In this document: piece after piece, positions 1-64,000 of the stretch
Layout of the letters: each line of letters begins with the position of its first letter
How positions within the stretch are numbered: the first letter of the stretch is position 1
NCBI RefSeq assembly: GCF_000731795.2
Contig: NZ_JGVK01000001.1
Span: 1-64,000, forward strand
Length of the DNA stretch: 64,000 nucleotides
DNA from: Candidatus Photodesmus blepharonis
Lineage (GTDB): Bacteria > Pseudomonadota > Gammaproteobacteria > Enterobacterales > Vibrionaceae
Direction of reading: 5' to 3'
The notes under the pieces: model-generated
What the model saw: only the letters and a program-made list of their open reading frames with translations
What the model was told of the DNA's origin: nothing
The model's database searches: none
Made by a program: the position numbers and the translations under genes

Positions 1-28
1 GCGGGTTCGAATCCCGTCCACTCCGCCA
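1..28 (+). tRNA. tRNA-Asp, 3' end only
   Basis: The first 28 bases are the T-arm (gcggg, loop ttcgaat, cccgt), the 3' acceptor strand ccactcc, discriminator G and an encoded CCA. The T-arm plus acceptor sequence and the G discriminator match gammaproteobacterial tRNA-Asp as recalled, in the Vibrio form with acceptor CCACTCC. The anticodon lies outside the window, so the isotype rests on this 3' half alone. In vibrios tRNA-Asp often closes an rRNA operon, so an rrn locus could lie just to the left; that is inference. Confidence 0.8.
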
Positions 29-57
29 CTTTACTTGTGAACGGGCTTCTCTTATTC

Positions 58-855
58 TTATTCCTCTAATGAGATATTGTTGTAGTGAATGATATGCTTA
101 AGTATATTTTTGATGTTGCCTGAATTTGATCCAACTAAGTTGCCTGATTCTATATATTTAGTGCCTCCTGAAAAATCAGTCAAAATAGCTCCAGATTCTC
201 TTGCTATCAATTCGCCGGCAGCGATTTGCCAAAATTTTAAGCCTAGTTGAAAATACCCGTCAAAACGCCCAGCTGCAAGATAACACAGATCTAAAGCAGA
301 TGAACCAGTGCAACGTAAATCCGCGGAGTTTATCATTAAGGATGATATTGTTTTTATATATGATTCACAATATTTTTGTTTCTCAAATGAAAAACCGGTA
401 GCAATTATACTTCCTTTGATTTTTTTAAACTCTTTAACGCGAATACGTGTATTGTTTAATTGGGCGCCACAACCACGCTGGGCTGTGAATAGTTCGTTAC
501 GTATTGGATCATAAACACACGCAAACTCTGTTCTATCTTTTATGCGAACTGCTATGGATATAGAAAAATGTGGTAATTTTTTTTCAAAGTTTTTGCTTCC
601 ACTTATTGGAACAATAATCCAACACACATGCTTTTTTTTACCTTTAAGGAAACCACTTTCTTCACTAAAAATTGAGTGTTCAGGGTACGAATTTTTGATG
701 TTGTTTACAATGATCGCTTCTGCTTTTTTCTCAGAAATCAATTTTTTTATGTTTTTTTGAGTTAGCTCAATTCTTTCATGTTCTGATAATGAGTTAGCAA
801 TGTAATTACCTGCTTTTCGTGTAGCCCGTACTACAATGTTGAGTATTGGATGCAT
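58..855 (-). CDS. suhB: SuhB, inositol monophosphatase-family Nus factor with degraded active site
   Basis: The 265-residue protein aligns end to end with E. coli SuhB (267 aa): start MHPILNIVVRATRKAGN, GTEES-like SEESG at 64-68, YDPIRNELFTA near 114-124, and TGSSALDLCYLAAGR near 182-196. SuhB is a metal-dependent inositol-1-phosphatase that also acts as a Nus factor in rRNA transcription antitermination. The catalytic motif, usually W-x-x-D-P-x-D-G-T-x-N-F, reads WIIVPISGSKNF (79-90), so both aspartates are gone. The second metal motif WDxAAG reads WQIAAG (208-213). The NVD aspartate near residue 44 is also missing. Only the EE pair survives. The frame is open throughout, so this is a maintained protein without phosphatase chemistry, not a pseudogene. 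It diverges from iscR. Confidence 0.93.
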   Translation of the reverse strand: MHPILNIVVRATRKAGNYIANSLSEHERIELTQKNIKKLISEKKAEAIIVNNIKNSYPEHSIFSEESGFLKGKKKHVCWIIVPISGSKNFEKKLPHFSISIAVRIKDRTEFACVYDPIRNELFTAQRGCGAQLNNTRIRVKEFKKIKGSIIATGFSFEKQKYCESYIKTISSLMINSADLRCTGSSALDLCYLAAGRFDGYFQLGLKFWQIAAGELIARESGAILTDFSGGTKYIESGNLVGSNSGNIKNILKHIIHYNNISLEE

Positions 856-1191
856 ATATTTTTCCCAGCATTTTAAAGAACGAAAAAATAGGAGTAGTCT
901 ATCAGAATTTAAATTTTAAAGATAATAGACTAGAAATTATTTTGAAATGCTACTTATCGGTGAATATGTATTTGATATCCCGATAATTTTCCTTGAAATT
1001 TTATAAAAATTCAGAAGGTGAATAAGTAATGAACTTTAACTTAACTGGACTGTTCTATACCAGGATTAATTTGAAGCTATAATCATTCTTAATAAAATTC
1101 TTCTTTTTCCGATCTTCTCTAGCCATATACTTGACTATTTTAATCAGGTATGCAATTATCATTAATATATAATTTTTTAGCATAGTGTGAT
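856..1191. other. Divergent intergenic region between suhB and iscR
   Basis: This AT-rich 336 bp gap has no credible gene on either strand. In related gammaproteobacteria trmJ normally sits between suhB and iscR; it is absent here, so the gap probably marks its loss. The right end carries the iscR operator and promoter. A weaker IscR-like match lies at 1042-1066 (about 17 of 25 consensus positions). A TATAAT at 1168-1173 has no well-placed -35 box. Confidence 0.6.
1127..1151 (+). promoter_or_regulatory. Type 1 IscR operator overlapping the iscR promoter
   Basis: The 25 bases from ATACTTGACT to CAGGTAT match the recalled type 1 IscR consensus (ATASYYGACTRWWWYAGTCRRSTAT) at 24 of 25 positions; the only mismatch is G to A at position 17. 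A -35 box TTGACT (1131-1136) lies inside the site, and a poor -10 (aattat, 1154-1159) follows at 17 bp. Type 1 sites bind holo-IscR carrying [2Fe-2S], giving feedback repression of the isc operon. Confidence 0.85.
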
Positions 1192-1665
1192 ATGAAACTT
1201 ACATCCAGGGAAAGGTATGCTGTAACGGCCATGTTAGATGTGGCTTTACATTCAGAAGAAGTTCCAGTTCCTTTAGCAGATATATCAATCCGTCAAGGCA
1301 TTTCTCTTTCTTACTTAGAGCAATTATTTCTAAGATTGCGTCAGGCGGGATTAGTTGTTAGTACTCGTGGACCTGCTGGAGGATATCAGCTAGGTGTTGA
1401 TGGACGTAAAATTGCAATTAGAAGCGTTCTTCTCGCAGTGGATGGATCTCTTGACGTAACGAAATGTAGCGGGAAAGGCGATTGTCAAAATGGTCTTCTT
1501 TGTTTAACGCATGTTTTCTGGTTAAATTTAAACTCACGTATAAATGGATTTTTAGACAGTATTACGATTGGTGAACTTATGACCAATAATGAAGTATTGA
1601 AGATTTCGGAACGTCAAAATGTCGATTTGATAGCCAATCGCAATTTTTCGGGCAGTAGTATATAG
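1192..1665 (+). CDS. iscR: IscR, Fe-S cluster-sensing transcriptional regulator
   Basis: A 157-residue Rrf2-family regulator that represses isc genes when loaded with a [2Fe-2S] cluster. The N-terminal winged helix ([17 protein letters not shown], then [19 protein letters not shown] and [10 protein letters not shown]) matches E. coli IscR. The cluster ligands Cys92, Cys98, Cys104 and His107 are all present in [17 protein letters not shown]. The C-terminal tail differs from E. coli and is about five residues shorter. It is the first gene of the isc operon and lies directly behind a near-perfect IscR site, so autoregulation is likely preserved. Confidence 0.97.
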
Positions 1666-1726
1666 TACTGATTTATTTTACACTAATATTCGCTCCTAAC
1701 AATAGTCTTTACTTTGGAGTATTAAA

Positions 1727-2941
1727 ATGAAGTTTCCTATTTATTTCGATTATTCAGCTACTTGTCCTGTTGATCCGCGTGTAGCTGAAAAAATGGTTCA
1801 ATATATGACTATTGATGGTGCTTTTGGTAATCCTGCTTCTCGTTCTCATCGTTATGGTTGGCAGGCTGAAGAAGCAGTTGACGTGGCTCGTGAGCAAATT
1901 GCTAATTTATTAAATGCTGATCCGCGTGAGATTATTTTTACATCAGGTGCGACTGAATCTGATAATCTTGCCATTAAAGGTATCGCTCATTTCTATTCTG
2001 AAAAAGGTAAGCATATTGTTACATCTAAAACAGAACATAAGGCTGTTCTTGATCCATGTCGTAAGCTTGAACATGAAGGTTTCGAAGTAACTTATCTAGA
2101 GCCTAAAGCGAATGGTATTCTTGATTTAGACGAGCTCAGGGCTGCTATTCGTAAAGATACTGTTCTTGTCTCTATTATGCATGTAAATAATGAGATAGGT
2201 GTAATTCAAGATATTGCCGCTATTGGTGATCTATGTCGTGAGCATAATACTATTTTCCATGTTGATGCTGCACAATCTGCAGGAAAACTCCCTATTGATG
2301 TACAGAAAATAAAAGCAGATTTAATCTCGTTATCTGCACATAAAATTTATGGACCAAAAGGCATTGGTGCATTATATGTTCGTCGTAAACCGCGTATTCG
2401 TCTAGAAGCTCAAATACACGGAGGTGGTCATGAACGTGGTTTTCGCTCTGGTACCTTGGCTACTCATCAAGTTGTTGGAATGGGAGAAGCTTTTCGTATT
2501 GCAGCAAAGGATATGGGTAAAGATTTAAATCATGCGAAAGAGTTACGTGATCGTTTGCTTAACGGCATTAAAGATATAGAGGCAGTGACTATTAATGGTG
2601 ATTTAAAACAACGTTTAGCGAATAATTTAAATATTAGTTTTGCTTTTGTAGAAGGTGAATCTTTGCTCATGTCTTTAAAAGATCTGGCTGTTTCTTCTGG
2701 TAGCGCATGTACTTCAGTTAGTCTAGAACCTTCATATGTATTACGTGCTTTAGGTCTAGATGATGAACTTGCGCATAGCTCAGTTCGCTTTTCCTTTGGT
2801 CGTTTTACGACAATTGAAGAGATCGATTATGCGGTATCTCAAATTCGTGTTGCAGTGGACAAATTGCGTGATATGTCACCTTTATGGGATATGTATAAAG
2901 ACGGCGTTGATCTGAGTGCTGTAAAATGGGCTCATCACTAA
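1727..2941 (+). CDS. iscS: IscS, cysteine desulfurase
   Basis: A 404-residue PLP enzyme, the same length as E. coli IscS. It removes sulfur from cysteine as a persulfide for Fe-S assembly and tRNA thiolation. PLP-binding lysine is seen in [12 protein letters not shown] (about residue 206) and the mobile catalytic cysteine in SSGSACTS (about residue 328). The [14 protein letters not shown] segment holds the PLP-contacting aspartate. The end, SAVKWAHH, matches the IscU-contacting C-terminus of the family. It sits 61 bp after iscR in the same operon. ThiI, further right in the window, is a likely sulfur acceptor. Confidence 0.98.
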
Positions 2942-2973
2942 TTTCTTAAGAATTTAATTTCTAGGTGCATGTT

Positions 2974-3363
2974 ATGGCGTATAGTAAAAAAGTAATTGAT
3001 CATTATGAGAACCCGCGTAATGTTGGTTCCCTTGATAAGAAAGATCCAAATGTTGGTAGTGGTATGATTGGAGCTCCAGCTTGTGGTGATGTTATGAAGT
3101 TGCAAATCAAGGTAACACCGGAAGGTATTATCGAAGATGCAAAGTTTAAGACTTATGGTTGTGGTAGTGCAATTGCCTCTAGTTCGTTAGTTACAGAGTG
3201 GGTAAAAGGAAAAAGTATTGATGAAGCGATTTCAATTAGAAATGTTGAGATTGCTGAGGAGCTAGAACTGCCTCCTGTGAAAGTGCATTGTTCTATTTTA
3301 GCTGAGGATGCAATTAAAGCAGCTATTGCAGATTATAGAAAAAAACGTATGATCGATAATTGA
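2974..3363 (+). CDS. iscU: IscU, Fe-S cluster scaffold
   Basis: The scaffold on which [2Fe-2S] clusters are built before transfer by HscA/HscB. ATG at 2974 gives MAYSKKVIDHYENPRNVGS, matching the family start; an in-frame GTG at 2965 is less likely. Key residues are at the E. coli positions: Cys37, Asp39, Cys63, His105 and Cys106. The HscA-recognition motif LPPVK is at 99-103. The protein has 129 residues against 128 in E. coli and ends in a basic KKRMIDN tail. It lies between iscS and iscA. Confidence 0.98.
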   Translation: MAYSKKVIDHYENPRNVGSLDKKDPNVGSGMIGAPACGDVMKLQIKVTPEGIIEDAKFKTYGCGSAIASSSLVTEWVKGKSIDEAISIRNVEIAEELELPPVKVHCSILAEDAIKAAIADYRKKRMIDN

Positions 3364-3407
3364 GAAGCAACTGATTTTTTTATAAATTTAAGGTAAGACG
3401 TTCTCCC

Positions 3408-3731
3408 ATGGCTATCACAATAACAGAAACGGCAGCAACACGAATTAAGGCTTTTTTAAAAAACAGAGGTAAGGGCATAGGTTTGCGTTTAGGAGTAAAA
3501 ACGACTGGTTGTTCTGGTATGGCTTATTTTTTGGAGTTTGCCGATATGCTTAATGTGGAGGATAAAATTTTTGAACATATGGGAGTTAAAGTGATAGTCG
3601 ATCCTAAAAGTTTAATTTATCTTGATGGTACTGAGCTTAGTTATGTTAAAAAGGGATTAAATGAAGGTTTTGAATTCAACAATCCAAATGTTAAAGACGA
3701 ATGTGGTTGTGGTGAAAGTTTTAGAGTTTAG
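3408..3731 (+). CDS. iscA: IscA, A-type Fe-S carrier
   Basis: A 107-residue A-type carrier protein that receives clusters and passes them to [4Fe-4S] apo-enzymes; LipA and IspG in this window are clients of that kind. The three ligand cysteines are present: Cys35 in TTGCSGMAY, and Cys99 and Cys101 in DECGCGESF. Length equals E. coli IscA. It is the fourth gene of the isc operon, 44 bp after iscU. Confidence 0.97.
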
Positions 3732-3800
3732 TTTTTCTTATTTTTTAAACAGTAAGCTAACTACACTTTAAATTATTCATAAGATAGGGTTGTTCTGTCA

Positions 3801-4319
3801 ATGAATTATTTTGAGTTGTTTGATTTGCCAATTCAGTTTCGTTTAGACAATGCTCTTCTTTCTTCAAAATTTAGGATGTTGCAGAAGCGTTTTCATCCGG
3901 ATAAGTTTGTGCTTGCTTCGGAACAAGAACGTCTGAAGTCTTTACAGAAAGCTTTGCAAATTAATGACGCATATCAAGTGTTGAGATATCCGCTTTCGCG
4001 TGCTGAGTACTTGTTGTTGCAGAATGGTTTTGGAATCAATGATCGGAAGATGATCCAAAATCCCGCATTTTTAATAAAACAAACGGAATTATACGAAGAA
4101 CTGGAAGAGGTACTTCTTAATCCGGAAGGTAAGGACGCTTTGCTTGAGTTCTATAGAAAAGTTAGTAAGAGTTACAAACAGCATTTGATGTTAATGGAGA
4201 AAGAGTTAGATGCTGCTTTGTGGATAAATGCTATGGAAAGTTTAAAAAAACTTCAGTTTATTGCTAAGTTTAAAAGTAGGATTGAACAACGAATAGAAGA
4301 TAAATCATTTGGTTATTGA
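3801..4319 (+). CDS. hscB: HscB, J-domain co-chaperone for Fe-S transfer
   Basis: A 172-residue type III J-protein that delivers IscU to HscA and stimulates its ATPase. The N-terminal J-domain carries HPD at 32-34 in KRFHPDKF, followed by the C-terminal helical bundle that binds IscU. Length equals the E. coli protein (171 aa) within one residue. The order hscB-hscA-fdx after iscA is the classic proteobacterial isc arrangement; the next start codon is 20 bp downstream. Confidence 0.96.
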   Translation: MNYFELFDLPIQFRLDNALLSSKFRMLQKRFHPDKFVLASEQERLKSLQKALQINDAYQVLRYPLSRAEYLLLQNGFGINDRKMIQNPAFLIKQTELYEELEEVLLNPEGKDALLEFYRKVSKSYKQHLMLMEKELDAALWINAMESLKKLQFIAKFKSRIEQRIEDKSFGY

Positions 4320-4339
4320 CTAAATAAGGATTTGTTATT

Positions 4340-6190
4340 GTGTTACTTAAAATTGAAGAACCAAATCAAAGTGGTATTTTACGTAGGCACAAGTTTGCTG
4401 CAGGAATTGATTTTGGCACAACAAATTCTTTGATTGCTTCTGTAAAGGAAGGTGAGGCTAGGGTTCTTTTGGATTCTGAAAACCGAGGTATCTTACCTTC
4501 AATAGTTAATTACGCTTCGGGAGAGTTGTTAGTTGGTCATAACGCAAAAGAAAGGGCTAAAATTGAATCTAAAAATACCATCTTTTCCATCAAGCGCTTG
4601 GTTGGGCGATCGTTTGATGATATTCAGAATTGTTATCCATTATTGCCTTATACTTTGAAAAAAGGTGAGAGTGGGTTGCCTATTTTAGAAACAAATCAGG
4701 GTGATAAAAGTCCAGTCGAGATCTCATCTGAAATTCTTAAAGTTCTTGGCAAGCGTGCTGAAGAGAGATTAGGTGGTGAGCTTTCTGGCGTTGTTATTAC
4801 TGTGCCAGCTTACTTTGATGATATTCAACGTATGTGTATAAAAAATGCTGCTAATTTAGCTGGTCTTCGTGTATTACGTTTGCTCAATGAACCAACTGCA
4901 GCTGCGCTTGCTTATGGTTTAGACTCAGGCCGAGAAGGTGTTATAGCTGTTTATGATCTCGGTGGTGGTACATTTGACATTTCTATTTTGCGTTTATCCA
5001 AAGGTGTTTTTGAAGTTTTAGCAACAATGGGTGATTCTGCTTTAGGTGGTGATGATTTTGACAACTTGGTTGCTGAATATTTTCAAGCTAAAGCAAATTT
5101 AAAAGGTAAACTATCCTCTGAACAAAAGCGTGAATTGCTTGATATTGCAATTGATGCAAAAACGCGTTTATCTTATGTTGATTTTGTTGAAGTATCGATT
5201 TTCGGGTGGATTGGAACTTTTACTTGCGAAGAATTTAATGCTCTCATTCAACCCCTTGTGAAAAAAACCTTAATTTTGTGTTCTAAAGCGTTGAAAGACG
5301 CAGAAGTGGATATCAGTAGAGTAATAGAAGTAGTTATGGTTGGGGGTTCGACTCGCATTCCATTAGTACTTCAAATGGTTGGTGATTTTTTAAATTGTGT
5401 CCCGTTGACTAGTATTAATCCTGATGAAACAGTAGCGATTGGTGCTGCGATTCAAGCTGATCTTTTAGTAGGTAATCGATCTGATTTAGAAGTGTTGTTA
5501 TTGGATGTCATTCCTCTATCTCTTGGCATTGAAACTGTAGGAGGTGTAGTTGAAAAAATTATTCCACGTAATACAATAGTTCCAGTTGCTCGAGCACAAG
5601 AGTTTACGACGTATAAAAACGCTCAAACAGCGATGACGATTCATGTCGTTCAAGGTGAGCGCGAAATGGCTGACGGTTGTCGTTCGTTAGCCAGATTTAC
5701 CTTAAAGAAGATTCCTTCTATGACGGCAGGTGCTGCGAAGATTCGAGTGATTTACCAAGTCGATGCTGATGGCCTGTTGTCTGTAACAGCTACGGAAAAA
5801 AGTAGTGGTGTAAAAGCTGATATTCAAGTTAAGCCATCTTATGGTCTGGGTTATACGGAAGCAATAAGTATGCTAAAAGATTCGGTAATTAACGCTAAAG
5901 AAGATGCGGATGCCCGTGCGTTTGCTGAACAAAGGGTAGCAGCTAGAGGTATTATTGAAGCCCTTGTTGCAGCAATGAAAGCTGATGCTGAAGTATTGTT
6001 ATCATCCGAAGAAAAGAAACACTTATCGTGTCAGATTCAAAAGTTAATCACGCTTTGTGATAATGGTAATGCTAGTGAAATTGAGAGAGGTATTAAGGAG
6101 TTAGATAAAGCAAGTCAAAAGTTTGCTTCAAGTCGTATAGAACAATCGATTCGATCAGTTCTTTTAGGTCATTCGATTGATGATATTTGA
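4340..6190 (+). CDS. hscA: HscA, Hsp70-class chaperone for Fe-S transfer
   Basis: A specialised DnaK paralogue of 616 residues, the E. coli HscA length. It binds the LPPVK motif of IscU and drives cluster release. The nucleotide domain shows [10 protein letters not shown] near residue 22, the phosphate 2 motif [11 protein letters not shown] and the adenosine motif [11 protein letters not shown]. The substrate domain begins after [17 protein letters not shown]. Translation starts at GTG 4340, giving MLLKIEEP, which aligns with the E. coli N-terminus; ATG is not available there. fdx follows after 9 bp. Confidence 0.97.
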
Positions 6191-6199
6191 GAGGCAAAT

Positions 6200-6538
6200 A
6201 TGCCTAAGATTATTGTATTACCGCATTCAGAACTTTGTCCTGAAGGTGCAGTTTTAGAAGCTAAGTCAGGCGAAAGTATTCTTGATGTGGCTTTAGAAAA
6301 CGCTATAGATATTCCGCATGCTTGTGAAAAGTCTTGTGCATGTACCACATGCCATATTGTGATTCGTGAAGGTTTTGATTCTTTAGAGATAAGTGATGAA
6401 TTAGAAGATGATATGCTGGATAGAGCGTGGGGACTTGAACCAGAGTCTCGACTTAGTTGTCAAGCTAAGGTATTGGACGAGGATCTTGTTATAGAAATTC
6501 CAAAATATACAGTGAATTATGTGTTAGATAACTATTAG
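6200..6538 (+). CDS. fdx: Fdx, [2Fe-2S] ferredoxin of the isc system
   Basis: A 112-residue adrenodoxin-type ferredoxin that supplies electrons for cluster assembly by IscS/IscU. Cluster ligands are Cys42, Cys48, Cys51 and Cys87 in [13 protein letters not shown] and RLSCQAK. The [17 protein letters not shown] segment is typical of the family. It starts 9 bp after hscA and so is probably translationally coupled to it. Confidence 0.97.
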
Positions 6539-6605
6539 TCATTTTAAATTCTTGTGAAGTGCATTTTTTGTAAGAATTGTACAAATAAGGGAGGGAGGTA
6601 CCATA

Positions 6606-6809
6606 ATGAACTGGAAAGATTCACGTGATATTGCGATTGAATTACACAATTTGTTTCCTGATGTTGATCCTAAAACAGTTCGTTTAACTGATCTATATCA
6701 GTGGGTTCTAGACTTAAATGATTTTGATGGCAAACCTGATCACTCAAGCGAAAAAATTTTAGAGGCAATTTTGTTATGTTGGATGAAGCTGGAAAAATCT
6801 AATTCTTAG
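6606..6809 (+). CDS. iscX: IscX, small acidic isc accessory protein
   Basis: A 67-residue protein of the IscX (YfhJ) family, an acidic partner of IscS proposed to tune iron supply or desulfurase activity. It begins MNWKDSRDIAIELHNLFPDVDP and has LYQWVLDLNDFDGKPD, both as in E. coli IscX. A strong ribosome-binding site (gggaggga) lies just upstream. It is the last gene of the isc operon, followed by pepB as in enterobacteria. Confidence 0.95.
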   Translation: MNWKDSRDIAIELHNLFPDVDPKTVRLTDLYQWVLDLNDFDGKPDHSSEKILEAILLCWMKLEKSNS

Positions 6810-6951
6810 TAAGGTTATGAGTTTTGGATTTGGAATGCGAGGATGATTACTTAATTTAGAGCTCTTTGACGAATTTACTGTGTTACAGTTTACGCGTGAT
6901 CGCATTGATTCATTCACTGTTTCTTGTTTTATTCTAAAGAGGGAAGTAGCT

Positions 6952-8241
6952 ATGTTAACAACAATGCCTGTGCATATTACTTGCAGGCCTGCAAAGCCTC
7001 AGTGGGGGAAAAATGCTTTTTTGTCGTTTTCTGAGAGTAGTGCAACAATTCATTTGAATAAGCATCATAATTACAGTGTTATTCAACTTGCTGCTCGTAA
7101 GTTGTGTAATTTGGGTATTTTATCTGTTTCTCTTCGAGGAGAAGGTTGGGATTTAGAAAATATTTGGATATTTCATCAAAGCTATTATAGTCCTCAAAAT
7201 AGGAATCTTCTAAAATGGAATTTATTCTCGGAAGTCGAAAAAAAGGAACTTGAATCTCGAATAAAAGTAACTAATTGGACTCGTGATATTACTAATAAGA
7301 GTGCAGAAGAGGTGACTCCATATAGATTGGCAACTATGGTTGTTGAATTTATTAAGTCTGTTGCACCAGAGGGTATGGTTACAGCAAAAATGGTGAAAGA
7401 CAAAAATTTACTAATTGAGAATTGGCAAGGTATTTACGCAGTTGGTCGAGGTTCAAAACAAATTTCTGTAATGTTGCAACTTGATTATAATCCTACTTTC
7501 GATGTAAATGCTCCTGTTTTTTCTTGTTTAGTTGGAAAAGGAATTACTTTTGATTCAGGTGGTTATAGTTTAAAATCCTCTGCTCTTATGAGTAGTATGA
7601 AAGCGGATATGGGAGGTTCAGGAATAATTGCTGGTGCTCTTGCTTTAGCAATTATGCGTGGTTTAAAGAAGCGAGTGAAGCTTATTTTATGTTGCGCAGA
7701 AAATATGATATCTGGTAAAGCTATTAAACTAGGTGATATAATCTCCTATAAAAATGGTAAAACTGTCGAGATTATGGATACGGATGCAGAAGGTCGTTTG
7801 GTTTTGGCTGATGGTCTTCTGTATGCTAGCGAACAAAATCCTGAGATGATTATCGATTGTGCAACTTTAACGGGTTCTGCTAAAAGTGCTTTGGGTAATG
7901 ATTATCATGCATTATTGAGTTTTGATGAGGAATTCTCGGATCGAGCTTTAACTATAGCTCAAGAGGAAAAAGAGGGCTTGTGGCGTTTACCATTGGCTGA
8001 TTTCCATCGTGGGATGCTTGTTTCTAATTTTGCTGATTTGTCTAATATTAACGGTGATAATTTTTTTCAAGATGCAAGTGTTGCAGCAGCATTTCTTTCT
8101 TATTTTGTTGATAATTATAAAAAAAAGTGGTTGCATTTTGATTGTTCTGGAGCTTATCGTAAAGTGGCGAGCGATATCTTGGCTGCAGGTGCAACAGGTA
8201 TGGGGGTGAGAACTATTGCTCAGATTATCACAAACGGTTAA
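6952..8241 (+). CDS. pepB: PepB, leucyl-type aminopeptidase
   Basis: An M17-family cytosolic aminopeptidase that completes peptide breakdown, using two metal ions. ATG 6952 follows a GGGA box and gives a 429-residue protein aligned with E. coli PepB (427); the frame is open further upstream but that part has no family similarity. Metal and catalytic motifs are intact: [20 protein letters not shown] and the M17 signature [12 protein letters not shown]. It ends in [13 protein letters not shown]. The position after iscX is conserved in gammaproteobacteria. Confidence 0.94.
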
Positions 8242-8292
8242 ACATCAGTATTATTTTTGAGGTTTGTTTATGGTAGAAGAAAAGGATATCTT

Positions 8293-8718
8293 GTGAATTT
8301 GGAAAGAACGTTGTCTATAATTAAGCCTGATGCAGTAAAAAGGAATTTAATTGGTGCAATTTATCATCGTATTGAAAAAGCAGGTTTGTGTATTATTGCA
8401 GCTAAAATGCTTCGTTTAAATGAGAAACAGGTACTTGGCTTTTATACTGAGCATCAAGATAAATTTTATTATCCTCAACTTAAAGAGTTCATGATTTCTG
8501 GTCCTATTATGGTTCAAATCTTGGAAGGTAGAAACGCGGTTGCTTGCTATCGTGAGTTAATTGGAAAAATGAATCCAGAAGAGGCTGCATGTGGTACTAT
8601 CCGATCCGATTATGCTTTGAGTACACGTTGTAATTCTGTACATGGATCAGATAATCTAGAATCTGCTGTTCGTGAAATTGAATTTTTTTTTCCTGTATCT
8701 GAAATTTATCCACATTAA
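8293..8718 (+). CDS. ndk: Ndk, nucleoside diphosphate kinase
   Basis: Transfers phosphate from ATP to nucleoside diphosphates through a phosphohistidine. The frame is open from 8257, but GTG 8293, preceded by AAGGA, gives [18 protein letters not shown]. With that start the active-site histidine in [12 protein letters not shown] falls at His117, the position known in E. coli Ndk. The protein has 141 residues against 143 in E. coli. It lies between pepB and rlmN, as in E. coli and vibrios. Confidence 0.96.
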
Positions 8719-8789
8719 TTTACTTAACGTTTAGTTATGTTGCGTGTTATCAAAGTAGTTTTTCGTTTTGCCAAATAGGGGATATATGC

Positions 8790-9860
8790 TTGTATAAGGT
8801 CAATTTATTTGATTTTGATCGAGAAGCTCTGCGTGCTTTTTTCGTTAAAGAGCTTGGTGAGCAGGCGTTTCGAGCTGAACAGGTGATGAAATGGATCTAT
8901 CATTTCGGAGTGGATGATTTTGATGAAATGACTGACATTGGTAAAAAACTGAGTGAGAAATTACGTTATAGATGTGAAATTCAAGCACCCTCTATTTCTA
9001 AAACGCAACACTCTCGTGATGGTACTATAAAATGGATGATGAGCGTAGGTGATCAGTGTGTTGAAACTGTGTATATTCCAGAAAATAATCGTTTTACGTT
9101 ATGTGTTTCTTCTCAGGTAGGTTGTACACTGGGATGTAAGTTTTGTTCGACAGCACAGCAGGGATTTAATCGCAACTTGAAAGTATCTGAAATTATTGGA
9201 CAAGTTTGGCGTGCAACGCAGGAAATTAGCGTAAAGAAAAAGAAGAAGTTCAGATTTCAACCGATCACCAATGTGGTCATGATGGGTATGGGTGAACCTC
9301 TTCTCAATGTTAAAAATCTTTTTCCAGCCTTGAGTTTAATGTTGGACGATTTTGGTTTTGGTTTATCGAAACGTCACGTAACGGTTTCAACTTCTGGTAT
9401 TGTGTCAGGTCTTAATCAAATGATTGGTAAAGTAGATGTGGCTTTAGCTATTTCGTTGCATGCGCCCAATAACAAGTTACGTAGTACTATCATGCCTGTT
9501 AATAAACGTTGGAACATTCAGCATATTCTTGCATCAGTTCGTCGTTATATTGCATTTTCAAATGCTAATCGTGGTAAGGTGACAGTTGAATATGTACTTT
9601 TGAATTCTATAAATGACAGTGTAGAGCATGCGCATGAGCTTGCTTTGTTGATGAAGGACACTCCGTGTAAAATCAATTTGATTTCGTTTAATAGATATCC
9701 AGGTTCTTGTTATAATAAAACAAGTAACTCTCGTATTGCGAATTTTAAAAAAAAGCTGATGGAGCATAATTATATAGTTACGGTACGAAAAACTCGTGGT
9801 GATGATATTAATGCCGCATGTGGTCAATTAGTTGGAGATGTGATTGATAAAACGAAGTAG
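8790..9860 (+). CDS. rlmN: RlmN, dual 23S rRNA / tRNA adenine-C2 methyltransferase
   Basis: A radical-SAM enzyme that methylates A2503 of 23S rRNA and A37 of some tRNAs. The cluster motif CxxxCxxC is Cys112-Cys116-Cys119 ([11 protein letters not shown]). The two mechanistic cysteines are Cys105 and Cys344 ([11 protein letters not shown]). The start is TTG 8790 behind an AGGGG box; the nearby ATG at 8787 runs straight into a stop. The N-terminus thus begins at the [14 protein letters not shown] segment, without the leader found in E. coli. The C-terminus stops at VIDKTK, about 15-20 residues short of the E. coli tail, but all catalytic residues are kept. Confidence 0.96.
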
Positions 9861-10183
9861 GCTAAATGACTACTAGGTTTGACTTAGGTTTTGACGTGTT
9901 CTTTTTCGTTATATAGAGTTCATATAATTAAGGCCAGAACACGGCTCTTATTTTAATCGTTTGAAAAAATTTGACGTTTATTTTTAATCTTTATTGTTTA
10001 AGTATTAATAATCTATTTTAAATTTAAAATTAATCTAATATAGTCTATTTTCGTCAATGATAGATAAAGTATCCTGAAAAAATATTGGTTTTTTAGTATT
10101 TGAGTAGCCGGAGGCAATGATTCAGTGAATAAATTAGACTTATAGAATGAGTAAGAAAAATACAAAAAGAAGCATGCAAAATA
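9861..10183. other. Intergenic region between rlmN and rodZ
   Basis: A 323 bp AT-rich gap without a convincing gene. In vibrios pilF (type IV pilus biogenesis) lies between rlmN and rodZ; no pilF-like coding segment is recognisable. A TTGACG at 9891-9896 followed at 17 bp by tagagt is a weak promoter candidate reading toward rodZ. Confidence 0.5.
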
Positions 10184-11020
10184 ATGAGTAATGAGCAAGT
10201 AGTTGTAAGCGAAGAACAAAAAAAAGTGAGACCTGGAACTTTACTAAAAGTACGTCGTAAAGAGCTTGGATTATCTCAAAAACAAATTGCTGATCGCTTG
10301 CGGTTGCGTTTATCTGTTATTAAAAATATTGAAGAAAATAATTTTAACTTTGGTCAGGTGTTCACTTTTATTCGTGGTTACTTACGTTCTTATTCTAAAG
10401 TTGTAGGGTTGAATGAATCTCTTGTATTGAACGCTTTAGATGATTGTACTGATATTAAATATCAAGAGTATGAAATGTTCAGTTTTTCGGAGAAAACTAG
10501 GCGAGAACGTCATGATACTCGGATCATGAGTCTTACGTGGGGAATATCTATTGTCGTTATTAGCATTTCAGTTTTTTGGTGGTGGCAAAATCAACAAGAT
10601 GATAAAGATAAACCCATCAGCATTAGCAAAAATGGAGAACTCGCACTACAGAAGGTTGATGAGAATTTAAATTCTACTAAAAATCTGGAACTACTTTCTC
10701 AGGTTCTTTCTGATGGAACTATTCCTTCTTATTCAATCGAAAACACTACGATTAAAGAGGTTCCTATAATTTCTGAATACGATGAAGAAGCACTTATTGT
10801 ATCTTTTCAAAAAGATTGCTGGATTCAAATAAAAGATTCTCAGAACAAAGTGTTATCAACAGGTGTTAAAAAAGCTGGACAAAGGTTGGAAATAATTGGA
10901 TCCCTACCATTTAGTGTTGTTTTAGGTGTACCAGAAGGCGTTTCTATGACATTTGCAAATGAATCTATTGACTTGTCAAAGTACGCTGTGGGTACTGTTG
11001 CTCGTTTTACTCTACCTTAG
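10184..11020 (+). CDS. rodZ: RodZ, cytoskeletal membrane protein of the elongasome
   Basis: Links cytoplasmic MreB to the periplasmic wall-elongation machinery (RodA and PBP2, both encoded later in the window). An N-terminal helix-turn-helix domain (LLKVRRKELGLSQKQIADRL, about 20-90) is followed by a single transmembrane helix near 115-134 and a periplasmic beta domain ending GTVARFTLP. At 278 residues it is clearly shorter than E. coli RodZ (337); the missing part is mainly the periplasmic linker. It starts a probable rodZ-ispG-hisS-yfgM-bamB-der cluster. Confidence 0.93.
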   Translation: MSNEQVVVSEEQKKVRPGTLLKVRRKELGLSQKQIADRLRLRLSVIKNIEENNFNFGQVFTFIRGYLRSYSKVVGLNESLVLNALDDCTDIKYQEYEMFSFSEKTRRERHDTRIMSLTWGISIVVISISVFWWWQNQQDDKDKPISISKNGELALQKVDENLNSTKNLELLSQVLSDGTIPSYSIENTTIKEVPIISEYDEEALIVSFQKDCWIQIKDSQNKVLSTGVKKAGQRLEIIGSLPFSVVLGVPEGVSMTFANESIDLSKYAVGTVARFTLP

Positions 11021-11031
11021 AAACTTAAATT

Positions 11032-12159
11032 ATGTTGCAATATAACCCGTGTATTAAACGTCGTCCATCGAGGCGCATTTATATTGGTAGTGTTCCAATT
11101 GGTGATAATGCTCCCATTGCAGTACAGTCTATGACCAATACAAAAACTACAGATGTTGATGCAACTATTTCTCAAATTTGTGCTTTAGAAAAAGCTGGTG
11201 CAGATATTGTTCGTGTTTCTATACCTACAATGAATGCGGCTGAGGCTTTTAGAACAATTAAGCAAAAAGTTTCTATTCCATTGGTTGCTGATATTCATTT
11301 TGATTATCGTATTGCTCTTAAAGCATCGCAATATGGTGCGGATTGCTTACGTATTAATCCTGGTAATATTGGCAATGAAAGACGTATTCGCTCTGTTGTC
11401 GATTGTGCTCGCGATAAAAATATTCCGATCCGAATTGGCGTAAATGGAGGTTCGCTTGAAAAAGATATCTACCTGAAGTATGGAAAGCTAACACCATCTG
11501 CTTTAATTGAATCAGCAATGAGGCATGTTGATATGCTTGATCGTTTTGATTTTAATCAATTTAAGGTCAGTGTAAAAGCGTCCAATGTTTTTTTAGCTAT
11601 TGATTCATACCGTTTATTAGCGAAGGAAATAGATCAACCGCTGCATTTAGGGATTACGGAAGCTGGTGGGTTGCGTGCTGGTACTGTAAAATCTTCCGTT
11701 GGTTTAGGTATACTGCTTGCTGAAGGAATCGGTGACACCTTGCGTATTTCATTAGCGGCGGATCCTGTTGAAGAGATAAAAGTTGGTTTTGATATCCTAA
11801 AATCATTACATATTCGTTCACGTGGTATTAATTTTATCGCCTGTCCAGGTTGTTCTCGTCAAGAATTTGACGTAGTTAAAACGGTTAGTGCGTTGGAGCG
11901 TCGTCTTGAAGATATTATCACTTCGATGCATGTTTCTATTATTGGCTGCGTAGTTAATGGTCCAGGTGAAGCACAAATCTCGCATTTAGGAATAGTAGGC
12001 AACAGTAAAAAGAGCGCTTTTTACGAGGATGGAAAACATCAACGAGAGCGCTTGGATAATAGCGATCTTGTCGATAAGTTAGAAGAGAAGATCCGTATTA
12101 AAGCTTTAATGCTTGATCAGAATAACCGCATCAATATAAATCAGATCGAATCCAGTTAA
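11032..12159 (+). CDS. ispG: IspG, 4-hydroxy-3-methylbut-2-enyl diphosphate synthase
   Basis: A [4Fe-4S] enzyme of the MEP isoprenoid pathway, converting MEcPP to HMBPP. The cluster ligands Cys271, Cys274, Cys306 and Glu313 are seen in ACPGCSR and GCVVNGPGE, matching the E. coli pattern shifted by one. The TIM-barrel part opens with [15 protein letters not shown]. Length is 375 residues against 372. Eleven bp separate it from rodZ. Dxs and IspA, elsewhere in this window, belong to the same route. Confidence 0.97.
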
Positions 12160-12183
12160 TTAAATTATATTACGGTAAGTATT

Positions 12184-13455
12184 GTGGAAAAAATTATCCA
12201 AGCGGTTCGAGGTATGAGTGATTGTCTTCCAGAAGAATGCCCCCTTTGGCGAAAAGTGGAAGATGTAATTAAAAATATAATTGGTACCTATGGCTATAGC
12301 GAAGTGCGTATACCAATAGTTGAGAGAACGCATTTATTCAGACGCGCTATCGGTGAAGTTACTGATGTAGTTGAAAAAGAAATGTATTCTTTTAGAGATT
12401 TGAACAGTGAAAATTTAACTTTACGTCCTGAAGGTACTGCTGGTTGCGTGCGAGCCGCTATAGAGAACAGTTTATTATATAATCAGGAACAGCGATTATG
12501 GTACATTGGACCGATGTTTCGTTATGAGCGTCCGCAAAAGGGTCGTTATCGTCAATTTCATCAATTTGGTGTTGAGGTATTTGGTCTAAATGGTCCTAAT
12601 ATTGATGCTGAATTGATTATGATATCTGCGCATATTTGGCGTGAGTTGGGTATTGATAAGCATGTGCGTTTAGAAGTGAATTCTATCGGTTCTTTAGAAG
12701 TGCGTAAGAAACACAGGATCGCATTAGTTTCATATTTTAAAAGACATGTTGATATGTTAGACGAGGACTGTAAACGTCGTTTGCACACTAATCCGCTACG
12801 TATTTTTGATACTAAAAATACTGATGTTCAAAAAATTTTAGGTGATGCTCCTTGTCTTTCTGAATATTTAGATGAAGGTTCTAAACAACATCTTATTGGT
12901 TTATGTAAATTTCTAGATGCAGCAGGTATTGCATATACAGTTAATGAACGTTTAGTTCGCGGATTGAATTACTATAATCGTACTGTCTTTGAGTGGATAA
13001 CTGATACCTTAGGTTCGCAAGGTACTCTTTGTGGTGGTGGTCGTTACGATAACTTAGTTGAGCAACTTGGAGGTAAATCGACATGTGCTGTGGGCTTTGC
13101 TATGGGACTTGAGCGTCTAATTTTAATGTTAAAGAAGCTGGAGTTGACTCAGGTTTGTCCTAGTGTTGATGTGTATATCGTAACTATTGGTGAAGATTCT
13201 ATGGTAGTAAGTATGCAGCTGGCTGTACAGCTGCGTAAAGAATTACCAGCTCTTCGAATAATGAATCATTTTAGTGGTGGTAGTTTTAAGAAACAGTTGA
13301 AACGTGCAGACAAAGTTGGTGCAACTATTGCCCTTATTCTTGGCGAAGAAGAAATAAAAAAAGAAACAGTAGTAGTAAAGGATCTTATTAATGGTGCACA
13401 AAATATATATTCTCAAAGCGAAGTAGCAAAGTACTTGGCTAAGTTAAGTCGGTAA
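12184..13455 (+). CDS. hisS: HisS, histidyl-tRNA synthetase
   Basis: A class II aminoacyl-tRNA synthetase charging tRNA-His. It starts at GTG 12184 with [16 protein letters not shown], as in the family. Motif 2 is [19 protein letters not shown], the histidine-A motifs [15 protein letters not shown] and [14 protein letters not shown] are intact, and motif 3 is GFAMGLERL. The C-terminal anticodon-binding domain follows. Length is 423 residues (E. coli 424). The ispG-hisS neighbourhood is conserved. Confidence 0.97.
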
Positions 13456-13496
13456 GTATAAATCCTAAAGTGCTTGTTTAAGAGGTATAGAAGACG

Positions 13497-14111
13497 GTGG
13501 ATCTTGACAATTGTCGGGGAAAAAATATTGAAGTAATCAAGTATTTTTTGAAAAAATATAGAAAAATAGTGTTTTTTAGCCTGATAGTTATTCTAGGTGT
13601 TTTATTTAGTTGGTTTATTTATCTAGATTCAGCACGTATGGAACAAAAAAATATTTCTAAAGCATATATGAACGTGATTACTTTACCAGAACCTTTAAAT
13701 GCGAACGCAGAGACAAAAATCAAAAGTTTTATTCATGCTAATAAAAATTCTGAATACTCAGTGTTAGCGGCACTTAAATCAGCTAAGTTGCAAATTGAAG
13801 CACTTAATCTACCTAAGGCGTTATCAGAATTGCAGTGGGCAAAGGCTAATACTAGAGATTCATTATTAAAATCAATAATTTCATATCGTCTTGCTCGTAT
13901 TCAAACTGAACAGAGGAATTTTGATTCTGCTATTATGGAGTTAGAAAACATTAAAGATATTAGTTGGAAAAGTCGAGTGAAAGAGCTTCATGGCGATATT
14001 TTTTTAGGTAAAGGTGATAGAGGGGCTGCCTATGAAATGTATAGAAAAGCTCAAAGTCTAGGGGGTATGAATCCAATTTTAAAAATGAAGTTAGATGATT
14101 TAGCGAAGTAA
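13497..14111 (+). CDS. yfgM: YfgM-family membrane-anchored TPR protein
   Basis: An inner-membrane protein with a short cytoplasmic N-terminus, one transmembrane helix (about 27-43, VFFSLIVILGVLFSWFIYL) and a periplasmic helical-repeat domain. E. coli YfgM works with the chaperone PpiD at the Sec translocon. Length is 204 residues (E. coli 206). Translation starts at GTG 13497. The hisS-yfgM-bamB-der order identifies it as much as its sequence, which is less conserved than that of its neighbours. Confidence 0.88.
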   Translation: MDLDNCRGKNIEVIKYFLKKYRKIVFFSLIVILGVLFSWFIYLDSARMEQKNISKAYMNVITLPEPLNANAETKIKSFIHANKNSEYSVLAALKSAKLQIEALNLPKALSELQWAKANTRDSLLKSIISYRLARIQTEQRNFDSAIMELENIKDISWKSRVKELHGDIFLGKGDRGAAYEMYRKAQSLGGMNPILKMKLDDLAK

Positions 14112-14123
14112 GGGTATTCGTTG

Positions 14124-15269
14124 ATGAGAAAATTGTTTAGCAATGAGCTGATCTTCGTAGTTTTCCTTCAAGTAATTGTGGGATGTGCTGGCACAGAGGG
14201 TACATTTGTTCCAAAAGTACAAAGTAGCTTTATCCCAATTGAGGAATGGACAGTTTCTGTTGGTCAGGGTGTAGGGCATCACTTTTCTAAATTAACCCCT
14301 AAGTATGCTTATGGTAAAATTTACGTTGCAAGTCGGTCGGGTTTGATCAAAGCGTTAAACCCTGAAGATGGTGCTACATTGTGGGAAAATAATCTTGAGA
14401 GAGATATTTCAGCACGTCTATCTGGTGGTATTAGCGCGGCATACAGTAAATTATTTATCGGTACTGAAAATGGTCAGCTGATAGCATTAGATGTAGAATG
14501 CGGTAAATTGATCTGGTTTACTGATGTTGGTGGTGAAGTGTTATCTAGTCCTGTAACTGATAGTAATATGGTTATAGTAAATACGAACAGAGGCGCTTTA
14601 GTTGCACTAGAGCAAGATAGTGGTAAAAAAAAGTGGACAGTTCAGACTGATGTTCCAAGTTTAACTTTGCGCGGAGATAGTACTCCAGTGGCTATTTGGG
14701 GAACTGTCTTTTGGGGAACTGCTGATGGTTATTTAGCAGCGGCTACGCTTGAACAAGGGGAGTTAATCTGGAGGAAAATTGTCAGTTTGCCTCAGGGAGG
14801 TACAGAAATTAGCCGTCTTGTAGATGTAGATTCATTACCATTAGTTTTGGGCAACAATTTATTTGCAGTTGGTATCAACGGAAAGTTGGTTGCTGTTGAT
14901 TTATATTCTGGACAGCTGATCTGGAAACGCACTTACTCTTCTGCGATTGATTTAGTGAGCGATGGTAGCCGAATATTTATTGTAACGGATATAGATCGCC
15001 TGGTGGCGGTCGATCCTCAAAGCGGGGCAGAGATTTGGAAAAATCATCAACTAAGTAATCGTTTGTTGACATCTCCTAAAATTATTAACGGATATCTCGT
15101 TGTTGGTGATAATGAAGGATATTTACATTGGATCGATCGGAAAAATGGTGAATTAATTGCTCAACAGATGGTTGATGACAGTGGTTTCGCAGTAGGGCCG
15201 ATTGAAATTCCTGGTGGTTATGTGCTGATTACTCGTAATGGGAACTTAAAGAAATTGGCGATTAACTAA
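14124..15269 (+). CDS. bamB: BamB, outer-membrane assembly lipoprotein
   Basis: A beta-propeller lipoprotein of the BAM complex, which inserts beta-barrel proteins into the outer membrane. The signal peptide MRKLFSNELIFVVFLQ ends in the lipobox IVGC, with Cys21 as the modified residue. Repeats of the PQQ-propeller type follow (ALNPEDGATLWE, ALDVECGKLIWF, AVDLYSGQLIWKR, AVDPQSGAEIWK). ATG 14124 is preferred over the in-frame TTG at 14121. Its acylation is affected by the decay of lnt at the right end of the window. Confidence 0.95.
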   Translation: MRKLFSNELIFVVFLQVIVGCAGTEGTFVPKVQSSFIPIEEWTVSVGQGVGHHFSKLTPKYAYGKIYVASRSGLIKALNPEDGATLWENNLERDISARLSGGISAAYSKLFIGTENGQLIALDVECGKLIWFTDVGGEVLSSPVTDSNMVIVNTNRGALVALEQDSGKKKWTVQTDVPSLTLRGDSTPVAIWGTVFWGTADGYLAAATLEQGELIWRKIVSLPQGGTEISRLVDVDSLPLVLGNNLFAVGINGKLVAVDLYSGQLIWKRTYSSAIDLVSDGSRIFIVTDIDRLVAVDPQSGAEIWKNHQLSNRLLTSPKIINGYLVVGDNEGYLHWIDRKNGELIAQQMVDDSGFAVGPIEIPGGYVLITRNGNLKKLAIN

Positions 15270-15394
15270 TAAATTTTTTTCTGTCTATCCTCGAATAAAG
15301 AAAGTGGGGGAGAGAGCTTTAAAAAATTAAAGTTTAATTTTATGATCAAATAGGAGTGATCGTTAGTTAACGCGGAAAATTATAGAGGTTTTGT

Positions 15395-16735
15395 ATGGTA
15401 CCTGTTGTGGCTCTTGTTGGACGTTCAAACGTAGGTAAATCTACTCTATTCAACCGATTGACTAATACTCGCGATGCATTAGTTGCTGATTTTCCAGGTT
15501 TGACACGTGATCGTCAGTATGGTCGAGCTGAGTTTGGCGAACATAGATTTATTGTAGTTGATACTGGAGGTGTTGATAGCAAAGGAAGTATGGAAACTAA
15601 AATCGCAGAGCAATCATTTATTGCAATAAATGAAGCTGATATTGTACTTTTCATGGTAGATGTGCGTTCAGGTTTGATGGTAGAAGATAAAGAAATTTTG
15701 CAGCGTTTGCGTCGTATCGGAAAAAGAGTGATGCTTGTGGCAAACAAAGTAGATGGTGTGAATGTTGAGGTAGCAATAACAGAGTTTTGTCAATTGGGTC
15801 TTCAGAATATATACCCAATTTCTGCTAGTCAATCTCATGGTATAGAAAAACTTGTTGATTCTCTCTCAAGTCTATTTATTAAAGAGTGCCAAGAGAGTCA
15901 GCTTGAAAACTTACAACAAGATCAGCCAATAAAGCTGGCTGTTATTGGTCGTCCCAATGTAGGTAAATCAACTTTGATAAATCGTATTTTAGGAGAAGAT
16001 CGTGTAGTTGTTTGCGACTTACCAGGAACCACAAGAGATTCTATCTATATCCCAATGTGCTATAATGGATGTAAGTATATTTTGATAGATACTGCTGGTG
16101 TACGTCGTCGTAAGTGTGTCAATGAGATAGTTGAAAGGTTTTCAGTAATTAAGACACTGAAAGCAGTTGAAAGTGCTAATGTTGTTTTGTTTATTATTGA
16201 TGCTTATGAGAGCATTTCCGATCAGGACTTAAGTCTACTTGGTTTTACGTTGAATACTGGTTGTTCAATTGTGATCGTTATGAACAAATGGGATACTTTG
16301 AATACTGATATGAAGAAGCATGTTAAAAGAGAGCTCGAACGTCGTTTACGCTTCGTTAATTTTGTTCGTATTCACTTTATTTCAGCGTTACACCGAACAG
16401 GACTCACAAGCTTATTTAAATCCGTGCGAGAGGCTTATGAAGTAGCAACGACTCGTGTTGGAACTGCATCGTTGACTCGCATTATGAAAATGGCAATTGA
16501 TAATCATCGATTGCCTATGGTACGTGGTCGTCGTGTAAAACTAAAATATGCACATGCTGGCGGTTATAATCCACCAATTATAGTAATTCATGGTAATTTA
16601 GTTGATACTATACCGTTATCATATAAGCGATACCTAATGAATTATTATCGTAAGTCATTGAATATTGTAGGTACGCCAATTCGTGTTCAATTCAAAAATA
16701 GTAAAAACCCATTTAATGTTAGAGCAAGTAAGTAG
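15395..16735 (+). CDS. der: Der, tandem-domain ribosome assembly GTPase
   Basis: An essential GTPase for 50S ribosome biogenesis, with two G domains and a C-terminal KH-like domain. The first P-loop is GRSNVGKS (GRPNVGKS in E. coli) with DTGG and NKVD; the second is GRPNVGKS with DTAGVRRR and NKWD. The KH-like part includes [18 protein letters not shown]. At 446 residues it is about 44 shorter than E. coli Der: the acidic linker between the G domains is nearly gone and the basic C-terminal tail is cut off after NPFNVRASK. Core motifs are intact. Confidence 0.96.
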
Positions 16736-16845
16736 GAGGGAGACGTTGGAAAAGTACGAAAGATTTTATCGGAGCTAAGAAAAAAGCTGAATTAATTATT
16801 GTTTCAATTTCTTGTTTTTAAAGACTCAGTTTGTTTTTTTAAAAG

Positions 16846-18204
16846 TCAATTTACAGTTGATCTAATTTCTCCGTCTATCAGTTGTGTCCTCAGTTTGTCT
16901 CCTGTTTTTAAACTTTGCCAAGAGGTGACTACATCACCTTGTGCTGTTTGTGTAATTGAATAACCACGTCTTAGTGTTGCTAGAGGACTGAGTGCTTCCA
17001 ATTTTTCTAAAGTCAAAGACAGCTTATGCTGGATATTGAGCGACTTTTTATCCATGCTGCCCAGCAACCTTTGTACGGTACGAGTTAACCGAACTTTCTG
17101 TTGTTCAAGTTGTTTGCTCGGAGTATGTAGTTGTAAAAGGTACTGTCTATGTTTTATTTTTTGTTCACAGTAAGAAAGATATTGCTTAATGTAGTTCTCT
17201 AAACGATTTGTTAGGATATCTAGTTGTTGATTTTGTTTATGGATTTGATAATTCGGATGTTGTTTTTCAATCCGATGCGTGGATTGTGTTAACAGCTGCT
17301 TTTTAATCGATAGGTAGTGATGAATTGTATTTGACAATTTATGACATAAGTGAGCTAACATTTCATTTTTATTATCTTTGCTGGAACTGACTAACTCTGC
17401 TGCTGCAGAGGGAGTTGGAGCTCGCATATCAGCAACAAAGTCGGTGATCGTAATATCTGTTTCATGACCAACTGCACTGATTATTGGAATCTGGCTAGAA
17501 GCAATGATACGTGCCAAGGCTTCGTTATTAAAACACCATAAGTCTTCTAGGGAACCACCACCACGTCCAAGAATAATTAGATCGCACTCGTTACGTATAT
17601 TAGCCTGTTTGATCATTTTTCCTATTTGTATTTCTGCACCATTTCCTTGTACCATGGTAGGATAGATCACTATAGATAAGCTTGGATCACGACGCTTTAG
17701 TATATCAAGTATATCAAAGAGTGCAGCTCCAGTACTTGAAGTTACTACACCAATACATTTGGGATGCTTGGGAAAAGGTTTTTTATTGCTTTGGGCAAAA
17801 AGCCCTTCTTTCTCTAGCTTTATTTTTAATTCATAAAACTGCTGTTGTAATTGACCATAACCTTCTGGTTGCATATTTTCAATTATCAACTGATAATCTC
17901 CACGAGGTTCGTAAAGAGAAAGATGAGCTTTAACTAAAATTTGCTTGCCATTCTTAGGCTTGAAAGTAACACTTCGGTTATTTCCTTTGAACATAGCGCA
18001 CTTGACTTGAGCATTAGAGTCTTTGAGTGTAAAATACCAGTGACCGGATACTGGTATAGAAAAGTTTGATATTTCTCCTACCAACCAAACAGTTCCTATT
18101 TCTTCAATCAATGAGCGAACTTTAGAATTTAATTGCGAAACAGTGAAGATGTTTTTATTTTTTATCGCAGGCAGCACAAACTCGTTATCCTCAATAGATT
18201 TCAT
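16846..18204 (-). CDS. xseA: XseA, exodeoxyribonuclease VII large subunit
   Basis: The large subunit of a nuclease that trims single-stranded DNA. An N-terminal OB fold (FTVSQLNSKVRSLIEEI, VWLVGEISNF) is followed by the catalytic core with GVVTSSTGAALFDI, GRGGGSLEDLWCFN and SAVGHETDITITDFVADMRAPTPS split over the active site. A long coiled coil and the terminal RRGYSIT segment complete it. Length is 452 residues (E. coli 456). It converges on der and diverges from guaB. The small subunit xseB is at 40677-40922. Confidence 0.96.
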   Translation of the reverse strand: MKSIEDNEFVLPAIKNKNIFTVSQLNSKVRSLIEEIGTVWLVGEISNFSIPVSGHWYFTLKDSNAQVKCAMFKGNNRSVTFKPKNGKQILVKAHLSLYEPRGDYQLIIENMQPEGYGQLQQQFYELKIKLEKEGLFAQSNKKPFPKHPKCIGVVTSSTGAALFDILDILKRRDPSLSIVIYPTMVQGNGAEIQIGKMIKQANIRNECDLIILGRGGGSLEDLWCFNNEALARIIASSQIPIISAVGHETDITITDFVADMRAPTPSAAAELVSSSKDNKNEMLAHLCHKLSNTIHHYLSIKKQLLTQSTHRIEKQHPNYQIHKQNQQLDILTNRLENYIKQYLSYCEQKIKHRQYLLQLHTPSKQLEQQKVRLTRTVQRLLGSMDKKSLNIQHKLSLTLEKLEALSPLATLRRGYSITQTAQGDVVTSWQSLKTGDKLRTQLIDGEIRSTVN

Positions 18205-18291
18205 CTAAATGCGAAGGGGAATTCTCTAACATATGGCAATAAAACACAAATAAAAATTTAAAAAATTATAGCAAAGGAATCGTGCTGTATG

Positions 18292-18297
18292 TATAAT
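18292..18297 (+). promoter_or_regulatory. Candidate -10 box of the guaB promoter
   Basis: A perfect TATAAT lies 44 bp before the guaB start in the xseA-guaB divergent region. The -35 at 17 bp (tagcaa) is poor, so the promoter would need an activator or could be coincidental in this AT-rich DNA. Confidence 0.35.
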
Positions 18298-18341
18298 CAA
18301 TGTGAAGTTTTAAACGGCAGCTTTGTTGTGGGATGTTGCAA

Positions 18342-19805
18342 ATGCTAAGAATCGTAAAAGAAGCCTTGACTTTTGATGATGTTTTACTTGTCCCAGCGCG
18401 ATCTGCTGTTCTTCCAGTTTCTGCTGATCTTCGAACGCAGCTTACTCAAAACATCTTGTTAAATATTCCTATAATTTCGGCCTCGATGGATACCGTTACA
18501 GAGGCGCGCTTAGCGATTGCGCTTGCTCAAGAAGGTGGTATCGGTTTCATTCATAAGAATATGTCAATTGAACGCCAAGCAGAACAGGTTCATTTGGTGA
18601 AAATTTTTGAGGCTGGTATGGTATCTTCTCCTGTAACTGTACCTCCGAATGCCACAGTTGGAGACGTTATAGCCTTAACCAAAAGACATGGTTTTGCAGG
18701 TTTTCCCGTTGTCACTAAAAACAATGAGTTGGTTGGTATTATAACTGGTCGTGATACTCGTTTTATTACTGATCTTTCTAAGAAAGTAGAAGCAGTTATG
18801 ACACCTAAAAAATCTTTAGTAGCCGTCAAAGAAGGCGCGTCTCGAAAAAATGTTGAAGAAAAAATGCATAGTGCGCGCGTAGAGAAAGTTTTAGTGGTCA
18901 ATGGTAAATTTCAACTAACTGGTATGATAACAGCGAAAGACTTTCATAAAGCAGAACGTAAACCAAATGCCTGCAAGGATTCGCAAGGTTGTCTGCGTGT
19001 TGGTGCAGCAGTTAGCGCAAGTATAGGTAATGAAGAGCGTGTTGAGGCGTTAGTTGCGGCAGGTGTTGATGTGTTATTAATCGATTCTTCACATGGGCAT
19101 TCTGAAGGTGTTTTGAACTGTATTCGCGAAATACGTGTTGCCTACCCAAATTTGGATATTATCGGTGGTAATGTTGCGACAGCTTCTGGTACTAAGGCGT
19201 TGATTGACGCAGGTGTAAATGCAGTAAAAGTTGGTATCGGACCTGGTTCCATTTGTACTACTCGAATTGTGACTGGTGTTGGAATCCCTCAAATTACAGC
19301 TATTTCTGATGCCGCATCAGTAGCTGATGAATATGGTGTGCCTATTATAGCAGATGGTGGTGTTCGATTTTCTGGAGATCTTTGCAAAGCGATAGTGGCA
19401 GGTGCATCATCTGTAATGGTGGGTTCAATGTTTGCTGGTACTGAAGAGGCTCCAGGAGAAATTACTCTATATCAAGGTCGGTCTTACAAGGTATATCGGG
19501 GTATGGGATCACTAGGTGCTATGTCTCAGGGTTCTTCAGATCGTTATTTTCAGTCTAGTAACTTAACTGAGAAGCTCGTTCCGGAAGGTATTGAAGGTCG
19601 TATCGCTTACAAAGGTCATTTAAAAGAAATAGTTTATCAGCAAATGGGGGGGCTTCGTTCGAGTATGGGTTTAACAGGTTCTGCTACCATTGAAGAGATG
19701 CGTACTAAAGTTGAATTTGTTCGAATTTCGGGTGCAGGTATGGAAGAATCGCATGTACATGACGTTCAAATCACAAAAGAAGCGCCTAACTATCGCTTGG
19801 GCTAA
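18342..19805 (+). CDS. guaB: GuaB, IMP dehydrogenase
   Basis: Catalyses the NAD-dependent conversion of IMP to XMP, the committed step to GMP. ATG 18342 gives [18 protein letters not shown], the family start; an in-frame ATG at 18333 adds three unneeded residues. Two CBS domains (about 95-205) interrupt the TIM barrel. The catalytic cysteine is in GPGSICTTR near residue 304, and the flap contains GMGSLGAM. Length is 487 residues (E. coli 488). guaA lies 177 bp downstream, so guaBA synteny is kept, perhaps with its own promoter. Confidence 0.97.
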
Positions 19806-19982
19806 TAATTTTTGGTAGATTACGGTTTGTTTTGCTTATTGAAGTGCAATTTTTTGATACGTCAACACTTAATTTTAATTTAATATATTAAGATATTAGC
19901 CAAATGCTCTTAATTTCTTGAATATTTAATTAAAAGAAGAGAGAATGCTCTTAGTTCCATCTGCCTGGATAAACTTTTTAAA

Positions 19983-21539
19983 ATGATTAAAGATATTTAT
20001 AAGCAACGTATTCTAGTTTTGGATTTTGGTTCCCAGTATACGCAATTGATAGCCCGTCGTATTCGTGAGATTGGTGTTTATTGCGAGGTTTTTAATTGTG
20101 ATGTAAAAAAGTCAGATATCTGTAAATTTGATCCGAAGGGTATTATTTTATCTGGTGGGCCTGATAGCGTAGGAAGAAAAGATTCTCTAAGTGCTCCGGA
20201 ATATATTTTTTCCTGTGGTATTCCGATTTTTGGTATATGCTATGGGATGCATCTTATAGCTAAACAGTTTGGTGGAAAAGTTATGGGTACTGGAGAACGT
20301 GAGTTTGGTCATGCTTCCATCAAAATTACCAATACGTCTTCCCTTTTTAAAGATCTTGATGAAATTCAAGATGTTTGGATGAGTCATGCTGATCAAGTTG
20401 TTGAGATTCCTGTTCAGTTTGCCCAGATTGCGCAGACTGACACTTGTTTTTATGGAGCAATGGCAGATGAAGAGAGGAGATATTATGGTGTGCAATTTCA
20501 TCCAGAAGTGACTCACACTAAGAATGGTATCCAAATTCTAAAAAATTTTGTGGTAGGTATATGTGGTTGTGAGCGTAAATGGAAACCTAGGTTTATTATT
20601 GATAATGCTATCGCCCGTATTAGAGACCAAGTAGGTGATGATGAAGTAGTTCTCGCCTTGTCTGGTGGCGTTGATTCTTCTGTTGTAGCAGCACTTTTGA
20701 ATCTAGCTATCGGTACTAAATTGACGTGTGTGTTTGTTGATAATGGTCTTTTGCGTTTAAATGAATCAGAGAAAGTAATGGAGATATTTAGTAGCCAGTC
20801 ATTTTCTATGAATATTATTCACGTTAGTGCTGAAAATCGTTTTCTTGAGGCTTTAAGAGGTAAGCTTGATCCAGAAGAAAAACGCAAAATTATTGGTAAA
20901 GTTTTCATTGATATTTTTAATGAAGAATCTAAAAAATTAAAAAATGCTAGATGGTTAGCCCAAGGTACGATTCATCCAGATGTCGTTGAGTCTGCTGCTT
21001 CTGAAACAGGCAAAGCGCAAATGATTAAATCACACCACAATGTTGCTGGTCTTCCCGATGACATGGATATGAATCTTATTGAGCCTTTACGTGAATTATT
21101 CAAAGATGAGGTCCGTAGAATTGGCCTAGAATTAGGTGTTCCCTATAATGTTCTTTATCGCCATCCGTTTCCAGGTCCAGGTTTGGGCGTTCGTATTCTC
21201 GGTGAAATTAGGAAGGAGCATTGTGATTTATTACGTCTCGCAGATGCTATTTTTATCGAAGAGCTTTATTCTTGGGGTTTATACTACAAGGTTTCTCAAG
21301 CATTTGCAGTATTTTTACCTATCCGTTCTGTTGGTATTATGGGTGATGCTCGTAAGTATGACTGGGTCATTTCATTACGTGCTATTGAAACTGTTGATTT
21401 TATGACAGCACGTTGGGCATGTTTACCGTATGATTTTCTGAGTAAAGTTTCTAACCGAATTATAAATGAAGTAGAAGGAATTTCGCGTGTTGTTTATGAT
21501 ATTTCTGGAAAGCCGCCATCAACTATTGAGTGGGAGTGA
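19983..21539 (+). CDS. guaA: GuaA, GMP synthase (glutamine-hydrolysing)
   Basis: Converts XMP to GMP with glutamine ammonia. The class I amidotransferase domain has the nucleophile in GICYGMH and the His/Glu pair in [12 protein letters not shown]. The ATP-pyrophosphatase domain has the P-loop [14 protein letters not shown], and the dimerisation domain ends in the C-terminal [10 protein letters not shown] typical of the family. Length is 518 residues (E. coli 525). It works directly after GuaB. Confidence 0.97.
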
Positions 21540-21886
21540 AGAAAATAACTTGATGAATTCTTTACGTTTATTCTTTAATCTTCACTTGTTCATTATTTTT
21601 GTTGTAGAATCACTTCGCTCGCGTTATATAATTTGTATCTGATACTTTTGTATCTTGTTTTAACTGAAGAATAATAGAGGAGGATTGTTTTGAGAATACT
21701 TAAATCTTTGAAGGAAATGGTATGTAAATGCATATTTCATATAGAGAGCACGCCGCTTCAACTATGCATAGATCGATAGTGCAGCAATAAAAGCTAATTG
21801 AGAATAAAAGCAATAAAAAGTTAGCGGCTAATGTTGTAGTCTGTGCTTACCAGCGTATCGAAATAATAAAATTACAAAACAGGAAA
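21540..21886. other. Intergenic region between guaA and the symporter gene
   Basis: A 347 bp region with no recognised gene. The only notable element is a strong Shine-Dalgarno-like stretch (agaggaggat, 21676-21685) placed before TTG 21690. That start opens a 29-codon frame ending at 21779, with Cys-rich content and no recognised family. It may be the relic of a lost gene or chance. Confidence 0.4.
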
Positions 21887-21892
21887 ATGTTT

Positions 21893-23377
21893 ATGACATC
21901 ATTAATTGATTTTGTCAATGGAGTTATCTGGAGTCCAGCATTGGTTTACTTATGCTTGGGTGTTGGTTTGTTTTACTCAATAACAACTAGGTTTGTTCAG
22001 GTTCGCCATTTTTTTGAAATGTGGCGATTATTATTTTCTAGAAAAGATTCTTCAAGCGGTATTTCTTCCTTTCAAGCTTTAGCGGTATCGTTATCTGGTC
22101 GTGTTGGCACAGGTAACATAGCTGGTGTTGCTGCCGCTATTGGATTTGGTGGGCCTGGTGCAATATTTTGGATGTGGGTTGTTGCTTTTTTTGGTGCTGC
22201 AACAGCTTATGCAGAATCTACTCTCGCTCAAATTTATAAAGAGGAAGATGGAAATGAGTTTCGTGGTGGGCCGGCTTACTATCTTGAAAAAGCGATGGGA
22301 GGAAGGTGGTATGCATGGATATTTGCTCTCGCGACTATTTTTGCTTGTGGTGTTCTTTTACCGGGTGTGCAATCGAATAGTATTGGTAATGCAGTAGAGG
22401 CTGCACTTGGTCCTGTAATGATGATTAACAGTGCTATTGGTACGTTTAGTTTTACTAAAATTTTCACTGGTACAATTATTGCCGTTACCTTAGGTTTTAT
22501 TATTTTTGGTGGAGTACAGCGTATTGCGAATTTTACTCAGGTCGTGGTGCCTTTCATGGCATTAGCTTATGTGATGACAGCTCTTATCATAGTTTTGCTG
22601 AACATCAATGAAGTGCCAAGGGTTTTTAGTATGATATTGAAAGATGCTTTTAGCCCAATGGCGGGTTTTGGTGCAGCCATTGGTTGGGGAGTTAAACGTG
22701 GAGTTTACTCAAATGAGGCTGGTCAAGGTACTGGTCCGCACGCAGCAGCTGCAGCCAGTGTTGAGCATCCTACCCAACAAGGTCTCGTTCAATCAGCTTC
22801 AATTTACATTGATACTTTAATAGTTTGTTCTGCAACGGCATTTATGATTCTCATTACCGATTCATATAATGTACATAGCAGTACAGAAAATTTGTTTTTA
22901 CTCCAGAATATTCCGGCAGATGTTAATCCTCATGGACCTGTTTTCACTCAATTAGCAGTTGAAAGTGCCTTGCCTGGATTAGACAAACTATTTATTGCGA
23001 TAGCGCTATTTTTCTTCGCATTTACTACTATTCTTGCCTATTATTATATTGCAGAAACTAATATTGCTTATGTTGCTCGTGGAATTAAGGCTAACGGATC
23101 GATCTTTGTACTTAAATTGGTATTAGTATTCTCTGCATTTTACGGCACTATAAAGGAAGCAAATGTGGCCTGGGCTATGGGTGATATCGGTGTTGGTTTA
23201 ATGGCTTGGCTCAACATTATAGGTATTTTGGTTATCTCTTTCATGTCAAAACCAGCGTTAAAAGCTTTAGCTGATTATGATAAACAGAAAAAGTTAGGAG
23301 TTACTGAATACAAGTTTGATCCAATCAAGCTGGGTATTAGAGGTGCTAGTTACTGGGAAAAAAAGAATAAAAAATAA
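21893..23377 (+). CDS. alsT: Alanine/sodium symporter, AGCS family
   Basis: A polytopic inner-membrane transporter of the alanine-or-glycine:cation symporter family, importing small amino acids with sodium. The family signature SLSGRVGTGNIAGVAAAIGF lies near residue 65, and other conserved segments are GGPAYYLEKAMGG, GAAIGWGVKRGVYSNEAGQG and HAAAAASVEHP. About ten or eleven hydrophobic helices are visible across 494 residues. ATG 21893 is preferred because AGGAAA (21881-21886) is too close to the ATG at 21887. It stands alone between guaA and ssrA. The amino acid carried cannot be settled from sequence. Confidence 0.9.
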   Translation: MTSLIDFVNGVIWSPALVYLCLGVGLFYSITTRFVQVRHFFEMWRLLFSRKDSSSGISSFQALAVSLSGRVGTGNIAGVAAAIGFGGPGAIFWMWVVAFFGAATAYAESTLAQIYKEEDGNEFRGGPAYYLEKAMGGRWYAWIFALATIFACGVLLPGVQSNSIGNAVEAALGPVMMINSAIGTFSFTKIFTGTIIAVTLGFIIFGGVQRIANFTQVVVPFMALAYVMTALIIVLLNINEVPRVFSMILKDAFSPMAGFGAAIGWGVKRGVYSNEAGQGTGPHAAAAASVEHPTQQGLVQSASIYIDTLIVCSATAFMILITDSYNVHSSTENLFLLQNIPADVNPHGPVFTQLAVESALPGLDKLFIAIALFFFAFTTILAYYYIAETNIAYVARGIKANGSIFVLKLVLVFSAFYGTIKEANVAWAMGDIGVGLMAWLNIIGILVISFMSKPALKALADYDKQKKLGVTEYKFDPIKLGIRGASYWEKKNKK

Positions 23378-23422
23378 GATTTTTATTTATTTGCTCAGTA
23401 TCGTTATCTAAAATCAACGGGG

Positions 23423-23789
23423 TGGTGGAGCTGGCGGGAGTCGAACCCGCGTCCAAAAACCATCCCTCATTGGTACTACATGCTTAGTCGATTTTCAATT
23501 TTCACTTTAACCCGTGATATCGACACACTGGAAAAAAGCTAACCTGAATATTTGTTCACCGTTCATCTCTCAGGTTGGAGAATCCAGGCAAAGCACGTTT
23601 TGTTTTATCTTCCGTTTTTCCCCGTCTTACGTGCAGAAGCTAGAGCAGAAGTGCACTAAGTAGTTTTTTAAGCTGCTAGCGCGTAGTTTTCGTCGTTTGC
23701 GACTATTTTTTGCGGCTTTTAACGTGGCCAACCGCCCCACGACATGCACCTCAGATTTCAGAATTCTTGTCGAATCCTAGAACAGCCCC
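23423..23789 (-). ncRNA. ssrA: tmRNA
   Basis: Read on the minus strand, the gene begins GGGGCUG and ends CAGCUCC-A-CCA, which pair as the tRNA-like acceptor stem; the T-arm is GCGGGTTCGACTCCCGC. The reading frame resumes at GCA and encodes the tag ANDENYALAA followed by TAA, identical to the E. coli tag as recalled. tmRNA frees stalled ribosomes and marks the product for ClpXP. Mature length is 367 nt. Its partner smpB lies just upstream on the same strand. Confidence 0.97.
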
Positions 23790-23803
23790 ATCTCTTTAAT
23801 TAA

Positions 23804-23832
23804 AGGGTAGCAAAGAAAGACGACCCATTCAA
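23804..23832 (-). promoter_or_regulatory. ssrA promoter
   Basis: On the minus strand TTGAAT (23827-23832) is separated by exactly 17 bp from TACCCT (23804-23809). This is a good sigma-70 match, placed so that transcription would begin about 8 nt before the mature tmRNA 5' end, as expected for a precursor trimmed by RNase P. Confidence 0.7.
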
Positions 23833-23844
23833 GTAGTACTGAGG

Positions 23845-24330
23845 CTAAGATAAGGAAATCTTCATAATTCGTGCTTTATCACGTGTCCAATCTCTTTCTT
23901 TTAAATCATTACGTTTATCATGCAATTTTTTGCCTTTTGCTATACCAATTTTAATTTTTACCCATGAACGTACCCAATATAGTGATAAGGTCACTGAGCT
24001 CATTCCTTCACGACTGAGTGAAACGAGCAAGCTATCAAGTTCATAACGATTTAGCAACAGCTTGCGTATACGAGTTGGATTTAAAAGTACATGTGTACAT
24101 GTTTGATTTAAAGGTGTAATTCTTATTCCGCTGACAAAAGCTTCATTATTGTTCATGAAAACATAGCTTTCTGTAATGTTAACCTTGCCTTTTCGAAGCG
24201 ATTTCACTTCCCAACCTTCTAGCTCTAAACCAGCTTCAATTTCGCCGCTAATGAAGTATTCATAGCGAGCTTTTTTATTGATAATAATAGTATTACTACT
24301 ATTAGATCGATTCTTTGACTTCTTTATCAT
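23845..24330 (-). CDS. smpB: SmpB, tmRNA-binding protein
   Basis: Binds the tRNA-like part of tmRNA and mimics the missing codon-anticodon stem in trans-translation. The body matches E. coli Smp[41 protein letters not shown], and the tail [17 protein letters not shown] that inserts into the ribosomal channel. ATG 24330 gives a family-like start (MIKKSKN, 161 aa); an in-frame ATG at 24342 is also possible, and neither has a clear ribosome-binding site. It is transcribed toward ssrA. Confidence 0.95.
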
Positions 24331-24446
24331 AATATTATGCATTATATAGCTTAAATTTTGGATAGGAAATCTTTTATTGGTTCTTGGAAGGAATAAAAGT
24401 AAAATTACTGCACCGATAATATAACTTGATTGTTAAGGTAACAAGT

Positions 24447-24878
24447 GTGAAGCATATTAGTACTTCTGCGTTGGTATCGTTTAGTGTTGAACAAATGTTT
24501 AGTTTAGTCAATGATGTTTCTAAATACGCAGATTTTTTGCCTGGTTGTTCGGGATCTCGTGTAATTGAATCTTTCAGTAATAGCATGCTAGCTTCTATTG
24601 ATGTCTCTAAAGCGGGAGTACACAAAACTTTTATTACATTGAATAAATTCATGTCTAGTTCGGCTATTTTGATGCATTTAATTGATGGTCCTTTCAAAGA
24701 TCTTAAAGGTGGATGGTATTTTACTCTGCTTGATGAGCAGGCTTGCAAGATAGAATTAAAGCTAGAGTTTGAATTTTCAAGTAAAATTGCTGAGGCTGTG
24801 TTCGATCAGTTTTTTAATCAAATTTCAAGTGATATAATAAATGTATTTAGCAAGCGTGCGGAGCAGGTGTACAAGTAA
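24447..24878 (+). CDS. ratA: RatA, START-domain protein (toxin RatA / CoQ10-binding family)
   Basis: A 143-residue polyketide cyclase/START-fold protein. E. coli RatA is reported to inhibit 70S assembly, and eukaryotic relatives (Coq10) bind quinone; the role here is uncertain. Conserved segments are FLPGCSGSRVIES, VSKAGVHKTFITLN and LIDGPFKDLKGGWYFT. GTG 24447, eight bases after TAAGG, gives VKHISTSALV, aligned with the usual start; the frame also has TTG 24426. The gene is followed one base later by rnfH. Confidence 0.92.
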   Translation: MKHISTSALVSFSVEQMFSLVNDVSKYADFLPGCSGSRVIESFSNSMLASIDVSKAGVHKTFITLNKFMSSSAILMHLIDGPFKDLKGGWYFTLLDEQACKIELKLEFEFSSKIAEAVFDQFFNQISSDIINVFSKRAEQVYK

Positions 24879-24879
24879 A

Positions 24880-25191
24880 ATGAGTATTGATCGTAATACA
24901 ATTCAAGTTGAGGTTGTATATGCGCTTCCGCATGAGCAACAAGTATTTGGATTAACAGTTAGTAAAGATATGACCGTAGAAGAGATTATTATTCGATCTG
25001 GTGTATTAGTTTCATATCCAGAGATTGATTTATCTCAGAATAAAGTAGGTATTTTTAGTCGTATTGTTAAATTAGATACCACTGTGAGAGATAAAGATCG
25101 CATTGAAATTTATCGGGAATTATTAGCTGATCCAAAAGAAATTCGACGTAAGATAAGAGAAGGAAATAAGCAAAAAGTTAATAGATCTTAG
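24880..25191 (+). CDS. rnfH: RnfH, ubiquitin-fold protein (RatB)
   Basis: A 103-residue beta-grasp protein of the RnfH family, nearly always found behind ratA and of uncertain function. Recognisable parts are IQVEVVYALPHEQQVF, VGIFSRIVKLDTTVRDKDRI and the EIYRELLADPKEIRRKI end. The start is ATG 24880, one base past the ratA stop, implying coupling. Its stop codon abuts the last codon of the convergent bamE gene, with no base between. Confidence 0.92.
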   Translation: MSIDRNTIQVEVVYALPHEQQVFGLTVSKDMTVEEIIIRSGVLVSYPEIDLSQNKVGIFSRIVKLDTTVRDKDRIEIYRELLADPKEIRRKIREGNKQKVNRS

Positions 25192-25566
25192 TTATTGATG
25201 AATTTTTTCAAAGAACCTTTTGCTAATTTGAAAGTCACCAGTAACACTAGTAAGCTCTTCCGATGAATTGAAGTTAACAGCTAAGTTTTTTTGAATAGGC
25301 TTATCTTGGCCTGAAGAAGTATAATGAATGTAATACCAAGTGTTCGGATGGTTATGTTCAATCAACATTGGAGAGCCTATAATATAACGAACTTGTTTTT
25401 TAGACATCCCTAATCTGAGTTGGTTTACATCATTTTGTTCAATATAATTACCTTGACTTATACTAATGCGATAGACTAGACTTTTCGATGAGTGGCAGCC
25501 TATCAATGTTATTGTTGCCATTAATAATGATAAGATAGTAGTCAAAGAGTTCACTGTTTGGTGCAT
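25192..25566 (-). CDS. bamE: BamE, outer-membrane assembly lipoprotein
   Basis: A small lipoprotein of the BAM complex that stabilises BamA-BamD. The start ATG 25566 gives MHQTVNSLTTILSLLMATIT followed by the lipobox LIGC, Cys24; an in-frame TTG at 25584 is less likely. Conserved SmpA/OmlA features are LRLGMSKKQVRYIIGSP and the NTWYYIHY strand. Length is 124 residues (E. coli 113). It is convergent with rnfH. recN, normally next to it, is missing. Confidence 0.93.
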   Translation of the reverse strand: MHQTVNSLTTILSLLMATITLIGCHSSKSLVYRISISQGNYIEQNDVNQLRLGMSKKQVRYIIGSPMLIEHNHPNTWYYIHYTSSGQDKPIQKNLAVNFNSSEELTSVTGDFQISKRFFEKIHQ

Positions 25567-25923
25567 GTTAAAATTCTTAAGCAAAAGTTTTATATAAGCT
25601 TAAAATACTTCAAAGGTAAAGTAAAAAAATCCTGAACTTTTGGGTTGTTTGTTAGGTTAAAAGATTTACTCTTCACAAAATAGTCGTACAACTTCTGCAA
25701 TATATTGGTTTCTACAATTGAATCGGTGAGACTCATTGATCATAGCACGAGGATTGAGAGTTATTTTTATGTTTAAAAACATAGTACCGACTTCAATATG
25801 AAATTTTACCTTCCTGCAATAGATGATCATCTTAATTTAAGAAGATAAGGCTTGAGTTTGATATTAATATTTCAATGGGTTGGCATTTTTCTTTTTTGAA
25901 GTTGTTCTTTTATTGCATATCCT
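25567..25923. other. Intergenic region in the recN slot
   Basis: This 357 bp AT-rich stretch separates bamE and nadK, where gammaproteobacteria normally carry recN. No RecN Walker motif or other RecN segment is recognisable. One 54-codon open frame is listed separately; otherwise nothing is seen. Confidence 0.55.
25666..25830 (-). CDS. Small unidentified open reading frame
   Basis: A 54-codon frame from ATG 25830 to TAA 25666, beginning MIIYCRKVKFHIEVG and ending IAEVVRLFCEE. No family is recognised, and there is no strong ribosome-binding site. It lies in the recN slot, on the same strand as nadK and bamE. The final EVVRL segment faintly recalls the E-I-A-R-L-L end of RecN, but that is too weak to name it. 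It may be a relic or a chance frame. Confidence 0.2.
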   Translation of the reverse strand: MIIYCRKVKFHIEVGTMFLNIKITLNPRAMINESHRFNCRNQYIAEVVRLFCEE

Positions 25924-26808
25924 CTAGAAAAGCTTATTTGACCAACCTAGTTTGTTCCGCAAGATGTGATAGTAGTTGTAATCTTTTGGATGGAGTAGTT
26001 TTAAAACGTTAGGGTTTTGGTAGATAAGTATCTCATCGCCAGGTGATACTGGTAAAGATATTTGGCCATCGCAGCTTACTTCTTGGAGACCATGATTATC
26101 GCGAGATACAATCAGTTTGATCTGATAACTACTGTCAACTACCAAAGGTCGGCTTGATAAGGTATGAGGAAACATTGGTATTAAAGTTATAGCATTTAAG
26201 TTAGGCGATAAAATTGGGCCACCACTTGATAATGAGTAAGCAGTTGAGCCTGTTGGTGTTGAGACAATCAAACCGTCTGAACGTTGAGAAAACGCAAAGC
26301 TGTTGTTGATATATACTTCAAATTCGATCATATGTGCGACTTGACCTGGATGTAAGACGGCTTCATTAAGTGCTGAATTGTGGCTTTTAATTTGTTCATG
26401 ACGATGAATTTCAGTTTCTAACAAAAAACGTTCTTCAAGGAAATATTCACCATTTAGTACTTTTTTTAATGCAGACTGAAAATTTTCTGGATCTAGATCA
26501 GTTAAGAAACCTAGGTTTCCGCGATTTACTCCTATAACACAGATATCAAAGCGTGAAAGAACACGCGCTGCTCCTAGCATATTACCATCACCGCCTACAA
26601 CAATAGCAAGATCAGCTTTTTTTCCTAGCTCTGTGAGGTTAGCAAAATATTTTCTAGGAATACTATGAAGTATTTCTTTCAATCTATCATCAACAAAAAC
26701 TTGATAGCCTATGGAAGTTAACCACGGGTATAGTTCCTTATGAGTTTGTATCGCTTGTTGATTTCTTGGTTCACCGACAATAGCAATTACTTTAAATGAT
26801 TTTTTCAT
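25924..26808 (-). CDS. nadK: NadK, NAD kinase
   Basis: Phosphorylates NAD to NADP. The 294-residue protein has the family [11 protein letters not shown] motif near residue 72, [23 protein letters not shown], the conserved [20 protein letters not shown] and a C-terminal SCDGQ segment. Length agrees with E. coli NadK (292). It diverges from grpE, with a heat-shock promoter between them reading toward grpE. Confidence 0.97.
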
Positions 26809-26829
26809 ACGTTTTCTAGGTAAATTAGG

Positions 26830-26858
26830 CTTGAATCAGGAATCTTTATCCCCATAAT
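26830..26858 (+). promoter_or_regulatory. Sigma-32 heat-shock promoter of grpE
   Basis: CTTGAA (26830-26835) and CCCCATAAT (26850-26858) are 14 bp apart, an excellent match to the sigma-32 consensus (CTTGAAA, 13-15 bp, CCCCATNT). It lies 85 bp before the grpE start codon and points at it. Confidence 0.85.
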
Positions 26859-26943
26859 AAGTGCAAGTTATTTGTTTATGTTAATTTTTTTGTATTTGAA
26901 AATATAAACGAGATGATAGCATAGGTTGAATTCAGGAGATATC

Positions 26944-27534
26944 ATGAGTGACGAAGAGAATAAAATCAAAGAAGATGAGTTAGAACGAGAAGAAGTCTCT
27001 GAAGAAGCAGTTGAAGGCGCTGATGTTGAATTGAGTGAAAAATCTAAATTTGATGAGCAGGAAGCTAGAATTGTTCAACTTGAAGAGGCTTTGCTTTTAA
27101 GCAAAACTCAGTTGCAGGATCAACAGGCTTTAGTTTTACGAGCAAAAGCTGAAGTTGAAAATATACGCCGTCGTACTGAGAGTGAGATAGAGAAAGCACA
27201 TAAGTACGCTCTAAGCAAATTTTCAGAAGAATTATTGCCAGTGATTGACAATTTAGAACGTGCTATTCAAGCAGCAAATAGCGAAGATGAAGTTGCAAGA
27301 GGAATTCTTGAAGGTGTGGAGTTAACCCATAAAACGTTTATTGATGTTATTGCTCGGTTTGGTTTAAAAGAGATTAATCCTGAAGGTGAGGTTTTTAATC
27401 CAGAACTTCATCAAGCTATGTCAATTCAAGATAGTCCTGATCATGAATCGAAAACAATTATGTCAGTTATGCAAAAGGGATATGAATTAAACGGTAGAGT
27501 AGTGCGTCCTGCAATGGTTATGGTAGCGAAATAA
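26944..27534 (+). CDS. grpE: GrpE, nucleotide exchange factor of DnaK
   Basis: Releases ADP from DnaK and works as a thermosensor. The start ATG 26944 follows a CAGGAG box; an in-frame TTG at 26926 is rejected. A Glu-rich N-terminus and a long coiled coil (about 40-95) precede the four-helix and beta-wing parts, including [12 protein letters not shown] and the family end [23 protein letters not shown] (split here). Length is 196 residues (E. coli 197). It lies 306 bp before dnaK and has its own sigma-32 promoter. Confidence 0.96.
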
Positions 27535-27679
27535 TACCAATATAGTTATACTAGGGATATTCTATCATTTACAAGCCCACTGGATAATGATCGATGTGCT
27601 TTTGTTCCAAATCACGGATCGGGTCTATCGCTTTATTTTTGTCTTTGCAATAAAAAATGGATTTTTTTGGTGTTTCCCC

Positions 27680-27706
27680 CTTGAAAAGTGTTTTGGTGCC
27701 CTTATG
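27680..27706 (+). promoter_or_regulatory. Sigma-32 heat-shock promoter of dnaK
   Basis: CTTGAA (27680-27685) and CCCTTATG (27699-27706), 13 bp apart, resemble the sigma-32 promoter upstream of E. coli dnaK, including the leading C run (ccccc). A 130 bp leader follows before dnaK. The -10 has CCCTTAT in place of CCCCAT, so it is slightly weaker than the grpE promoter. Confidence 0.75.
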
Positions 27707-27840
27707 TATTGTGCATGTAGAGATCGACACAGTTATTTCGTTTGCCAGTTAAGGGTTGTGTGAGCATTTTTTTCTCCCGGAACCTGTTTAGGAGAGCGAT
27801 CTAGTGAGGCAAGGGATAAATTTATTTTGGAGATAGCCTG

Positions 27841-29763
27841 ATGGGCAAAATCATTGGTATTGATTTAGGTACTACTAATTCTTGCGTAGCTGTTTTAGAT
27901 GGCAAGAAGCCGCGAGTGATAGAAAACGCGGAAGGTGAGCGTACAACAGCATCGGTAATTGCATATTCAGATGGTGAGATATTAGTTGGCCAGCCGGCCA
28001 AACGTCAAGCGGTTACAAATCCTACTAACACACTCTTTGCAATTAAGCGTTTAATTGGGCGTCGTTTTGAAGATGAGGAAGTACAACGTGATATCGAAAT
28101 TATGCCGTTTAATATTGTGAAAGCGGATAATGGTGATGCTTGGGTTGAGGCACAGGGACAAAAGATGGCAGCTCCACAGGTTTCTGCTGAGGTGCTTAAA
28201 AAAATGAAAAAAACAGCTGAGGATTTTTTAGGTGAAGCAGTAATTGGTGCAGTTATTACAGTTCCTGCCTACTTTAATGATTCTCAACGTCAGGCCACTA
28301 AAGATGCTGGACGTATTGCAGGTCTTGAAGTCAAACGTATTATCAATGAACCAACAGCTGCGGCTTTAGCATATGGCTTAGATAAAAAGGGTGGAGATCG
28401 AACTATTGCTGTATATGATCTTGGTGGCGGTACGTTTGATATTTCTATTATCGAGATAGACGAAGTTGAAGGAGAAAAGACTTTTGAAGTTCTAGCAACC
28501 AACGGCGATACTCATCTTGGTGGTGAAGATTTTGATAATCGTTTAATCAATTATTTAGTTAAAGAGTTTCAAAAAGAGCAGGGCGTGAACCTTAAAAATG
28601 ATCCTCTTGCTATGCAGCGTGTTAAGGAAGCAGCAGAAAAGGCCAAGATCGAATTGTCTTCTGCACAGCAAACTGACGTCAATTTACCTTATATTACTGC
28701 TGATTCTTCTGGACCTAAGCATATGAACGTTAAAGTAACGCGTGCAAAATTAGAATCTTTGGTTGAAGAACTGGTTCAGCGCTCTCTTGGTCCACTTAAG
28801 GTAGCTTTAGAAGATGCGGATTTGTCTGTGGGAGATATTAGCGATGTAATCCTTGTTGGTGGTCAGACGCGTATGCCTATGGTTCAAAGTAAAGTAGCTG
28901 AATTTTTTGGTAAAGAAGCTCGTCGTGACGTAAATCCTGATGAAGCTGTGGCAATGGGAGCTGCAGTGCAAGGTGGTGTGCTTGCAGGTGATGTAAAGGA
29001 TGTTCTTTTGCTAGATGTTACTCCTCTTTCCTTAGGTATTGAAACTATGGGTGGAGTTATGACTAAGCTAGTTGAGAAAAATACGACCATACCAACTAAG
29101 GCGAATCAAATTTTTTCTACAGCAGAAGATAATCAAAGTGCAGTTACTATTCATGTGCTTCAAGGTGAACGTAAGCAGGCGACTCATAATAAATCCTTGG
29201 GTCAGTTCAATTTAGAGGGTATTCAACCTTCGCCGCGGGGTATGCCGCAAATCGAAGTGACTTTCGATCTGGATGCTGATGGTATACTGCATGTTTCCGC
29301 AAAAGATAAGCAAACTGGTAAAGAGCAGAAGATCACTATTCAAGCTTCAAGTGGATTAAGTGATGATGAGGTAGAAAAGATGGTTCGAGAGGCTGAAGTA
29401 AACAGGGAAGCAGATAAAAGATTTGAAGAGCTAGCTTCCGCTCGCAACCAAGCAGATCAAATGATTCATGGCACTCAAAAGCAAATTAATGAGGTCGGTG
29501 AGGCCCTTCCTAGCAATGAAAAGGCGAATATTGAATCAATAATTAAAGATTTAGAAGAAGCTAAAAAAGGAAGCGATAAGGAAGCTATTGATTCTAAAAT
29601 TCAAGCACTTATGATGGCTTCTCAAAAGCTGATAGAAATATCTCAGCAGAAACAGCAAGCCCAATCTGAGAAGGTAAAAGAGCCTGAAGCTGGAAAACAG
29701 TCCTCTCACGACAATGTTGTGGACGCAGAGTTTGAAGAAGTGCAAGAAAATGAGAAGAAGTAA
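27841..29763 (+). CDS. dnaK: DnaK, Hsp70 chaperone
   Basis: The main Hsp70, with 640 residues (E. coli 638). Signatures are [14 protein letters not shown] near the N-terminus, [13 protein letters not shown] near 197 and [13 protein letters not shown] near 340, followed by the linker [18 protein letters not shown]. The substrate domain and helical lid lead to the terminal EEVQENEKK. It acts with DnaJ and GrpE, encoded on both sides. It is less AT-biased and closer to the family consensus than its neighbours, as expected for a highly expressed protein. Confidence 0.99.
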
Positions 29764-29824
29764 TTTCTTGTTTTGGAGCAAGAGATTTGTAATTCTCAGT
29801 TTATAGGCTTTTTTCCAGTTTGAT

Positions 29825-29854
29825 ACGGGCGTTTGGGGTTACTCATACGCCCGT
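29825..29854 (+). terminator. Hairpin between dnaK and dnaJ
   Basis: ACGGGCGT (29825-29832) and ACGCCCGT (29847-29854) form a perfect 8 bp GC-rich stem around a 14-base loop, the most GC-rich structure in the intergenic DNA here. It is not followed by a good U-tract, so it may stabilise the dnaK message or attenuate read-through into dnaJ instead of terminating fully. Confidence 0.55.
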
Positions 29855-29988
29855 GTGTTTATGGACGGTGGTAGAATTTGGTTGGTATCTGATTAAATAT
29901 CGTTCTAGGGTTTAGGTTTTTTCGTTAGAACATACAGTTGTCAAGCGATACTAAAGTTGTTTACAGAAAGGAATTGGTGACAAATAAC

Positions 29989-31125
29989 ATGTCAAAACGT
30001 GATTTTTACGAAGTATTAGGAGTTAGCCGCGATGCATCTGAGCGTGATATTAAGAAAGCATACAAGCGTTTGGCAATGAAATTTCATCCTGATCGCAATC
30101 CAGGTGATGAATATGCTGCGGATAAATTTAAAGAAGTAAAAGAAGCGTATGAAATCTTGCTCGATCCACAAAAAAAAGCAGCTTATGACCAGTATGGTCA
30201 CACTGTTTTCGAACAAGGTGGTATAGGAGGAAGTGGTTTTAGCAGCCAGGGCGATTTCGGTGATATTTTCGGTGACGTTTTTGGTGATATTTTCGGTGGT
30301 GGTCGTCGCAGTCAATCTCGTGCACAACAGCGAGGAGCTGATTTACGCTATAACATTGAACTATCTTTGGAAGAAGCTGTTCGCGGAGTATCAAAAGAAA
30401 TTGAAGTACCAACGCTGGTTCATTGTAATTCATGCGGTGGTAGTGGTGCTAAGAAAGGTTCGTCTCCGAATAATTGTGGTACTTGCCAGGGGCATGGTCA
30501 AGTCCAGATGCGTCAAGGTTTTTTCGCGGTTCAGCAAACTTGCCCAACTTGTCATGGAAAAGGCAGAATTATTAAGGATCCATGTATTGTCTGTCATGGT
30601 AAAGGTCGTAGGCAAAAAAATAAAACATTGAACGTCAAAATTCCTATTGGCGTTGATACCGGTGATCGTATTCGTTTGTCTGGTGAAGGTGAGGCTGGAG
30701 AGAGAGGAGCACCAGCTGGAGATCTATATGTGCAGGTTCATGTAAAAGAGCATCATATTTTCGAACGTGATGGGAATAATCTTTATTGTGAGGTTCCTGT
30801 TAGTTTTGCGATGGCAGCGCTAGGTGGTGAAGTTCAAGTTCCAACTCTTGATAAGCGTGTCAATCTTAAAGTTTTAGAAGAGACGCAAACTGGCCGTATG
30901 TTTCGAATGAGAGCTAAAGGTGTAAAAAGTGTGCGTGGTGGCGCTGTTGGGGATCTGATTGTTAAACTTGTAGTCGAGACACCAGTCAAACTCAGTCCTC
31001 GACAAAAAGAATTGTTGCGTGAATTTGAAGAATCTTGTGGCGGTGATGCAGCGAATAAGCATAAGCCGAAATCTGAAGGCTTTTTTAATGGTGTTAAGAA
31101 ATTTTTTGATGACTTGACTAGTTAA
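29989..31125 (+). CDS. dnaJ: DnaJ, Hsp40 co-chaperone
   Basis: Stimulates the DnaK ATPase and delivers substrates. The J-domain has HPD in [11 protein letters not shown], followed by a Gly/Phe region ([15 protein letters not shown]). Four zinc motifs CxxCxGxG follow: [24 protein letters not shown] and CIVCHGKG. The C-terminal domains end in [17 protein letters not shown] 29989 gives 378 residues (E. coli 376); GTG 29977 sits closer to an AAAGGA box and would add four residues. Confidence 0.97.
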
Positions 31126-31208
31126 GTCGGAAGGTCACTTAATGCAAAATGTGCTTGCTTAAGTAGGTTTTTCAGGGTAGTGTGCCACTAGTTATGGTGA
31201 GTCATTTG

Positions 31209-31685
31209 TCATACCTTATCTTTTTTTCTACGTTCTTTAAAAAAAGTTTGTAACTGGTTTTGGCATTCGTCTTTTAACAGGCCGTTTTCTACCCTGAGAT
31301 GATGGATGTTATTTGCAAATAGGCTGAGCACTATTCCGTCAGGTCTAAATTTTAGACCCGATGTGGCATACACTACACGTTTTACTCGGCTATGTAATAT
31401 AGCACCTGTGCACATTAAACATGGCTCTAGTGTGACGTATAATGTAGCGTTGGGTAGTCGGTAATTTTTTAGTGATCGTCCCGCTTTGCGCAAAGTTTCG
31501 ATTTCCGCATGTGCTGTAGGATCGTGGTTGCGGATAGAACAGTTCCACCCCTCTGCTATTGTTTCTTTGTTTTGAATCAATATGGCTCCGACAGGTACTT
31601 CTCCTTCTTGTTCTGCGTAAGAAGCAAGTTCTATTGCTCGACGCATAAAATTTTCATCTTCTTTAGTGAATTGAAAGCTAGACAA
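31209..31685 (-). CDS. tadA: TadA, tRNA adenosine-34 deaminase
   Basis: Converts A34 of tRNA-Arg (ACG) to inosine. Zinc ligands are His59 in HAE (59-61) and Cys89 and Cys92 in PCLMC, with Glu61 as proton shuttle. The family segments EGEVPVGAILI and HSRVKRVVYA are present. Length is 158 residues (E. coli 167). It converges on dnaJ and diverges from purL. Confidence 0.96.
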   Translation of the reverse strand: MSSFQFTKEDENFMRRAIELASYAEQEGEVPVGAILIQNKETIAEGWNCSIRNHDPTAHAEIETLRKAGRSLKNYRLPNATLYVTLEPCLMCTGAILHSRVKRVVYATSGLKFRPDGIVLSLFANNIHHLRVENGLLKDECQNQLQTFFKERRKKDKV

Positions 31686-32016
31686 AATATAGATTCCTGA
31701 TTTCTGATCTTTAAGTTGATATAACTAGATGTTGAATGCAAATCCATAAATGGGGTGAAATTCCAAGTATTTACAGTAGGATTGTATCCTACATTTCGAG
31801 ATGTCTTCGATAATTTTCCGATCTATAACCTTTAAATATTTTTCTTTTTTCAAAGAAAGAGCGGATTTTGTAATTGTTTTTGCTATTACATCAAAAAATT
31901 AATTGCTTTATAATGAAAGCATGGTAGAGAATATGAAGATGGGTTTTTCATAGCTTTATTCTGCTTTAACCTTAGCGTAAAACGTTTGTTAATTGGACAT
32001 AAAGAGACTTAAGTAC
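31686..32016. other. Divergent region between tadA and purL
   Basis: No gene is seen. A likely sigma-70 promoter for purL has ATTACA (31885-31890), 18 bp, then TATAAT (31909-31914). A palindromic AAACGTTT (31980-31987) just before purL matches only the core of the PurR operator; the outer bases do not fit, so PurR control is doubtful. mltF, often found here, is not recognisable. Confidence 0.45.
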
Positions 32017-35000
32017 ATGAGAATTTTTCGTGGTTCCCCAACTCTTTCAAGGTTTCGTGTTAATAAATTTTTAGAATTCTGTCGTGAATTGAATTTACCT
32101 GTGACGGATATTTATGCTGAATTTATTTACTTTGTTGATCTAGTTTCCGATCTAGAAATATCTGAGGTGGAAAAAATAAACAAATTACTTGCTTATGGTC
32201 CGACAATTAAAAAGTATCAACCTTCCGGTTTGTTACTACTAGTTATTCCTCGTCCAGGGACTATTTCTCCTTGGTCTTCCAATTCAATGGATATAATTAA
32301 CAATTGCAATTTTAAAAAAATTAAACGGCTAGACCGTGGGATAGCTTATTACATTGAAAGCTCATCAGTATTGACAAAATCGCAAATTTTTAAGATAGAA
32401 TCTTTTTTGCATGATCGTATGATGGAGGTTGTATTATCAGACTTTAAGCTAGCAAATGTATTATTTAAAGTAACTCAACCAAAACCCGTTTCAGATATAG
32501 ATTTGTTTGGCGGTGGTCGTCTTGAACTTGAGAAGGTGAATGTTGCTTTAGGCCTTGCTCTTTCTGACGATGAAATTGATTACTTATTAGAGACTTTTAT
32601 TGTGAATCTCAAACGTAATCCAACAGATGTTGAGTTAATGATGTTTTCGCAAACAAATTCTGAACACTGTCGTCATAAAATTTTTAACGCTGATTGGAGT
32701 GTTGATGGTATCAAGCAAAAGAAATCATTGTTTGAAATGATTCAAAATACTTTCCAAACGACTCCTGAGCACATGTTGTCAGCTTACAAAGATAACTCTG
32801 CAGTTATGATGGGTTCAGAAGTAGGTCTTTTTTTTCCAAACCCAGAAACTCATCGCTATGATTATAGTCATGAAAAAGTACATATCTTAATGAAGGTTGA
32901 AACGCACAATCATCCAACGGCGATTTCTCCTTGGCCTGGGGCTGCTACGGGTTCCGGTGGTGAAATTCGTGATGAAGGCGCGACCGGTGTTGGTGGGAAA
33001 CCTAAAGCAGGTTTAGTAGGTTTTACGACCTCGAACCTTCGCATTCCTAATTTTGAGCAACCATGGGAAGTTGATTTTGGTAAACCGGATCGTATTGTTA
33101 CTGCTCTTGACATTATGCTAGAGGGACCACTTGGAAGTGCGGCATTTAATAATGAATTTGGTCGACCTTGCTTACTTGGTTATTTTCGTACCTATGAAGA
33201 AAAAGTAAACTCTCATGCTGGTGAAGAGATCCGTGGTTATCACAAACCAATTATGATTTCTGGTGGTATGGGTAACATTCGTGAAATGCATGTAAATAAA
33301 AAGGAGGTTCCAATAGGGACAAGAGTCATCGTTTTAGGTGGTCCAGCTATGAATATAGGTCTTGGAGGTAGTGCAGCATCTTCTATGGCGTCTGGAAAGT
33401 TGTCTAAAAGCTTGGATTTTTCTTCTGTTCAACGCGCTAATCCAGAAATGGAACGTCGCTGTCAAGAGGTGATAGATCGTTGTTGTCACTTAGGTACTTC
33501 CAATCCGATTTTATTTATTCATGATGTAGGTGCAGGTGGCCTGTCTAATGCGTTGCCAGAGTTTGTTAACGATCGGAAACGTGGTGGTCTTTTTAAATTG
33601 CGTGATATAGCAAACGCTGAGTTAGGTATGAGTCCATTAGAAATTTGGTGCAATGAATCTCAAGAACGTTATGTTCTGGCAGTTTCTCCTAAAAAAATGG
33701 GAGTATTTGATGCTATCTGTAAACGTGAGCGTGCACCGTACTCAGTAGTCGGTACTATAACTGAGGAACGAAAACTCAAAGTGGAAGATGAATATTTTGG
33801 TAATACACCAATCGATGTGCCAATGGACATTCTATTAGGTAGAGCTCCTAAAATGCGCTATAACGCAAAAACACTTAAGGCGAGACGTTCAACCATTGAT
33901 CTTGTTGGTATTGAAATCAATGAAGCAGTAGATCGTATATTGCGCCTTCCAAGTGTTGCTGAAAAAACCTTCCTAGTTACAATTGGTGATCGTTCAGTGA
34001 GCGGTCTTGTTGTGCGCGATCAAATGGTTGGCCCTTGGCAAATTCCAGTGGCTAACTGTGCGGTCACTGCTTCAAGTTATAATGCTTATTATGGTGAGGC
34101 GATGTCTATAGGTGAGCGTCCTCCTGTCGCATTGATAGATTTTGCTGCCTCAGCTCGTTTAGCAGTAGGAGAGGCAATAACTAATATTGCGGCAACAAAT
34201 ATTGGTGATATTAAACGTGTTAAGTTGTCAGCTAATTGGATGTCTTCAATAGATCATCCTGGCGAGGATTCCGGTCTTTATGAAGCAGTTAAGGCAATAA
34301 GTGAAGAGTTTTGTCCGGCACTGGGTCTTACTATTCCTGTAGGTAAAGATTCAACGTCAATGAAAACTAGATGGGAAGAAAATGGTAAAGAAAAAGAAGT
34401 TACTTCTCCGCTTTCTTTAATTATAACTGCCTTTGCTCGTGTAGAAGATGTTCGCAAGACAATTACTCCACAATTGAGAATAAATCTTGATAGTTCCCTT
34501 GTTCTTATTGACCTTAGTAATGGTAGGAATCGTTTAGGCGCAACAGCGTTAACTCAGGTTTATAATCAGCTTGGTGATGAATCAGCAGATGTTGATGATG
34601 TGCTAAAATTGAAAGGATTTTATTCTAGCATACAAGCGTTAATAGAAGATAATCAAATTATTGCTTACCACGATAAAGGTGATGGAGGTTTGTTTATCAC
34701 TTTAGCTGAAATGGCATTTGCAGGTCATTGTGGTATAAAAGTAAATATTGAAGAGTTGGGTATAGATGCATTGAGTGTGTTATTCAATGAAGAGTTAGGT
34801 GCAGTAATTCAGATTAAAAATGAAAATATAAATTCAGTTTTTTCTGTTTTGACGGATAATGGTTTAGAAGGATGTTTTCATATTATCGGTCATGTTGAAA
34901 GTTCTGATGAGTTTACAATTACTTCTGGTAAAAAAGTCATTATTCAGCGTAGTCGTACTAAATTACGTAGTATTTGGGCAGAAACAACGTATCAGATGCA

Positions 35001-35907
35001 AGCTTTAAGAGATAACTCAGCTTGTGCGCGTCAAGAATATGAAGCAAAGAAAGACAATTTAGATCCAGGTTTGAGTGTAAAACTAAGCTTTGATGTAAAT
35101 GAAGATATTTTATTTATGGTAAACATAAGTGCTAAGCCTAGAGTAGCCATTCTACGTGAGCAGGGTGTGAATTCTTACCTTGAAATGGCTGCTGCATTTC
35201 ATCGCGCGGGCTTTGAAGTTATTGACGTTCATATGAGTGATATCATTGCTGGGCAAGTAACATTGCACGGATATATTGGCCTAGTTGCTTGTGGTGGTTT
35301 TTCTTACGGTGATGTATTAGGAGCAGGTGAAGGTTGGGCGAAATCTATTTTATTCAATGAAAACACTAGCGATCAATTTGAAAATTTTTTTAAGCGTAAG
35401 GACACTTTTTCTCTTGGTGTGTGTAATGGTTGTCAAATGCTGTCTAATTTGCGTTCTTTGATACCTGGAGCTGAAAATTGGCCTCGTTTTGTACGTAATG
35501 AATCTGAGCGTTTTGAATCTCGTTTTAGTTTAGTGAAAATTCAGAAGTCGGAATCCATTTTTTTCAGTGGTATGGAAGGATCTCATATGCCGATAGCGGT
35601 ATCTCATGGTGAAGGGCGTATGGAAGTACGTAATGATGAGCACTTAGATGCAATCGAAAACTCAGGTATTGTAGCATTACGTTATATTGATAATTATGGC
35701 AATCCAACACAACAGTATCCTAATAATCCAAATGGTTCGCCAAATGCGATTACAGGTTTAACAACAAAAGATGGCTCTGTGACAATTATGATGCCTCATC
35801 CAGAGCGTGTATTTCGTACAATTTCAAATTCTTGGGTTCCAGATGGGTGGGGAGAAAATGGTGCTTGGATGCGTATGTTTCAAAACGCGAGAAAATACAT
35901 TGGCTAG
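32017..35907 (+). CDS. purL: PurL, phosphoribosylformylglycinamidine synthase
   Basis: The large-form FGAM synthase of purine synthesis, with 1296 residues (E. coli 1295). ATG 32017 gives [19 protein letters not shown], the family start. The synthetase part has [34 protein letters not shown] and [13 protein letters not shown]. The glutaminase domain has nucleophile Cys in [12 protein letters not shown] and the His/Glu pair in [11 protein letters not shown]. All key motifs are intact. Together with guaBA it supports independent purine synthesis, at least in part. Confidence 0.98.
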
Positions 35908-36006
35908 TGAAGCAACAGTTACTTTTGCTTCAACGAATTAGAAAGAGTGTGCTGGAAAATCGTATATTAATAAAGAGTGAAATTCTTGCAACCTTTGATG
36001 TTTTTA

Positions 36007-37740
36007 TCAAGAAAATTGTGTTTTTATGTACGCAATAAAATTAGAAATTGGTACTAATTTTTTTATACCAGAGCGACGGTTTTTGTATTCAAAGTTGCCT
36101 TCGTTAAGATTATCATCGCTAATAACAATAATATGAGGAACACCTATAAGTTCGATATCAGAGAACATCACGCCTAATCGTTCTTTACGATCGTCTAGCA
36201 ATATATCAATACCTTCAAAAGTGAGACTGGTATAAAGTTTTTCAACTGCATCTTTGACGTGTTTAGATTTATGCATATTTATTGGTATGATGGCTGCTTG
36301 GAAAGGTGCAGTTGCATTTTTTGGCCAAGTGATGCCGCGGTTGTCGTTATTCTGTTCGATTATGGCCGCAATCATTCGGGTACAGCCAATACCATAGCAA
36401 CCCATTTCTATAATTTTCTTTTTACCATTGGGGCCAAGAACAGAGGCGTTCATTGATTTAGAGTATTTGTTACCTAGCTGGAATATATGACCGACTTCGA
36501 TACCACGTTTAATTAGTAGTTTACCTTGACCACATGGACTAGGATCGTTTTCTATCACGTTACGCAAATCTGCTACTCGTTTTAATTCAACATCGCGTTT
36601 CCAATTGATACCAAAATAGTGTTTTCCGTCAATATTGGCACCGGCGATAAAATCGCTCATTATTGCAACGGAATGGTCAACAATGAATGGTACTTGGAGT
36701 CCGACAGGACCGGTTGAATTAGGATTTGCTCCGATTAAATTACGAACTTCTTTTTCGCTTGCCATAGTCAGTGGAGAAGCAACTTCGGGTAAATTCTCTG
36801 CTTTGCTTTGATTTAAATCATGATTACTTTGTATTATTAGCGCGATAATTGAACTTGAAATTTTGTCAGATGCTTTGACAAATAGAGTTTTTACGATTTT
36901 ATTGCTTGTAAGGTTGTACTGTTTTACGAGTTCTGGAATTGTTTTTATATTTTGGGTGTTAATCAGTTTCAAATCCTGAGTTGGAGCACCGCATTTAGAA
37001 GTAGGTATTAAAACTTCAGCTTTTTCAATATTTGCTGCGTAATTAGAGTGAGAAGAGAAAACAATTAGATCTTCACCGCTTTCTGCTAATGCATGGAATT
37101 CATGAGAGTTATCACCTCCAATAGAACCTGTTGTCGCAAGTACTGCTCGAAAATTTAAGCCGACACGGGTGAATATGTTGCAGTATGCTTGGTACATAGC
37201 TTCATATGTTTCGAGTAGGCTTTTTTTATCTAAGTGAAAAGAGTAGGCATCTTTCATGATGAACTCTCTGGAACGCATGATGCCAAAGCGTGGACGAATT
37301 TCATCGCGAAATTTAGTTTGAATTTGGTATAGTTTTAATGGAAGTTGTTTATAGGAATTTATTTCCCTTCTCACTATATTTGTCATTACCTCTTCATGAG
37401 TTGGTCCAAGTACGAATTGTCTGTTATGACGGTCTGAAATACGTAGCAGTTCAGGGCCGAATTTGTTCCAGCGTCCTGTTTCTTTCCAAAGTTCAGAAGG
37501 TTGCACTACAGGCATAAGGATTTCTACAGCACCTATATTTTCCATTTCTTCATGGATAATTTTTTCAATTTTACGAAGAATGCGTAGACCTGTGGGTAAC
37601 CAAGTATACAGCCCTGAAGCTAACTGACGGATCATCCCTGCACGTATCATCAGTTGATGGCTTATCAATTCAGAATCACTTGGAGTTTCTTTTAGAGTAG
37701 AGAGTAGATATTCACTGGTACGCATTGATGGTATATCCAT
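36007..37740 (-). CDS. proS: ProS, prolyl-tRNA synthetase (bacterial type)
   Basis: A class II synthetase charging tRNA-Pro. The bacterial form has an inserted editing domain between motifs 2 and 3, seen here at about residues 230-400 ([33 protein letters not shown]). Motif 2 is [20 protein letters not shown], and motif 3 includes [16 protein letters not shown]. Length is 577 residues (E. coli 572). It converges on purL. Confidence 0.97.
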
Positions 37741-37889
37741 TTGTTTTTAATGTAAAGAAAGTCACTAAAAAGTTGTCAGCAAACAACAAAATTGTGAAAA
37801 TAGATTTCAACTTGAAAAAAATAAGATAAACCTATCGCATATTTTTACATATAGTTTATTTTCAATTGAGAAATTGCTCAAATTTCTAA

Positions 37890-39755
37890 CTATTTAAGCA
37901 GATAGTGCTTAATTGTTTTTTCAATACCTTTTGCATCGAGACCAAGTTCTGCACGCATTTCTTCTTGTGATCCTTGTCCGATGAATTTGTCTGGTAAGCC
38001 AAGGTTAAGCACTGGTTTTATAAGTTTTGCTTTCATCATATATTCAAGCACCGCGGTACCAGCGCCACCTAAAATTGAATTTTCTTCTACAGTAACGAGC
38101 AGATCATGACTTTTAGAGAGTTGTTCAATGAGTTTTTTATCTAACGGTTTAACAAAACGCATATCAGCAACTGTAGTATTCAGTTTTTCTGCCACCTCTA
38201 ATATATTAGATAGCAAAATACCAAAATTCAGTATAGCTATTTTTTTCCCTTTTCGAAGAATACGACCTTTTCCAATTTCAAATGTACTGAATTGAGTCTG
38301 AATTTCAGCGCCTACTCCATTGCCGCGAGGATAACGAACCGCACTTGGACCACTATGTTGATAGCCGGTATAGAGCATTTGTCGGCATTCATTTTCATCG
38401 CTAGGCACCATTATAGTTATGTTTGGAATGCATCGCATAAAACTTAGATCGAACGCACCTTGGTGCGTTTCTCCATCCGCGCCAACTAAACCAGCGCGAT
38501 CAATAGCAAACATTACTGGTAGATTCATAATTGCAACATCATGGATTAATTGATCGTATGCACGCTGCAAGAAAGTTGAATAAATGGCTACAATTGGTTT
38601 TTTTCCGGAAATTGCCATACCAGTAGCGAGAGTTACCGCGTGTTGCTCTGCTATAGCAACATCAAAATATTGTTCTGGAAATTTTTTTGAGAAACGTACC
38701 ATTCCAGAACCTTCTCGCATTGCTGGAGTGATGGCCATCAGTTTAGGATCTTGTGCTGCCATATCGCATAGGAAGTCACCAAAAATTTTTGAAAAAGTTT
38801 GTATTGTATTGCTGCTTTTAGGTAGGTTCGGAGAGTTAGGATTAAATTTAGGTACACCATGATAACCAATGGGATCTTTTTCTGCGGGCTCGTAGCCTTT
38901 ACCTTTCTTAGTGGTGATGTGTAAGAATTGAGGTCCTTTTAAATCACGCATATTTTTTAAAGTTTTGATAAGTTCATTTATATCATGACCATCAATTGGT
39001 CCGATATAATTGAAACCTAATTCTTCAAATAACGTGCCTGGAACAACCATACCTTTTAGATGCTCTTCAGTGCGTCGTACTAGTTTTTTAATTGATGGAA
39101 TACCAGATAGCACTTTTTTGCTTCCTTCTCTAATGGAGGTATATAGATTTCCAGAAAGTACTTGTGCCAAATGATTGTTGAGTGCACCAACATTTTCTGA
39201 AATTGACATTTCGTTATCATTTAGAACAACCAACATATCTGGGTGGATATCCCCTGCATGGTTCATCGCTTCAAATGCCATGCCTGCAGTAATCGAGCCA
39301 TCACCAATCACACTAACAACTTTGCGGTTTTTCCCTTCTTTAGCAATGCTGATAGCGATACCCAGTGCAGCACTAATGGAAGTAGAAGAGTGGCCAACGG
39401 ACAGTGTATCGTATTCACTTTCTTCGCGCCAGGGAAAAGGATGTAGGCCATTTTTTTGTCGAATAGTTGACATTTTATCTCGACGATTAGTGAGAATTTT
39501 ATGCGGATAAGCTTGGTGTCCTACATCCCAAATAAGTTGGTCAAAGGGAGTTTGATATACATAGTGTAATGCTACAGTTAGCTCTACTGTGCCTAAACCA
39601 GAAGCTAAATGACCACTAGATTGGCTTACTGAATTCAATAAATACATGCGTAATTCATCACATAACTGAGGCAGTGCTTCTTTTGGTAAAGTACGTAACT
39701 CGTGAGGTGTGTTTGCTATAGCCAATGTTGGATACTGTGAAATATTAAAGTTCAT
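37890..39755 (-). CDS. dxs: Dxs, 1-deoxy-D-xylulose-5-phosphate synthase
   Basis: A thiamine-diphosphate enzyme at the entry of the MEP pathway, with 621 residues (E. coli 620). The ThDP motif [18 protein letters not shown] and the catalytic-pocket segments [13 protein letters not shown] and [13 protein letters not shown] are present; the transketolase C-terminal domain ends near [12 protein letters not shown]. It is the last gene of the xseB-ispA-dxs operon, 24 bp after ispA. IspG, further left, is a later step of the pathway. Confidence 0.98.
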
Positions 39756-39779
39756 ATAATATGTGCTTATTAGTGATCG

Positions 39780-40673
39780 CTAGCTGTCGCGGTCGATGAT
39801 ATAACAAGCGAACTTTTCAAGCAATTCTGTGTTGTATGGAATTGCATCTAAAGCTTGGAGTGCTTCTTCTAATAGAATCTTGGATTTGTTAATAGCATTA
39901 TTTAAACCAAGTAGAGCGGGATAAGTGCTTTTATTTAACTGCTGATCAGAACCTTGTGGTTTTCCTAATGTTTCTGTGTTACTGATAACATCTAAAATGT
40001 CGTCTTGCACTTGGAAAGCTAGACCAATTGAATCAGCATACCTATCTAATTGGTGCATAATATCAACTCCTTTGCTTCCAGCTGCTAAGGCACCTAAACG
40101 AATGGCGCACTTAATTAATGCACCAGTTTTATTGCGATAAATTTCTTCTAATTCACTAAGAGAAATTTCTCGACTTTCAGCTTCGAGATCTAAAAATTGT
40201 CCCATGCACATACCATGTGCACCGGATGCTTGTGCCAATAATTGAACCATTTTGATGCGATTTTGTTCTGCTTGTTTGTGCAAATTGCCTTCTGAAAGAA
40301 TAGTGAAAGCTAGTGTTTGTAATGCATCTCCAGTCAATATCGCTGTTGCTTCGTCAAATTTAATATGACAAGTTGGTTGTCCACGACGTAAACTATCATC
40401 ATCCATCGAAGGAAGATCGTCATGGATTAAAGAGTAAGCATGGATACACTCAACGGCTGATGCAGGAGTGTCTAATTGTTCTGCGGAGCAGCCTAGTATT
40501 TTACCTGTAATATATACTAAAAATGGTCGAGCACGCTTTCCCCCGATCAAACTATAACGCATTGCTTTAATCAAAGATTGATGTTGATGAGGAAACCGGT
40601 TTAGCCATATATTAAGCTGGCAATTGTTTCTTTTGCGATAAGAGGTCAAGATCTCTTCATAATTGCTTTTCAT
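39780..40673 (-). CDS. ispA: IspA, farnesyl diphosphate synthase
   Basis: Condenses IPP with DMAPP/GPP to give farnesyl diphosphate, the precursor of undecaprenyl phosphate and quinone tails. The first Asp-rich motif is HDDLPSMDDDSLRRG and the second QVQDDILDVISNTE, both complete. Length is 297 residues (E. coli 299). Its start lies three bases after the xseB stop, so the two are translationally linked. Confidence 0.97.
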   Translation of the reverse strand: MKSNYEEILTSYRKRNNCQLNIWLNRFPHQHQSLIKAMRYSLIGGKRARPFLVYITGKILGCSAEQLDTPASAVECIHAYSLIHDDLPSMDDDSLRRGQPTCHIKFDEATAILTGDALQTLAFTILSEGNLHKQAEQNRIKMVQLLAQASGAHGMCMGQFLDLEAESREISLSELEEIYRNKTGALIKCAIRLGALAAGSKGVDIMHQLDRYADSIGLAFQVQDDILDVISNTETLGKPQGSDQQLNKSTYPALLGLNNAINKSKILLEEALQALDAIPYNTELLEKFACYIIDRDS

Positions 40674-40676
40674 TTA

Positions 40677-40922
40677 TTATTCTGTATTGCTATTGAAATC
40701 AATAAGCCGCGGGTTTTCATCATTATTTTGCAATAAAATTTTCACTCGTTGCTCAACATCGGCAAGTTTGTTTTGACCTTCCCGAGCAAGGTAAATACCG
40801 TATTCAAATTTTTTTAACGCATTATCTAAGGTTAGGTTGCCGTTTTCCAACTCATGAACTAAGGTATCAAGTTCTTCAAGTGTTGCCTCAAACGACATAT
40901 CTCTTAGTTTTTCGTTTGTCAT
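40677..40922 (-). CDS. xseB: XseB, exodeoxyribonuclease VII small subunit
   Basis: An 81-residue helical subunit that coats XseA and restrains its nuclease. The conserved core is SFEATLEELDTLVHELENGN and LDNALKKFEYGI. Length is E. coli-like (80). It heads the xseB-ispA-dxs operon and diverges from pomA, exactly the Vibrio arrangement. Confidence 0.95.
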   Translation of the reverse strand: MTNEKLRDMSFEATLEELDTLVHELENGNLTLDNALKKFEYGIYLAREGQNKLADVEQRVKILLQNNDENPRLIDFNSNTE

Positions 40923-41097
40923 AATTCATCCATATTTTAAAGAAAATTAGAGAAAAGCTATCTTGGTTGCAATTATGTTAAAATGCAACAAGTGCTCTAT
41001 ATCTTGCACCTTCATCCTGATTTAATCAGATTGTAACAAAGTGTTTAGTAATCATCAGATTTATTTTGTTAGTTTTGAGTGTAGAATGTCAGGAGCG

Positions 41098-41127
41098 TTG
41101 TAGTCTAGAAATTAAACTTTCTATAAT
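41098..41127 (+). promoter_or_regulatory. Candidate pomAB promoter
   Basis: TTGTAG (41098-41103) and a perfect TATAAT (41122-41127), 18 bp apart, lie about 94 bp before the pomA start. It looks like a sigma-70 promoter; no FliA-type flagellar promoter is seen. Confidence 0.4.
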
Positions 41128-41220
41128 CTGCTTGAATAGAGATTACTTTCAGCTTTAGCAATGCTAGTTGAATATCTTAACTTACGTTTTATATTCAAAA
41201 ATATACCAGAGGAGTATTTT

Positions 41221-41985
41221 GTGGATTTAGCAACATTGCTAGGATTTATAGGTGGTATGGTTTTCGTTATCACAGCAATGATTTTGAGTGGCAGCATTGT
41301 GATGTTTTTTGATGTTACATCAATTTTGATTGTTGTTGGCGGTTCAACTTCCGTTGTGCTAATGAAGTTCACTATAAGGCAGTTTTTTGGTGCAGCAAAA
41401 ATTGCTGGCAAAGCATTTATATTTAAAATGGATGAACCAGAAGATTTGATCAGCAGAATAATTGAAATGGCTGATTCAGCTAGAAAAGGCGGTTTTCTTG
41501 CTTTAGAAGAAATACAAATTACCAATAGTTTTATGCAGAAAGGTATTGATTTATTGGTTGACGGTTATGATGCTGACGTAGTGCGATCAGCATTGCAAAA
41601 AGATATTGCTTTAACTGATGAACGTCATGAGCGAGGTTCAGCAGTATTTCGTGCTTTTGGCGATGTGGCACCTGCTATGGGGATGATTGGTACTTTAGTT
41701 GGTTTGGTTGCGATGCTTTCCAATATGGATGACCCAAAAGCTATAGGTCCTGCGATGGCAATAGCGCTTTTAACAACGCTTTATGGTGCAATTCTTTCTA
41801 ATATGGTATTTCTTCCGATTGCTGATAAGCTCTCTCTTCGTCGTGAACAAGGTAGATTGAATCGTCGCTTGGTTATGGATGGAATACTAGCCATTCAAGA
41901 TGGTCAGAATCCGCGTGTGATAGATAATTATTTAAAAAACTATCTTAATGAAAGTAAACGTACTTTTAATGTTGATAGCGAATGA
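41221..41985 (+). CDS. pomA: PomA, sodium-driven flagellar stator subunit A
   Basis: With PomB it forms the Na+ channel that turns the polar flagellum of vibrios. GTG 41221 follows GAGGAG and gives (M)DLATLLGFIGGMVFVITAM, the known PomA start; the frame is open 60 bp further. Four transmembrane helices and the cytoplasmic loop (ARKGGFLALEEI) are recognisable, as are the PAMGMIGTLVGLVAMLSNMDD and LLTTLYGAILSNMVFLP helices, both close to V. alginolyticus PomA as recalled. It has 254 residues. pomB follows after 12 bp. Confidence 0.97.
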   Translation: MDLATLLGFIGGMVFVITAMILSGSIVMFFDVTSILIVVGGSTSVVLMKFTIRQFFGAAKIAGKAFIFKMDEPEDLISRIIEMADSARKGGFLALEEIQITNSFMQKGIDLLVDGYDADVVRSALQKDIALTDERHERGSAVFRAFGDVAPAMGMIGTLVGLVAMLSNMDDPKAIGPAMAIALLTTLYGAILSNMVFLPIADKLSLRREQGRLNRRLVMDGILAIQDGQNPRVIDNYLKNYLNESKRTFNVDSE

Positions 41986-41997
41986 GTAAGGTGAAAT

Positions 41998-42882
41998 ATG
42001 GGTAATGAAACCCAACGTAGACGTTCCATTCGTGTTCTTCCTCTATGGATGGCAACATTTGCGGATTTGATGTCACTTCTAATGTGTTTTTTTGTACTGT
42101 TGTTCTCTTTTTCTGAAATGGATACATTGAAGTTTAAGCAAATTGCAGGTTCTATGAAGTCTGCTTTCGGAGCGCAGCATCGTTTGAATACACAAGAACT
42201 TCCGAATGGAAATAACATTTCACAGGAATTTTGGTCTGGCATAACAGATTCAAGCTCAATTGATCTGATTATGAGACGAACTACTGACGTTATTCAGGGG
42301 ACGCTTAGGTTTCATGAAGGCAATGAAGAAATAGGAAATAAGTTATCCTTATCGCAATATGTTCAGAATTTTGTATTTCAAAGACAACAAGCTGAAGTGA
42401 TTTCTAGGGGAATTGAGGAGAATATCAAGAAAGTATTAGAACAAGAAATTATAGAGGGAGCTATTGAAGTTGAAAATTTGGGACAGCAGATCGTGATTCG
42501 AATTCGAGAGAGGGGAGCATTTCCTGAAGGTTCTGCTTTTTTGCAACCTAAATTCCGTCCTTTGATTCAGAAAATTTCGGATTTTGTTAGAGATGTACCC
42601 GGGATCATCCATGTTTCTGGTCATACAGATAATCAACCTTTATATTCTGATCTATATCGTTCTAATTGGGATCTTTCTGCGCAGCGTGCAGTATCGGTTG
42701 CTCAAGAGATGGAAGCACAGCATAGATCTTTGCGTTATAGACTAAAAATTATAGGAATGGCAGATACTGATCCATTGGGCCCTAATGATACTGAGTTACA
42801 GCGCTCTGAAAATAGGAGAGTTGAAATTAGCGTCGTTCAAGGAACACCTATTTATAGCAATGATACGGTTTCAGTATATTGA
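41998..42882 (+). CDS. pomB: PomB, sodium-driven flagellar stator subunit B
   Basis: Couples Na+ flow to torque and anchors the stator to peptidoglycan. The single transmembrane helix contains the ion-binding Asp23 (FADLMSLLMCFFVLLFSFSE), followed by the plug-like segment LKFKQIAGSMKSAFG. The C-terminal OmpA-like domain has the peptidoglycan motif SGHTDNQPL and YRSNWDLSAQRAVSV. At 294 residues it is about 20 shorter than V. alginolyticus PomB as recalled, mostly in the linker. MotX and MotY, needed with PomAB in vibrios, are not in this window. Confidence 0.97.
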   Translation: MGNETQRRRSIRVLPLWMATFADLMSLLMCFFVLLFSFSEMDTLKFKQIAGSMKSAFGAQHRLNTQELPNGNNISQEFWSGITDSSSIDLIMRRTTDVIQGTLRFHEGNEEIGNKLSLSQYVQNFVFQRQQAEVISRGIEENIKKVLEQEIIEGAIEVENLGQQIVIRIRERGAFPEGSAFLQPKFRPLIQKISDFVRDVPGIIHVSGHTDNQPLYSDLYRSNWDLSAQRAVSVAQEMEAQHRSLRYRLKIIGMADTDPLGPNDTELQRSENRRVEISVVQGTPIYSNDTVSVY

Positions 42883-42905
42883 TTTATTAATTTGTGAAGT
42901 AGATT

Positions 42906-44354
42906 ATGAAATTTATTGTTAAGATCCATCCAGAGGTTTTTATAAAAAGTAAATCTGTGCGTAATTGTTTCACGAAAATTTTAGAATGTAATATTCGGAT
43001 TATTTTGAAACGTCGTACTAAGTTTGTTGAGGTCTTTAATCGTCGAGATCACATTGAAGTGAACTTACAGAGTCAAAAATATTCTGATGAAATACTTAAG
43101 GCCTTGACTCACATACCTGGTATTCACTATATTCTGGAAGTGCAGCAATCTAATTTTATAGATGTGAACGATATTTGTAAGCAGGTGTTGGATTTACATT
43201 GTGCAAATATTGAAAGAAAAACCTTTGTTGTTCGAGTTAAGCGCCGCGGCAAGCATAATTTTACTTCTACTGAGTTAGAATGTCAGATAGGCGGTGTTTT
43301 AAACCAAGCTGTTAATAGTGCATGTGTTAAGTTAGTTAACCCTGATGTGACGATAAATATCGAGGTTATTAATAAACAATTGAATCAAGTCCTATCTTGT
43401 CATAAAGGATTAGGTGGTTTTCCTTTAGGTACTCAAGAGGATGTACTAAGCCTTATTTCTGGTGGTTTTGATTCTGCTGTATCCAGTTATTTACATATAA
43501 AACGTGGTTCAAAAACACATTATTGTTTTTTTAATTTGGGTGGTTCTACACATGAAATAGGTGTAAAACAAGTTTCATATTTTCTTTGGAAAAAGTATGG
43601 TTCATCAGCAAAAGTAAAATTTTTAGAAATCAATTTTGAATCTGTAGTTGCTGAAATTCTTGAAAAGATTGAAGATAGTCAAATGGGTGTAGTGCTTAAA
43701 CGCATGTTCATACGTGCTGGTACTATGTTAGCAAAAAAATACAACATTCAAGCATTAGTAACGGGAGAGGCACTTGGTCAGGTATCTAGTCAAACATTAA
43801 CAAATTTACGTTGTATTAATAGTGTGACCGATATTTTGGTTCTTCGTCCACTTATTAATTGGGATAAGGAAGACATTATCCGTGTTGCGCGTGATATTGG
43901 TACTGAAATTTTCTCTAGGTTTATTCCAGAATATTGTGGGGTTATTTCTAAAAAGCCTACAGTTAAAGCCGTAATAAAGAAATTAGAGGATGAAGAAAGA
44001 AAATTTGATTTTTCTCTTCTTGAACATGCGGTGAATAACTCCCATGTAGTTGATATTCGAGATATTAAAAAAGAAAGTTTTGGAGTTGTTTCAAAAATTG
44101 AACAGGTAAAAACAGTAGAAAAGCATTCAATCATATTGGATATTCGCAGTCCTGACGAAAAAGATAATACGCCGTTAAAGATAGATGGTGCTAAAGTGCA
44201 ACATCTCCCGTTCTTTCGTTTATCAACGCAGTTTGGTAGTTTGGATCAAAATAAGACTTATTTGTTATATTGTGCTCATGGTATTATGAGTCGTATTCAG
44301 GCCTTACATCTTCAAGAAGATGGTTTCGATAACGTGAAGATTTATCGTCCATAG
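42906..44354 (+). CDS. thiI: ThiI, tRNA 4-thiouridine synthetase / sulfurtransferase
   Basis: Makes 4-thiouridine at tRNA position 8 and, through its rhodanese domain, can supply sulfur for the thiazole of thiamine. Domains are an N-terminal ferredoxin-like/THUMP part, the PP-loop SGGFDSAVSS, and a C-terminal rhodanese domain with the persulfide cysteine in LLYCAHGIMSR. The disulfide partner is in PEYCGVISKKPTVKAV. Length is 482 residues, equal to E. coli. IscS, in this window, is the usual sulfur donor. It follows pomB by 23 bp. Confidence 0.96.
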   Translation: MKFIVKIHPEVFIKSKSVRNCFTKILECNIRIILKRRTKFVEVFNRRDHIEVNLQSQKYSDEILKALTHIPGIHYILEVQQSNFIDVNDICKQVLDLHCANIERKTFVVRVKRRGKHNFTSTELECQIGGVLNQAVNSACVKLVNPDVTINIEVINKQLNQVLSCHKGLGGFPLGTQEDVLSLISGGFDSAVSSYLHIKRGSKTHYCFFNLGGSTHEIGVKQVSYFLWKKYGSSAKVKFLEINFESVVAEILEKIEDSQMGVVLKRMFIRAGTMLAKKYNIQALVTGEALGQVSSQTLTNLRCINSVTDILVLRPLINWDKEDIIRVARDIGTEIFSRFIPEYCGVISKKPTVKAVIKKLEDEERKFDFSLLEHAVNNSHVVDIRDIKKESFGVVSKIEQVKTVEKHSIILDIRSPDEKDNTPLKIDGAKVQHLPFFRLSTQFGSLDQNKTYLLYCAHGIMSRIQALHLQEDGFDNVKIYRP

Positions 44355-44412
44355 TTATTAATTTCAACACAGAGTCCTTTTTGAAATTTTATTAGGAGAG
44401 AAGTGTACTCTT

Positions 44413-44961
44413 TCATTTCAGGTAAGTAGGCACGTTAGCGATACTATCAAGTACCACAGTCGCTAATTTTTTTCCTGCATCTGTTATAGATTTTCCCGTT
44501 CGAACTAAGATTCTGGTGTTTATACCAGCAGATTTGGCAGCCATCATATCTTCAATTTTATCGCCAATCATAGCAGAGTTTTTCATATCAATCTGTAGGG
44601 ACTTGCAGGCCGCAATTAACATTCCAGGATTTGGTTTGCGGCAATAACAATTTTTTTTATACTTTCCGATACCACGTTCAGCGTGATGAGGGCAATAGTA
44701 GATAGCGTCAAAATTCACATTGTTATTAGAAAAACATCTGTTCATCCAACAAGTTAATGAAAGAAATGACTCTTTAGTAAATATACCCTGTGCAATACCA
44801 GATTGATTAGTAACTAGTACAAGCATATATCCCATTTTTTTTAGATTTTGTGTTGCCTCAAATACATTTTCAATAAAATCAAAATTGCGTTTATTGTGTA
44901 CATAACCGTAGTCAATATTGATGACTCCATCTCGATCAAGAAATATAGCGGGTTTAATCAT
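44413..44961 (-). CDS. gmhB: GmhB, D,D-heptose 1,7-bisphosphate phosphatase
   Basis: An HAD-family phosphatase in synthesis of ADP-heptose for the lipopolysaccharide core. The nucleophile motif is FLDRDGVIN (Asp9, Asp11). Zinc ligands are seen in YYCPHHAERG and NCYCRKPNPGM, and the acidic HAD motif in MIGDKIEDMMAAKSAG. Length is 182 residues (E. coli 191). It implies that a heptose-containing core is still made. The gene converges on thiI. Confidence 0.94.
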   Translation of the reverse strand: MIKPAIFLDRDGVINIDYGYVHNKRNFDFIENVFEATQNLKKMGYMLVLVTNQSGIAQGIFTKESFLSLTCWMNRCFSNNNVNFDAIYYCPHHAERGIGKYKKNCYCRKPNPGMLIAACKSLQIDMKNSAMIGDKIEDMMAAKSAGINTRILVRTGKSITDAGKKLATVVLDSIANVPTYLK

Positions 44962-45396
44962 TTTTTTTCCTAGAGTAGGACTGACATGGATAGAATTAGC
45001 AGGATATATTCTGACTTTTTGTTAGTATTTCATCGTTTATTTTACTCCTTGTTAGTAGTAAGGAACACTCTTAATATCAAGATAAACATTCTTTCTTTCA
45101 GTTTGTTGAATATATGAATTTATACATATATAGTTTGATATTCCTTAGTTTTGTTTAAAGTGTCATCATAATTCTTCGGACCTAACAAAATCTTTAATGT
45201 AAAGTTAATGGCAATTAGGGGTTGTTTGGGTTATTGAAAAAACTCAATTTCTTGAAAAATACAATTGACACATGTTCGTATCTCGCAAATCTAGTGGAGT
45301 AGGTAAGATATCATGTAACCCTAATTTGGGTTATTTCAATTCTACTTGAATTATATTCAGTAAAGATATTTTTTCAATTTATTGTAGACAAGTTTT
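44962..45396. other. Intergenic region before the RND efflux operon
   Basis: A 435 bp gene-free region. It holds a TTGACA (45265-45270) without a good -10 at the right distance, and the inverted repeat listed separately. Regulators often border such pumps; none is encoded here. Confidence 0.5.
45316..45333. repeat. Inverted repeat upstream of the efflux operon
   Basis: TAACCC and GGGTTA flank a six-base TAATTT loop, giving a perfect 6 bp palindromic arm pair 63 bp before the start codon. A related GGGTTATTG lies near 45228. Position and symmetry fit an operator for a dimeric regulator, but this is unproven. Confidence 0.4.
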
Positions 45397-46458
45397 ATGA
45401 GAAATAAAAAAAACATCACTTGGTTGGCTTTATCTGTCTTGATTGTAGTATTAAGCATACACGCAAAAGAAATGGAGCAGGATTCTCAAGTTGTAAGCGT
45501 TTTGGCAGAACGAGTAAAAGTTCAACAAATTTCCAAGTCTCTTTCTCTGATAGGTAGGCTTGAATCTAATGAATCTGTTGTTATTGCTTCTGAGGTAATC
45601 GGAAAAGTTGATAAAATCGTAGTTTCAGCAAATCAAGTAGTTAAGCATGGGAAATTACTTATTCAATTGGATGATAATAAAGCACAAGCACTAGTAGATG
45701 AGGCTCAAGCGTATTTAAATAATCAAAAACGCATTTTTAATGAATTGGAAGAATTAGTTAAAAAAGGAGCTGTTCCTAAAACTGAAATAGATGCTCAAAA
45801 GGCGAGTCTTGAAATTGCGGTAGCACGTTTATCTATAGCGAAGGCTAATTTAAATAAGCTATATATGGTAGCTCCATTTTCAGGGACAGTAGGCTTTGTT
45901 GATTTAAATCGAGGCCAATTAGTTAGTGTTGGTGATCGTTTGTTGACTTTAGATAACCTTTCAATCATGAAACTTGATTTAGAAGTTCCAGAAGTTTACC
46001 TATCGATGATCAGTGCAGGTATGAAAGTAAGCGCAAAAACTGCAGCTTGGGGAGATACTGAGTTTTTCGGAGAAGTAGTTGGTATTGATTCTCATATGAA
46101 TCGCGATACTCTGAGCTTTAGAGTGCGCGTCCTTTTCAAAAACAGTTCTAAAAAACTAAAACCTGGTATGTTGATTTCTGCAAACATAATTTTCTCACCT
46201 ATGCAAGTGTCTATTATTCCTGTTCAATCTATTGAATACTCAGGAAATAAGCGTTTTGTTTACGTTATTTCTCAAGACTCTAAAGTTATTCGAACTGAAG
46301 TTATTTTAGGTTCCCATATCGGTAATAGTATTGTAGTTGAGAGAGGATTGGAAATTGGTCAGAAAGTTGTTGTTCAGGGTACTGTCAACATGCGTGATGG
46401 TATTTCGGTTTCGGAACTAAATGAATATAATCTCCAAGAGAAAAAGGAAGTTGATTAA
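45397..46458 (+). CDS. RND efflux periplasmic adaptor (membrane fusion protein)
   Basis: A 353-residue HlyD/AcrA-type adaptor linking the inner-membrane pump to an outer-membrane channel. A signal peptide (ITWLALSVLIVVLSIHA) is followed by the barrel and lipoyl halves (ESVVIASEVIGKVDKIVV, and MVAPFSGTVGFVDLNRGQLV), flanking a short coiled-coil hairpin near 85-140. No lipobox cysteine is seen, so it is probably not lipidated. It is encoded two bases before the RND gene. Synteny with recalled V. cholerae order (between gmhB and glyA) suggests a VexGH-type system, but the symbol is not certain. Confidence 0.92.
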   Translation: MRNKKNITWLALSVLIVVLSIHAKEMEQDSQVVSVLAERVKVQQISKSLSLIGRLESNESVVIASEVIGKVDKIVVSANQVVKHGKLLIQLDDNKAQALVDEAQAYLNNQKRIFNELEELVKKGAVPKTEIDAQKASLEIAVARLSIAKANLNKLYMVAPFSGTVGFVDLNRGQLVSVGDRLLTLDNLSIMKLDLEVPEVYLSMISAGMKVSAKTAAWGDTEFFGEVVGIDSHMNRDTLSFRVRVLFKNSSKKLKPGMLISANIIFSPMQVSIIPVQSIEYSGNKRFVYVISQDSKVIRTEVILGSHIGNSIVVERGLEIGQKVVVQGTVNMRDGISVSELNEYNLQEKKEVD

Positions 46459-46460
46459 TC

Positions 46461-49400
46461 ATGTGGTTATCCGATGTCTCAGTTAAAAGACCAGTAGCTG
46501 CTATTGTGCTAAGTTTATTGCTTTGTGTGTTTGGCATAGTTTCCTTTTCTAAGCTTTCTATTCGTGAAATGCCAGACATTAAGAACTTGGTAGTTTCCAT
46601 TAGTACTAGTTATGAAGGAGTATCAGCAACTGTTATTGAGACTCAAGTAACCTCTGTGCTTGAAGATCAGCTATCAGGTATTGATGGTGTAGAGAAAATT
46701 GTTTCGTCTACTGAAAAGGGGATATCTTTAATTACTGTTACTTTTAAATCAGCTTACGACATTAATATTGGAATGAATGAGTTACGTGATGCAGTTTCTC
46801 GGGCTAGGCCTTTATTGCCTAATGGTGCTCATGATCCAATCATTTTAAAAAATAATAGGTTAGGTGCAGCATCTCTGTACATCAGTTTCAGTTCGTCCAA
46901 AATGAATCGAGTGCAGTTGACTGATTATATTGATAGAGTATTGATGGATCGGTTTAATTTAATCTCTGGTGTAAGTTCGGTTGATTTATTTGGTGCTCTG
47001 CATAAAGTAATGTATATCAAGCTTAAGCCTGATTTAATGGCTGGATTGAGTGTTGTAGTATCTGACATCGTTAGCGTCTTGAGAAGTGAAAATATTGAAA
47101 GTCCAGCTGGTGAAATTAGCAATGATTCAACCGTCATGCCTGTTCGTGTTGCACGTTCTTATCATAACGTACAAGATTTTGAGAATTTAGTAATAAAACG
47201 TATTAATGATACTCCTATTTATTTAAAAAATATCGCTGATATTTATGTAGGTGCCAAAGATGATGGATCCATTTTTAAGAGTGATGGTACTGTTAGTGTC
47301 AGTATGGGGATTATGACTCAATCTGATGCCAATCCCCTCGAAGTTGCTCATTTAGTTCGTGCAGAAGTGGAAAAAGTTCAGAATTCTTTACCAGAAGGAG
47401 CTAGCCTATCGATTCATTATGATTCAACTGTTTTTATAGAGCATTCGATTTTTGAGGTTTATAAGACATTATTATTTACTGGTATTTGCGTTGTGTTAGT
47501 GCTGTATGTTTTTGTTGGTCAGATAAGGGTAGCTTTTATTCCCGCAATAACAGTGCCAGTATCCTTAATATCGGCGTTAATAGTTGCTTACTACTTTGGA
47601 TTTTCTATTAATTTGCTTACATTGATGGCATTGATTTTGTCTATTGGTCTTGTTGTTGATGATGCAATTGTTGTAGTAGAGAACATTTTTCATCATCTTG
47701 AACAAGGAGAACCACCTTTGGTTGCCGCATACAAGGGTACTCGTGAAGTAAGTTTTGCAGTTATAGCAACAACTTTGGTACTTGTTATGGTATTTTTACC
47801 GATTTCTTTTATGGATGGTATGATTGGTCTGCTATTCACAGAATTTTCTGTTTTGCTGGCAGCATCGGTAATTTTTTCATCTCTTATTGCTTTAACTTTA
47901 ACACCAGTGCTTAGCAGCGGAACCTTGAAGTCAAGTTCAAGTGCGAAAGTTAGTCGATTAAATTCGCTTGTTAACCAATTATTTACTAAATTAGAGTTTT
48001 TTTACCGTTCATCATTAAAGGTGATGCTTAGATGGAAATGGATTCCGCCAGTGCTTGTTGCGCTATGTATTACTGGAAGTTTTAGTTTTATGAATCAAGT
48101 ACCATCTGAGTTAGTACCAGTAGAAGATCGTGGTGTAATTGGTGCGTTTGTTCAGGGAGCTGATGCTACTAGTAATAATCGTATATCCAACAACATGGAT
48201 ATTATTGAAGACCGTTTAATGTCTATGCTTGATCAAGGGTTATTGAAATCGTTTAGTTTGCAATCACCAGCTTTAGGTGGTAGCGCTGGAACAGGTTTTG
48301 TTATCATACTTTTGGAAGATTTAAACAAACGTAATCTCACAATACATCAAGTATTAGAAAGAGTAAGTAAAGCGTTGATTGGTATTCCTGATGTACGTAT
48401 ATTCCCTTTCATACCAGGATTTAGAGGTAGTTTCAATGAACCTGTACAATTTGTGCTTAGAGGTTCTGATTACGTAGAATTGAAAGAGATAGCAGAAGTT
48501 TTGAGGCATCAAGCAGAGATTTCTCCCTTTTTGGAAGGAGTTAATGTCCATTATTCAGAAAAAACACCAGAATTAGTAGCAAGGATCAACAAGATACATG
48601 CAGCAGAATTAGGAATTCATGTTTCTGATATTGCTTCTACTTTAGAAATTATGCTTGGTGGAAAAAATGAAACAACTTTTGTTGAACGTGGCATGGAATA
48701 TGATGTTTACTTACGTGGTGATGAAAAGAATTTCAATAATGCTATAGATCTAAGTAAAGTTTATATGCGTACGAGATCGGGTAAATTAGTTGTATTAAAT
48801 ACAGTAGTTAGTATGGAAGAGGTAGCATCGCCTGTTAGTTTACCTCACTATAACAAGCAAAAATCTATTACAGTGACAGCTAATATATCTAATGGTTTTA
48901 CTCTTGGGGAAGCATTGCATTTTTTAGATAACCAGGTTATTAAGGTATTACCAAGCGATATTTCGATGAGTTACTTTGGTGAATCTAAGGAATATAAGGA
49001 GAATAAATCAAATGTTTTAACAATATTTATTATCTCTTTATTGGTAGCTTATTTAGTTCTTGCTGCGCAGTTTGAGAGTTTTATTAATCCATTGGTTGTT
49101 ATGTTCACTGTTCCTACAGGAGTATTTGGTGGTTTTTTAGGCTTATTCTTAATGAAGCAAGGACTTAACATTTATAGTCAGATTGGTATGATTATGTTGG
49201 TTGGTATGGTAACTAAGAATGGAATTTTGATAGTAGAGTTTGCCAATCAACTTCGTGATCGTGGAATTGAATTTGAGGAGGCTATTATTGATGCTGCAGT
49301 TCGTCGTTTGCGTCCAATTATGATGACTGCATTTACTACTATCGCGGGTTCCATTCCGCTGATTTTATCAACAGGATCTGGTTATGAGAATCGTGTTGCA

Positions 49401-49574
49401 GTGGGTACAGTTATTTTCTTCGGTATGAGTTTCGCCACTCTGGTAACTTTATTTGTTATTCCTACAATGTATAGTTTGATCTCAGCATCTACACAATCAC
49501 CTGGTCATATAGGAGCAAAGCTTCGAAAGGAGTTAAAAATGATACAAAAGCATGAAGTACTTCCTTTTAAGTGA
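46461..49574 (+). CDS. RND multidrug efflux pump, inner-membrane HAE1 transporter
   Basis: A 1037-residue AcrB-family proton antiporter. It begins MWLSDVSVKRPVAAIVLSLL with the first of twelve helices, has two large periplasmic domains, and keeps the proton relay: Asp400-Asp401 in GLVVDDAIVVVENIF and Lys919 in GMVTKNGILIVEFAN. These match AcrB Asp407/Asp408/Lys940. The frame is full length with no sign of decay. Substrates may include bile salts, dyes or siderophores, but sequence alone does not tell. No outer-membrane TolC gene is in this window. Confidence 0.94.
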   Translation: MWLSDVSVKRPVAAIVLSLLLCVFGIVSFSKLSIREMPDIKNLVVSISTSYEGVSATVIETQVTSVLEDQLSGIDGVEKIVSSTEKGISLITVTFKSAYDINIGMNELRDAVSRARPLLPNGAHDPIILKNNRLGAASLYISFSSSKMNRVQLTDYIDRVLMDRFNLISGVSSVDLFGALHKVMYIKLKPDLMAGLSVVVSDIVSVLRSENIESPAGEISNDSTVMPVRVARSYHNVQDFENLVIKRINDTPIYLKNIADIYVGAKDDGSIFKSDGTVSVSMGIMTQSDANPLEVAHLVRAEVEKVQNSLPEGASLSIHYDSTVFIEHSIFEVYKTLLFTGICVVLVLYVFVGQIRVAFIPAITVPVSLISALIVAYYFGFSINLLTLMALILSIGLVVDDAIVVVENIFHHLEQGEPPLVAAYKGTREVSFAVIATTLVLVMVFLPISFMDGMIGLLFTEFSVLLAASVIFSSLIALTLTPVLSSGTLKSSSSAKVSRLNSLVNQLFTKLEFFYRSSLKVMLRWKWIPPVLVALCITGSFSFMNQVPSELVPVEDRGVIGAFVQGADATSNNRISNNMDIIEDRLMSMLDQGLLKSFSLQSPALGGSAGTGFVIILLEDLNKRNLTIHQVLERVSKALIGIPDVRIFPFIPGFRGSFNEPVQFVLRGSDYVELKEIAEVLRHQAEISPFLEGVNVHYSEKTPELVARINKIHAAELGIHVSDIASTLEIMLGGKNETTFVERGMEYDVYLRGDEKNFNNAIDLSKVYMRTRSGKLVVLNTVVSMEEVASPVSLPHYNKQKSITVTANISNGFTLGEALHFLDNQVIKVLPSDISMSYFGESKEYKENKSNVLTIFIISLLVAYLVLAAQFESFINPLVVMFTVPTGVFGGFLGLFLMKQGLNIYSQIGMIMLVGMVTKNGILIVEFANQLRDRGIEFEEAIIDAAVRRLRPIMMTAFTTIAGSIPLILSTGSGYENRVAVGTVIFFGMSFATLVTLFVIPTMYSLISASTQSPGHIGAKLRKELKMIQKHEVLPFK

Positions 49575-49679
49575 AGAAATTCAGCTGGTTCTATGTTAAA
49601 ATCGCAGAATTTGTAGTTCTTTTAAAGTAGTTATCGTTTTAAAATTTTACGTTAACGATATATATTAGGAGGTACTAGG

Positions 49680-50930
49680 ATGCTAAGACGTGATATGAAC
49701 ATCGCCGATTATGATCCCGAGTTATTTTCAGCTATTCAGAAGGAAACTCTCCGTCAGGAAGAACACATTGAGCTTATCGCTTCAGAGAATTACACAAGTC
49801 CACGCGTAATGGAAGCGCAAGGTTCGCAGTTGACGAATAAATATGCTGAAGGTTATTCAAAGAAACGTTATTACGGAGGTTGTGAATATGTTGACAGAAT
49901 AGAAATGTTAGCGATTGAACGTGCGTGTCAACTCTTTGGTGCAGTATACGCAAACGTACAACCGCATTCTGGTTCTCAGGCCAATAATGCAGTCTACACA
50001 GCCTTATTAGAGGTTGGCGACACAATTTTAGGTATGGGATTGGCGTGTGGTGGTCATCTTACTCATGGTTCATCTGTAAACTTTTCTGGTAAACTTTATA
50101 ATGTCATTTTTTATGGCGTCAATTCGGAAGGTCAGATTGATTATCAAGAAGTAGAAGCCTTGTCTATCAAACATAAACCTAGGATGATAATAGGTGGTTT
50201 TTCGGCTTATTCTCAAATTTGTGATTGGAAGCTGATGCGTAAAATTGCTGATAAGGTAGGTGCCTATTTCTTTGCAGATATGGCACATGTTGCTGGTCTT
50301 GTAGCGACAGGAGTATACCCTAGCCCTGTACCGTATGCACATGTAGTAACGAGCACTACACATAAAACGTTAGCTGGTCCTCGCGGTGGTCTCATTTTAT
50401 CTAATGAAGATGAGAAATTACAAAAGAGACTGGACGCATCTGTGTTTCCTGGTACTCAAGGTGGTCCTTTAATGCACGTTATCGCTGGTAAAGCAGTAGC
50501 CTTTAAGGAAGCCATGGAACCCGAATTTAAAGAATACCAAATTAGGGTTGTTGAAAATGCAAAAGTGATGGTTCGTGAGTTTTTAGCTCGTGGTTATAAC
50601 GTTGTTTCTGGATCGACCACAAATCATTTATTTCTCGTTGATTTAATTGATAAAGGTATTACAGGTAAAGATGCAGATAAAGCATTGGGTGAAGCCAATA
50701 TTACTATAAATAAAAATTCCGTACCAAACGATCCACGTAGTCCGTTTGTTACTTCTGGTATTCGTATTGGTTCTTCTTCTATTACTCGTCGTGGCTGTAG
50801 AGAGAGAGATGTTCAGAAAATAGCAGGTTGGGTGTGCGATATTCTTGATAATATCGGAGATCAACGTGTTATTAAAAGAATAAAGATGAGAGTACTAGAA
50901 ATGTGCAAGCGATTCCCAGTGTACCTTTAA
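49680..50930 (+). CDS. glyA: GlyA, serine hydroxymethyltransferase
   Basis: A PLP enzyme interconverting serine and glycine with tetrahydrofolate, and the main source of one-carbon units. ATG 49680 follows AGGAGG. The PLP lysine is in [15 protein letters not shown], the PLP aspartate in [12 protein letters not shown], and [14 protein letters not shown] is typical. Length is 416 residues (E. coli 417). One oddity: the segment after the substrate-binding arginine, SGIRIGTPAxTxRG in most relatives, reads [14 protein letters not shown], losing the usual Thr-Pro pair. Confidence 0.97.
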
Positions 50931-50960
50931 TTCGATACAAGTTATTGAACAATCTTTTAT

Positions 50961-51902
50961 TTATCTAATTTGTATGCCTTTTGCTTGAAGATCGGCATGG
51001 TATGAGGATCGAACAAACGGTCCGCATGCAGCGTGAGTAAACCCAATATCAATAGCAATTTTTCTTAGCTCTTCGAACTCTGATGGTGGGATATAGCGTT
51101 GGACGGGAAGGTGATCAGGACTCGGGGACAGATATTGACCTAAGGTGATCATAGTAACACTATGGGCACGCAGATCTTTAAGTACTTTAATAATTTCCTC
51201 TTTTTTTTCACCTAATCCCAGCATAAGTCCCGATTTTGTTGGAATATTTGGATTTTGCTTTTGGAACTTTTGTAAAAGCTCCAGTGATCCTTTATAGCTT
51301 GCGCCTGGGCGTGTTTTTTTATAAAAACGGGGAATTGTCTCTAAATTATGGTTAAAGATGTCTGGTGGATTTTTTTTAATTAGATTAAGCGCGACATTCA
51401 CACAGCCGCGAAAGTCAGGTACTAGTATTTCAATTTTTATGCTTGGATTTAGCATGCGAATTTCTAGATTGCAATCAGAAAAGTGCTCTGCACCACCATC
51501 ATGCAAGTCATCGCGAGCAACGGATGTAATCACTACATACTCTAATTTCATTTCTTTGATAGCTTGTGCTAGTTTTCTGGGTTCGCTGAGTTTTGCAGGC
51601 ATAGGGCGGCCGTGAGCGACATCACAAAAAGGGCAACGACGTGTACAAATAGTACCAAGGATTAGAAAAGTAGCTACACCATGATTAAAGCATTCTACTA
51701 AATTTGGACAGGAAGCCTCTTCACATACTGAGTGAAGATTATTTTTACGCATGACTAATTTTGTCTCATGAACGCGCTGACTATCTGAAGGAATTTTGAT
51801 TTTCATCCATTTGGGTTTGCGAAGCACTTCTTTTGTTATTGATAGATCTTTGATTGGAATCTTAACCTTAGCGTTTTTTTCTCTTTCGATCGGTTTTTTC
51901 AT
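50961..51902 (-). CDS. lipA: LipA, lipoyl synthase
   Basis: A radical-SAM enzyme inserting two sulfurs into octanoyl chains on lipoyl domains. The auxiliary cluster uses Cys60, Cys65 and Cys71 ([12 protein letters not shown]). The SAM cluster uses Cys86, Cys90 and Cys93 (CTRRCPFC). The terminal RSSY serine ligand is also present. Length is 313 residues (E. coli 321). It follows lipB by 38 bp. Cluster supply from the Isc system is expected. Confidence 0.97.
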
Positions 51903-51940
51903 ACTTTAATTATTTTCGTAATTAATTTGGCGGTTACTAA

Positions 51941-52582
51941 TTAGTTTATTTGTAAAATATTTTTATAGTCAAGCAATAAAATCAATTCCTTAATCAATTG
52001 TTTTTCAACTAATTTTACTTGTTTAGGTCCACCTAAGTCACTCACCTGTATCATCTTCATTCCTTGATAACCGCACGGATTAATACCTAAAAAAGGAGCT
52101 AAGTCCATGTTAATATTCAGTGCTAACCCGTGAAACGAACACCCATTTCGAATACGCAAAGCTAGAGAGCAAATTTTTTGGTTCTTAACATATACACCAG
52201 GTGAGTCAGGTTTTGACGCTGAGTGGATATTGTATGTTTTTAAAGTATTAATTACTAGATTTTCTATATGTGTGATGAAATTCCGAACACCTAATTTTTT
52301 TCGATTGAGGTCAATGAGAAAGTAGACGATTAGCTGTCCTGGAGCGTGATAAGTAACTTGACCACCGCGATCACTTTGAAAGACCGGGATTTTACCCGTA
52401 TCGAGAAGATGTTCAGTTTTACCTGCTTGACCTTGAGTAAAAACAGGTTGATGTTCTAGTAGCCATATTTCATCTCGACTTTTATTTGTACGATTATTAG
52501 TGAATGTGTGCATAGCTTGTAAAACATGTTCGTATTCCTGCTGACCTAATCTTTTTATTACAAGCTGGTTTTCTATATTCAT
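51941..52582 (-). CDS. lipB: LipB, octanoyltransferase
   Basis: Moves octanoate from ACP to lipoyl domains. The catalytic pair is Lys136 ([10 protein letters not shown]) and Cys170 ([12 protein letters not shown]); [13 protein letters not shown] and [15 protein letters not shown] are also typical. Length is 213 residues, equal to E. coli. The ybeD-lipB-lipA order is conserved, and the pair makes the cell able to produce its own lipoate. Confidence 0.97.
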
Positions 52583-52664
52583 GATCTGTTATTTACAAGA
52601 AAGCATCATTGTAAAATAGAACAGTTCTGATGAGTTCACAAGAAGTATGTAAGTTTTTTTTCTT

Positions 52665-52922
52665 TTACAAAACCATGCGAACGATATCTATTGCCGCTAG
52701 CTCTGCATATAGGGTTTCTATCTGTTTAATTGATGTTGCGGTAATCTTGATAGAAACTGCATAGTAATTACCTTTGGCACTTGATTTCACTATTGGTTTG
52801 TAGGATCCTGGAGCGTGCCGTTGAGTAATTTCTAAAATTAATTTTATTAGAGCAGGTTTTGAATCCCCTATTACCTTATAGGTGAAATCACAAGGGAATT
52901 GGAGTAAGTCTTTCAATTTCAT
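52665..52922 (-). CDS. ybeD: YbeD-family protein (DUF493)
   Basis: An 85-residue ACT-like small protein (E. coli YbeD, 87). Conserved segments are [37 protein letters not shown] and [18 protein letters not shown]. Its function is not established, but it is almost always found between dacA and lipB. Confidence 0.93.
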
Positions 52923-53019
52923 ATTTTTTTATTGACGTCTATTATTAGGAGAATTCCATTTAATAGTTTCCTTTAAGAGTACTATAACGATAGTAAGCAA
53001 AAATGAATAAAGTTTTTTT

Positions 53020-54204
53020 CTAGAAATGGAAAAAAGATTTGAATATAAGAACAATATAATCCCAAAAACAGCTAAATAATCCACCTTCCTCTACGCTTTT
53101 TAGAGCTAAAAGTGAGTATTCAGCAATATTCTTGTCATCTAATTGGTAGTATACCTTGCCGACTACATCTCCTTTCGAAATTGGTGCTTCAAGTTCTTTT
53201 TCAAGTATGAAGCTTGCTTTTAAATTTTTCGCTTGACCACGAGGTAACGTCACGTAAGTGTCTTGATTAACGCCAAGAGTAATGGTATCTTCGTTACCCA
53301 TCCAAATTTTTTCTTGAACAAGAGCTTCACCTGCCTTGTGTGGTGAAACTGTCTCAAAAAAACGAAAACCGTAGCTTAGTAGTTTTTTGCTCTCAAATTT
53401 ACGAGTATTAGAACTTTTGCTACCCATAACAACAGCAATCAAACGCATCTCCCCTTCAGTAGCGGAACTCAATAGATTATAACCTGAATTTTTAGTATGA
53501 CCAGTTTTAACGCCATCTACATTCATACTTTTATCCCAAAGTAAGCTATTCCTATTGTATTGAGTTATGCCATTATAAGTAAATTTTTTTTCTGAATAGA
53601 TAGGATATTCTTTTGGAAGATCTCGAATTAAAGCTGAAGCAAGCAGCGCCATATCGTATGGTGTTGAATATAGCTTTGGATCATCTAAACCATGTACATT
53701 AGTAAAGTTAGTGTTGGTCATACCAATGCTGTTAGCCCAAGAATTCATTAAACTAACGAACGCATCTTCAGAACCAGCAATGTGTTCTGCCATTGCAACG
53801 CAAGCATCGTTTCCAGATTGAATAATAATCCCACGATTAAGTTCTTTTACTTTTACTTTGTTTCCAACTTCGATAAACATCTTAGAAGAATCAGGAAAAT
53901 TTTTAGACCATGCATTTTGACTAATGACAACGTTATCCTCAGGAGAGATCTTGCCATGTACAAGCTCCTGACCAATGATGTAACTAGTCATAATTTTAGT
54001 CAAGCTCGCAGGAGATAGCTTGCGATGCATCTCCTTTTCAGTTAGTACTTTACCTGAATGATAATCGATCAGCACATAGCCTTTTGCTCCAATTTTTGGA
54101 GCATCTGGAATAACAATAGGAGGGTTTATAGCAAGGGTTTCCGGTATTCTACAAATGGAGATAAAAACAGTAAAAAAAGATATAATCAACGTCGTTTTTT
54201 TCAT
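53020..54204 (-). CDS. dacA: DacA, D-alanyl-D-alanine carboxypeptidase (PBP5)
   Basis: A periplasmic penicillin-binding protein that removes the last D-alanine of stem peptides. ATG 54204 gives a signal peptide MKKTTLIISFFTVFISI with cleavage near ETLA; the open frame extends 33 bp further. The active-site motifs are SLTK (Ser67-Lys70), SGN in IIQSGNDACVAMAE and KTG in VKTGHTKNSG. The amphipathic C-terminal anchor (WDYIVLIFKSFFHF) is present. Length is 394 residues. Confidence 0.96.
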   Translation of the reverse strand: MKKTTLIISFFTVFISICRIPETLAINPPIVIPDAPKIGAKGYVLIDYHSGKVLTEKEMHRKLSPASLTKIMTSYIIGQELVHGKISPEDNVVISQNAWSKNFPDSSKMFIEVGNKVKVKELNRGIIIQSGNDACVAMAEHIAGSEDAFVSLMNSWANSIGMTNTNFTNVHGLDDPKLYSTPYDMALLASALIRDLPKEYPIYSEKKFTYNGITQYNRNSLLWDKSMNVDGVKTGHTKNSGYNLLSSATEGEMRLIAVVMGSKSSNTRKFESKKLLSYGFRFFETVSPHKAGEALVQEKIWMGNEDTITLGVNQDTYVTLPRGQAKNLKASFILEKELEAPISKGDVVGKVYYQLDDKNIAEYSLLALKSVEEGGLFSCFWDYIVLIFKSFFHF

Positions 54205-54282
54205 AATAAGCAGAAGTTTATATTGAATCGTATACATTTACCAGTAAATTTACCCAAAATAGTTTATTTATTGGATGTTGAA

Positions 54283-55056
54283 TTATTGTATCATTCTGAC
54301 GAATGAAGAATTGTAGCCTAGTAGTTTAGCTTTTTTTAATTTTTTTTTGGCTAGCGTAAGATCTGAGAATGGGCCTAAAAGTACCTGGTGAATTTTATTC
54401 TGACTATTAACAAAAACATTTACCGATAACTTTTTATTTAAATCTTTAACTAAAACTTGAGACCGATCTATAGACTCTAGAGAGGCTACCTGAACCGCAT
54501 AATTAAAGGCGTTTTGGTTCCCTTCAGAAGCTTTGCTTACAGTAATCACTTCAATAGCCACATTGGCAGTACCTGGTCCTATTATATCTAATTTGCGCGC
54601 AGCTGCATAGCTTAAATCGATAATTCGGTTGTCGTGGAATGGACCACGATCATTTACACGTACAACAGCTACTTTGTTGTTATCAGTATTGATGATTTTC
54701 ACATAGATTGGAATCGGTAATGTTTTGTGTGCTGCAGACATTGAATACATGTCATATATCTCGCCATTTGCAGTCAAATGCCCATGAAATTTTTTTCCAT
54801 ACCAAGAAGCTTTTCCTTTTTCTTTAAAACCTTGTACACTTTCAACAATGACATAATCATTACCATGCAGAGTATAATTTTGGTTTCCACCTAGGCTGTA
54901 TGGTTCATACCGTGGTGTAGCATCTTTAGTGTTTGCTACTGGAATAATTTTTTGAGGAGCAGAATCGTGTTTAACATTATAACGGCTTACAGAAGAACAA
55001 CAACTCGTTAGTATGATAGTACTTCCAATGATAAATAAAAAATGCTGTTTTTTCAT
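54283..55056 (-). CDS. rlpA: RlpA, septal-ring lytic transglycosylase-like lipoprotein
   Basis: An outer-membrane lipoprotein with a double-psi beta-barrel (GKASWYGKKFHGHLTANGE, VVRVNDRGPFHDNRIIDLS) and a C-terminal SPOR domain (FNYAVQVASLES through NSSFVRMIQ) that binds denuded glycan. The lipobox is LTSC with Cys19. ATG 55056 is preferred over TTG 55059. It has 257 residues, much shorter than E. coli RlpA (362), through loss of the region between the barrel and SPOR. It starts three bases after the rodA stop. Confidence 0.94.
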   Translation of the reverse strand: MKKQHFLFIIGSTIILTSCCSSVSRYNVKHDSAPQKIIPVANTKDATPRYEPYSLGGNQNYTLHGNDYVIVESVQGFKEKGKASWYGKKFHGHLTANGEIYDMYSMSAAHKTLPIPIYVKIINTDNNKVAVVRVNDRGPFHDNRIIDLSYAAARKLDIIGPGTANVAIEVITVSKASEGNQNAFNYAVQVASLESIDRSQVLVKDLNKKLSVNVFVNSQNKIHQVLLGPFSDLTLAKKKLKKAKLLGYNSSFVRMIQ

Positions 55057-55059
55057 CAA

Positions 55060-56184
55060 TCATGTGACCTTTGAGAAGGCTTTTCTATGAGTATGTATGG
55101 ACATCAGAACCCCGAAACTAGCCATCAAAGTTACCATTGATGTCCCTCCATAACTGATTAAGGGGAGAGGAATACCAACAACGGGCAAAATTCCACTAAC
55201 CATACCAATGTTAACAAATATGTAAACAAAAAAGCTTAAAACTATACTACCAGCCATCATACGACCAAAAGCAGTTTGTACGTCGCTTGCCAAAGATAAT
55301 CCACGACCGATAATAAACAGGTAGATTGATAGAAGAATTAAAATACCAATGAGTCCCCATTCTTCAGCAATTACCGCAAAAATAAAATCTGTGTGACGTT
55401 CCGGTAGAAATTCTAATTGCGATTGAGTTCCTTCTAGCCATCCCTTACCCGAAATACCACCCGAACCAATCGCAATTTTGCTTTGAATGATATGGTAACC
55501 TGAACCAAGAGGGTCAGATTCAGGATTAAATAAAGTTCTTACGCGTGCTTTTTGATATTCATGCATACAGAAAAACCAAAAAATTGGAATCAATGCGCTA
55601 ATAGCCAATATGGAAAAAGAAATAACTTTCCACCTAATACCTGAAAGGAAGATAACAAAAATTCCTGAGGTAGCGATAAGCATGGCAGTACCTAAGTCAG
55701 GTTGTTTTGCTATTAGAATGGTGGGAACCAGTAGCATCATTAAGGAAAATATCAAAGTTTGAAACGTCGGTGGAAAAGAACTTTTATTTCCTATAAAGCG
55801 AGCAATCATAAGAGGTACTGCAAGCTTCAATAGTTCTGATGGTTGAAATCGAATAAAACCTAGGTTAAGCCAGCGTTGAGCACCTTTTGAAGCTTCACCC
55901 CAAAAAAGTACACTGAATAACAGGGCGATACCACAGAAAAATACTAATGGTGCAAGTGATTCATAAGTTCTTGGTGGAATTTGTGCTGCGAAAAGCATGA
56001 TCCCAATCGATAATAGCATACGTACAATCTGGCGATCTCTCATAGCTGAATTTTGACCGCTAGCACTGTATATCACAATGAGACCGAAAATCATAAGCGT
56101 AAGAATTCCAATTAACAGAGGCAAGTCGATATGTAGATGCTGAAAAAATACTCGATTATGGATTTTTAATGAGTTGTATCGCAT
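55060..56184 (-). CDS. rodA: RodA, SEDS peptidoglycan glycosyltransferase of cell elongation
   Basis: A polytopic SEDS-family enzyme that polymerises lipid II along the cell side wall with PBP2. About ten helices span 374 residues (E. coli RodA 370). The conserved SEDS segments include RWLNLGFIRFQPSELLKLAV, KQPDLGTAMLI (Asp of the catalytic site), ERHTDFIFAVIAEEWG and PLISYGGTSMVT. The gene lies 19 bp after mrdA. RodZ, also in the window, belongs to the same elongasome. Confidence 0.97.
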   Translation of the reverse strand: MRYNSLKIHNRVFFQHLHIDLPLLIGILTLMIFGLIVIYSASGQNSAMRDRQIVRMLLSIGIMLFAAQIPPRTYESLAPLVFFCGIALLFSVLFWGEASKGAQRWLNLGFIRFQPSELLKLAVPLMIARFIGNKSSFPPTFQTLIFSLMMLLVPTILIAKQPDLGTAMLIATSGIFVIFLSGIRWKVISFSILAISALIPIFWFFCMHEYQKARVRTLFNPESDPLGSGYHIIQSKIAIGSGGISGKGWLEGTQSQLEFLPERHTDFIFAVIAEEWGLIGILILLSIYLFIIGRGLSLASDVQTAFGRMMAGSIVLSFFVYIFVNIGMVSGILPVVGIPLPLISYGGTSMVTLMASFGVLMSIHTHRKAFSKVT

Positions 56185-56203
56185 TATTTATTTTTCCTTT
56201 TGA

Positions 56204-58072
56204 CTAGATACCTAAAATAGCACGATCAAGCACTTTTCTGACAAATGGTGCACCTTGAGTAGAGCCTCCTCCAGCATTTTCTAAAACTACAGTAACAACA
56301 AATTGAGGTTTATCAAAAGGAGCAAAACCAGTAAATAAAGCATGGTCACGTAAATGTTCTTTTAACTCCTTAGCATTATATTCTCCATTCTCACCTAAGC
56401 CAAATACTTGCGCAGTACCAGATTTACCAGCACTGATATATTTTGCATCTTTAAACGAATGTCTAGCTGTCCCTTTTTCTCCATGATTTACTAGTCTCAT
56501 TCCATTAGCTGCAATATTCCAATATTGCTCTTCTACTCCTGTCATTGTAGTATCAATTTCGATATTAGCTTGTTGAAAATCAAAATGATTGCTATGGTCA
56601 ATGGTGGCCCGCAACAAATGAGGAGTCACCACTTTTCCATGATTAATCAATATTGAGGTTGCTTGAGAAATTTGTATTAAAGTTGCAGTCCAGTAACCTT
56701 GCCCAATACCAACAGGTATAGTATCTCCTTGATACCATGGTGTATGATAACGAGACATTTTCCACTCTCGAGTTGGCATATTGGCTTTGCTTTCTTCATA
56801 AATATCGATTCCGGTATATTTGCCAAAGCCAAACATCATCATCCATTGAGAAATGCGATCAATACCCATTCTGTAAGCCACTTGATAGAAGAATGTGTCC
56901 ACTGATTCTTCAATAGCCTTAGAAACGTTGACTTTTCCATGTCCCCAACGTAACCAATCTCGAAATGGTTTTGTTTTTGAATTTGGAATACGCCAATAAC
57001 CAGGATCGTTACGAGTAGTATTAGGTGTAATCACGCCTTCTTGTAATGCGGCGACCGACATAAATGGTTTGATTGTAGAAGCTGGGGGATAAATACTGAG
57101 CGTTGCTCGATTTACTAGTGGACGATTTTTATTGTTAAGTAGTGCGTTATATGTTTCGCTCGAAATGCCATGAACAAATGAATTTGGATCATAACTTGGA
57201 CTTGAAACCATGGCTAGTATACTATTATCCTTGGGGTCCAATATTATGGCGGAGCCTCTACGTCCATTGAGTAGTTTGTAGACATATAATTGAAGGTCAA
57301 TATCTAGGTTTAAAACAATATCTTTTCCTGGGATAGGAGGGACGTATTTTAAGGTGCGGATAATTCGTCCACGACTGTTCACTTCTACTTCTTGGTAACC
57401 TGGAGTTCCGTGCAGAAGATCCTCGTAATACCGTTCAATTCCAAGCTTTCCGATATCTTGTGTTGCTTGATAATTAGTCTCTTTCCCTTCGAGTACTAAT
57501 TTTTTCATATCTTGATCATTGATCTGAGAAACATAACCGATGACATGAGTAAGTCCTTTACCATATGGATAGTAACGTTTCAGATAAGCGTTCACTGAAA
57601 CTCCAGGGTATTTATGTTGATTAACAGAAAACTTTGCAACTTGTTTTGGATTTAATTGAGTGAGTAAAGGTATGGATTTAAATCGGCGAGTTTGGTAGCG
57701 TTCTTTTTCGAAGGCTTCAATATGTTTTGTGGTGATTTGGGGTATCATCTGTTGTTGTTTGGTTATGGTACACTCCATATCTTTAACTTTTTCTGGTACA
57801 ATCTCTAAGTTGAAGATGGGACGATTTTCAGCAAGTAAATTGCCGTTTCGATCAAAAATCAAGCCTCGGTTTGGTGCGATAGGAAGGACTTTAATTCTGT
57901 TGCTGTTAGAACGTGTTTTATAATTTTGATGTTGATTGATCTGAATATCGTACAGATTTACGATTAATATGCCTGTCATAATAACAACAGAAACAAAGGC
58001 GATTAAAGCACGATTTTTGAACAAGCGCAACTCCGCTCCATAATCACGAATTTTATTAGGTTTATATGACAT
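56204..58072 (-). CDS. mrdA: PBP2, elongation-specific peptidoglycan transpeptidase
   Basis: The class B penicillin-binding protein paired with RodA. ATG 58072 gives MSYKPNKIRDYGAELRLF, the family start. One transmembrane helix (ALIAFVSVVIMTGILIV) is followed by the pedestal (RGLIFDRNGNLLAENRP) and the transpeptidase domain with STIK in YPPASTIKPF, SVD in EESVDTFFYQ and KSGTA in SAGKSGTAQVF. It has 622 residues (E. coli 633), ending shortly after RKVLDRAILGI. Confidence 0.97.
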   Translation of the reverse strand: MSYKPNKIRDYGAELRLFKNRALIAFVSVVIMTGILIVNLYDIQINQHQNYKTRSNSNRIKVLPIAPNRGLIFDRNGNLLAENRPIFNLEIVPEKVKDMECTITKQQQMIPQITTKHIEAFEKERYQTRRFKSIPLLTQLNPKQVAKFSVNQHKYPGVSVNAYLKRYYPYGKGLTHVIGYVSQINDQDMKKLVLEGKETNYQATQDIGKLGIERYYEDLLHGTPGYQEVEVNSRGRIIRTLKYVPPIPGKDIVLNLDIDLQLYVYKLLNGRRGSAIILDPKDNSILAMVSSPSYDPNSFVHGISSETYNALLNNKNRPLVNRATLSIYPPASTIKPFMSVAALQEGVITPNTTRNDPGYWRIPNSKTKPFRDWLRWGHGKVNVSKAIEESVDTFFYQVAYRMGIDRISQWMMMFGFGKYTGIDIYEESKANMPTREWKMSRYHTPWYQGDTIPVGIGQGYWTATLIQISQATSILINHGKVVTPHLLRATIDHSNHFDFQQANIEIDTTMTGVEEQYWNIAANGMRLVNHGEKGTARHSFKDAKYISAGKSGTAQVFGLGENGEYNAKELKEHLRDHALFTGFAPFDKPQFVVTVVLENAGGGSTQGAPFVRKVLDRAILGI

Positions 58073-58417
58073 ATAAGTTATCTCATTCAGATATCTGATT
58101 ATTGTATTCAAACATTTCATGTACTGATACAAATCTTTCTTGTTGAGCTACTGGCATGGCTTAGCCTTTTTATATAAAAACTGGATTGAGTTTCAAAGTT
58201 GGTAACTTTTAAATTGATATTTTCACGTGATATTTGAGTTTTCTGTCGATAAACGTTCTTAACTGTTTCTTCGTTAATATTACGATTCTAATTTAAGGTT
58301 TTAACTTTCTGAATCATACATGATTTGCTATTTAATGAAAAAATATTTTTTTAAGCTTTTGAGTTGTTTGGGATTTTTCACTAATTTAGTTTTAAATAGC
58401 TTTTTTAGGTTATGAAA
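58073..58417. other. Intergenic region between mrdA and holA
   Basis: A 345 bp AT-rich gap. In vibrios and E. coli rlmH and rsfS (and nadD next to holA in E. coli) lie here. No RlmH or RsfS coding segment is seen on either strand. The short gap suggests clean deletion with erosion of the remains. Confidence 0.55.
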
Positions 58418-59437
58418 TTATATATCTTTATGCACTGTTCTCTTGTAATTTTCTGAAGAGCATAGTTGCATGCTTAACTGATATAATAATGGCCAAGCTG
58501 ATGTGTCGTCTCGTGTCTTAGCCAAAATTTCGCATTTGGTGAGTAGTTTTAATTGTTTTTTTAACGTAGTTGAAGAAAGTCTCGATAGTGTGGAAAAATA
58601 AGAGGATCGTTTCATTTTCCGTATTTGATGTTTATCAAAGAGTTGCAGGAAAGTTGAGGTGTTAAGTTCATATTTTATTTGAAGAAGTTTTAGTAGCTCT
58701 TTTTGTATAGTTCGAATAAGTGTAGTTACTTCCATACCCTCAACCCTTAATTGCTGAAGGATACGTTGTGCACGATTTGGTTTGTTTTCAAGTAGTGCAT
58801 CAATCCAATGTAAAGAAGTAAAGTGATTATTACGGCTTAATGATTCTTTCACTCGAACAAGATTCAATTCACGGTCAGGATAAAGCAAATTGAGTTTTTC
58901 TAAGCTTTGTGACAGAGCTAATAGGTTGCCTTCGTACCATTGAGCTAGCACCTTCAGGGTTTCATAATCTGCCTTTAATCCAAGTTTTTGACATCTAGCT
59001 TGAACGAATTGAGGTAATTTTTTTGTGTCTGGCGCAAAACAATTTACGCAACAGCTCCTATTCTTAAACGCTTTTAGCCATTGTGTATTTAGTTTGCTGC
59101 TAATTATTATTAATATAATGTCATTGTGCAAGATTTCGATTAATGAGATCAGTTTTTGAGTCGAATATGGGTTTATTTTGATTTCAGAAACTTCCAGTTC
59201 AATGATTCGTTTAGATGAGAAGAGACTAAATGACTGAATGCAGTAATACAATTGATCCCAATTAACATCTGTATCAATATAGAAGTGACGTCGCTCACTA
59301 AATCCATGTTGTTTAGCTTTTTTATTGATTGCTTGACGAGCCTCTTGACGCAATAAAGGTTCATTGCCTAACAACAAGTAAATAGATTGCAATTGTTTGT
59401 TTAGTCGTTCAGGAAGTCTATCTGAAAATATGTCCAT
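58418..59437 (-). CDS. holA: HolA, DNA polymerase III delta subunit
   Basis: The clamp-loader subunit that opens the beta clamp. Family features are the N-terminal SIYLLLGNEPLLRQEARQAI, the LHNDIILIIISSKLN core, YEGNLLALSQSLEKLNLLYP and HWIDALLENKPNRAQRILQQ in the collar helices. ATG 59437 gives MDIFSDRLPERLN (339 aa); GTG 59443 would add two residues. Conservation is low, as usual for this protein. It follows lptE by 86 bp. Confidence 0.93.
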   Translation of the reverse strand: MDIFSDRLPERLNKQLQSIYLLLGNEPLLRQEARQAINKKAKQHGFSERRHFYIDTDVNWDQLYYCIQSFSLFSSKRIIELEVSEIKINPYSTQKLISLIEILHNDIILIIISSKLNTQWLKAFKNRSCCVNCFAPDTKKLPQFVQARCQKLGLKADYETLKVLAQWYEGNLLALSQSLEKLNLLYPDRELNLVRVKESLSRNNHFTSLHWIDALLENKPNRAQRILQQLRVEGMEVTTLIRTIQKELLKLLQIKYELNTSTFLQLFDKHQIRKMKRSSYFSTLSRLSSTTLKKQLKLLTKCEILAKTRDDTSAWPLLYQLSMQLCSSENYKRTVHKDI

Positions 59438-59523
59438 TAGCACTGAAGTTTTAATGTGATTTAATTTTTTTAAAATATTACATGAGAAATTTTCATAATG
59501 ATTCCAAAGTTTTTTTCTTCTAC

Positions 59524-60021
59524 TTACAATCTTAGACGTTCTATCTGCCCTATAATTTGTGTTGCAGCTAGTTTACGCATTTCGTTTTCTATCATGTTAC
59601 GTTCTATAGATTTAGTTAAAGCAGCAAAAGGATTGTCTAGATAACTACGAGTTACGTTTGTAGAAAAAATTTTAGATTCCAGATTAAGAATCTTGATTTT
59701 GTATGTTACTGTCAAGGTTAATTCAATCTCAGCATGACGAGTATTTTGGTATAAAGATAAAGTTCTTCTATTGATTCTTTCATCAATTAAAGACAAGCTA
59801 GGCACATAGGATTCGGCTGGTACGATTTGTATTTTTCTAATACGCAATGCGTTTTTTACCATACGGGTGAGTGTGCTGTATTGATCATAACTAGTTAGAG
59901 ATATTTTATTGAGTTCTTTTAGCGTAGAAAAATCCTCGCGTAGATGAAAACTGCAAGCAGAAAGGAAACTTGCAGTTAGAAAAAGATAAATAGGTCTTAA
60001 TTTTCTAAAAATTGATGGCAT
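59524..60021 (-). CDS. lptE: LptE, lipopolysaccharide-assembly lipoprotein
   Basis: The plug lipoprotein of the LptD outer-membrane channel that delivers LPS to the surface. The signal peptide ends in the lipobox LSAC with Cys23, followed by the family-typical SFHLRED. A long-strand and helix pattern with ILNLESKIFSTNVTRSYLDN fits the family. At 165 residues it is shorter than E. coli LptE (193). It lies between leuS and holA in conserved order. Confidence 0.93.
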   Translation of the reverse strand: MPSIFRKLRPIYLFLTASFLSACSFHLREDFSTLKELNKISLTSYDQYSTLTRMVKNALRIRKIQIVPAESYVPSLSLIDERINRRTLSLYQNTRHAEIELTLTVTYKIKILNLESKIFSTNVTRSYLDNPFAALTKSIERNMIENEMRKLAATQIIGQIERLRL

Positions 60022-60089
60022 TTAAAATTTTTAGGATATCTATTTTATCCTTCAACGTTGTATTTTGATATTGTTGCTTTAACTATTGA

Positions 60090-62657
60090 TCAGTTTATCA
60101 CAATGTTTATTAGTTTGTCTGGGATGTAAATTATTTTGTGGATTGTTTGACCGCTAATAAATTTGGTTACGTTCTTGTTATTCAAACTGAGTTCTTTTAT
60201 TTGCTCTTGAGTTATGTTTCCAGGAATACAGAGTTTCGCTCTAAGCTTTCCATTTACTTGAATAACAATAGTTTTATTATTTGTAATGAGAGCCTTTGGA
60301 TCAAATACTGGCCACAGTGCCGAATCGATATCTGATTCACCTAATACAGTCCATAATTTATAAGAAATATGAGGAGTAATTGGATAAAGCATGAGGATTA
60401 TTGCTTTGAAACCTTCATCAAGGATTGCCCGATTTTGTGTATCGTTTTTAGGTGCTTTGGCTAGTTTGTTTGTTAATTCCATGATTGCTGCAATAGCAGT
60501 ATTAAAGGTTTGACGGCGATTTATATCGTCACTAACTTTAGCAATAGTTTTATGAATATAGAAGCGCAGTTCCTTTTGATTTTCAGAAAGGGAAGAAATA
60601 TTTAGTGTTTCAATCACTCCTTTTTTTGAGTGTTCCTGTACAAGTTTCCAAACTCGTTTTAAAAAACGATTAGCACCTTCAACTCCAGATTCTTTCCATT
60701 CGAGTGTCATCTCTGCTGGAGATGCAAACATCGTAAATAATCGAATAGTATCAGCACCATACTTGTCCACTATTGCTTGAGGATCTATACCATTTTTTTT
60801 CGATTTAGACATTTTGATCATACCTGCGTAATCAACCTGGCGACCTTGATTATCGAGAACTTTTTCGATTTGACCTTCATTGTCATATTTAGTTGTTACG
60901 TCAGTGGGAGCAATCCATTCTTTGTTTCCTTTTTCATCAATATGAAAAAATGCGTCACCTAATACCATACCTTGGCATAGTAGTTTTTTGAATGGTTCAT
61001 TAGATTTTAGATAGCCTTCATCACGTAGTAATTTGTGGAAAAATCGAGAGTACAATAAATGCATGCAAGCATGTTCTATACCACCAACATACTGATCCAC
61101 TGGTAGCCAGTAGTTGGCTTTTCCTGGATCTAAAATGTCTTCAGCTTTCGGTGAGCAATAACGAGCGTAATACCAAGATGATTCCATAAAAGTGTCAAAA
61201 GTATCAGTTTCACGCAGAGCAGGTTGATCATTTAACGTTGTTTTAACCCATTCAGGATTTGTTTTTATTGGATTGCCTCCGCTATTCATCATTACATTTT
61301 CAGGTAAAATGACTGGCAACTTCTCACTTGGTACTAAGTGAATTTCGCCATCTTCAGTGGTTACCATTGGAATTGGAGCTCCCCAGTAACGTTGACGAGA
61401 AATATTCCAATCACGTAGACGAAAATTAACAGTTTTTCTGCCTCTGCCTTTTGTTTCAAGTTTTTTTGAAATAGCGTTAAATGCATCTTGAAATTTAAGG
61501 CCATTGAACTCATCGGAATTGAACAAAATTCCTTTGTCCGTATATGCTTTTTTAGAAATATTTAGCTTACTTTTATCTTCTGGTTTGATTACTGGAATTA
61601 TATCTAAACTGTACTTAGTCGCAAATGCATAGTCGCGTTGATCATGAGCAGGCACTGCCATGGCCACACCTGTTCCATAATCCATCATAATAAAATTAGT
61701 TATGTAAACAGGTAGTTCACGGTTATTCAATGGATGAGTAACAGTTAAGTTAGTTGCCATGCCTTTATTTTCAATACCGGCTATTCCTGTTTCAGTTATT
61801 TTAATATTGCGATGCTCATTAATGAATGTGGTTAATTTGGGGTTATTTTTTTTTATTTTTTCCACGATGGGATGATTTACAGAGATAAGCAAACAAGTCA
61901 CGCCCATTATGGTGTCAGGACGAGTTGTATATGCTCTAAGTTGGATTTTACCTATCCTAAAAAAGACTTCAACCCCTTCAGAACGACCAATCCAGTTACG
62001 TTGCATAGCTTTAACCATGTTTGGCCAACCATCAAGGTGATCTAAGTCATCAAGCATTTCTTGCGCGTATTTGGTGATCTTAATGAACCATTGGGGAATT
62101 TTTCTTTGCACAATTTTAGAATCACAGCGCCAACAGCGTCCATTTTCTACTTGTTCGTTTGCTAAAACAGTTTGATCATTCGAACACCAATTTACATATG
62201 AGGTTTTTTTATAAACTAAACCTTTTTTGTACAATTGAGTAAAGAATTTCTGTTCCCACCGATAGTATTCAGGTGTGCATGTTGTAATTTCCCTATTCCA
62301 ATCGTAGCTAAACCCTAGGCGTTTAAGCTGCTTTTTCATATGCTTAATATTTTCGTAAGTCCATAGTGCTGGTGCTGTATTGTTTTTGATAGCTGCATTT
62401 TCAGCTGGTAGACCAAATGCATCCCAACCAATTGGTTGCATCACATTTTTACCTTGCAAACGTTGAAAACGGGATATAGCATCACCGATTGTGTAGTTAC
62501 GTACGTGACCCATATGTAATTTTCCACTTGGGTATGGAAACATTGATAAACAGTAGAACTTTTCTTTAGCTGAATCTTCAGTTACAACGAAGGTTTTATT
62601 ATTTTCCCAGTGCTGCTGAACCTTTTGTTCTAAATCTTTATGGTCGTAGTTTTGCAT
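60090..62657 (-). CDS. leuS: LeuS, leucyl-tRNA synthetase
   Basis: A class I synthetase of 855 residues (E. coli 860). The HIGH-type motif is [13 protein letters not shown], and the KMSKS loop is [11 protein letters not shown]. The editing domain keeps its aspartate in [13 protein letters not shown], and [16 protein letters not shown] and [18 protein letters not shown] are family-typical. The C-terminal domain is complete ([27 protein letters not shown]). It opens a leuS-lptE-holA run. Confidence 0.98.
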
Positions 62658-62865
62658 CGATGAGATCCAGTTGTTATGGAATTGTAAAAGTTTGATTATA
62701 GGAAGAGACTAATCATTATAGGATACATAAAGTAATCAAATACAACAATAGCCAGTCCTATGTTGTACAATTTAGAGTCGAGAAATTAGATTAAGGTGTG
62801 CTTTTCGATTCTTTTAGTTATTTATTTGTAGTGATATGTTTTAGTTTTTTGAATAATCTATTTTT

Positions 62866-64000
62866 TTAAAAAAAAGGAGTAAGATGAAGACTGCCCATCC
62901 ATATATAAGGATATGAACCTATGATTCTATAAGGTGTTTTGCCGTATGTTGGAATTAATTCTGCTCTCAATGCTTCTGTCTTAAACTGGCGGACTTGTTT
63001 AATAATTTTTCTTTTATGGTCTGTTGCACCATTATTGGTAGAATGAATCAATAGTTTACCCAATTCCTTGGCTCGCATTCGAGCAATTTCAATATGATGT
63101 AAGGGACCGATTGAATCTCCAAACCAAGCGTTATTGGAGAGCATAAGGATGAAATCTGTATTAATCAGTAACATTTCGTCTTACTTGTTCATTGAAAATA
63201 ATTTCGTAGCAAAGCGTTGGAGCTATGTATTTTCCGTTTGCAAAGATATTTTTTGAACAAAATTGCCTTTTTAAAAGGATGACATTGGAAAATTAAAAAA
63301 TGGTGATAGTGGCCTTAAAATATTTTCAAAGGGGATAAATTCACCAAATTGGATCAAATTATGCTTGTGATAGCGTTGAGTAAGATCGTAGCGGTATTAA
63401 TCTAGTGTTTTACCGATAGCTAGTATACTACTGTAAAACTCGTTCTTCTCACTTTGTCTAATTATATCGCTGATAATTACACTGTTATTTTTTTACCAAG
63501 GAATCTAAATCATGAAGAAACGATTAGATCATAAATTCAGAAGTCGGTATAGCAGATTCTAGCCAAACAATTAAATCTGCATCCAAATTTTCTTTATTCA
63601 GAGTAGTATATTTTGTAATTGTTGACCAAAATTGACTGGGTAACCATTTGGTATTTTGATCTATGTTGCCTTGGATTAGTGCAACTTTTGTCTTTCTTTG
63701 TAAACTGAGAAGCAGCCAGTCTGCATTGTGCAAAATTGAACCAGCTGTAATTATTATCAATAGAATTAGTAGATAAATCCAAGTATTACGTAGAATAATA
63801 GTGTATGCTGTGGCCGTGGCACATAGCATAATCAGAAAAATGATGAGTTCTACACCACCTAGTGGAGCAAAATGATCCAACGGAGAGTAGTCGACCTGAC
63901 TGCACTTAAGCTATAACCAGGGAAAACCTATTATTCCGTGTAACCAATCAAACACTAACTAAATCGATAGGATAGCCAAGAAAAAACGCAAATTTTGCAG
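62866..64000 (-). pseudogene. lnt: lnt, apolipoprotein N-acyltransferase, multiply disrupted (5' end outside window)
   Basis: Fragments in changing frames reassemble the E. coli Lnt order: FDWLHGIIGFPWL, HFAPLGGVELIIFL, TKVALIQGNIDQNTKWLP, VWLESAIP, then [45 protein letters not shown] and [13 protein letters not shown]. In-frame stops lie at 63959-63961, 63911-63913, 63524-63526, 63397-63399 and 63271-63273. Two replace Gln-like positions (after FPWL and MSSF). Frameshifts fall near 63490-63520, 63240-63255 and 63165-63175. The catalytic Cys region is readable but cannot be translated as one protein. Lnt adds the third acyl chain to outer-membrane lipoproteins. The leuS-lnt order is conserved. 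Confidence 0.93.

Follow-up and report, generated by a model that had tools for sequence, protein, structure and literature searches.

Pseudophosphatases such as STYX have kept an enzyme fold for binding after the loss of their catalytic residues, and those of the STYX type are paralogues that exist beside active enzymes. The SuhB proteins considered here are unlike them in that the orthologue itself has lost the site, and has done so repeatedly. The SuhB protein of E. coli (structures 2qfl, 6ib8, and 6tqn) is both an inositol monophosphatase (IMPase) and a Nus factor, the Nus role being its studied cellular role (PMC4807359; PMC6614801). One of these two papers argues that phosphatase activity is not the primary function of SuhB (PMC4807359). 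According to the other, this activity is not needed to relieve the effects of suhB mutations in E. coli, SuhB variants that fail in RNAP binding also fail in complementation, and the affinity of E. coli SuhB for the AR2 of NusA, with a Kd of 94 nM, drops more than 1000-fold upon double mutation of K251 and L254 (PMC6614801). The roles that we assign to E67, D84, D87, D212, and E205 are based upon a paper on M. tuberculosis SuhB, which also states that mutations in the metal site cut the activity dramatically (PMC2080633). According to three further papers, suhB is listed among the ancestrally essential genes of Enterobacteriaceae, with an asterisk denoting that the threshold was missed in up to two strains (PMC11481867); it was dropped from a metabolic model of Buchnera as being unconnected to biomass (PMC2649895); and a table of Buchnera genes lists it in the row for Calaphidinae plus Phyllaphidinae, which is taken to mean loss (PMC11188193). 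Among the titles and abstract beginnings of the matches listed in the open-licence literature, no report describing loss of the SuhB active site was found.

The SuhB of Ca. Photodesmus blepharonis (the source genome, G000; 1,112,309 bases in 33 contigs) resembles that of E. coli over its whole length (about 50% identity), shares with it K251 and L254 and is predicted to have the same fold, but D44, D84, D87, T89, E205, D212, and R184 of the E. coli protein are replaced or lost in it. G050 (1.0 Mb) is the other reduced genome of our Vibrio genus sample, and both it and G000 are from luminous symbionts. Its SuhB is comparable to that of G000 in its reduced genome, in the change of R184 to Cys and in having a similar neighboring ORF, but it differs in that its catalytic motifs are intact. 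The SuhB proteins from 46 reduced Enterobacteriaceae genomes and those from V. harveyi, V. tapetis, V. anguillarum, Pseudoalteromonas, and Colwellia are also like that of G000, as they are of full length with one to five acids replaced. However, the 46 Enterobacteriaceae proteins differ from one another in which residues are replaced, and the marine species differ from G000 in that D212 is lost and the other ligands are kept, except in V. tapetis (E67R). Judging from these sequences, the site loss in G000 is not private to it, and the same enzyme site is gone in many lineages where the protein stays.

The suhB gene of Ca. Photodesmus blepharonis

The features that were identified in the window (i.e., the whole stretch of 64,000 nucleotides that was analyzed) are given below. 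Residue numbers are those of the G000 protein, and E. coli numbering was assigned through the SuhB of G050 (267 aa).

58–855, minus strand: suhB orthologue with its catalytic metal site lost; 265 aa, ATG start, open frame
730–735, minus strand: place in the NVD segment where two residues are missing (E. coli D44 region), at residues 41–42; from alignment
658–663, minus strand: retained EE pair, residues 65–66, equivalent to E. coli E67–E68; from sequence
595–612, minus strand: VPISGS replacing DPxDGT, residues 82–87 (D84V, D87S, T89S); from sequence
310–312, minus strand: Cys182 at the position of E. coli R184, where G050 likewise has Cys; from alignment
247–249, minus strand: Gln203 replacing the substrate-contact Glu, E. 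coli E205; from alignment
226–228, minus strand: Gln210 replacing the metal-ligand Asp of WDxAAG, E. coli D212; from sequence and alignment
100–111, minus strand: K249 to L252, retained; the stretch holds the counterparts of E. coli K251 and L254, for which the contact with NusA AR2 has been tested; from alignment
1192–1665, plus strand: neighbor of suhB, which we take to be IscR-like; a similar ORF lies beside suhB in G050 in the same divergent order

An earlier, sequence-only reading of this locus had described the frame as intact at family length, and this was confirmed for the ATG-initiated frame at 58–855. When the letters of the gene were shuffled, the frame was open in 0/2000 shuffles. 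The protein passed the gathering score of the Pfam family Inositol_P (172.7 bits with a cut-off of 27, residues 2–251). Its score with NCBIfam PRK10757 was 315.4, below the curated cut-off of 332 but far the best among seven families, a combination that is consistent with a diverged SuhB orthologue. It shows 56–63% identity to 24 Vibrio SuhB and 58% to that of G050. A suhB match was observed in 227/227 genomes of the genus, G000 included. A scan of GTDB genomes for close relatives with the G000 SuhB gave no match, and the sole match in a search of G000 for a back-up IMPase (up to E=10) was SuhB itself. Between suhB and the IscR-like gene (856–1191 of the window) there is no ORF of 80 aa or longer. 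In Colwellia marinimaniae (locus L165), suhB is adjoined by a divergent ORF (1043–1858) that by its look is presumably the RNA methyltransferase TrmJ.

The two motifs of an active IMPase, DPxDGT and WDxAAG, are absent from the G000 protein, in which they read VPISGS (D84V, L86I, D87S, T89S) and WQIAAG (D212Q). E205 is also changed (E205Q), D44 is lost, and E67 alone is left of E67, D84, D87, and D212, with E68 still present next to it. D44 is counted here among the catalytic acids as well. The sequence-only reading had placed VPISGS at residues 82–87 and had stated that the NVD aspartate is missing, both of which were borne out, the NVD segment being cut by a two-residue gap. It had further assigned the change in the WDxAAG aspartate to Gln209; the replacement by Gln is correct but its number is not, as Gln is residue 210 and residue 209 is Trp. 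Its statement that the EE pair is all that remains is accurate for the acids that it named, but K34, G88, G186, S187, and W211 are kept as well. Six separate in-frame changes of this kind are unlike the product of one assembly error. Neither D84 nor D87 varies among the other 112 SuhB sequences that were aligned, 107 of which are from large-genome Vibrio, and all catalytic motifs and ligands are intact in G050, which is likewise reduced; the ligand loss in G000 is therefore not a matter of chance. We infer from the residues replaced that phosphatase activity is probably absent from this protein.

SuhB active sites in reduced and large genomes

Of 394 genomes in an even sample of the order, 387 contained a suhB match. 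All five of the SuhB-bearing genomes of 1.2 Mb or less in this sample (G000, G267, G286, G371, and G519) have lost ligands. No suhB match was obtained in six genomes of 0.2–0.3 Mb and in one genome that is 51% complete, and G382 and G501 gave a weak match only. Outside the Enterobacteriaceae, G247 (1.7 Mb) lacks all five acids, and G363 (1.7 Mb) and G258 (1.9 Mb) are intact. A second sample, from the Enterobacteriaceae (the family of G519), comprised 149 genomes from 149 genera, one per genus. Based upon rounded sizes, 52 of these 149 genomes are of 1.8 Mb or less and 46 of the 52 contain a full-length SuhB; the other six showed either no match (G739, G756, G780, and G808) or only a weak one (G773 and G778). 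All 46 of these SuhB sequences were retrieved and aligned, and every one of them (46/46) is without at least one of D44, E67, D84, D87, and D212. If only the four ligands described in the M. tuberculosis protein are considered, at least one is lost in 45/46 and at least two in 43/46. The sequence-only reading had proposed an alignment with SuhB from Vibrio and related symbionts as a check, and its outcome is an intact site in G050 and site loss in all 46 SuhB sequences from reduced Enterobacteriaceae. The 46 proteins have 46 different ligand strings, and some of their losses may be shared from one older loss. Their frames are 249–277 aa long and all end at E. coli position 252 or later; a stop within the match, flagged in 4/46, is C-terminal (E. 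coli position 257–259). Among the family's genomes of 3.5 Mb or more, the 15 that were sampled (of 86) all have an intact SuhB site. Between 1.8 and 3.5 Mb, three of 11 genomes were sampled, of which G700 (2.0 Mb) is intact and the other two are not. In these two, G721 (2.4 Mb) and G748 (3.3 Mb), three ligands are lost though the genomes are not strongly reduced; they are perhaps from recently host-restricted bacteria.

The retention of individual residues in the 46 sequences was 0.15 for E67, 0.17 for D44 (which lies in the region that is aligned least securely), 0.20 for T89, 0.24 for both D84 and E205, 0.26 for D212, and 0.63 for D87. The alignment round DPxDGT is anchored by W81 and N91, each of which is present in 46/46. 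Compared with 89 other invariant sites, for which the median retention was 0.76, these seven catalytic positions were significantly less retained (Mann-Whitney P=0.0015). In a wider set of 99 other conserved sites the mean retention was 0.69, vs. 0.29 for the five ligands; none of the 46 sequences departs from this order, the ligands always being less kept than other conserved sites, and sets of five sites drawn at random reached the observed value with P=0.00016. For the paralogue CysQ, the catalytic motifs were intact in 21/21 Vibrio and also in G267 and G286, whose SuhB is dead, the restriction to these two reduced genomes being the weakest part of the control. The three CysQ that were scored, including both of those from reduced genomes, were all above the NCBIfam TIGR01331 cut-off. 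In the 1.1-Mb genome G267, two more partial IMPase-like matches (C8:29–427 and 5668–6096) were observed in addition to SuhB and CysQ.

Changes in the site were also found in large genomes. The 107 aligned SuhB from large-genome Vibrio are mostly the better-scoring matches and were not randomly drawn; one or more of the five catalytic acids are changed in 15/107, or in 7/107 if D44 is not considered. The changes in these 15 are D44A (7), D44N (1), E67R with D212S (2), D212N (2), and D212Q (3); the seven D44A sequences have Ala for the NVD Asp and their other ligands intact. Another 30 SuhB of the order showed D212E in three and were otherwise intact. A DNA pattern for GLxPW-nonAsp-xAAGE, run across the GTDB genomes, identified 66 stretches, 38 of them being SuhB, in which N, H, Q, S, or T occupies the position of the WDxAAG Asp. 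These 38 are from Pseudoalteromonas (22), Colwellia (6), Vibrio (6; harveyi, owensii, rotiferianus, anguillarum, ordalii, and tapetis) and one each from Thalassomonas, Thalassotalea, Pseudocolwellia, and uncultured Enterobacterales. With the codon left free, the pattern matched 95/108 genomes in the genus of G564, taken to be Pseudoalteromonas, and the Asp was absent in 27/95, as counted by reading the list. In Vibrio 156/226 genomes matched and at least nine were without the Asp, one of the nine being D212E. At least 12 switches between an intact and a changed site are required on a SuhB tree (FastTree, 188 distinct sequences) that leaves out the reduced and mid-size family genomes and in which losses are over-represented via the pattern scan.

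The sequence-only reading had tied the loss of the enzyme to a reduced genome. This part of it did not hold, since a ligand is changed also in large-genome Vibrio, Pseudoalteromonas, and Colwellia, and the idea that site loss needs genome reduction is ruled out by these marine losses. Genome reduction is also not always sufficient, as a full site is present in G050 (1.0 Mb), G363 (1.7 Mb), G258 (1.9 Mb), and G700 (2.0 Mb).

Constraint outside the active site and the rRNA-transcription partners

The D212-lost SuhB of large-genome marine lineages are under ordinary purifying selection. Based upon pairs with dS of 0.1–1.5, and with one short Pseudoalteromonas sequence dropped, the median pairwise dN/dS for D212-lost suhB was 0.050 in Pseudoalteromonas (n=21), 0.082 in Vibrio (n=6), and 0.104 in Colwellia (n=6), and that of the D44A Vibrio was 0.060 (n=7) vs. 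0.061 for Vibrio with an intact site (n=60). Between G000 and G050, suhB has a dN of 0.32 and a dS of 1.56, which is near saturation, and hence branch lengths and the less diverged dead SuhB of the marine genera were used. The suhB branch of G000 has a length of 0.354 vs. 0.301 for the catalytically intact G050. The resulting ratio, 1.18, is the second highest of 14 genes and falls within the range of the other 13 (0.39–1.42). The ratio of symbiont-to-free-living distance for suhB, 3.66, is the highest among the 14 genes. Of 155 positions with an identity of 98% or more across the 107 large-genome Vibrio, 40 are changed in G000 and 31 in G050. Outside the active site, the fraction of 99 conserved sites that is kept amounts to 0.77 in G000 and 0.80 in G050. 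Of the five ligand positions, G000 keeps one and G050 all five, and the lost constraint is thus mostly local.

Both G000 (494 aa) and G050 contain a full-length NusA with AR1 and AR2. An exact boxA is present in G000 in the spacer between a tRNA gene and 23S (contig C21), at the same place as the spacer boxA of a large-genome Vibrio; in G000 it is known from the spacer alone. In G050, three spacers carry a boxA with one mismatch at the corresponding place, and a leader contains AGCTCTTTAATA. A genome-wide count of boxA-like words was rejected as evidence; in G000 it gave 9 matches vs. 11 for a reversed control, and hence only position and exactness within the rRNA spacer are informative. No 16S rRNA match was found in the G000 assembly, in which 23S, 5S, and the spacer sit on a 3.6-kb contig, and this absence is probably due to unassembled rRNA repeats.

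The sequence-only reading had also pointed to the surface contacting NusA. The tested AR2 contacts K251 and L254 are kept in G000 SuhB as K249 and L252, and NusA AR2 and the spacer boxA persist; the residue next to these contacts, R248, is Gly in G000. In the 46 reduced-genome sequences, K251 and L254 are kept in 0.70 and 0.74, respectively, compared with a median of 0.49 for comparable sites, and their retention exceeds that of 69 and 78% of such sites; the AR2 contacts are only moderately better kept than comparable sites and are not outstanding. R184 is invariant in the 107 large-genome Vibrio, but it is Cys in both G000 and G050, in the latter beside an intact active site, and with a retention of 0.17 it ranks with the most poorly retained residues of the 46 sequences. 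Variants of R184 are reportedly among the SuhB variants studied in structural work on the E. coli protein, and the loss of this residue counts against a simple rRNA-role reading. K108 was dropped from the AR2 contacts that are considered as support, because PMC6614801 judges the second SuhB–AR2 contact mode, which includes K108, to be probably crystal packing. The predicted fold of G000 SuhB superimposes on the SuhB of the rrn complex 6tqn with a TM of 0.82; the model (mean pLDDT 74.7, with three segments below 50) is given little weight.

Explanations for the retention of SuhB

We consider it likely that G000 SuhB is a pseudo-phosphatase that selection keeps for a function other than catalysis, most likely that of a subunit in the rRNA transcription complex. 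This interpretation is based upon the observed loss of the site, the intact frame, ordinary constraint elsewhere, the presence of NusA AR2 and of a spacer boxA, and the recurrence of the loss in reduced genomes; the rRNA role would then be the function under selection. The phosphatase chemistry would have disappeared on the branch leading to G000, with purifying selection then retaining the protein for a non-catalytic task. It would bind NusA AR2 and boxA-bearing RNA in the rRNA transcription complex, help to recruit NusB/S10 and support the maturation of pre-rRNA. The natural separation of functions that the sequence-only reading had suggested is thus retained in part: disappearance of the site from a protein whose frame, fold and most other conserved residues persist is the signature of such a separation and recurs in 46/46, but the condition of a reduced genome has to be given up. 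Against this interpretation are the behavior of D87, for which loss in the 46 is not pronounced (0.63 retained), and the rank of suhB among the 14 genes, highest for the distance ratio and second highest for the branch ratio.

Alternatively, suhB could be decaying, with its frame not yet broken and with selection in a small population relaxed along its entire length. The 40/155 near-invariant Vibrio positions that are changed in G000 and the top distance ratio of suhB are in accordance with this, and relaxed purifying selection in Photodesmus has been published (PMC6020299). However, the catalytically intact SuhB of G050 is changed almost equally (31/155), the branch ratio of 1.18 lies inside the range of the 13 other genes, the ligands are less kept than other conserved sites in all 46 sequences, with nine residues kept in every one of them, and none of the 2000 shuffles of the gene's letters remained open. 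Decay of the gene appears improbable to us, and we would assign a similarly low likelihood to the proposal that SuhB is kept for a non-catalytic job besides rRNA transcription, such as another RNA or ribosome contact. This proposal is favored by the AR2 contacts not being outstandingly conserved in the 46, but both luminous symbionts still have NusA AR2 and boxA, and the Nus role is the studied cellular role of SuhB (PMC4807359; PMC6614801).

Even less probable, and in our view very unlikely, is that SuhB retains some catalysis with a changed metal or substrate. The equivalents of E67/E68, K34, G88, G186, S187, and W211 are present in G000, and in the marine species with large genomes D212 is often the one residue changed, in some cases to Glu. 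However, four of the acids and E205 are gone in G000, the metal-site mutants of M. tuberculosis SuhB are dramatically lower in activity (PMC2080633), and the replacements in the 46 vary from genome to genome, which is unlike adaptation to one new chemistry.

Returning to the reading of SuhB as a retained pseudo-phosphatase, we lean toward extending it to the gammaproteobacteria, to which the phosphatase of SuhB would be dispensable and by which it would have been repeatedly shed, occasionally in marine lineages with large genomes and almost always in those restricted to a host, the conserved and often essential function in the order being the rRNA-transcription role. The repeated disappearance of the metal site from a fold that persists provides evolutionary evidence that phosphatase activity is not the primary function of SuhB, and this evidence comes from organisms where, as far as our searches show, such a loss apparently had not been looked for. 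In many reduced genomes, these genes are probably misnamed as inositol monophosphatase. If this reading is correct, dozens of natural separation-of-function alleles become usable for mapping the non-catalytic surface of SuhB, and the positions kept in all 46 sequences become candidate parts of the surface required by the rRNA complex. Nine residues (L5, W81, N91, P97, F125, N136, L190, Y194, and E222) are present in 46/46 and are spread over the protein, M1 having been left off this list because the trimming of frames to Met favors it.
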